Shown here: positions 1-28,367 of the stretch, piece by piece
Position numbering within the stretch: position 1 is the first letter of the stretch
Layout: each line of letters begins with the position of its first letter
Virus record (IMG/VR): IMGVR_UViG_3300017708_002350
Coordinates: 1 to 28,367 of that record
From: a virus
Length of the DNA stretch: 28,367 nucleotides
Direction: 5' to 3' (one strand)
Position numbers and translations under genes: made by a program
The notes under the pieces: generated by a model
What the model saw: only the letters and a program-made list of their open reading frames with translations
Databases searched by the model: none
Told to the model about the DNA's origin: nothing

Positions 1-43
1 AAGTTCGGAAAACTTTTCGGATTTTGAAATATCTAGTGTATAG

Positions 44-496
44 ATGAACATGATAGAAAATAACATGAAACCAATACTAAAGCCAAGAAAAATATACGGA
101 TTACCTTCGGACTCCGACATACCAACAGAGCAAGAGCAAAAGACTCTTGCCTTAAGAAATGAAATAAATGGATTGCGACACTTACTCAAAGAAATAGATA
201 TTGATGTGGATAAACTATTGGTGTTTGTTAGAGCAAATGCAAGACCATCAAACTTCGCTCGCAACCCTGCATTCTTCACTATATCTCATGAAATAAAAGA
301 CCAATGCGCTACAAGAAGGATTGATATGCCCGATAGCATGACTAAAGAATTGATGAAACATGATGACTTCACAAGAAGAAGCATTGAACGCAGGGTATAT
401 ACAGAAAACTGGACTGACTTAGATTATGTCAAATACACCGCCAATAAGAAATTATTGAAGCGTATGTGGTCAAATTGGTGCATTCAGTTTGCGTGA
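44..496 (+). CDS. Hypothetical protein, only forward-strand gene
   Basis: A 150-residue charged soluble protein that I do not recognise. It has no signal peptide or membrane segment. The C-terminal half is rich in Arg, Lys and Trp (around residues 105-150, with RRSIERRVYTEN and a Trp-rich end), which could suit nucleic-acid or protein binding, but this is only composition. It is the sole gene on the plus strand and its last 13 bases overlap the 3' end of the convergent SAP-like gene. Start choice is uncertain: ATGs at 44, 50 and 65 are all in frame. An AT-rich GAAATATC near 24-31 could be a TATA element that would favour a later ATG. Codon and base use look like the neighbours. Confidence 0.65.
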   Translation: MNMIENNMKPILKPRKIYGLPSDSDIPTEQEQKTLALRNEINGLRHLLKEIDIDVDKLLVFVRANARPSNFARNPAFFTISHEIKDQCATRRIDMPDSMTKELMKHDDFTRRSIERRVYTENWTDLDYVKYTANKKLLKRMWSNWCIQFA

Positions 497-855
497 TTCT
501 TTAAGTGGTCAATAAGAACCGCTTTAGTGCCTTTTGTATCAAGGTCGTATTTCTCACATAGAGCAACTAAATCAGCCTTCTTCATTTTCTTAAGGTTGTT
601 GAGGTTGAGTTCTTCCTTAAAGTCCTTGACTTCATCAATTACTTCTTCCGCCTCTTCTATCAAATCTTTGACTTCACCAAGCGACAAAACTCCATCTTCC
701 AACGCCTCATCAATTTGAGGTTTCAGTCTAAGATATTGTTTGTAGCCAAATGCTACTACTGCTATTGCTATTCCCAAATACAATGCTATCGTGGTTGAGT
801 CCATGAGTTCTCCCAATATGTTATCGCTTAAAGAAGTTGTGAATTTTTCAAACAT
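484..855 (-). CDS. Membrane-anchored protein with C-terminal SAP/HeH-like domain
   Basis: About 123 residues. A single hydrophobic segment (ALYLGIAIAVVAFGY, near residues 22-36) is followed by an acidic, probably helical stretch rich in Glu and Asp. The last ~33 residues (MKKADLVALCEKYDLDTKG onward) have the spacing of SAP or HeH/LEM helix-extended-helix modules, which bind DNA or tether to other proteins. The likely arrangement is a small membrane anchor with a cytoplasmic linker and a DNA- or protein-binding tip; the role is unknown. The start at 855 (MFEKF) is chosen because a TATA-like AATTATAGG lies about 25 bp upstream; a GTG seven codons earlier falls inside that promoter. The 3' end overlaps the convergent gene at 484-496. 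Confidence 0.7.
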   Translation of the reverse strand: MFEKFTTSLSDNILGELMDSTTIALYLGIAIAVVAFGYKQYLRLKPQIDEALEDGVLSLGEVKDLIEEAEEVIDEVKDFKEELNLNNLKKMKKADLVALCEKYDLDTKGTKAVLIDHLKNHAN

Positions 856-873
856 ATTTGCTGCTATTGGCAG

Positions 874-884
874 CACCTATAATT
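874..884 (-). promoter_or_regulatory. TATA-type promoter for the SAP-like gene
   Basis: On the minus strand AATTATAGGTG, centred about 25 bp before the ATG at 855, matches the simpler promoter class of this window (TATAGGTG core) and predicts a leaderless mRNA. It overlaps the end region of the Cys-rich microprotein gene. Confidence 0.5.
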
Positions 885-895
885 ACTTATTGGAC

Positions 896-1015
896 TCAAT
901 AGGGCTTACTCCACCATTTCGCCTGTTCTATTTTGCATTTCAAACACATTTCTTGCACGGGCAAACTCAAACAAAGATTTTTTCCATCTTCACATTCCTT
1001 CCTATCTTGTTCCAT
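896..1015 (-). CDS. Cys-rich microprotein (39 aa)
   Basis: An ATG-to-TGA frame of 39 residues in the gap between the tail fibre gene and the SAP-like gene. It begins MEQDRKECEDGKNLCLSLP and contains four cysteines (residues 8, 15, 24 and 27), the last pair as CLKC, so a small metal-binding fold is possible. The C-terminus is basic and Trp-rich (AKWWSKPY). An AT-rich GTAATTAACC about 27 bp upstream could serve as its TATA element. No family is recognised. The evidence is modest: the frame fits the gap and has a plausible Cys pattern, but 39-codon frames arise by chance. Confidence 0.42.
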   Translation of the reverse strand: MEQDRKECEDGKNLCLSLPVQEMCLKCKIEQAKWWSKPY

Positions 1016-1059
1016 AGACTGTTAAGATACAATCACGGTTAATTACCATCATGTAAATT

Positions 1060-3954
1060 CTAAAAATCTGATAATCTGTAATTTTGTTGAGTGAAACTTC
1101 CTCTATTGGCTCTCATACTTGCATCAACAACCAAATATACCCTAGTATCAACCAAATCAATATCACCACCACCACCACCAAGACCTAATTCAACATCAAA
1201 GGGAACAAGATGATTTCCCGCATCAAGCACTTTCACATTGTTATAGTATTCGGGCGAACCCGAAGGAAAAATCATACAAGCATTATTGACTCTTCTAACC
1301 CCTGCCGGTGTTGCTAATCCACCGTTAGCGGCTAAAACTATTTCCGCCATGCTATTGACAAAAATATGGGGTTTGGAAAAGTTATTTTGCCAGTCAAAAT
1401 AATAAATTACTCTATCAATTCCACCAAATGCATTTCCTCTTTCCTCAAGGCCAACCTGCCCGTGCAAAATGTATTCTCTTCCAACATTGGTTATTCCACC
1501 TGTGGCAGTAATAGATGCCACTTGAACACTACCTGTTTGAGTCATAGCAGGGGTGAAAACATCAACATTTTTTCCACTACCTGCTGTTTCACCAAACTGT
1601 ATCGTATCATTATTCACCCATAATCTAAACGGGGAAAAGAAATGATTTGTTGGGTTTTCGTCATGCTTATACAACTGGCGAATATCTGTTCCTCCGCCAC
1701 CACCACCGCCTGACGGAACATCAACTGTAACAGTCACACCCGACATGGTGGCCGTAACCCCTGCACCTGTGAAGTTAATTTTCGTAGGAGTACCAAGTAA
1801 TGTTCCTTCATCAAAAATGCTTAGCATGGGAATTGGTGTGAAAAATTCAAGACCGCTTTCTAAGGCATTAACTCTAACCATCTTAAAGCCCGAACCAACA
1901 TAGTTAGCCGGAGTATCGGACAATCCTGTAAATGCCGTAGCACCACCACCACCGCCACCACCTGTCGCAGTCAATGTTGAGCCTGTCAAAGACAACCCGC
2001 TACCAACTGTCAATGCGCCTAAGTCGCCATCAGCATCAGCATAAACAATTGCATCAGTTACATTAGATTGCCTAATTGTTCCGGCAACATGAAGTTTGAC
2101 TTGAGGATTACTTACTCCAAGACCAAGCCTACCGTTCTCATCAAACCGACCACTTTCTTTAACAGTCCAAGTATCATCGTTAGAATCATTTTGTCTTAGG
2201 AACATTATCTGTCCGTCATCACTTGATGATGAGTTAGAGAATTTAATACCCGACCCACCCCTTGCATTTGTTCCTGACGCATAACCTGCATGAGTTCCAC
2301 TACTAACTGAATCGTCAAGTCTAAGATTACCTCCGACCATAGCATCTCCATTGTCAATTGATAAGAAACCGTAAGCCCTCGATGAAGGAGGATTTAATTC
2401 AGCCGAGTTTTCAACTGACAATGTTCCACTAAACATTCCCGATACGGTATTATCGTTTGTTCCTCTTACATCTAAAGTCACATCTGGGCTATTGGTGTTA
2501 ATACCTACTCTATCGTTTGTTGCATCAAAGAATAGATTAGCATTTTCTTGAGCAAGAATACCCGAAGCACCCGCAAAGAAAATAGAGCCTTGTGTAGCAC
2601 CACTTATTGTATCTCCAATGGCTACACCCGATGGACTTCCACTCGATGCGGCAGTTAGTCGGCCTTGAGCATCAACTGTAATATTCGCATTCGTATATGC
2701 CCCCGCAGTAACGGCAGTATTAGCAAGAGCCGGTGTAGCATCACTACGCATGAATGTCAGTGCGCTACCGTTGTTTGCTACCCCCGATATTGTTTGTGAT
2801 GGATTAGCCCCTACTGGAATTGCTGACCCACTACCTGCACTCGTTATTTGTCCTTGAGCATTGACTGTAATGTTTGCATTTGTGTATGAACCGGCAGTCA
2901 CACCTGTATTACCTATGTTCAATGTTACTGTGTCTGGTGAAGATGTAACGCTTGCTAATCCTGTGCCACCTGCTATTGTAACTGTTGATTGATTTCCTAC
3001 TAATTGATTACCTCCGGTATCGCCTGTAATAAGCCAACCCGTGAATCCACCTGTTGAGCCATTACTGGCCGAAGTCAATCTTCCTTGAGCATCAACAGTT
3101 ATGTTGGCATTAGTGTAACTACCCGCAGTCACACCTGTATTGATGAGGTTAAGAGTAATCCTATTTGGTGAAGTTGTTGTTGATAAGATTTGATTCGCAG
3201 TTCCGGCTACAACAAATGTTTGACCGTTTGTTACTGTTTCATTTGACCCTGCATCTCCGCCTACATCAAAAGAAAGAATTGGTGTAGTGCTTGTGATAGA
3301 AGTTATCTGTCCTTGAGCATTAACTGTGATATTGGGTGTCGTATAACTGGCCGCAGTAATTCCTGTATTCTCTATATCGAGAGTAATAATCCCCGTAGCA
3401 CTCGCTACGCTCGCTAATCCTGTTCCTCCTTTAATCTCTAAATCATTATTAGTTGCATTTATTGTTTGGTTTGTTCCTGTATCACCTTTGGCTACGAAAG
3501 AGGCCAAACCACCTCCACCTCCGCCACCTGCTACCGATAAATCAAGAGTTCCGCTACCCGTTATTGGGTTAGTTCCTGTGATAGTCACGCTTCCATCTGT
3601 TGAAGATAGTCCAACACTTGTTACACTTCCGCTTCCTCCACCACCGCTCTGTTGATTAACCCAATGAGTATTGTAGTTAGTGGAGTCTATCTTAGCCAAT
3701 ACCTGCCCTGCCGTTCCACCTGCCGGAACGCCAACACCTGCCGGTCCTTGCGCCCCCGTAGCACCTGTTCCCCCTGTTATGTTTGTTATGGTCGTGGTGG
3801 TTGGTGTAATGATTTCCTCAAAGACACCTGCTATCTTAGCCTTCCTAACCAATTCGGGGTATGTATCATCAACGCTAATAACAACATTTTTTTGTTGTAG
3901 TCTTGTTCTCAACGCTTCGGGAGAGTTATCGGGATTACCTACTTTGTCTGGCAT
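1060..3954 (-). CDS. Tail fibre / adhesin with repeats and short collagen-like segment
   Basis: A 964-residue probable receptor-binding fibre. The N-terminal ~100 residues include a short collagen-like stretch (GATGAQGPAGVG) and a region like the neck of phage fibres (AGQVLAKIDSTNYNTHWV). Residues ~190-440 carry at least four copies of a ~26-residue repeat with core NITVDAQGRLTS preceded by TGVTAGSYTNA, typical of trimeric phage fibre shafts. Runs of six to eight glycines (near residues 145, 665, 750 and 930) separate blocks like hinges. The middle part (LGLGVSNPQVKLHVAGTIRQ) resembles beta-structured phage fibre modules. The last ~200 residues lack repeats and may be the tip. It starts by a one-base TAATG overlap with the preceding small gene, so the two are co-translated. 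No enzymatic motif or C-terminal chaperone is recognised. Confidence 0.85.
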   Translation of the reverse strand: MPDKVGNPDNSPEALRTRLQQKNVVISVDDTYPELVRKAKIAGVFEEIITPTTTTITNITGGTGATGAQGPAGVGVPAGGTAGQVLAKIDSTNYNTHWVNQQSGGGGSGSVTSVGLSSTDGSVTITGTNPITGSGTLDLSVAGGGGGGGLASFVAKGDTGTNQTINATNNDLEIKGGTGLASVASATGIITLDIENTGITAASYTTPNITVNAQGQITSITSTTPILSFDVGGDAGSNETVTNGQTFVVAGTANQILSTTTSPNRITLNLINTGVTAGSYTNANITVDAQGRLTSASNGSTGGFTGWLITGDTGGNQLVGNQSTVTIAGGTGLASVTSSPDTVTLNIGNTGVTAGSYTNANITVNAQGQITSAGSGSAIPVGANPSQTISGVANNGSALTFMRSDATPALANTAVTAGAYTNANITVDAQGRLTAASSGSPSGVAIGDTISGATQGSIFFAGASGILAQENANLFFDATNDRVGINTNSPDVTLDVRGTNDNTVSGMFSGTLSVENSAELNPPSSRAYGFLSIDNGDAMVGGNLRLDDSVSSGTHAGYASGTNARGGSGIKFSNSSSSDDGQIMFLRQNDSNDDTWTVKESGRFDENGRLGLGVSNPQVKLHVAGTIRQSNVTDAIVYADADGDLGALTVGSGLSLTGSTLTATGGGGGGGATAFTGLSDTPANYVGSGFKMVRVNALESGLEFFTPIPMLSIFDEGTLLGTPTKINFTGAGVTATMSGVTVTVDVPSGGGGGGGTDIRQLYKHDENPTNHFFSPFRLWVNNDTIQFGETAGSGKNVDVFTPAMTQTGSVQVASITATGGITNVGREYILHGQVGLEERGNAFGGIDRVIYYFDWQNNFSKPHIFVNSMAEIVLAANGGLATPAGVRRVNNACMIFPSGSPEYYNNVKVLDAGNHLVPFDVELGLGGGGGDIDLVDTRVYLVVDASMRANRGSFTQQNYRLSDF
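2650..3375 (-). repeat. Four tandem-spaced repeat units inside the fibre gene
   Basis: The plus-strand signature CCTTGAGCAT(C/T)(A/G)AC recurs at about 2664, 2852, 3083 and 3312, each followed by a conserved ~60-base block ending near CCTGTATT. In protein terms these are the DAQGRLTS / NAQGQITS repeats of the fibre shaft. Spacing is 190-230 bases, so the conserved cores are separated by variable blocks. Confidence 0.85.
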
Positions 3955-4265
3955 TACTCGCCCCCCGCTTCATCAAGGTAGCAGTCAAAAGAAAATTTAC
4001 TGCCTTTGAATACCATAGCGGGTGCCTTCTTATCAACTTCAATAGCCTTCTTGTCTAATCCAAGCATTGTATCTATGAATTGTTCAACATCTCCATCAGG
4101 CGCAGGGATGGACTTGCTATCACCCTTAATATCAACTTGCCATTCTCCATCAAGTTCAGTTATGCGAACCATCTTTTTGATGCCAAACGGATATGATTGA
4201 TAACCCGTTAAGACGCTACCGTGATTGCTTTTTTCAATCCACACCATCATGTTTCTCATTCCCAT
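3954..4265 (-). CDS. Hypothetical protein, relative of the upstream gene
   Basis: About 103 residues, no recognised family. It appears to be a distant paralogue of the gene just upstream: VWIEKSNHGSVLTGY aligns with VTWLVSGKGGMGLSG near the N-termini, a GEWQVDI / GTWSFHF strand follows, and both end with KKAPAMVFKGSKFS / KKSPAPIQWNGSKKYS. The fold is probably a small beta-sheet with one helix (EQFIDTMLGL). It overlaps the upstream gene by 10 bases and the fibre gene by one base, so the three are one translation unit. Position next to the fibre suggests a fibre accessory or assembly role (inference). The start could be any of several clustered Met codons at the N-terminus. Confidence 0.7.
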   Translation of the reverse strand: MGMRNMMVWIEKSNHGSVLTGYQSYPFGIKKMVRITELDGEWQVDIKGDSKSIPAPDGDVEQFIDTMLGLDKKAIEVDKKAPAMVFKGSKFSFDCYLDEAGGE

Positions 4266-4630
4266 TGTTCTTTAAATGTCTTTGAATATTTCTTTGACCC
4301 GTTCCATTGGATAGGCGCAGGTGATTTCTTTCTAAATTCATTTAGTTCATCTTCAAATGATGAACATTTGTTTAAATGTCTAAACAATGTTTCTATCAAA
4401 TCCAACGGGTTATAATCGCTTCCCTTTGAAACTTGAATCTTGCCTTCACCTTCATAATCTCTAAAGTGAAAAGACCAAGTGCCACTTGCACTTGTCATAA
4501 CTGAAATAGCAGGTTCAGCATCTATACAATCTGGTGTAAAACCGGATAATCCCATGCCACCCTTGCCGGACACAAGCCAAGTTACACTAACGGGAATGAA
4601 GTCATCATCGTCGTCTTTCATTATCCCCAT
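4256..4630 (-). CDS. Hypothetical protein, paralogue of the next gene
   Basis: About 124 residues, unrecognised. The N-terminus has an acidic run (KDDDDD), then beta-rich sequence, then a helix (LDLIETLFRHL) and a C-terminal segment KKSPAPIQWNGSKKYSKTF that matches KKAPAMVFKGSKFSFDCY in the downstream gene. The pair probably arose by duplication. A GGGGAG sequence lies a few bases before the first ATG and could act as a ribosome-binding site; a second in-frame Met is three codons later. It lies 29 bases after the 71-aa gene. Confidence 0.68.
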   Translation of the reverse strand: MGIMKDDDDDFIPVSVTWLVSGKGGMGLSGFTPDCIDAEPAISVMTSASGTWSFHFRDYEGEGKIQVSKGSDYNPLDLIETLFRHLNKCSSFEDELNEFRKKSPAPIQWNGSKKYSKTFKEQWE

Positions 4631-4659
4631 ACTCCCCGATTGAATGATAAGGTTATTGA

Positions 4660-4875
4660 CTATAACCTCTCAACGGGGGATATGGTCTGCCAACCATCAT
4701 CGTCAGGTTGATGACCAACGATTATCTTTTTCGGGGATATTCTAATATCAAGTGGAGTTCTTTTTCTATCATGTGCTTCACGCCACGCAACCTGCATAGC
4801 CTCCTTCAAAGAACCTTCATGTTCTAACTGCACATGCTCATTTCCAAAGTCAATGAACACAAAGTATTTCGTCAT
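4660..4875 (-). CDS. Small hypothetical protein (71 aa)
   Basis: A small protein beginning MTKYFVFIDFGNEHVQL, with a predicted beta-hairpin, a helix (LKEAMQVAWREAHDRKR) and two further strands (LDIRISPKKIIVGHQP). This is a compact alpha-beta pattern without a recognised family. The start at 4875 is fixed by a strong TATA box (TTCATATAGG) centred 25 bp upstream, implying a leaderless mRNA; the longer GTG-initiated reading would begin inside the promoter. It heads the unit that continues through the paralogous pair and the tail fibre. Confidence 0.68.
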   Translation of the reverse strand: MTKYFVFIDFGNEHVQLEHEGSLKEAMQVAWREAHDRKRTPLDIRISPKKIIVGHQPDDDGWQTISPVERL

Positions 4876-4893
4876 AGAAAACCCTTGCACACA

Positions 4894-4906
4894 CACCTAT
4901 ATGAAG
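4894..4906 (-). promoter_or_regulatory. TATA promoter of the fibre unit
   Basis: Minus strand CTTCATATAGGTG, centred 25 bp before the ATG at 4875. It belongs to the simple promoter class of the window, shared almost exactly with 16858-16870 and 22866-22877. It lies just before the 3' end of the 220-aa gene. Confidence 0.8.
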
Positions 4907-4909
4907 CAA

Positions 4910-5572
4910 TTACTTGCTTCTTGTTTTGGTGCGAATTAGTTTCTCCCACTTTTGACCCTCTGGAGTTTTCAAAAATTCATTATGAGTTTCTATCCTTCTG
5001 TTATGTTGTTCGATACGCTTGTTGCCCCGTGAAGTTCCGGCTTGATGGCGAGCCAATGTTCCATCCTCAAAGCGTGGATTCTGTGTATGTGTCATACCTT
5101 TTTTGAAACTCTGTCTTTGTTGAGCCTTCCTAATATTCAAACCACCAATAGCCAAAGATATTTCTTGATTCGCTTCGCCCGTAGCCCATTCTCTATTGAA
5201 CAACTCTTCCTTCGAGCCACATAGAGCAAACCATATATCCTCTGTTTGAAGCCCATACAAAACCATTCCATAGTCTATCTGTAATTCTCTTTCAACCTTA
5301 TTTAGAGCCATGCGCTCATCGGCTGATTGAATTACTGGAAGCCAACTCATATCGCTTGACTCTTGTTCTTTAGCGTCATACAAAGATTTAGTGAACCATT
5401 TTTCCATAGCCAAAATACCATGATACAATGAAGGTGAATAATGTTCAGCCGTCTGGACTTCGCCATTGACAACAATGCCGCCTCTTACTTGCCAATAATA
5501 CTCATCATTGGGGTAGTTGTATCTTTTCAAAAACATTAGGTATGAATCAGTCTTGTTCAGTTGTAGGTTCAA
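4910..5572 (-). CDS. Hypothetical protein (220 aa)
   Basis: An unrecognised soluble protein. The N-terminal two-thirds are mixed alpha-beta with many aromatic residues (YYWQVRGGIVVNGE, HYSPSLYHGILAMEKW). The C-terminal ~60 residues are strongly basic and polar (NKRIEQHNRRIETHNEFLK, ending RTKTRSK), suggesting a flexible nucleic-acid-contacting tail. It is the third gene of an operon after the 31-aa and winged-helix genes and overlaps the latter by 26 bases, which supports translational coupling. Its association with a probable regulator is the only hint of function. Confidence 0.68.
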   Translation of the reverse strand: MNLQLNKTDSYLMFLKRYNYPNDEYYWQVRGGIVVNGEVQTAEHYSPSLYHGILAMEKWFTKSLYDAKEQESSDMSWLPVIQSADERMALNKVERELQIDYGMVLYGLQTEDIWFALCGSKEELFNREWATGEANQEISLAIGGLNIRKAQQRQSFKKGMTHTQNPRFEDGTLARHQAGTSRGNKRIEQHNRRIETHNEFLKTPEGQKWEKLIRTKTRSK

Positions 5573-5894
5573 ATAACTCCCTCTCTAACTTTTCCAAATC
5601 GCCCACCTTCATATAAAGTGCGGTTTTCCTCGCCTGTCCTTGAATAAGACCTGCTTCTTCTTGCATCATTCTTGCTACCATAGGAACATCTTTTCCTACC
5701 TCAATAATAGCACCTTCACGGACAAATTTCTTTATCGTATTTCCTAACTCCCTTGTAGTTGGCATTCTTTTTATCCCTGCCCTTTTCCAAGTGTCAATTA
5801 AATCCGCTACTGTGAACGGTCCGTTAATGTGGTTATCAAGTATATGTTGAATCATTTTAATTCGGTGCAAACCTTTACTACTTCCTCTCGCCAT
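5547..5894 (-). CDS. Winged-helix DNA-binding protein
   Basis: 115 residues. The pattern of helices and a C-terminal hairpin fits a winged helix-turn-helix: helix 1 (GLHRIKMIQHILDNH), helix 2 (FTVADLIDTWKRAG), recognition helix (TTRELGNTIKKFVREG) and wing (IIEVGKD then KTALYMKV). Such proteins are the usual transcription regulators of archaeal viruses, and this is a candidate reader of the special promoter class described elsewhere (inference). It starts three bases after the 31-aa gene stop, so both use one promoter at about 6011-6023. A DNA replication initiator is a less likely alternative. Confidence 0.7.
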   Translation of the reverse strand: MARGSSKGLHRIKMIQHILDNHINGPFTVADLIDTWKRAGIKRMPTTRELGNTIKKFVREGAIIEVGKDVPMVARMMQEEAGLIQGQARKTALYMKVGDLEKLERELFEPTTEQD

Positions 5895-5896
5895 AA

Positions 5897-5992
5897 TTAT
5901 TCCTCAATCACATTCCATTCTTTGACATTTATGCCATTTTCGGTCAATACATAATACGCTATCGGGTCGTCTATCTCGATTATTACTCGCAT
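5897..5992 (-). CDS. 31-aa microprotein, operon leader
   Basis: A short frame beginning MRVIIEIDDPIAYYVLTENG and ending NVIEE. It is acidic, with two likely beta strands. It is supported by context: its ATG is 25 bp downstream of a textbook TATATAGG box, exactly the spacing of larger genes here, and its stop is followed after two bases by the ATG of the winged-helix gene. It may be a leader peptide or a small partner of that regulator; the function is unknown. Confidence 0.65.
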   Translation of the reverse strand: MRVIIEIDDPIAYYVLTENGINVKEWNVIEE

Positions 5993-6010
5993 AACCTATC
6001 GTAACCACAT

Positions 6011-6023
6011 CACCTATATAATC
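6011..6023 (-). promoter_or_regulatory. TATA promoter of the winged-helix operon
   Basis: Minus strand GATTATATAGGTG, centred 25 bp before the ATG at 5992. It overlaps the last codon of the XPF-like nuclease gene. It predicts a leaderless operon mRNA for the 31-aa, winged-helix and 220-aa genes. Confidence 0.8.
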
Positions 6024-6813
6024 ATTCCGCATGAAGAATCTCATATATTCTTTCAGCAGTTTTCTCACCGATGCCGTCTATCTGTTGTAAGTCCTCAACG
6101 CTCGCTTCGGACAATGCGCTCAAAGATGGGTAATGACTGACAATAACCCTGCGTAGTTTTCTCCCTATCTTAGGCAGGGCTTCAATGATGGCGTTCCTGT
6201 ATTCCTGTGGCTTAGGCGACTTAGGGCGTGGTACATACAGTCTGGCGTGGTCATCGTCAATCTTATCCATTATCTTACGCACGATTACTGCCGCATCATA
6301 TTTGTCGCCAATGAATATAGGTGGGTAGCCGACTGCACATAAACTGGCTATGAATCCCGTCAGGACTTGTTCACTAACTCCCCTGTGGATTACCTCTTCC
6401 TTGATTTCTTCATAGGACTTTGTGACTATCAAGTATGAATACTCCGCCTCTTCACGCATAGCCCCTAACTGGCGCAGTCGCCTGTCATCAAACAAACTAT
6501 CCATGAAGTCATCTTCCTTCCTTTCAACGCTGACACTTATACCCGTCATGTCACCCTCTCCTGTTTTTAGATGCACTACTTCAAATCCCAACTGGCTGAA
6601 ATACGCTACCATAAGCGGGTGTTCTCTGTGGTCTATCCTCCTTCTTCGACTCAACAATTCATTGAGAATACTATCTCCGACTACTTCACGCATTACATTA
6701 TCAAAATCCATAACCCTAAGCAGGGCTAATTTATTACCTAAAGTTCCTTTCTCCAACAAATCTAAAATCTGTGCGGGGTCATCTTTAATCAAGTCCATTC
6801 TTTTTATTCTCAT
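6022..6813 (-). CDS. XPF/Hef-type ERCC4 nuclease with HhH domain
   Basis: 263 residues. The nuclease core shows GDMTG (residues 87-91) and the signature ERKEDD (97-102), giving the GD-X(n)-ERK-X(2)-D pattern of ERCC4 endonucleases such as XPF, Mus81 and Hef. The C-terminal ~33 residues (LSALSEASVEDLQQIDGIGE and following) form a helix-hairpin-helix unit that binds branched DNA. There is no helicase domain, so it matches the short archaeal XPF form, which usually works with PCNA; a PCNA-like clamp is encoded in this window. Likely role: resolving forks, flaps or recombination intermediates of viral DNA. The start codon overlaps the primase stop by four bases, so the two are coupled. All catalytic residues appear intact. 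Confidence 0.93.
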   Translation of the reverse strand: MRIKRMDLIKDDPAQILDLLEKGTLGNKLALLRVMDFDNVMREVVGDSILNELLSRRRRIDHREHPLMVAYFSQLGFEVVHLKTGEGDMTGISVSVERKEDDFMDSLFDDRRLRQLGAMREEAEYSYLIVTKSYEEIKEEVIHRGVSEQVLTGFIASLCAVGYPPIFIGDKYDAAVIVRKIMDKIDDDHARLYVPRPKSPKPQEYRNAIIEALPKIGRKLRRVIVSHYPSLSALSEASVEDLQQIDGIGEKTAERIYEILHAE

Positions 6814-7970
6814 TTCTTAGTCCACTTCCGTTTAATTATTTTTCTTGATTTGATTTCTCCAAAATCAATATACTTAGGACAAGCCGTTCCTACACAACAA
6901 CCGTCTTTCTTTAGCGTAGTGCAGTTTGCCACCGATGAATAGCGAGGTTCATCAAAGATTGTAGCCATTTGATAACGCCTATGCTGTGTGTTATGTAAAT
7001 CAACATAGCCCATTTGTGTTCCTAATTGAACCCATATCGCCTCTAATTGCTCTTGGGTCATGTGGAGGGTCTTAGCAAACATAGCGGTGTGGAAGCGTGC
7101 TTTATGCGAAGGATTACGCCTTTTGAGTTCATTGACCACACCCATACATTTCTCATTTAGTGATTGGAGGAAAACGGAAGTTTCGGACTTAGAATCGGAA
7201 AAGCCAAACTCTGTATCTATGACTGGCTTCAATTCAGTTTCCGGTTTATGCAGTTGAACATCAATCAAAGAAATAAATTCCCTGAGTGTCAGTTTATCTC
7301 CCTCACACTTGGGTAAAAAGTATTGAGGCCGATAACTTCTATTGACAATTTCATCATGGGTTATCGTTTCCAACCGCCTGATTGGAACGGGCATGGCATA
7401 TCTTCCCGATACAATTCCATCCTTATTGGCATGGCGAGTATATGGCATTCGGCATAATCGCTTTGGGTCGCCTGTTGTCTGTTCATCCAATGTATTCAAC
7501 CCCAATGTATGCTTTAGATGTGTTTGTGTTTGATTGACTAAATTCTTCAACGCTTCACTTGAGCCGTCTTTATGGTCAAACTTGAACCGTGTTGGTTTAT
7601 GCAATACAAACAAATGATAACCCTTACTGCCGCTATACTGCACCCAATGCGCTACATTTAGTTCCGATAGATACTGCGACAACCGTTGAGCATCAGCAAA
7701 AGCATTCTCCGGCTTGCTATCGTGGTCAAAATCAAAGAAGGTTAAGCCATAGATAATAGACTTAGGAATCTGTTTGCCGTAGTCAAAGACCAAGTTATCG
7801 TAACCTGCCGTTGAAATGAAACATGAGTCGTGGCCTTCCCACTTGTTGAATTTCCTATACGCTTGCTCTGTTGCATATACAAACTGTTGGCGTGGGTTGC
7901 CTATCGCTCTTGGATAATGTGCAAATCCTAAACGCTCGCATAGAATATCAACTCTATCTGGCGTTAGCAT
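6810..7970 (-). CDS. Archaeo-eukaryotic primase fused to a PriL-like Cys domain
   Basis: 386 residues. The N-terminal part is an AEP primase/polymerase: motif I FFDFD (78-82, metal-binding Asp), motif II SGSKGYHLF (113-121, with the conserved His) and motif III region RLCRMPYTRH (171-180). The C-terminal part resembles the PriL C-terminal domain: C275 followed by a helix with HKARFHTAMF, then C350, C358/C359 and C364, which could hold an iron-sulphur cluster. This is a single-chain PriS-PriL arrangement, known from some archaeal plasmids and viruses. It makes primers for viral replication and may extend them. The start at 7970 is placed by the TATA box CTAAATAGG 25 bp upstream; a TTG two codons earlier is rejected. 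It is followed by the coupled XPF nuclease. Confidence 0.88.
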   Translation of the reverse strand: MLTPDRVDILCERLGFAHYPRAIGNPRQQFVYATEQAYRKFNKWEGHDSCFISTAGYDNLVFDYGKQIPKSIIYGLTFFDFDHDSKPENAFADAQRLSQYLSELNVAHWVQYSGSKGYHLFVLHKPTRFKFDHKDGSSEALKNLVNQTQTHLKHTLGLNTLDEQTTGDPKRLCRMPYTRHANKDGIVSGRYAMPVPIRRLETITHDEIVNRSYRPQYFLPKCEGDKLTLREFISLIDVQLHKPETELKPVIDTEFGFSDSKSETSVFLQSLNEKCMGVVNELKRRNPSHKARFHTAMFAKTLHMTQEQLEAIWVQLGTQMGYVDLHNTQHRRYQMATIFDEPRYSSVANCTTLKKDGCCVGTACPKYIDFGEIKSRKIIKRKWTKK

Positions 7971-7988
7971 AGCCAAATGGCTTCCTCA

Positions 7989-7999
7989 CACCTATTTAG
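7989..7999 (-). promoter_or_regulatory. TATA promoter of the primase gene
   Basis: Minus strand CTAAATAGGTG, centred 25 bp before the ATG at 7970. Its first bases are shared with the stop codon of the membrane microprotein. It is a weaker variant of the simple promoter class. Confidence 0.65.
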
Positions 8000-8111
8000 A
8001 CTTCTTTCTCCACTTGTTGAAAGCATTAAGACCTGCATGACCAAAAGCAAATATCAACAGATAGAAAGCACATTCAAGAAACAAGGCCGCTAACAGCCAT
8101 TCTCCTTCCAT
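7992..8111 (-). CDS. Single-span membrane microprotein (39 aa)
   Basis: A 39-residue frame: a short acidic start (MEGEW), a hydrophobic segment (LLAALFLECAFYLLIFAFG), then a basic tail (NKWRKKSK). By the positive-inside rule the C-terminus would be cytoplasmic. It lies in the ~170-base gap between the giant tail protein and the primase. Position after tail genes and the short hydrophobic shape are compatible with a holin-like or membrane-association role, but no family match is claimed. The clean segmentation into acid, hydrophobic and basic parts supports it being real. Confidence 0.6.
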   Translation of the reverse strand: MEGEWLLAALFLECAFYLLIFAFGHAGLNAFNKWRKKSK

Positions 8112-8148
8112 ACATTTCTCTGTGCCATTTATTGATACACAATACACA

Positions 8149-11100
8149 TCAAGCACCTAACCCCGATTCTCTAATGAAAGTCGCAGTATATGGTGTGCGG
8201 TCTATTGCCCCGCCTTGTCGGTTGTAGTCAAATGATACTATTCTTCCGATGAATGTTTTACTGTCAGGCACACCGTCAAAATTGACATCTTGCCATTCTA
8301 TCTCAACTAATGAGCCGGAGAGCAACAACTCTTCCATGTATTGAATATCCCTGTCTTGTGTACCTTGATAGAATATACCCCTCAAAGTAAATTCATCAGC
8401 CCTTTGTCCGGTGTCACTTATTTCTGGATATATCGAGTCTAATACCGCAGTTTGACTCAAGTTGGCTCTCCTTGTCCTTGAGAAAGATGTAGGTTGAGTT
8501 TGCAGTCTAAGAGGCACTATTGTTGTCGCAGGTAAAACCTTGATTACACAAGACGCAACTGGACTTGTATTACCTGCACTATCAACAACAAGTAAAGTTG
8601 CTTTGTATTCACCCGCTACTGCGTAAGTATGGTCTTGGAAGGTTTGCGCCCCGCTCACGGCATTTGAACCATCTCCAAAGTCAAATGTGTAAGTTGATAT
8701 TGTTGATTCGGTATTCAAGGTGTAAGATTGTGAACCATCAAACCTAATGCTTTGACCCGCTCTTACTAATGTGGGTATTGCTCTCAATATGGCTACTGGC
8801 TCTGTGCCATTTACAGTTATCTGTATTGCTAAAGACAAATCGGTAAGATTGTCATTGTCATCTTTTGCCTGTGCTTTCATTTCATAAAATGTCGCAGGTG
8901 AAGTTGGTGTTGATGAATATACATGAGAAATGTCAAGTGAAACATTTTGAGCCGGAACAGCAATTGGCAAAAATCCACTATCTGTTCCATCTCCAAAGTC
9001 TATCCTAACTTCGGTAATTTTCCTATCGGGGTCAATAGTGTCACCAAATATTCTTGCGCTAACGATGTGTCCTACTTTTGTGGTGATTGACGGTGAAACT
9101 GATTGTCCTACTGTTGTCGCAGTTTGCCCGTTGAAAGTGTTGCCAATGACTGCTACATTTGATGTGGGTTTGTGGTCAAACAATAACTCCCATTTTGTGA
9201 TTGTTGGCAGTTCTCTAAAATTGACTGGGTGCAAAGATGTGTCCTCCGTCGAAGGCATGAAGAAGTTAAACCTAATTACAAAACCATCGGTAATGAAATT
9301 AGTTGGCAAATTGTCTAAATCAACTGTTCCAATACCTTGAACAAAGAATAAATCTAAATCTTGGAAGTCAGGAATAGGCACTGTTGCTTCACGGGCAATT
9401 TGACAAGCAGTTGGTAGTGCTGGTTTCTCAAAGAGGCTAACTGTAATGTTTCTATTTTTACTTGTATCTATGTGGTCAGCATAAACTTGTAGAGCAGTAT
9501 ATTTTGCTATTGTTGTTCCTGACGGGGGTAACATAACTGTCGTATCAACTGTGAACGGTAACATGGCCGGAGTTGGCAAGTGTCTAAATGTCAATTCATC
9601 AATTTGAACATCTTTGTTTGACTGTGCAAATGCCGGAGTTGAATAATTGACTGCAACTTCTTTATCACCTAACATATTTGAATAGTGTTCCGGCATAATT
9701 GCAGGGTAATAGTCGGGTTGGCTTGTAAAATTTATATTTTGTGCATTATTCCCTGCCGAATCTCTTTTTGAATAACCAAGCATACATACAGTTGGTGTAT
9801 TTCCATTTTGATGATAGGTGAATTCTGCACTAGCACGCCTACCCCTTCCCGTTGGCTCTTGTTCCGCCAAAATATCATACGGATTGGCAATTCCCAAAGC
9901 CTGATTGTCCTCTGTCAAACTGGGTGTAACAATAAACGGCTCTCTTGCTACAAACGAAAATAAATTACAATTTTTAATTGATACGCCCCAAACTTCACCA
10001 TTGGTATTTACTGTCCGAGAAACCGTGTCGTTATTTAAGGAAAATATCATCTCTTCCCCTGTGAAGGTTGCTCTAATAACCTGTGTTCCCTCTGTATAGG
10101 TAGTGGTAGCCCCAAACGCATTACTTGATATTCTCCCCATACCGGCTTTACCACCTAATGCAAACGGTGCGCCTCCACCATAAACCCCTGCGGTTGTGTA
10201 ATGTGTATTTGCTGACATAAACCAAATAGCCGTTCTTTCAAACACACCATCGTATGCAGTCGGTCTTGGTATTCCCGAACCTATCGCCTTTCTCGGTCTG
10301 GTAGATGCAGTTGAATATATACCGTAAGGGAATCCCTGTGACGCTTTATTACCTGTTCCACCATAAGCCGCTCTGTTTAAGAATGCGTTAGCAACTCCGT
10401 TTCCGTCAGTTCCGGCAACACCACCTCCTTTTAATCCTACTAAATCTTTTGGCGGTCTTACAAATACTTTCAGTGGTGAGAGGAAGTCATTGTCGCTAAT
10501 TGTAATAGCACCATCAACATTATGCGCTACCTTATTTTCATCAATATATTCTGTGATACGATGCACCGAATTTCTAAGTGATGATGAAGGGCGTGGATGG
10601 AATCCCCAACCTGCATCACGATTGAAAGTATTACCGAGCCATGCGTGCCTTCCATATACGGGGTCAGTTTCATTTTGGTCAAACTCAATAATAAATAACC
10701 TGTTATCTACTTCGGGAATGTAAGCAGTCATCTCCATATCTAAGTGAATCGGAGAGCAACCTGTTTCACTTAATCCCATAAGAGTTGTTTCTTGGTTCGG
10801 TTCGACATGATGGATAGTATCGGTGTTGTCAAATCCTGATTTTGTATATCCAATGGAATAAGTATCTAACGCAGGTGTCATAGCCAACCTTGTTCCTTCC
10901 CTTTCATGTGCAGGGAATGGTCTATTTCTTCCAAAACTCCATACTCCGCCTGTTCCAATTTTGTCAGGTTTGACATAATCCCAAGCATGAGAGCCGGTTG
11001 CTGAATCCATGTAAGACCAAAGAGGGGTTGATACTCCCCTATACGCCCATTTGTTAGGTATTATGTGATATGGATAACCCAACAAATCGCCTCTTGGAAT

Positions 11101-13983
11101 CCATTTGTTGTTGCTTGGAAAAGTTCCACTGTAACCAAAGGGAACATACTCATACGGTTTATCTCCTAAATTTGGTCCACCAACACCCGATTTGCTACTA
11201 AATCCGATTGAATTGTAGCGTTGGCATAAATCATGACCCAAAGGTGCGGGTATTCTTAAACTACCATTTCCCTTACTTGATACCATAGGTGCGGTTGAAA
11301 TATTGGTGTTGTTATCGGAGTTAATAGTTTCAATTTGAATGCTTCTTGGAACAATACCTACTCCTTCAAAAATACCCTCCGAATTAGGTAATTCAACATC
11401 TGTGAATTTTGGTCGGCCACCTAAAGTATCTTCCAAAGACGATGATGAAGGCACATTTGAGTCCACCGTTCCCATTCCCATTTGGAAGCCAATATTCATA
11501 ATAGATGCAAAAGAAGGTAAAGTATTTTTTAGGCTTACATCATCTACTGATGTATTATCACCGATACCCAATGCATCTCCAAACTCCCCAAATGGATTAA
11601 ATGAAGTTGTACCTCCATCTCCAAAACCACCACCGGAAAATACTGCCGTTGTAGTAAGAGGATATTCAAACCACCAAATAAATTCTTCTGGATTTTCAAG
11701 ATGTGAGGTAGTTATTCCTGCGGTAGTTGTCGTATATTTGACACCTATTCCTTGCATTTTGTTATAATTTCTTCCGGCTTTTACTGATGCACCGGCAGGT
11801 GTTAGCATTGTCGCACTATAACCCGCAGCCCCTATTGTGGCCGATACATCTTTTCTCATGTAAGGAGGTATGTGAACAACATATTTTACAAACGCTCTTG
11901 CGGCATTAGAGCCTCCAAAATGTTCAGCCGCACACCCTGCTACAATTGTATTAGGGGCTATGAAATTTTGAATAGGATTATTTCCACCACCCACTGTCAA
12001 ATAAGGGTAGCCGTCAGCCACTTGGCTTGCTGTTTGAAAACTGAAATTGCCAACTCCATGATAAAGTATTCTTCTGTGAAGCCACCAACCGTTGAATTGA
12101 AACGGTTGAGAACCATCACTTTGATTAGTGAATCCGCTTTCGGCTTCCTTTTGGGTGTTGAGTCTTTCATAGGTTATTCTTCCAATATTTTTAGATGGCA
12201 TTCCTGTATTTTTCAAACGCCCCTTATTTATTCCATTATTTTTGGTAAATTCAGCATTACCCGAATTGGTCAAATCAACTCCTTCAACATAGATAGGTAC
12301 ACCAACTGGTATGTGATATGCTCTATTGGCGTGGTCAATGCTTCCACTAGCAATACCTTGTCCTTGATACACCCAATAACCTAACTCTCCTTCGTCGCTA
12401 TCCCAACTAACTGCAACTAACTTCATCGGTCTTGGATTACCATATACTTCACCCATGCCGTATGTTCCTAAATGAGCATTAGCATAATAAGTAAGTGTGG
12501 CAGTTTGAGGTCTTGGTGCAGATTGATTCATATTCATATCGTGTGTGATAATACCATATTGTGCCGGTATAGGATTACCGAAAGCCCCTGCATTTCTAAC
12601 TGCGCTTAGGTCATGATTTATGATTGCATTATAATTCCAATTAGTGCCTTGAGCCTGTGGTGAAACTGGTCCTTGAATGAAATCAAAATATGGATAGATA
12701 CCGGCAGGTGAACCTTCGGTGAATTTGTCAAAGGAAGCATCATGACCGCCCCCGCTTTCAGTATCACCATAACCTCTAACACCATCCCAAACAGCATACA
12801 AAGATGTGGTTTGTGTTCCACCGATATATCGTCGGCTATCGTAAGAATATGGGATGATTACTCCATCATTCAAAGAGTATGTTCCGTCTTTCAAAAAGCA
12901 CGCTAATGCCATGCTCATTCTGTATGAAGGTGCGCCAATATGAGAATTTGCTTTATCGTGATAAAGAGTTTCCATCGGCCTTCTTCTATTAGTCAATTGT
13001 GTTCTATCATCAAAATACTCTCCGCCCGAATCATCGGAAGTCCTCATATTGACTGGTTGCCTTAATCGCTCTAAATCTAACTTGAAATCTCCGCTTGTTC
13101 CAAATCTTTTATACACAACATCAGCATGTTTTCGTAGTGGATTTTGATTATATCTGGTTGTTCCGTTTCGTGCATAAGCCGCTTGATTTCCTACTGCATT
13201 TGTAGCACCCGATATTTGTTTTGCCAATTGGTTGCTATCGAGCAACATAGGCATAAAGACCGTAGCACGATACATTTCAGCAATAGGAAATGCCTGACCA
13301 CTACTTTCTCTTGGGTCGGAAATTATGTTTGGCATTCTTGTTGTTGTTCCTACACCAAATGGTAAGAAGGCTCTTTTCTCCGAGTCATTGTTTAATCCAA
13401 TATGCCTATAACTGTCAATAGTTTCAACAAATTCTTGGATTGTCATAAAAACTGGATAAGGACCAATTGTTTGAGTAAAACCTTTCACAACATCTCCGGC
13501 AGTTTGAGTTCCTTGTATGATAGTTGAGGTAGTATCATTTTGCAGTTTTCCTACATTTGTGCCGGAGTCAATTACACTTTTTGCATTGTCAGCCGTTTTG
13601 AAAGATACTTGATTTGCTGCACTTGCAGCCTCAACTGTTGGGGCTATCATCAAAAATTCAGTATGTGTTCCGTCGGGGTGATTGATTCGGCAACGGGGAT
13701 TGTATGTTCCTGACCCTGATATAACGATTGTTGGCTCTGTGCCGGTTACATCTGTGCCGTCGGGATTTACTGCCTCAACTCTAACCCCTGCCGTTGTTGC
13801 CTCATCTATTATCTCGTTATCATCTTGGAATGAAGAAAATTGACTTCTAAACAATACTGGGTCAATGGATATTCCTAAGTCGGTGTCGTTTTTGATATAC
13901 ACCGGCCACCACTTCTGTAATTCAGCCAAGTGGTTCTTGACCCTTGAGAATTTCTTTGTTGGTTTCTTTTCATATCGTGCCAT
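8149..13983 (-). CDS. Giant tail/adhesin protein with PKD domains and tail-associated C-terminus
   Basis: 1944 residues, the largest protein here. The long N-terminal ~1500 residues are aromatic-, Gly- and Asn-rich beta-type sequence without a clear family. Two PKD-like immunoglobulin domains follow, marked by IDFGDGTDSG (near residue 1661) and FDFGDGS (near 1765), each ending in a strand of the VTV/IKV type. The last ~130 residues (EFTLRGIFYQGTQD, MEELLLSGSLVEIEW, TFIGRIVSFDYN, PYTATFIRESG) have the look of a tail-attachment or distal-tail module. It follows the tape measure gene with a one-base overlap, where siphovirus-like genomes place Dit, Tal or host-specificity proteins. The likely role is a tail-tip adhesin that binds host surface glycans or S-layer proteins; PKD domains are common in archaeal surface proteins. 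Confidence 0.8.
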   Translation of the reverse strand: MARYEKKPTKKFSRVKNHLAELQKWWPVYIKNDTDLGISIDPVLFRSQFSSFQDDNEIIDEATTAGVRVEAVNPDGTDVTGTEPTIVISGSGTYNPRCRINHPDGTHTEFLMIAPTVEAASAANQVSFKTADNAKSVIDSGTNVGKLQNDTTSTIIQGTQTAGDVVKGFTQTIGPYPVFMTIQEFVETIDSYRHIGLNNDSEKRAFLPFGVGTTTRMPNIISDPRESSGQAFPIAEMYRATVFMPMLLDSNQLAKQISGATNAVGNQAAYARNGTTRYNQNPLRKHADVVYKRFGTSGDFKLDLERLRQPVNMRTSDDSGGEYFDDRTQLTNRRRPMETLYHDKANSHIGAPSYRMSMALACFLKDGTYSLNDGVIIPYSYDSRRYIGGTQTTSLYAVWDGVRGYGDTESGGGHDASFDKFTEGSPAGIYPYFDFIQGPVSPQAQGTNWNYNAIINHDLSAVRNAGAFGNPIPAQYGIITHDMNMNQSAPRPQTATLTYYANAHLGTYGMGEVYGNPRPMKLVAVSWDSDEGELGYWVYQGQGIASGSIDHANRAYHIPVGVPIYVEGVDLTNSGNAEFTKNNGINKGRLKNTGMPSKNIGRITYERLNTQKEAESGFTNQSDGSQPFQFNGWWLHRRILYHGVGNFSFQTASQVADGYPYLTVGGGNNPIQNFIAPNTIVAGCAAEHFGGSNAARAFVKYVVHIPPYMRKDVSATIGAAGYSATMLTPAGASVKAGRNYNKMQGIGVKYTTTTAGITTSHLENPEEFIWWFEYPLTTTAVFSGGGFGDGGTTSFNPFGEFGDALGIGDNTSVDDVSLKNTLPSFASIMNIGFQMGMGTVDSNVPSSSSLEDTLGGRPKFTDVELPNSEGIFEGVGIVPRSIQIETINSDNNTNISTAPMVSSKGNGSLRIPAPLGHDLCQRYNSIGFSSKSGVGGPNLGDKPYEYVPFGYSGTFPSNNKWIPRGDLLGYPYHIIPNKWAYRGVSTPLWSYMDSATGSHAWDYVKPDKIGTGGVWSFGRNRPFPAHEREGTRLAMTPALDTYSIGYTKSGFDNTDTIHHVEPNQETTLMGLSETGCSPIHLDMEMTAYIPEVDNRLFIIEFDQNETDPVYGRHAWLGNTFNRDAGWGFHPRPSSSLRNSVHRITEYIDENKVAHNVDGAITISDNDFLSPLKVFVRPPKDLVGLKGGGVAGTDGNGVANAFLNRAAYGGTGNKASQGFPYGIYSTASTRPRKAIGSGIPRPTAYDGVFERTAIWFMSANTHYTTAGVYGGGAPFALGGKAGMGRISSNAFGATTTYTEGTQVIRATFTGEEMIFSLNNDTVSRTVNTNGEVWGVSIKNCNLFSFVAREPFIVTPSLTEDNQALGIANPYDILAEQEPTGRGRRASAEFTYHQNGNTPTVCMLGYSKRDSAGNNAQNINFTSQPDYYPAIMPEHYSNMLGDKEVAVNYSTPAFAQSNKDVQIDELTFRHLPTPAMLPFTVDTTVMLPPSGTTIAKYTALQVYADHIDTSKNRNITVSLFEKPALPTACQIAREATVPIPDFQDLDLFFVQGIGTVDLDNLPTNFITDGFVIRFNFFMPSTEDTSLHPVNFRELPTITKWELLFDHKPTSNVAVIGNTFNGQTATTVGQSVSPSITTKVGHIVSARIFGDTIDPDRKITEVRIDFGDGTDSGFLPIAVPAQNVSLDISHVYSSTPTSPATFYEMKAQAKDDNDNLTDLSLAIQITVNGTEPVAILRAIPTLVRAGQSIRFDGSQSYTLNTESTISTYTFDFGDGSNAVSGAQTFQDHTYAVAGEYKATLLVVDSAGNTSPVASCVIKVLPATTIVPLRLQTQPTSFSRTRRANLSQTAVLDSIYPEISDTGQRADEFTLRGIFYQGTQDRDIQYMEELLLSGSLVEIEWQDVNFDGVPDSKTFIGRIVSFDYNRQGGAIDRTPYTATFIRESGLGA

Positions 13984-16295
13984 TAGAAACCACGCCCCCC
14001 TCTTCGGCTACTGGTATTGATAACCTGTGTAAAGGCGGTTTTAACCATTCGCTCTAATTCAAACTTAGATATGTCAGTTGAAACATTCATATTTTGAATA
14101 GTTATGTTGCCGCCCCCGCTTCCGCTTAGGCCGCTCTCCATCATAACTTTATTCCTGTTCATAGCATCTCTGCTATTATTTCCTAACGGGATTATCGCTT
14201 CCGGTCCACGCTCACCTGCGCTAACAACAGACGGTTGGGATATTATGCCACCTGTATGAAATTCCGGTAGAGCCATGCTACCACCTGCTGTTCCTAATGC
14301 TTTTGCCCCTCTCATGTTCGTAGTGCTTGTAGCAAATTTACCACCTGCCATTCTTGGTCCGATTGCGCCACTTCCGGCACGATTCATCATACCCAATTTA
14401 CCCACTCTTGAAAGTCCACCTGTTGCCGCACCAAGAGCAATTGCTGCACCACCTGACGCTATATTTTTCAAGCCCGATAATCCTCCTTCTTTAAGTGCCG
14501 CCCCCGCTTTCTTAAACTCACCATCTTTTATGTGATTGACTGCTTCAACAACTGCCCTTATGATTTCAAATATACCAACAAGCACTTTAGCAAAAGGCTC
14601 TATTAGAGCCATTAATATTCTAAACGCTATTGCTACTATCATAATGACTGGTACTAACGCTCTCATCAACATAATTATGTCTGGTAAAGCGTCGAGAATA
14701 AGTGGCAAAGAAAATGCAATACCGATTGCCAATTCCTCACCTAATTTTTTAATCTCCGGCATTAAATCGGATATTGCGTTCATTATTTGGTCGCCAAATG
14801 CGTTAGTCAAAGCAGTCAGCATTTCAGTCAATGGCTTACCTATCTCAATCATAGCATCTGTGATTTTAGATACAAAGAGCCTCAATGACTCCAATGCTGA
14901 ACCACCGTCAGCCACCGACCTTTGTAATGAATCCGTATATGCGTCTGTTGCACCTGCCGCATCATGATTCATAGCCACTAATTCATGGAATGAATCACGC
15001 TGACTCACCAAAGATGCAATAGCAGTTCCACCTCTCACACCAAATATTTCTAAGATTTGTGTTGTTGTTGCACCACTTGCTGATAACTGGTCTAATACAT
15101 CACCCAATGAAGTAATACCGACTGTCTGTTGCTCAATTGTTCGCAGTAAATCGGTTGATTCTTCTTTTAGTTCTTTCTCTGTGGTTGTTAGTTTTTGTAA
15201 TTGGTGTTGTTGAATTGTCCTGTCTAAGTTTAATTGTTGCTCTGTTAAAGCAAGTGCCGAGTTTGCTTCTTCTAATCTTGATATTGTTTTCAGTTCTTGC
15301 TCTGTCAAATCTCTGTTTTGTTGTGACGCTCTTGCTCTAATTTGAGCAATAGCAAGATTATTTTTTTGTTGATTGATTGAAGTTTCAGTTAAAGTATCAT
15401 TTAGAGCCTGTAATTCTGTCTTAAGCATCATACTTTCTTTACCTGCCCTATCTAACTCAATAGTCAAAGACCTCATTCTGTTTTCAGCCGCCTGACCTGC
15501 GGGCGACAAAACCTTGACATTCAAGTTCAAATCATTCATGGCTCTCGTAGCATCGAATGTTGGTTTCAACAATTTGTTGATTGCCATTCTCAAACCTGTT
15601 CCGGCAATAGTTCCTCTCAAACCTGCATTACCTAAAGCACCAACTGCGGAGGCAGTTTCTTGAATACTAATACCTGCGGAGAAAGCAACTGGGGCTACGA
15701 ATTTTAGACCTTCACCCAAAGAAACAATATCAACATTTGACCGAGTAAATGTTTTTGTCAATACATCGGACACTATATTCAATTGTGACATTTCCATTCC
15801 AAATGCTTTTACACCTGCAATACCAATGTTAGTCGCAGTTTGAATATCAACTCCACCTGCAATAGCGAATTTAACAAGGTTTTCCAACGCCCCGTCATCA
15901 ATCATTTCATCTCTGGTAACACCTGCAATAGCAAGTTTGTTAGCGGCTTCACCGACCTCTGCCGCAGTAAATCTTGTTGATTTTCCTACATCTCGTATTT
16001 TCTTTTCTAATCTATCTAAGTCGCCTCCTGTTGCACCTAAGATAGCACCTGTCCTTGCTAAGGTGTCGTTAAACTCAATGAAAGTTTCAACTGATGTGCG
16101 AAGAAATTGAGTCATTTTGGTCGCACCAAATGCTGCCGCACCTATTGCTATGCCTTTGAATGACGCTCTCGCAACTGTTCCAAATCTGGAAGCACTATTA
16201 CCTGCAATATAGAAAGCCTGTGAGAGAGCATTTAGGTTAGCCCTTGCCTGTTTCGTATCGAGGTTTATCTTAAGTCTTGCATCTGTTTCAACCAA
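13983..16295 (-). CDS. Tail tape measure protein (TP901-1 family type)
   Basis: 770 residues. The N-terminal ~250 residues carry the TP901-type core (VGKSTRFTAAEVGEAANKLA, IAGVKAFGMEMSQLNIVSDV, IQETASAVGALGNAGLRGT). A Gln- and Leu-rich coiled coil spans ~280-400. Hydrophobic segments lie around residues 525-590 (LPLILDALPDIIMLMRALVP and ALIEPFAKVLVGIFEIIR), as usual for tape measures. The C-terminus has a Gly-rich end preceding a conserved-looking GERGPEAIIPLG. It sets tail length and is ejected with DNA. Initiation must be at TTG (16293-16295), because an in-frame stop lies two codons upstream and no in-frame ATG precedes the core; GGGGTG just upstream may serve as ribosome-binding site. A length of 770 residues predicts, by the usual ~1.5 Å per residue, a tail of about 115 nm. 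Confidence 0.93.
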   Translation of the reverse strand: MVETDARLKINLDTKQARANLNALSQAFYIAGNSASRFGTVARASFKGIAIGAAAFGATKMTQFLRTSVETFIEFNDTLARTGAILGATGGDLDRLEKKIRDVGKSTRFTAAEVGEAANKLAIAGVTRDEMIDDGALENLVKFAIAGGVDIQTATNIGIAGVKAFGMEMSQLNIVSDVLTKTFTRSNVDIVSLGEGLKFVAPVAFSAGISIQETASAVGALGNAGLRGTIAGTGLRMAINKLLKPTFDATRAMNDLNLNVKVLSPAGQAAENRMRSLTIELDRAGKESMMLKTELQALNDTLTETSINQQKNNLAIAQIRARASQQNRDLTEQELKTISRLEEANSALALTEQQLNLDRTIQQHQLQKLTTTEKELKEESTDLLRTIEQQTVGITSLGDVLDQLSASGATTTQILEIFGVRGGTAIASLVSQRDSFHELVAMNHDAAGATDAYTDSLQRSVADGGSALESLRLFVSKITDAMIEIGKPLTEMLTALTNAFGDQIMNAISDLMPEIKKLGEELAIGIAFSLPLILDALPDIIMLMRALVPVIMIVAIAFRILMALIEPFAKVLVGIFEIIRAVVEAVNHIKDGEFKKAGAALKEGGLSGLKNIASGGAAIALGAATGGLSRVGKLGMMNRAGSGAIGPRMAGGKFATSTTNMRGAKALGTAGGSMALPEFHTGGIISQPSVVSAGERGPEAIIPLGNNSRDAMNRNKVMMESGLSGSGGGNITIQNMNVSTDISKFELERMVKTAFTQVINTSSRRGGRGF

Positions 16296-16330
16296 GCATC
16301 AGCACCCCGATAAGAGAGGGTTAGAATACA

Positions 16331-16510
16331 TCACCTTTTACGGTTTGCTCTGTTTTTGTTTCTAACGCTTTGACTATAAGCGTTTAGTAAGAATGTAGCA
16401 TCTCTTACATCTAAATCTCTAAATTCTTTTGGAGTCATAGACATATATGCTAAAAACTCAAAGAATGCAACACCATTATTGGTTATTGCGTATTCTCCAA
16501 TTCCCCCAAA
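16331..16510 (-). CDS. Frameshift extension of the tail assembly chaperone (gpT-like part)
   Basis: After a -1 shift at the slippery site, reading continues for 57 codons to a TGA at 16331-16333, giving GGIGEYAITNNGVAFFEFLA, then MSMTPKEFRDLDVRDATFLL and a basic end (RNKNRANRKR). It has no start codon of its own in a sensible place and lies exactly between the chaperone and the tape measure gene, the invariant position of the gpGT-type extension in long-tailed phages. The fused product would be about 169 residues. The extension's basic tail could contact tail tube subunits while the first part coats the tape measure. Confidence 0.83.
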   Translation of the reverse strand, partial: FGGIGEYAITNNGVAFFEFLAYMSMTPKEFRDLDVRDATFLLNAYSQSVRNKNRANRKR

Positions 16511-16839
16511 ACACCACCACCGTTTAGTTCTCCAACGGAGGCCATGATTGCTTGGGATAATGCACCCAAATGAGTTAGAGGTAATTTAGAAAGTAAAGCC
16601 CAAGATACTTCATTATCGCACTTGCTCATCATTTCACAAATCATAACCAAGCCCAAAGCCTCTGCCTTGTCTGTTTCATTTTGGTGTTTTCTAACCGCAG
16701 GGTGAAACTTTAATCCTTGATACTCCGATGTAGTCAAAGGCATTACATTAATTGTATCTTTGGGAATCCAGTCTAAGTGTGAAACATCAACTGGTATCGG
16801 TTGGTCAGCGTTCTCAAGTGCTTCATTTAGCCATGACAT
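16483..16839 (-). CDS. Tail assembly chaperone, zero-frame product (gpG-like)
   Basis: 118 residues, MSWLNEALENADQPIPVDVS onward, mostly helical in the second half (DKAEALGLVMICEMMSKC, LGALSQAIMASVG). Between tail tube and tape measure genes it occupies the position of lambda gpG. Such proteins bind the tape measure before tube polymerisation and are made in excess over a frameshifted longer form; the slippery site and extension are both visible here. The start at 16839 is set by a TATA box centred 25 bp upstream; a GTG seven codons earlier lies within the promoter. Family assignment relies on position and frameshift more than on sequence. Confidence 0.83.
   Translation of the reverse strand: MSWLNEALENADQPIPVDVSHLDWIPKDTINVMPLTTSEYQGLKFHPAVRKHQNETDKAEALGLVMICEMMSKCDNEVSWALLSKLPLTHLGALSQAIMASVGELNGGGVLGELENTQ
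16504..16510 (-). promoter_or_regulatory. Programmed -1 ribosomal frameshift site TTTGGGG
   Basis: On the coding strand the zero-frame codons are GTT TTG GGG GAA, so T-TTG-GGG fits the X-XXY-YYZ slippery heptamer with X = T and Y = G. Slippage moves into the open -1 frame that runs to 16331. The zero-frame stop is only seven codons further, so non-shifting ribosomes terminate soon after. Confidence 0.78.
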
Positions 16840-16857
16840 AGAGAATCCTTCCTCTAA

Positions 16858-16870
16858 CACCTATATGAAG
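16858..16870 (-). promoter_or_regulatory. TATA promoter of the chaperone-tape measure unit
   Basis: Minus strand CTTCATATAGGTG, centred 25 bp before the ATG at 16839; identical over 13 bases to the box at 4894-4906. This separates the chaperone unit transcriptionally from the tail tube gene just upstream. Confidence 0.8.
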
Positions 16871-16878
16871 GTGTATCA

Positions 16879-17289
16879 TCAGGCATCTCTTACAAAACTC
16901 AATCCTTCAAAGGTTGCATTTATCATCAATGCACCCTCTGCACCGGCCTCAATACCCTCAACGGATAAGTCAGTCAAAATGCAATTACTAATTGTGTAAG
17001 TGTGAACCCCTGCCGCACCGTCATTGTCAAACTTCAACTCAAACATTGTGTTGTTCACGAAAGCGGTCATTAAAGTTGCATCATCAATTCCCCATGCTCG
17101 CTTTAGTGTTCCTGACGCTGAAAATAATCCCCTTGTATGTCCGGTAGCAAATGAATTACCTAATGTAGTAAATTTTCCTGTTTGAGCCGATAATGTGAAA
17201 TCACCTGACACAAAGGCGATTAGTGGCGACCCACCGGCAGGGGTCATGGTTATTACTGCGCTTGTTCCTGTAAAAGCATGAACGGACAT
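16879..17289 (-). CDS. Major tail tube protein
   Basis: 136 residues. Nearly all beta-strand with small residues, opening MSVHAFTGTSAVITMTPAGG, then repeated strand pairs (LIAFVSGDFTLSAQT, HTYTISNCILTDLSVEGIEA, GALMINATFEGLSFV). The alternation, the size and the place directly before the frameshifted chaperone and the tape measure identify it as the tube subunit of a long tail. No sheath-protein gene is visible next to it, so a non-contractile tail is more likely, though a sheath outside the window cannot be excluded. A TATA-like GTTATAACC lies about 25-27 bp before the ATG. Confidence 0.8.
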   Translation of the reverse strand: MSVHAFTGTSAVITMTPAGGSPLIAFVSGDFTLSAQTGKFTTLGNSFATGHTRGLFSASGTLKRAWGIDDATLMTAFVNNTMFELKFDNDGAAGVHTYTISNCILTDLSVEGIEAGAEGALMINATFEGLSFVRDA

Positions 17290-17310
17290 GGCACTATCTT
17301 ACAAACACAT

Positions 17311-17321
17311 AGGTTATAACG
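17311..17321 (-). promoter_or_regulatory. Probable TATA element of the tail tube gene
   Basis: Minus strand CGTTATAACCT, centred about 26 bp before the ATG at 17289. It lacks the TATAGG core of the other promoters but has the same spacing. Confidence 0.5.
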
Positions 17322-17322
17322 A

Positions 17323-17529
17323 TTATTGACCTTCCGCCAAGTCTTTCAAATGGTTACTGACCGCCAATATCTCTTGCTTCAATCTATTTTGATAAGCAGT
17401 TTGTATCTGTTCATCTGTGATGCCTGATTGAGCCGCCAATAATTCTACTGTGACCAATGTTCTCAAAACCTGTTGGTCTTGAAGTGTCATTCCTAATGCT
17501 TCATGTGCTTCTTCTGTAAATTCGCTCAT
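17323..17529 (-). CDS. Small helical protein (68 aa)
   Basis: An unrecognised, mainly helical protein (MSEFTEEAHEALGMTLQDQQ, VTVELLAAQSGITDEQIQ, ending KDLAEGQ). The ATG at 17529 is preceded by GGGAGG with good Shine-Dalgarno spacing, which overlaps the end of the clamp gene; so this gene is translated from the clamp mRNA with a leader-type signal, in contrast to the leaderless first genes. Standing between clamp and tail tube, its job could be in either module. Confidence 0.65.
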   Translation of the reverse strand: MSEFTEEAHEALGMTLQDQQVLRTLVTVELLAAQSGITDEQIQTAYQNRLKQEILAVSNHLKDLAEGQ

Positions 17530-17531
17530 TT

Positions 17532-18341
17532 TCAAACCTCCCTTATTGCCTCTGTTGCTACAACTGTTGTGTTATTCCCATCAATAGATTCTAAGACTGC
17601 AAACTGACCTTTCTCATGCTTACTGACTTTCACCTGTGTAGTCGTAGTTCCGAATACGCTTAAAACGGTTTTCAATGATTCTGTGAAAGCAACTTTGAAC
17701 GGCTCTCCTTCAATTTCCATCTCAAGTGGAGTCCAAGACCTAACTTGTTTGCCCGACCAATGACCTGACCGAGCCTCACCTTTCTTATCGAAAGTAATAA
17801 CAACATACGGGGCTTTGGCAGTTAATTGTTCATGGACTCCTTTTCTTAATTCTTGAAGTGAAATCGTAGCAGTATGAGTTGGCGGTTCATTATCAAACAT
17901 TGGGAAAAGAATTTGACCTTTCTCGTTCTTTGGCATGAGCCACCTATCGGGAATAATAAGACAATCTTCTTCCTCTGCGGGCATGACCTCTGCACCACCG
18001 TTGTTTTTGGTTGATATTGAAATCGGTTGTGAAGCCTTTGTTGATATTCTAATCAACTCGCCTCTTGACTTGGCTCTAACAATGTCGCCTAATTCTTTTG
18101 GGTCAGCCAATAATACACATGGCTCTTTGACTTTCAAACCACTAACCGGCCACCTTGTCAGGATTGCTTGCATTGTCTTAGCAACATTCAATCCACTAAT
18201 GCTGATGCCTTCGTTTTCAAAGAGTATTTTGACTGGCACTGGTGGAGAATCCATGCAAACTGCTGATAGCAAATTGGCAAACTCCCCTCCATTAACTTGT
18301 ATCATACAAGTCCTACTTACTTTGGAGTTAGGTGTCAGCAT
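17532..18341 (-). CDS. Probable PCNA-like sliding clamp
   Basis: About 269 residues. The N-terminal half (MIQVNGGEFANLLSAVCMDS, VPVKILFENEGISISGLNVA) follows the pattern of PCNA domain 1: a helix with an opening strand, then a strand pair ending with a G-I-x-I-x-x-L type motif. The C-terminal part (FKVAFTESLKTVLSVFGTTT, QVKVSKHEKGQFAVLESIDG) fits domain 2 of a clamp with a helix before the sheet. The length suits PCNA (about 245-270 residues). It would tether polymerase, XPF nuclease and other factors on viral DNA. Sequence divergence is high, so the call is moderate. The start at 18341 is chosen from the TATA-like box at about 18371-18380 rather than a GTG seven codons upstream. Confidence 0.55.
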   Translation of the reverse strand: MLTPNSKVSRTCMIQVNGGEFANLLSAVCMDSPPVPVKILFENEGISISGLNVAKTMQAILTRWPVSGLKVKEPCVLLADPKELGDIVRAKSRGELIRISTKASQPISISTKNNGGAEVMPAEEEDCLIIPDRWLMPKNEKGQILFPMFDNEPPTHTATISLQELRKGVHEQLTAKAPYVVITFDKKGEARSGHWSGKQVRSWTPLEMEIEGEPFKVAFTESLKTVLSVFGTTTTQVKVSKHEKGQFAVLESIDGNNTTVVATEAIREV

Positions 18342-18362
18342 ACCCTCTAACGGGTAGCCCAC

Positions 18363-18654
18363 CTACTTTAAGGAATATAACGGGGGCTTTAGGACAGACA
18401 CCCCCTCATCTTCATGAGAGGCACGGGTCGCTACCCCCGTTCCAACAGACCGGACAATTTCCGACAGTCCTTTACCCTGTGAAGGGTGTTGCGTGTCTGC
18501 CCCCCTCGCATCTTGGAGGCTCAAGTTAAGCCCCCTGCAAGGGATTGAGAGCGTAGGTTGGTGGTTTCGCCACCAAAGGGGAGAGGATTGCTTTTGGCTT
18601 TTCCACATTAGCATCTTTAGAGAGGCGGTGTCCTCGTTGTTGGTTTGTTCGCTC
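18363..18654 (-). ncRNA. Candidate structured non-coding RNA A
   Basis: A GC-rich block of about 290 bases preceded by an extended promoter (18674-18698). At the TATA-to-start distance that gives an ATG elsewhere there is none here, so transcription should start near 18654. Inverted repeats are dense: AACGGGGG (18379-18386) with CCCCCGTT (18434-18441); TTGGTGG (18558-18564) with CCACCAA (18570-18576); CCCT/AGGG around 18475-18486; and CAGACAC (18395-18401) with GTGTCTG (18493-18499), the last crossing the first as a pseudoknot would. An open frame of about 84 codons exists on the minus strand but looks random (many Gly, Arg, Ser, Gln, no clear core) and is not favoured. The RNA would end near the clamp promoter. 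Function unknown. Confidence 0.5.
18368..18380 (-). promoter_or_regulatory. Probable TATA element of the clamp gene
   Basis: Minus strand TTATATTCC, roughly 33 bp before the ATG at 18341, which would leave a short leader containing GAGGG just before the ATG. It directly follows the 3' arm of the AACGGGGG stem of non-coding block A. Confidence 0.5.
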
Positions 18655-18673
18655 TGTTCTATCGTAGGGGCTA

Positions 18674-18698
18674 CCCCTATATAAGTGTATCGCCTATT
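18674..18698 (-). promoter_or_regulatory. Extended promoter (copy 5) facing block A
   Basis: Minus strand upstream box ATAGGCGATAC plus TTATATAGGGG. It matches the 25-base element at 25653-25677 at 23 positions, differing only in the two or three bases between box and TATA. No ATG lies near 25 bp downstream; it reads into the GC-rich block. It lies just before and slightly overlaps the 3' end of the 113-aa gene. Confidence 0.8.
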
Positions 18699-19035
18699 CT
18701 TCATCATAAGCGTCGGGGTGAGCAAGCCATGTTTTCTGGGGATATTTTGTTCGCCCATCAATACTGGCAACTCTTACAGTTCCGGCACAATAAAACAAAT
18801 GTGGCTTCTTGGCTAAGTGATTCGATAACCTGTTCATCTCAAATGGTTGCTTTGGTAAGGTAAGAATTTCTCCTGTTGTCATCGGTTTTCCATCGGGGAA
18901 GGTTGCACCTTCTTTTATCATACATTTCCAAAGACGCTTGACATTCCGACCATCGGATTTTCCTAATCGGCCTTTCTTCCTAACGCCATATTTTGAAGAA
19001 GGCACGGTTTCATCAGTCGGTTTCTTGCTTTTCTT
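18694..19035 (-). CDS. Small basic, possibly winged-helix protein
   Basis: About 113 residues starting MKKSKKPTDETV. Basic, Lys/Arg-rich N-terminus, then a probable helix (NVKRLWKCMIKEG), a second helical part (FEMNRLSNHLAKKPHLF) and a C-terminal beta hairpin (GTVRVASIDGRTKYPQKTW). The pattern is reminiscent of the winged-helix protein at 5547-5894, but no family is secure. The start at 19035 lies inside the last codons of the Cas4-like nuclease gene, with GGAG/AGGAG immediately upstream as a possible ribosome-binding site. A longer frame back to 19155 overlaps the nuclease and is rejected. Confidence 0.6.
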   Translation of the reverse strand, partial: KKSKKPTDETVPSSKYGVRKKGRLGKSDGRNVKRLWKCMIKEGATFPDGKPMTTGEILTLPKQPFEMNRLSNHLAKKPHLFYCAGTVRVASIDGRTKYPQKTWLAHPDAYDEE

Positions 19036-20242
19036 CATCTCCTGACTCCTTCGGCTTAACAATAAGCATTCTTTGGGGTTTGTGAATTTGAGTTCTCTTA
19101 ATTGCCTCTGCCACATCATCGGGCAAAATAGGCAAGACTCTATCAACTGCGGCATTGGATAACGATACCATAGTTCCGAATACTGTTGGCGGCACTAACC
19201 TCTGCACTTCGGCAGGGATATATGACTTTCTCGTTTGTTCTCGCCATTCAACCGACCATTTCTCCGTATCTAACTTACATTCGGACACTGGCATTTGGTA
19301 GTCAAAAATTTCAGTTTTGATGTGATTATCAATATCTTTCTTTCTCTTTTCAAGCATAGCCTTGCTTGCTTTAATGGTAGCCAATTCATCTAATAAATCG
19401 TCTGTATCTCCACCTAATGTAGGTGTTAGCATATCCCAAGCCCCGTTTTGCATCAAGTCCTGTGCTTTAGGGCATAGAGGCGCATAACTACACCATTGAC
19501 AACCCTTGCCAATTGTGGCCGGTACTTTAGTCCAGTCGCTTGAATCTATTGCTTTGATATTCTCATATTGACCATGAAGCCAGTCCTTGAAAGTTTCAAG
19601 TCTTTCATCCGACCAAACGGTTGATACTGTTCCATGCCTCATCAAATCAAAAGTGAATTTCAAAGGTCTATCCGGCCACATTTCTCTTGCTACACAAAGA
19701 TAGATTGCTGCTTGTATGCTATGGTCGGCTTCACCTTGAGTTATGTCTAATCTCTGTGTTTTGTAGTCAATCAATTCAACTGTTCCATCTGGGTGTTCAA
19801 TAATTAAATCAACAAACCCTAAAACTGGTGTTCCTGTTCTTTCAAGGAAATAAGGGGCAGTATGTTGTCCGAATTGCATCTCGACATAAAGAACCCTAAC
19901 TGGTGAACGGCCTCGACGGTCAAACCATCTCTTAAGCATCTTTTTTCCATCTTCATAAAATGCCAAATCAACTTCACGCTTGGCAGATATTTCATTGTAT
20001 AGTTTCATCAACCTACCAAATTTAGGCGGTGGTGTATTACCATCCTCGTCAGGTCGTCGCCATTCTTCAAAAGCATCGTGAACATTGTTACCCATTCGAC
20101 CCGCTTGTGAATTATCCCTATGATTTCCAATATCCTTCAATGCCTGTGCATCAGCAGTCGGAGTTTCATAATGAAAACAATACTTCAACTTACAATCTTG
20201 AGCAGTCTTTAATCGGCTCGCTGAAATGTAAGGTACTCGCAT
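19013..20242 (-). CDS. Cas4/RecB-like PD-(D/E)XK nuclease with Fe-S cysteines
   Basis: 409 residues. Motifs in order: N-terminal SASRLKTAQDC with C17; GNNVH (51-55); GFVDLI (142-147, catalytic Asp); LIDYKT (157-162, the D-x-K element); QAAIYL (177-182, the Q motif of RecB nucleases); then C248, C251 and C257 (GCQWCSYAPLC). C17 with the late triplet reproduces the four-Cys iron-sulphur arrangement of Cas4 and AddB nucleases. The C-terminal ~150 residues are an extra, partly helical region (KASKAMLEKRKKDIDNHIKT) seen in phage exonucleases of this kind. It probably acts as a single-strand or end-processing exonuclease alongside the Sak4-like ATPase directly upstream (five bases apart), forming a recombination pair. 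No CRISPR array or other cas gene is visible. Confidence 0.88.
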   Translation of the reverse strand: MRVPYISASRLKTAQDCKLKYCFHYETPTADAQALKDIGNHRDNSQAGRMGNNVHDAFEEWRRPDEDGNTPPPKFGRLMKLYNEISAKREVDLAFYEDGKKMLKRWFDRRGRSPVRVLYVEMQFGQHTAPYFLERTGTPVLGFVDLIIEHPDGTVELIDYKTQRLDITQGEADHSIQAAIYLCVAREMWPDRPLKFTFDLMRHGTVSTVWSDERLETFKDWLHGQYENIKAIDSSDWTKVPATIGKGCQWCSYAPLCPKAQDLMQNGAWDMLTPTLGGDTDDLLDELATIKASKAMLEKRKKDIDNHIKTEIFDYQMPVSECKLDTEKWSVEWREQTRKSYIPAEVQRLVPPTVFGTMVSLSNAAVDRVLPILPDDVAEAIKRTQIHKPQRMLIVKPKESGDEEKQETD

Positions 20243-20247
20243 TTAGA

Positions 20248-21144
20248 TTACTCCGTTGATGTAGCCTTATCAACTGCCTTCCAAAAGCGTTCCTGTGTCG
20301 GGTTCTCAATTCGGAACGGTTTGCACGCTCTCGATTTCTTGATTGCTGCAAAATGCCTTGACTCCAAAGTTCCGCCTTTAGTGCGTTGTTGTTGAGTCAT
20401 TTCAACTATCCAGTCAAATAACGGGTCAGTCATGTCAGGTCGCCCTGCGGCCAACACAACACGATTCTCGTTAGGTGTTCCGTAGTTCTCTGTTTTGGTT
20501 TTCAATAAAACCGTTGATAGGAAGTGGTATGAGTAAATTTCACCGGCTATTTTCAATCTCTCGTATGGAGAATAGAATAGTTTGTTGATTACTTTGTAAG
20601 CGTGCATCTGTCCTTCCGCATAGGTAGGAAGTGTCTTTTTACCTTGACTCATAGCCTCTTGTTGTCTTGAAAGTAATAGTTCACCTTCGGACATACCATG
20701 AACAGAGGTTGCATAGTGTTCTCGGCAAGCCAAGTAATACGCCCCTTCATTCTCCATGACCATGACTCTAACACCGTTAGGGTGTTCCTCTTGGTGTTGC
20801 CTCATCAAATCAATGAAAGCCATTGACATATCATTTACTTCGTCAGGAGTCCTACATACTTTTCTTAGTATGCGACTTCTAATGTTCGGTGAAACAATTT
20901 CATCTCTTGCTATCAAGTCAGCCTGTCCTTCTAAATCGCAGTCAATAATACACATCAAAGCCTCTTCCGGTTCAACCGATGAAGCCTTGTCAGCAAAAAA
21001 TTGTAATGCAAAGGTGGATTTACCGCTACCGGAGAATCCTTGTATCTTCATGTGCCTTGTTCTATTCTTAATCATGGTTTCGCCAGTATCACATGATGCA
21101 ATAAGGGCGGCATAGTTTTCAGCCTTTTTCTTACTTCGTGCCAT
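20248..21144 (-). CDS. Sak4-like/RecA-fold ATPase (AAA_24 type)
   Basis: 298 residues. Walker A is GFSGSGKST (36-44) following a strand KIQ; Walker B is RVMVMENEG (126-134), preceded by a CIIDCD strand. The architecture and the small conserved core resemble phage nucleotide-binding proteins of the AAA_24 group, which include Sak4 single-strand annealing proteins. Located immediately upstream of a Cas4-like exonuclease, it likely drives recombination-dependent replication or repair. The start at 21144 (MARSKKK) is fixed by a strong TATATAGG box 25 bp upstream; a GTG seven codons earlier overlaps that box. A host-derived RadA paralogue is less likely, because the N-terminal HhH and L1/L2 features are absent. 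Confidence 0.82.
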   Translation of the reverse strand: MARSKKKAENYAALIASCDTGETMIKNRTRHMKIQGFSGSGKSTFALQFFADKASSVEPEEALMCIIDCDLEGQADLIARDEIVSPNIRSRILRKVCRTPDEVNDMSMAFIDLMRQHQEEHPNGVRVMVMENEGAYYLACREHYATSVHGMSEGELLLSRQQEAMSQGKKTLPTYAEGQMHAYKVINKLFYSPYERLKIAGEIYSYHFLSTVLLKTKTENYGTPNENRVVLAAGRPDMTDPLFDWIVEMTQQQRTKGGTLESRHFAAIKKSRACKPFRIENPTQERFWKAVDKATSTE

Positions 21145-21162
21145 AGATGAAGAGTCAATACC

Positions 21163-21178
21163 CACCTATATAAGGAAG
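21163..21178 (-). promoter_or_regulatory. TATA promoter of the recombination operon
   Basis: Minus strand CTTCCTTATATAGGTG, centred 25 bp before the ATG at 21144. It drives the Sak4-like ATPase, nuclease and small basic protein, which follow with short gaps or overlaps. Confidence 0.82.
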
Positions 21179-21179
21179 A

Positions 21180-21443
21180 TTAACGCCAAATCTCATCAAA
21201 GGTGGGTTCTCTTGCTTTTCCTTCAAGCATCTTTGTTATCATTTTGAAGTTAGAAACTTCTTCCTTTCTAAGTGCCTCATATTCACGGCCAAGTCTTAGT
21301 GCTATGTGTCTTGGTCTTTCACCATCACAATGTAAGTTTTCAGGAGAAAGTTTGCATTCTAAACTTTTGATAGCCATTAAGCACGCTGATTTTATTACTT
21401 CTAATTCCTGTTTTTCTCTTGGGGTTAGGGTTCTGTTCGCCAT
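21180..21443 (-). CDS. Small hypothetical protein (87 aa)
   Basis: An unrecognised helical protein (MANRTLTPREKQELEVIKSA, HIALRLGREYEALRKEEVSN, ending EPTFDEIWR) with three Cys. It is charged and likely a single compact helical bundle. The ATG is 25 bp downstream of an extended promoter (21462-21486) and is preceded by TTAAAC, as is the 61-aa gene at 25117-25302, so the two are probably co-regulated. Small proteins under a virus-specific promoter are often early host-takeover factors (inference). Confidence 0.68.
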   Translation of the reverse strand: MANRTLTPREKQELEVIKSACLMAIKSLECKLSPENLHCDGERPRHIALRLGREYEALRKEEVSNFKMITKMLEGKAREPTFDEIWR

Positions 21444-21461
21444 GTTTAACCCTAAAGGTTT

Positions 21462-21486
21462 CCCCTATATAACAGTATTGTCTATT
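21462..21486 (-). promoter_or_regulatory. Extended promoter (copy 4)
   Basis: Minus strand AATAGACAATAC with TTATATAGGGG, 23 of 25 positions identical to copy 2 at 25653-25677. The TATA centre is 25 bp before the ATG at 21443. Just upstream it also shares CACCTATTCAATAG with copy 3 (CACCTTTTCAATAG). Confidence 0.82.
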
Positions 21487-21679
21487 GAATAGGTGGAGGC
21501 AACCTTCTGTGTATGGCAACACAAGAACCCAAATCCCCCCGAAGTTAGATGAAGGTTGCACCCCATGAAAGGGGGTAGGTGGGAGTTAGCGGTTGGATAG
21601 GTAATATGAAGAAACCGCACAAGAGCAAAAGAACCTTGCCTGATGAAGGCGAACCGTCTAACTCCCGATAACTGGCGCA
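21487..21679 (-). ncRNA. Candidate structured non-coding RNA B
   Basis: A ~190-base intergenic without a plausible gene. Stems: GCAACCTTC (21499-21507) with GAAGGTTGC (21551-21559); inside it TGTG/CACA (21508-21511, 21520-21523); CCCC/GGGG (21561-21564, 21571-21574); GGGAGTTAG (21581-21589) with CTAACTCCC (21658-21666), extendable through GGTT/AACC; and GCCT/AGGC (21638-21650). The nested, non-crossing layout reads as a folded RNA of several stem arms. No separate promoter is seen at its upstream edge, so it would be the 3' untranslated part of the SSB-like gene mRNA, or be processed from it. Its 3' end runs into the promoter of the 87-aa gene, as block C does into that of the 61-aa gene. Strand is inferred. 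Confidence 0.48.
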
Positions 21680-22834
21680 TCAATCCCAGTCATCTTCCCA
21701 TTCGTCGTCGTCGCCAGTAGTCCATTCACCGTCGGCTTTCGCCTCCGCTTTCTTTTCTTTCGGTTTTGACTCCGATTGAGTAGGTTCTTCCTTAACTTCT
21801 TCCTTAACTTCTTCCTTGACTTCCTCTTCCGAGTCGTCATCGTCGTCATCAAGGTCAATAGTTTCAACATTATCATTGTTGAAGTATGAAGAAGCATCGT
21901 CGCCCGAATCATCACCATTTGTAGGTGCTTCCGGTTGAGGCGGTGCAATTGTAATAATACCAACTGCACATTCTATTGTAGCCGATAGCCCGTATTGGTC
22001 GGACATGGAAGTTGTTATCAAAGCCAATACTTCGGAGTATTTACCAAACGCATTAGCAGTTGAAGATGAACAAAGAGCATTTAGTAGCAGGTTTTCGCCT
22101 GACTCAATCGCTTCAATAGTCATTGTTGATTCGTCTTTCAGCAACATTTTACCAAATGTATTACCTGTCTTAGATTGTTGAACACCCGAATAAGAAACGG
22201 TTGCTTCAACTAAGCGGTAGTCATTCCTGTTTCTGGAAATATCATTTTCCAATTCAGCAATTGGTGTAATGTCGTAGGTGTCACGGAGTAGTTGCACCTT
22301 GTCGCCATGACCGTCAAATTCTTCCTCAACAAATACTGTCATACCCGATAATGGGCGTAGGTCAAGAATGTCAAGGTCAAGGTTTCGACATGAAACTGCC
22401 GCACTATATGTTCCACCTTGAGTAATGTCATCAGCCAAAGCCGCATCTTCATCCCATAATCCCATCTTGAAAAGAGCAGGTGACATAGTTGAATCTCCAT
22501 CCTCGACTACAACAGAGCCAAAGATGTTAGCCATAGCACGGCCATTTCTTAGTATTCTTGATTCACAAGACCAAATATCCATGTGAGCCACATAGGACTT
22601 TTGCCTTAGCATTGATGAAAGGTCGGACATAATACAATTCGCTACAAATCTCTGTGCGCTTGCAGTTTTAATTCCTCCTAAGTCAGCAATTGAATCTTTC
22701 AATTCCTCTGCCTTTCTTTTGAACATTAGGGCGACGGGTTGTTCATCTTTGAATATCCCGTTTTGAACGCCCTTGTCAATGAAAGGTTGCAGTCTTTGTT
22801 TTACGCTTTTTGGTAGTGTTGCTTTTTTCGCCAT
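21680..22834 (-). CDS. SSB-like protein with acidic C-terminal tail
   Basis: 384 residues. The middle (EATVSYSGVQQSKTGNTFGK, then MLLKDESTMTIEAIES) looks like an OB-type strand set, preceded by a helical and mixed N-terminal region. The last ~80 residues are a low-complexity acidic tail (IDLDDDDDDSEEE, three EEVK units, ending DDDEWEDDWD), like the tails of bacterial SSB, T4 gp32 and T7 gp2.5 that recruit partner enzymes. Lying between the helicase and the recombination genes, a single-strand-binding role is the best reading, though no signature residue proves it. The TATA centre is about 38 bp from the ATG, so it has a short leader with GAAGTGAT before the ATG as a possible ribosome-binding site, unlike most operon-first genes here. 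Confidence 0.58.
   Translation of the reverse strand: MAKKATLPKSVKQRLQPFIDKGVQNGIFKDEQPVALMFKRKAEELKDSIADLGGIKTASAQRFVANCIMSDLSSMLRQKSYVAHMDIWSCESRILRNGRAMANIFGSVVVEDGDSTMSPALFKMGLWDEDAALADDITQGGTYSAAVSCRNLDLDILDLRPLSGMTVFVEEEFDGHGDKVQLLRDTYDITPIAELENDISRNRNDYRLVEATVSYSGVQQSKTGNTFGKMLLKDESTMTIEAIESGENLLLNALCSSSTANAFGKYSEVLALITTSMSDQYGLSATIECAVGIITIAPPQPEAPTNGDDSGDDASSYFNNDNVETIDLDDDDDDSEEEVKEEVKEEVKEEPTQSESKPKEKKAEAKADGEWTTGDDDEWEDDWD
21788..21826 (-). repeat. 12-bp tandem repeat encoding EEVK units
   Basis: Three near-identical 12-base copies (plus strand TTCTTCCTTAAC and close variants) inside the acidic tail of the SSB-like gene, giving three EEVK units. Copy number may vary by slippage. 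Confidence 0.7.
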
Positions 22835-22865
22835 ATTATCACTTCGTATTCTGTCCTATTATCCA

Positions 22866-22877
22866 CACCTATATGAA
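22866..22877 (-). promoter_or_regulatory. TATA promoter of the SSB-like gene
   Basis: Minus strand TTCATATAGGTG, about 38 bp before the ATG at 22834. Same core as other simple promoters but with longer spacing, so a leader of about 12 bases is predicted. Confidence 0.68.
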
Positions 22878-22885
22878 TGAATATC

Positions 22886-24871
22886 TCAATCTCCATCTTC
22901 CATTTCATCAATTTGAGCATTCAGCATGGCTTCCCACAACTCATCATCTTCCGGTGCTATCTCCTTTGAAGAAGTCTTGATGTTCTCAATGACTTCCCTA
23001 CGCTTGCTTAGTTTATCTGTGGCTATGTTTTCACCACTAAACCAAGCCGAGCCGGAGAAAAAACTACCTCTGTGTCTTGAATCACCAATGACTTCATCAA
23101 TCAATGTATTTTTCCCTTGAGGTCTAAGATATGCAGGTAGGAATAATGAACGCCAAACTTCCGCTTGCTCTTTCGTCAAGCAACCGATGGACTTTAGATT
23201 CTCTTTGTCCGAACCTTTGATGGGGTGAATTATGTCAGCCCTTGTGGTCTGTTCAAGTATGTCCTCATACTCTGTTATTATATCAGGTAGGTGCTTTCTT
23301 GCGGCTTCAACAAATAATGGTGCAAGTGCATAATCATCCATCAAACCTGCTTTGGCCTTGACAATTTTGTAGGTCTTTCTCCCACCGCCTCTACCGCCTC
23401 CCCTGCGGCCAACTTCAATCAACCCTGCATCTTCCAATGTAGGCAAGTGCTTTTCCTTCAAGGCATTCTTAGTGGTGCTAAAAGCATGAATACTCAACCA
23501 TTGTAGTATGTTATCCTCCGTCAAAGAACGCCTCGCCTCTTGCATGGCATTCATTTGTTGAAATACAGTCCAAGTGCCGTCAGGAACACCGGATAGACTT
23601 GCTCTCAATACAAGGTCACATAACAATAATCCAATGACATTATCTTCAACAGAGGCGAGTAAAAACTCATCACCGTCAGTAGTTTTTTGAATCGGGCGTT
23701 GCTTTTGATGTAGCAAACAGACTGCATCTATGATTGACAATACCTTGCCTATATCTCTTTGGTGTTGAGCATTTCTTGCAGGGAAAAAGTCAGCCATTAA
23801 CGGGGCAAATATGTTCCTAACCTTATGTTCCGTTAGCCCAAGCATTGATGCTTGGAGTAATTTTAGGTCGGGGTGGATTCTAAATTGTTCCGGTCTGGCT
23901 TTTGCATGAAGTGCATTCTTCACAACAGAATCAACTTTCTCAACTGTGGTATCGGGAGTCATAATTAATTGACGGGTTATCTGTTCAGCCTCGCTTGGAT
24001 TTCTTGTAGTCAGGGTGATAAAAGACGGCCTTCCTCTAATGATGAAGTCTTTTGTTTCTATTTCGCCCGATAACTCATTCTTAATTGGAGTTTTCCAAAT
24101 TAATTCGTCATCATCACCGCTCATGATGGGTTTCATTTTCCTAATAAAAGCAAATGATTCATCTTTCTCCAAGACAACAATACACCGCCCATCAACATTC
24201 ACAATGAAATTACCTTCCTCATCTATCTCATCGTAGTCATACTTCAATGCCTCTTTAGATGCACCCGCCAAAACCATAATCATGCTCTTAGGAAAACCAT
24301 TCCTTGCCGTCAATGTCATGTATGTCTTGCCGCTTGCCGACTGGCCTATCATTTCAAGATTCAATGGATTGTCTGTTTTACAAGATAAGAAAACAAGAAA
24401 TGTCAGCATCAAGTTTGCATCATCACCAACAAACGGTGTTTCTCTGGATTCGTGCAAAATAGAATTTACCTTGTCAAGCAAATGTTTCTCGCCTAAAAAT
24501 TCCTTGATGGTATTCTGGTCAATAGCCCCGTAGGTGCTTTCTTCGCCAACAAAGGTTTCGCTTTCCACTTTGATTTTATCTTTCATCGGTGCAGGTGTAT
24601 ATGTTCCATCACGGAGAATAGTTCCGGCTTTGAGAAAATCCTCTGTAAATTGCTTTGCATCAGTTATCTCCGCACTTTTTGCCAAGCGTGCAATTGAATG
24701 TTGGGATAGGACATTTACCTTGCCCTGTGGCTTTTCATCTATCTCAACTGCAAACTCCATTCGCCCCTTAGTTGATGTAAGGAAAGTCAAAGATATGCTT
24801 ACTGCGCCCGATTCAAACTCAAATACGGTTGATGATTCGGGGGATTGTTTTACCTCAAGGTCGGTTGCCAT
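22886..24871 (-). CDS. AAA+ ATPase, probable replicative helicase
   Basis: 661 residues. Walker A GQSASGKT (176-183), then a helix and ASKEALKYDYDE, Walker B IVVLEKDES (231-239), and a sensor-1 strand SFITLTTRNP (283-292). This order, with a short insert after Walker A and the LTTRNP strand, fits the AAA+ group that includes MCM and the phage/plasmid primase-associated helicases; classical MCM motifs (GDPGTAKS, DEFDK) are not present, and no N-terminal MCM OB or zinc domain is evident. A winged-helix-like part with a Gly/Arg hinge (RRGGGRGGGRKTYKIVKAK) follows near residue 485. It probably unwinds viral DNA for the primase. The start at 24871 fits the TATA-like TTCATAATGG 25 bp upstream; a TTG three codons earlier is rejected. 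Confidence 0.75.
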   Translation of the reverse strand: MATDLEVKQSPESSTVFEFESGAVSISLTFLTSTKGRMEFAVEIDEKPQGKVNVLSQHSIARLAKSAEITDAKQFTEDFLKAGTILRDGTYTPAPMKDKIKVESETFVGEESTYGAIDQNTIKEFLGEKHLLDKVNSILHESRETPFVGDDANLMLTFLVFLSCKTDNPLNLEMIGQSASGKTYMTLTARNGFPKSMIMVLAGASKEALKYDYDEIDEEGNFIVNVDGRCIVVLEKDESFAFIRKMKPIMSGDDDELIWKTPIKNELSGEIETKDFIIRGRPSFITLTTRNPSEAEQITRQLIMTPDTTVEKVDSVVKNALHAKARPEQFRIHPDLKLLQASMLGLTEHKVRNIFAPLMADFFPARNAQHQRDIGKVLSIIDAVCLLHQKQRPIQKTTDGDEFLLASVEDNVIGLLLCDLVLRASLSGVPDGTWTVFQQMNAMQEARRSLTEDNILQWLSIHAFSTTKNALKEKHLPTLEDAGLIEVGRRGGGRGGGRKTYKIVKAKAGLMDDYALAPLFVEAARKHLPDIITEYEDILEQTTRADIIHPIKGSDKENLKSIGCLTKEQAEVWRSLFLPAYLRPQGKNTLIDEVIGDSRHRGSFFSGSAWFSGENIATDKLSKRREVIENIKTSSKEIAPEDDELWEAMLNAQIDEMEDGD

Positions 24872-25116
24872 GACTCTCAAGGTGCAACCCCACCATTATG
24901 AATTAATTGTTAAAATCACCTTCTTTAGATTATACATACACTTTGTCTATTGTATGTGTGTATTAGTATGTGTTGTAGTTTGATTAATTAGGATAACCCC
25001 CCGTAGGGGGGTTAAAGAATCAGACAATTGCAGGGTTTGAACCGTCAAGGTCTTTCAAAACTATATGCAAGAAAAACACTTGGCGACAAAAACACCGATT
25101 AATTGTAATAATTAAA
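24872..25116. other. AT-rich intergenic with hairpin, upstream of helicase
   Basis: About 245 bases without a convincing gene. It holds a perfect inverted repeat (24995-25013), several ATTAATTG-type AT-rich words (24901, 24982, 25098) and two GTATGTGT copies near 24953 and 24967. The helicase promoter is a TATA-like element at about 24892-24900. AT-rich runs next to a replicative helicase gene make this the best candidate in the window for a replication origin, but no known archaeal origin box is identified. Confidence 0.4.
24995..25013. terminator. Perfect GC hairpin, possible terminator
   Basis: The 8-base arms AACCCCCC and GGGGGGTT flank the loop GTA. It lies downstream of the 61-aa gene on the minus strand and upstream of the helicase promoter, where a terminator or insulator would be placed. 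On the minus strand it is not followed by a T-run, so intrinsic termination is not proved; replication-related structure is an alternative. Confidence 0.5.
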
Positions 25117-25302
25117 TTACCAACATGGCGAGTCATAGAACCACGCTTTGAAAACGAATACTGCTTCATCATCGGAGGCTAAATAGAAAGCCAACTCTAA
25201 CAGATTTGCCAAATCGGTATCTTCATCTTTCATAGAATTAGAATTTTCAATTATGTAATCTTCGTATTCTTCTTGCTCGTCAGTCCATGTCATGCCTGTC
25301 AT
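25117..25302 (-). CDS. Small acidic protein (61 aa)
   Basis: A strongly acidic small protein (MTGMTWTDEQEEYEDYIIEN, SMKDEDTDLANLLELAFYLA, ending WFYDSPCW). No family recognised; the charge pattern and amphipathic helix resemble small viral inhibitors or DNA mimics such as anti-restriction proteins, which is speculation. The ATG is 25 bp below an extended promoter (25321-25345) and preceded by TTAAAC. A second Met three codons in is possible. Confidence 0.68.
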   Translation of the reverse strand: MTGMTWTDEQEEYEDYIIENSNSMKDEDTDLANLLELAFYLASDDEAVFVFKAWFYDSPCW

Positions 25303-25320
25303 GTTTAAGCGTAGGGGATT

Positions 25321-25345
25321 CCCCTATATAACAGTATCGCCTATT
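25321..25345 (-). promoter_or_regulatory. Extended promoter (copy 3)
   Basis: Minus strand AATAGGCGATAC with TTATATAGGGG; all 25 positions identical to copy 2 at 25653-25677. The TATA centre is 25 bp before the ATG at 25302. Confidence 0.85.
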
Positions 25346-25634
25346 GAAAAGGTGTAGGGGGGCAAATTGCCTAAGTTTTTGTCGGGTATGCCCCCCTACG
25401 GGGCGAAGGCCGTCAAGGTAGGTCAGTCTGCAAGCCACTTTGCATGTGATGCAAACAACTGCGCCATTCTCGGTCAGGCAAACTCAATTGGCGGCCAACC
25501 CTTCGTTTGCTTACCTACCCCTGCTTATTCCCTATCCCGCCCTGCTCGGCATCACCCGTTAGGTCAGTATGGCTTTCAATTCTCGCACGGCCACCATTTC
25601 TGGTGTTCTTCGGCAGGGGGTTTGACTCCCCTAC
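25346..25634 (-). ncRNA. Candidate structured non-coding RNA C
   Basis: A GC-rich block of about 290 bases between two identical promoters. The upstream copy (25653-25677) faces into it, with no ATG at the usual distance, and the minus strand has no frame longer than a few tens of codons from its first ATGs, so a non-coding transcript starting near 25633 is predicted. Stems: 11-base perfect arms GTAGGGGGGCA (25354-25364) and TGCCCCCCTAC (25389-25399) near the 3' end; TTTGCA/TGCAAA (25439-25455); GCAAAC/GTTTGC enclosing TTGG/CCAA (25478-25510); GGTAGGT (25417-25423) with ACCTACC (25513-25519); CACCA-GAAA-TGGTG on the minus strand (25592-25605), a GNRA tetraloop; and AGGGG arms at 25615-25632. 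The GNRA loop favours the minus strand. Function unknown. Confidence 0.58.
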
Positions 25635-25652
25635 AAACTACCCTATCAGTCG

Positions 25653-25677
25653 CCCCTATATAACAGTATCGCCTATT
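25653..25677 (-). promoter_or_regulatory. Extended promoter (copy 2) facing block C
   Basis: Identical over 25 bases to copy 3. Its upstream box overlaps the stop codon of the hub gene. About 25 bp downstream (near 25633) there is no start codon, only the GC-rich block. Confidence 0.85.
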
Positions 25678-27523
25678 AGTTAGATAAATCCAACGCTAAC
25701 TGTAATGTTTTCTTCAAGTCTGGCGATTCTCTGCCTACATCTAATGTCATTGTAGGCGGGCTATCAACCTGCATAGACCAAGATACGCCCATGATTCTGT
25801 GTATTCCTGATATTCCCGTAGTAGCAAATTCCATAGCATCACCGACTCTAATGTTAAATGTTGATGGGATTCCATCAACAGAATATCTAACCTTTGTTCT
25901 ACCTACATTGGAGAGCATGAGTTTGGCAAACCTCTCTGCTTGAACATTGTTGATTATAGACTGTTCATTGAATACTTTTTGGACTGGTCTTGTTGGATAG
26001 TTTGCACTACCAACTGCGGGGAATGTAAAATTGACTCCCTCTGCTTCATTTAATACAACTACAACATTGAAGAAATCTAAATCTCCTTTGTCTTGTTCAA
26101 CATAAGTTGGGTAGAAATCTAAAGGCTTACTGCTTCTTCCTGATGATGTCAATTCACCGCCTCTTAGGGGCTGTAAGTTTGCATCTGTTAGGTCTTGTAA
26201 TATTCTAACATTAACAAGTCCGTTATTCTCTGCTCTCAAAGCATGAATCTTGGGGGCGGCATTCATAAATTGTAATACTGATTGACAAGCATTTAGTATT
26301 GTTTTATTTGATAATGTCAATGAATTAGGAACAACAACATTTGATTCAACAATTATGCTATCAATTGGAATAGGTACGGAAGAACCGGCTATCAAATTTT
26401 TCAATATGGCTGCACCGTCATTTGTTGATATTACTTTTGTTGATTGCACTATTTCATTCGATAGATAGCCTAATGTATCTAAACAAGTAAAAGATAAAGA
26501 CCGACCTGTTTCTTTTATCTCCGATATGTAACCTGTGTATATCAAAGGTGGATTAGCCCAATTATTCGGAGAAAGATAAACTTGAACCGTATCTCCAACA
26601 TTTACAATTCCTTCCCTTCTTCCTTGAATACTGGAAAGTGTTATGTTCATGGTTCTTGGTGCATTCAACCCCTCCGAACCTGATATTGAAGTTATGCCTT
26701 TCAATAACCCTAAGCCATTTACAACAACCATAGGACAGTTCGGGATTCCCTCATCTTCGGATATTTCACCATAGATATTACGATACAATATTTGTCTTGA
26801 CCGTGCAAAAAATACCCTGTGCTTCCAACCGTTTCTCAAGCCACCAAGTCTAAGCGACTTTGGCCTAAATTGATACTTGAGTCCTTCGGGATTCCAACCT
26901 CCATTTGTAAATCCTAAATCGCCTAAGTCAAATTCTAAACCTCCATCTTGAACAGAGGAAGGTTGGTTATTAGAAAACGGAGTTGTTGTAAAAGCAAATC
27001 CACCCCTTGAACCTCCACCTCGTTTGGTGGTCAAGTCGTAAGCATCAACAATTGGTGAAGATGAATAATAGTGAAATCCAAAGCCGCTTGTTTGACTGCT
27101 TCCTCCTACGCCAAGATGACCCGAATCGTTGTTGAATATTTGTGGGTCGAAAGGTCTTGGAACAGCCAAACTGGTATAACAAGTGGTTATTGTTTTATCT
27201 TGAACATAACTACCGCCTATGTCGGAAGGGAAGGGTATCAAAGATAAACCAAAATCATTTGGATAATGAGTTGGCCTCTCCATCAATTCTTTTTCGCTTA
27301 TTGACTGCGCTATTGGTTGTGATAACTCCTTATTGTTTAGTTCATGCCTAACAGTTTCAGCGTAAGTTCTTGAAACCCATCTGGCAACTGCGGTTCTTGG
27401 TATTCTGTGGTCTTGACCGATTTCCTCAATGTCCTTTTTCATTTCATCGGGAGGCAAGATGTAGGCAACCCTATCATCGGGCTTCCTAACAATCCTGTTA
27501 TACCTCTCAATAGCATCGGACAT
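25676..27523 (-). CDS. Baseplate hub / tail tip protein (gp27/XkdQ-like)
   Basis: 615 residues. The N-terminal ~280 residues are Gly-, Ser- and aromatic-rich and unassigned. From about residue 270 the sequence has hub-type features: NITLSSIQGRREGIVNVGDT then VQVYLS, a TGYISEIKETGRSLSFTCLD block, an ILKNLI helix, and a C-terminal GIPSTFNIRVGDAMEF / GIHRIMGVSWSM / MTLDVGRES run, as in phage late-control-D, gp27 and XkdQ-type proteins that cap the tail tube. It would form the ring joining tube and tail tip. It is separated from the other tail genes (8149-17289) by the whole replication block. The gene starts 9 bases after the 39-aa microprotein. Function is assigned by fold-like pattern, hence moderate certainty. 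Confidence 0.68.
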   Translation of the reverse strand: MSDAIERYNRIVRKPDDRVAYILPPDEMKKDIEEIGQDHRIPRTAVARWVSRTYAETVRHELNNKELSQPIAQSISEKELMERPTHYPNDFGLSLIPFPSDIGGSYVQDKTITTCYTSLAVPRPFDPQIFNNDSGHLGVGGSSQTSGFGFHYYSSSPIVDAYDLTTKRGGGSRGGFAFTTTPFSNNQPSSVQDGGLEFDLGDLGFTNGGWNPEGLKYQFRPKSLRLGGLRNGWKHRVFFARSRQILYRNIYGEISEDEGIPNCPMVVVNGLGLLKGITSISGSEGLNAPRTMNITLSSIQGRREGIVNVGDTVQVYLSPNNWANPPLIYTGYISEIKETGRSLSFTCLDTLGYLSNEIVQSTKVISTNDGAAILKNLIAGSSVPIPIDSIIVESNVVVPNSLTLSNKTILNACQSVLQFMNAAPKIHALRAENNGLVNVRILQDLTDANLQPLRGGELTSSGRSSKPLDFYPTYVEQDKGDLDFFNVVVVLNEAEGVNFTFPAVGSANYPTRPVQKVFNEQSIINNVQAERFAKLMLSNVGRTKVRYSVDGIPSTFNIRVGDAMEFATTGISGIHRIMGVSWSMQVDSPPTMTLDVGRESPDLKKTLQLALDLSN

Positions 27524-27532
27524 ATTGTATGC

Positions 27533-27652
27533 TTACTGGTCATTGTTCTTTACCTTTCTTAAGCACCACATGATTTTACCTTTCTCTGCATTCCATGCGT
27601 AAAGGTTGTTTCCGATTACAATTTTGCTGACTGACTCTTGGCTCTTGCTCAT
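27533..27652 (-). CDS. 39-aa basic microprotein
   Basis: A short frame starting MSKSQESVSKIVIGNNLYAW and ending CLRKVKNNDQ. It is basic, with a possible beta hairpin (KIVIGNNLYAWN, GKIMWCLRKV). No family. It is supported by the ATG lying 25-26 bp from an extended promoter (27673-27698) and by the hub gene following after 9 bases, so it leads the hub transcript. Confidence 0.65.
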   Translation of the reverse strand: MSKSQESVSKIVIGNNLYAWNAEKGKIMWCLRKVKNNDQ

Positions 27653-27672
27653 GATACAAGATGTAAGGCCAC

Positions 27673-27698
27673 TCCTATATAATAGTATCGTCTATATT
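27673..27698 (-). promoter_or_regulatory. Extended promoter (copy 1)
   Basis: Minus strand box ATAGACGATAC with TATTATATAGG, a variant matching copy 2 at about 21 of 25 positions. The TATA centre is 25-26 bp before the ATG at 27652. It overlaps the end of the zinc-ribbon microprotein gene, whose stop is part of the upstream box. Confidence 0.78.
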
Positions 27699-27817
27699 CT
27701 CTTTTTGAACCAATTTATGTCTGTATTCCATTTAGCGTGGCACTTCCGGCACTCTAATTGGACTTTATCACCAAAAGAATTACCTCTTACAGAGCCTTTG
27801 CACTTCGGACATTTCAT
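27692..27817 (-). CDS. Zinc-ribbon microprotein (41 aa)
   Basis: Starts MKCPKCKGSVRG; two CxxC pairs (C3/C6 and C23/C26, the second as CRKCHAKW) about 16 residues apart form a textbook zinc ribbon, followed by NTDINWFKKRI. The ATG overlaps the stop of the upstream gene as ATGA, so translation is coupled. Short zinc ribbons in archaeal viruses often act as DNA-, RNA- or transcription-machinery-binding factors. The motif makes it a secure gene despite its length; the partner is unknown. Confidence 0.85.
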   Translation of the reverse strand: MKCPKCKGSVRGNSFGDKVQLECRKCHAKWNTDINWFKKRI

Positions 27818-28341
27818 TCTCTCCACCAATCAGGTTTTGCTCTGCCCTTAGACCAAACGATAGTAGGGCGGTTCTTATCTCTAATGTAGTATTCTCTGTT
27901 GGCTTCAACGCCACACGCCCATTGTTTTGAATCTCTTAAGTCATCATGTCCTTTGAAACATCGTGGAGGTTTTGCCAGTTTGCCTCTTTTGATATAGCGT
28001 CTTAGTTTTAGTGAATCAATAGCCATCAAGCCGTCGTAGCAGTAATGATGCTTACCAAAGCGCATCTTAAATTCCTGACATAAAGCCAAGCCCCATTCCA
28101 AGACCCAGTTGAAATTGTTTCTCGTTTGCATAGTCCACTTTGTCGCAGGGTGGTTTGGATAACCGCCTTTATGTGGCTCTCCGGTTGATTGAGCCAACGG
28201 TAGTAATTCAGTAGGACAATCATTATCTCTAAGACTTTGAACAATCATTTGCATAGCCTCTGTTGGCATTTTTACAATATGAGCGTCGGCTAAATCTAAA
28301 GCCGCCAGTCTTGGGTCATGGTTGGTGTAAAAGATATTCAT
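27814..28341 (-). CDS. Conserved protein of a marine-phage family, function unknown
   Basis: About 175 residues beginning MNIFYTNHDPRLAALDLADA. The order of D-P-x-L-A-A, a DAHIVKMP motif, a YPNHPATKW motif, NNFNWVLEWGLALCQEF and RFGKHHYCYDG, ending in PDWW, recalls a family I know from many marine phages (an N-terminus of the MNIFYLDxDP type). The conserved His, Asp and Lys positions suggest an enzyme, but I do not know a proven activity. The ATG at 28341 is preferred over a TTG two codons earlier. It is coupled to the zinc-ribbon gene by a 4-base overlap; its promoter lies at or beyond the window edge. Confidence 0.72.
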   Translation of the reverse strand: MNIFYTNHDPRLAALDLADAHIVKMPTEAMQMIVQSLRDNDCPTELLPLAQSTGEPHKGGYPNHPATKWTMQTRNNFNWVLEWGLALCQEFKMRFGKHHYCYDGLMAIDSLKLRRYIKRGKLAKPPRCFKGHDDLRDSKQWACGVEANREYYIRDKNRPTIVWSKGRAKPDWWRE

Positions 28342-28367
28342 ACTCAAGCCTCAAGGTATTCTTCAAA

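Follow-up and report, generated by a model that had tools for sequence, protein, structure and literature searches.

A promoter-headed block in the genome of a tailed virus with a probable archaeal host is a candidate gene for a structured non-coding RNA in an exchangeable cassette

Introduction

The locus described here raises the question of what is encoded by a 289-nt stretch (block C) that lies next to a 615-aa gene of a viral genome and is preceded by a promoter of the kind found in front of the virus's protein genes. The window, i.e., the whole stretch of DNA that was analyzed, is an IMG/VR record of 28,367 b. It encodes tape measure and minor tail proteins and thus stems from a tailed virus. 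A related record of 45 kb (G6) contains genes for terminase, portal, an HK97-type capsid, clamp loader and a family-B polymerase. The best matches of PolB, primase and an ERCC4/HhH nuclease were found in haloarchaeal and methanogen tailed viruses, with identities of about 22-30% over long stretches. Because of these matches and the archaeal-type TATA box (see below), the host is probably an archaeon. Known phage records contained neither similar DNA nor relatives of the proteins adjoining block C, and relatives of these neighbouring proteins were also not found in scans of genome collections. An identification of the neighbours as MCM and PCNA was dropped, because it was unsupported by Pfam or PDB sequence searches, and the label "helicase-like" for the protein encoded at 22886-24871 is based only on a Walker A motif.

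Promoter, start site and coding capacity

A sequence-only reading of the window had predicted that block C has its own promoter and is encoded on the minus strand. Both predictions were tested and agreed with the following arrangement:

25655-25677, minus strand: promoter of block C, archaeal type, with the TATA box TTATATAG at about 25656-25663
25346-25634, minus strand: block C, predicted structured non-coding RNA of 289 nt, with a predicted start at 25634 and a 3' end at about 25346
25323-25345, minus strand: promoter of the 61-aa gene, which forms the next cassette, with the same 23 nt as the block C promoter

The 23-nt promoter sequence AATAGGCGATACTGTTATATAGG occurs in exactly these two perfect copies. 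Three additional copies with two to three mismatches are present in the window, while none would be expected from shuffled sequences. The copy in front of block C shares nucleotides with the stop codon of the 615-aa gene that lies upstream and, as had been claimed, is identical to the promoter of a protein gene, sharing 23 of 23 nt with that of the 61-aa gene. The latter begins at 25345, directly past block C, and thus right where the RNA had been predicted to end.

For leaderless mRNAs, an ATG is expected 19-21 nt past the TATA motif. In the window and seven relatives, 34 distinct promoter sites were counted, and 16 of them have, exactly at this distance, an ATG with which a frame of 40 or more codons begins. 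Block C and its homologues have no ATG at 19-21 nt past the motif; in block C, GTTTG is found in its place, so that the proposed lack of a start codon at the expected site was verified. The greater GC-richness compared to the surroundings was also evident, with a GC content of 0.55 for block C versus 0.415 for the whole record (standard deviation of 0.035 for 250-nt windows). The record contains six islands with a GC content of at least 0.50, and three of these six are block C and two further blocks, A and B, which are described below.

The claim that block C lacks a real frame held with one qualification. No frame is kept among the homologues, but a TTG-started frame of 98 aa does run across the plus strand, and it could be taken to indicate a plus-strand gene for a small protein or, alternatively, the remnant of a decayed or frameshifted protein gene. 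We regard this explanation as highly improbable. The promoter points in the direction opposite to that of the 98-aa frame, and in the closest homologue, that of G6, the frame is shared over about 18 residues only, after which indels shift it. No counterpart of the frame is kept in the block C of a further relative (G1) or in a second homologous block of G6 (block F, see below), and every minus-strand frame of block C is interrupted by stops. A conserved protein frame, which had been named as evidence against an RNA gene, was thus not found.

A role of block C as an antisense RNA was also considered. Exact antisense matches in the virus do not exceed 13 nt, and the longest one is to a self-complementary hairpin in an intergenic element; it was judged to be due to chance.

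Block C is cargo of an exchangeable slot

Relatives were traced by a protein search with the upstream 615-aa gene. In these genomes, a slot is located between the 615-aa gene and a conserved intergenic element, and its cargo varies. The remaining parts of the slot in the window are the following:

25117-25302, minus strand: 61-aa ORF, alternative slot cargo, which is the sole cargo in G2 and is absent from G1, G3 and G6
24872-25109, minus strand: conserved intergenic element forming the right slot edge, with the first 110 nt being 94.5-99% identical across relatives

In the window, the slot contains block C together with the 61-aa gene. Only the latter is present in G2, a different block (block D) in G3-G5, only block C in G6, and a diverged block C in G1. 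The left slot junction of G1 is less certain, because a run of N is located just upstream of it.

The window and G6 versions of block C are 92.8% identical, while the flanking genes have identities of only 73.2% and 83.3%. The opposite was observed for G1, in which block C is 44.7% identical to that of the window, whereas the flanks are 92.7% and 96.7% identical. These mismatches indicate that the cassette has been exchanged independently of its flanks. The first approximately 55 nt, some islands and the hairpin layout are kept in the block C of G1, and the remainder is at about the identity level of unrelated sequences. The terminal stem is present in G1, but its sequence differs. Block C is not essential, because G2 lacks it and G3 has another block in its place. 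The exchangeable nature of the cassette and the existence of a paralogue had both been missed in the sequence-only reading.

The intergenic element at 24872-25109 is more conserved than its flanking genes and contains a perfect hairpin, CCCCCC-TAC-GGGGGG, and a sequence that resembles a tRNA T-loop, GGTTCAAACCC. Located in front of the helicase-like gene, it may be an origin, an attachment site or a leader. Block D (L051 7691-7930, plus strand; G3 19090-19330), the cargo of G3-G5, was considered as a further candidate RNA; it has a GTTTG start and a frame of 44 codons, the ATG of which is lost in G5, and its fold is no better than those of shuffled sequences.

Hairpins and compensatory changes

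The predicted elements of the block C RNA, from the 5' end to the 3' end, are the following:

25613-25634, minus strand: hairpin H1, GUAGGGG/CCCCUGC, located at the predicted 5' end and preceding CGAAG
25592-25605, minus strand: hairpin H2, CACCA-GAAA-UGGUG
25486-25500, minus strand: hairpin H3, GGUUGG-CCG-CCAAUU (GGUUGG-UAG-CCAAUU in block F)
25416-25520, minus strand: long-range helix closing the central domain, formed by GGGUAGGU (25513-25520) with ACCUACCU (25416-25423)
25354-25399, minus strand: 3'-terminal 11-bp stem, with a conserved internal loop ACCCGA..AAACUUAGGCAA

Two of these elements had been noticed before and were recovered, namely a stem capped by GAAA on the predicted strand (25592-25605) and a perfect stem of 11 bases near the 3' end, in which 25389-25399 pairs with 25354-25364. 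The sequence CACCUUUUC after the 3' stem is possibly a termination signal.

The stem of H1 is only partly kept in the block C of G6. At the position of H2, G6 has a 10-bp stem of unrelated sequence, and G1 has a stem with a third unrelated sequence. Compared to base shuffles, the H2 stems of the window, G6 and G1 each have a p value of about 0.004. In the consensus structure of the window and G6 versions of block C, all five changed pairs stay paired, and not one pair is broken among the 76 that could be evaluated.

Block C is GC-rich, contains several inverted repeats, adjoins the highly conserved intergenic element and is swapped between genomes, all of which would also fit an origin, a packaging site or a recombination site, in which the inverted repeats would function at the level of DNA. 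Such an element is, however, very unlikely. On the predicted RNA strand, the H2 stem of G6 folds with -13.1 kcal/mol, compared to -2.1 kcal/mol on the opposite strand, where three G-U pairs are lost, and the 3' stem of G6 contains a change from G-C to G-U, again on the predicted strand. In addition, a promoter is present at the edge of block C, and the block is dispensable in the relatives that lack or have replaced it.

The folding energies themselves were modest. For block C alone, the single-sequence energy was only modestly low (z of about -1.6 to -1.9), and the alignment of the window and G6 versions yielded a z of -2.35, barely beyond the value of -2.06 for the reverse complement. For the 3' stem alone, analyzed with three sequences, the observed covariation was reached by 66 of 500 letter shuffles, which is a weak control. 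Because of this weak control and the modest energies, we do not claim the full structure of block C.

A paralogue of block C

A second copy of block C is located elsewhere in G6, between genes for 2147 aa and 81 aa. This block F (L058 6156-6471, plus strand; G6 36055-36370) was found as a GC island at 36011-36390 of G6. It has its own promoter, an ATTTG start and an H1 of new sequence that is still a hairpin and is followed by CGAAG. Its 3' stem, GCAGGGUGA/UCACCCUGC, encloses the same internal loop as that of block C. A covariance model built exclusively from the 3' domains of the window and G6 versions of block C found block F with an E value of 2e-10, with all pairs being standard. The 3' stem of block F exhibits two double-sided compensations, and 100% of the cells are paired, compared to 42-51% when the stem was slid. 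The compensatory changes among relatives that the sequence-only reading had called for were thus observed, as changed pairs stay paired in both the block C of G6 and block F.

The family was defined by a GTTTG or ATTTG start after a TATA promoter, H1 with CGAAG, H2, H3, and a terminal stem with the ACCCGA..UUAGG loop. All of these features are present in block C of the window, block C of G6 and block F, while block C of G1 has the 5' part. The family therefore comprises three near-complete members, two of which are 93% identical. When viral contigs were scanned for matches by protein, by alignment, and to the promoter, the core of block A and the 3' loop, no further members of the block C family were found beyond the same few contigs. 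The sole extra match to the core pattern of block C, on L009, was rejected, because this contig is unrelated and shares 22 nt by chance.

The genomic context of both blocks also bears on the possibility that the RNA of block C is not free but forms a long, structured 5' leader of the next gene, similar to an attenuator or a riboswitch. Block C is indeed located upstream of a gene on the same strand, namely the 61-aa gene in the case of the window and the helicase-like gene in the cases of G6 and G1. Nevertheless, this is quite unlikely. In the window, an identical promoter of the 61-aa gene directly follows block C. In G6 and G1, about 240 nt separate the block from the next gene, which is preceded by the conserved intergenic element with its GC-rich hairpin, and this element is the same with or without block C. 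The gene downstream of block F is a different one, and it also has its own promoter. We favour the reading that block C is a gene, very probably one whose minus-strand product is a structured non-coding RNA.

Block A as a candidate sister RNA gene

A further cassette of the window has comparable properties:

18368-18655, minus strand: block A, predicted structured RNA cassette with a promoter at 18676-18698, supported by covariation

Block A has the same type of promoter as block C and no ATG at the expected site. Homologues are present in G1 and G2, while G4 is devoid of block A at the same place. The alignment-fold z was -7.0 on the predicted strand versus -2.5 for the reverse complement. 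Five pairs are compensated on both sides, 99.4% of the cells are paired, and only 5 of 500 shuffles scored as high. No further member was found when 197 kb of related sequence were searched with a covariance model of block A, and block A has no match in Rfam. As judged from these alignments, block A is an even clearer candidate RNA gene than block C; it had been overlooked in the sequence-only reading.

Comparison with known RNA families

To our knowledge, descriptions of dedicated non-coding RNA genes in archaeal viruses are few, and a search of the literature revealed no archaeal-virus RNA gene comparable to block C or block A. A covariance scan of the window and its relatives with Rfam 15 yielded no match at the gathering threshold, and a permissive search gave only chance-level matches. 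The expectation that block C matches no known RNA family was therefore confirmed for Rfam. ARAGORN detected no tRNA or tmRNA in block C and no tRNA nearby.

The phi29 packaging RNA is a viral RNA gene without a protein product. As a dedicated, promoter-headed structured RNA in the genome of a tailed virus, block C could likewise encode a component of the virion or of packaging instead of a conflict factor, but this appears unlikely. No Rfam family, the packaging RNA model included, matches block C, which, unlike the phi29 RNA, is dispensable among close relatives, being absent from G2 and replaced in G3-G5. Furthermore, the sequence of block C differs between viruses whose neighbouring genes have remained similar.

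The VA RNAs and EBERs of animal viruses are short, stable, strongly paired decoys that have their own promoters and act in trans. A likeness to block C would concern the way of working only; the transcription machinery is different, and no sequence relation is expected. RNA anti-CRISPRs, i.e., solitary CRISPR repeats in phages, are viral non-coding RNAs in counter-defence. The stretch ATTGAAAG of block C resembles the end of some archaeal CRISPR repeats, but it is not kept in G6, which has ACTTGAAAG instead.

Among described viral RNAs of unknown or decoy function, GOLLD and ROOL are the nearest to the predicted block C RNA, which belongs to none of the described families tested. Like the candidate RNA gene in block C, they are virus-borne structured RNA genes of unknown function (PMC12286853). 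However, GOLLD and ROOL are found in phages and prophages, are bacterial and are often located near tRNA islands, whereas block C belongs to a presumed archaeal virus and has no tRNA nearby. The sizes also differ, as the solved ROOL has 659 nt and many GOLLD RNAs exceed 800 nt (PMC12286853). Block C, with 289 nt, is below the length of about 600 nt that was taken as the minimum for these families, and their Rfam models do not match.

Exchange and possible role of the cassettes

We consider it likely that block C as a whole represents a gene of about 289 nt for a structured, trans-acting RNA that resides in an exchangeable cassette. A TATA promoter like those of the leaderless protein genes of this virus would drive its transcription. 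The RNA would start directly in a hairpin and would end in a terminal stem of 9-11 bp and a short U-rich tail. Among block C of the window and of G6, block F and, more distantly, block C of G1, the hairpins are the conserved property, and not the sequence or a frame.

The exchanged unit is the promoter together with the predicted RNA, inserted as an accessory cassette ahead of the promoter of another gene. Presence and absence of such units were observed at three places, i.e., the C slot (window versus G2), the A slot (G2 versus G4) and the F slot (G6 versus G7). Because the promoter motif is repeated throughout the genome, we propose that cassettes would be gained, lost or replaced through homologous recombination, with either a second promoter copy or the conserved intergenic element serving as the partner of a promoter.

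As to the role, the RNA gene is dispensable, and its hairpins are kept while the sequence turns over between near-identical viruses. We tentatively infer from this that the block C RNA might be a fast-turning-over decoy or inhibitor that acts in trans in a virus-host or virus-virus conflict. It would be a more speculative and rather doubtful generalization that tailed viruses of uncultured archaea carry modular, promoter-headed RNA cassettes (C/F, A and perhaps others), which are shuffled from promoter to promoter and serve RNA-only counter-defence or competition. Blocks C and A would represent two RNA families that are unrelated to each other and occur within one virus group, with swappable cassettes, a common type of promoter and hairpins that outlast the sequence. 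If they are expressed, the concept of exchangeable accessory genes of archaeal viruses would extend from proteins to RNAs, and both RNAs would offer a concrete, small target for asking what they do during infection.

Additional blocks

Block B (21488-21682, minus strand) is a GC-rich non-coding stretch past a 384-aa gene and is kept in G1, G2 and G4. It has an alignment-fold z of -3.9, compared to -1.4 for the reverse complement, and is possibly a structured 3' UTR or a processed RNA. Block E of G3, G5 and G6 is not claimed as an RNA gene, as the opposite strand folds better. It is a conserved leader with a TTTG start in front of a 73-aa gene (L060 2632-2790, plus strand), and it ends in CTCTCATGAGTATGAGAG; a similar hairpin is present in block A.
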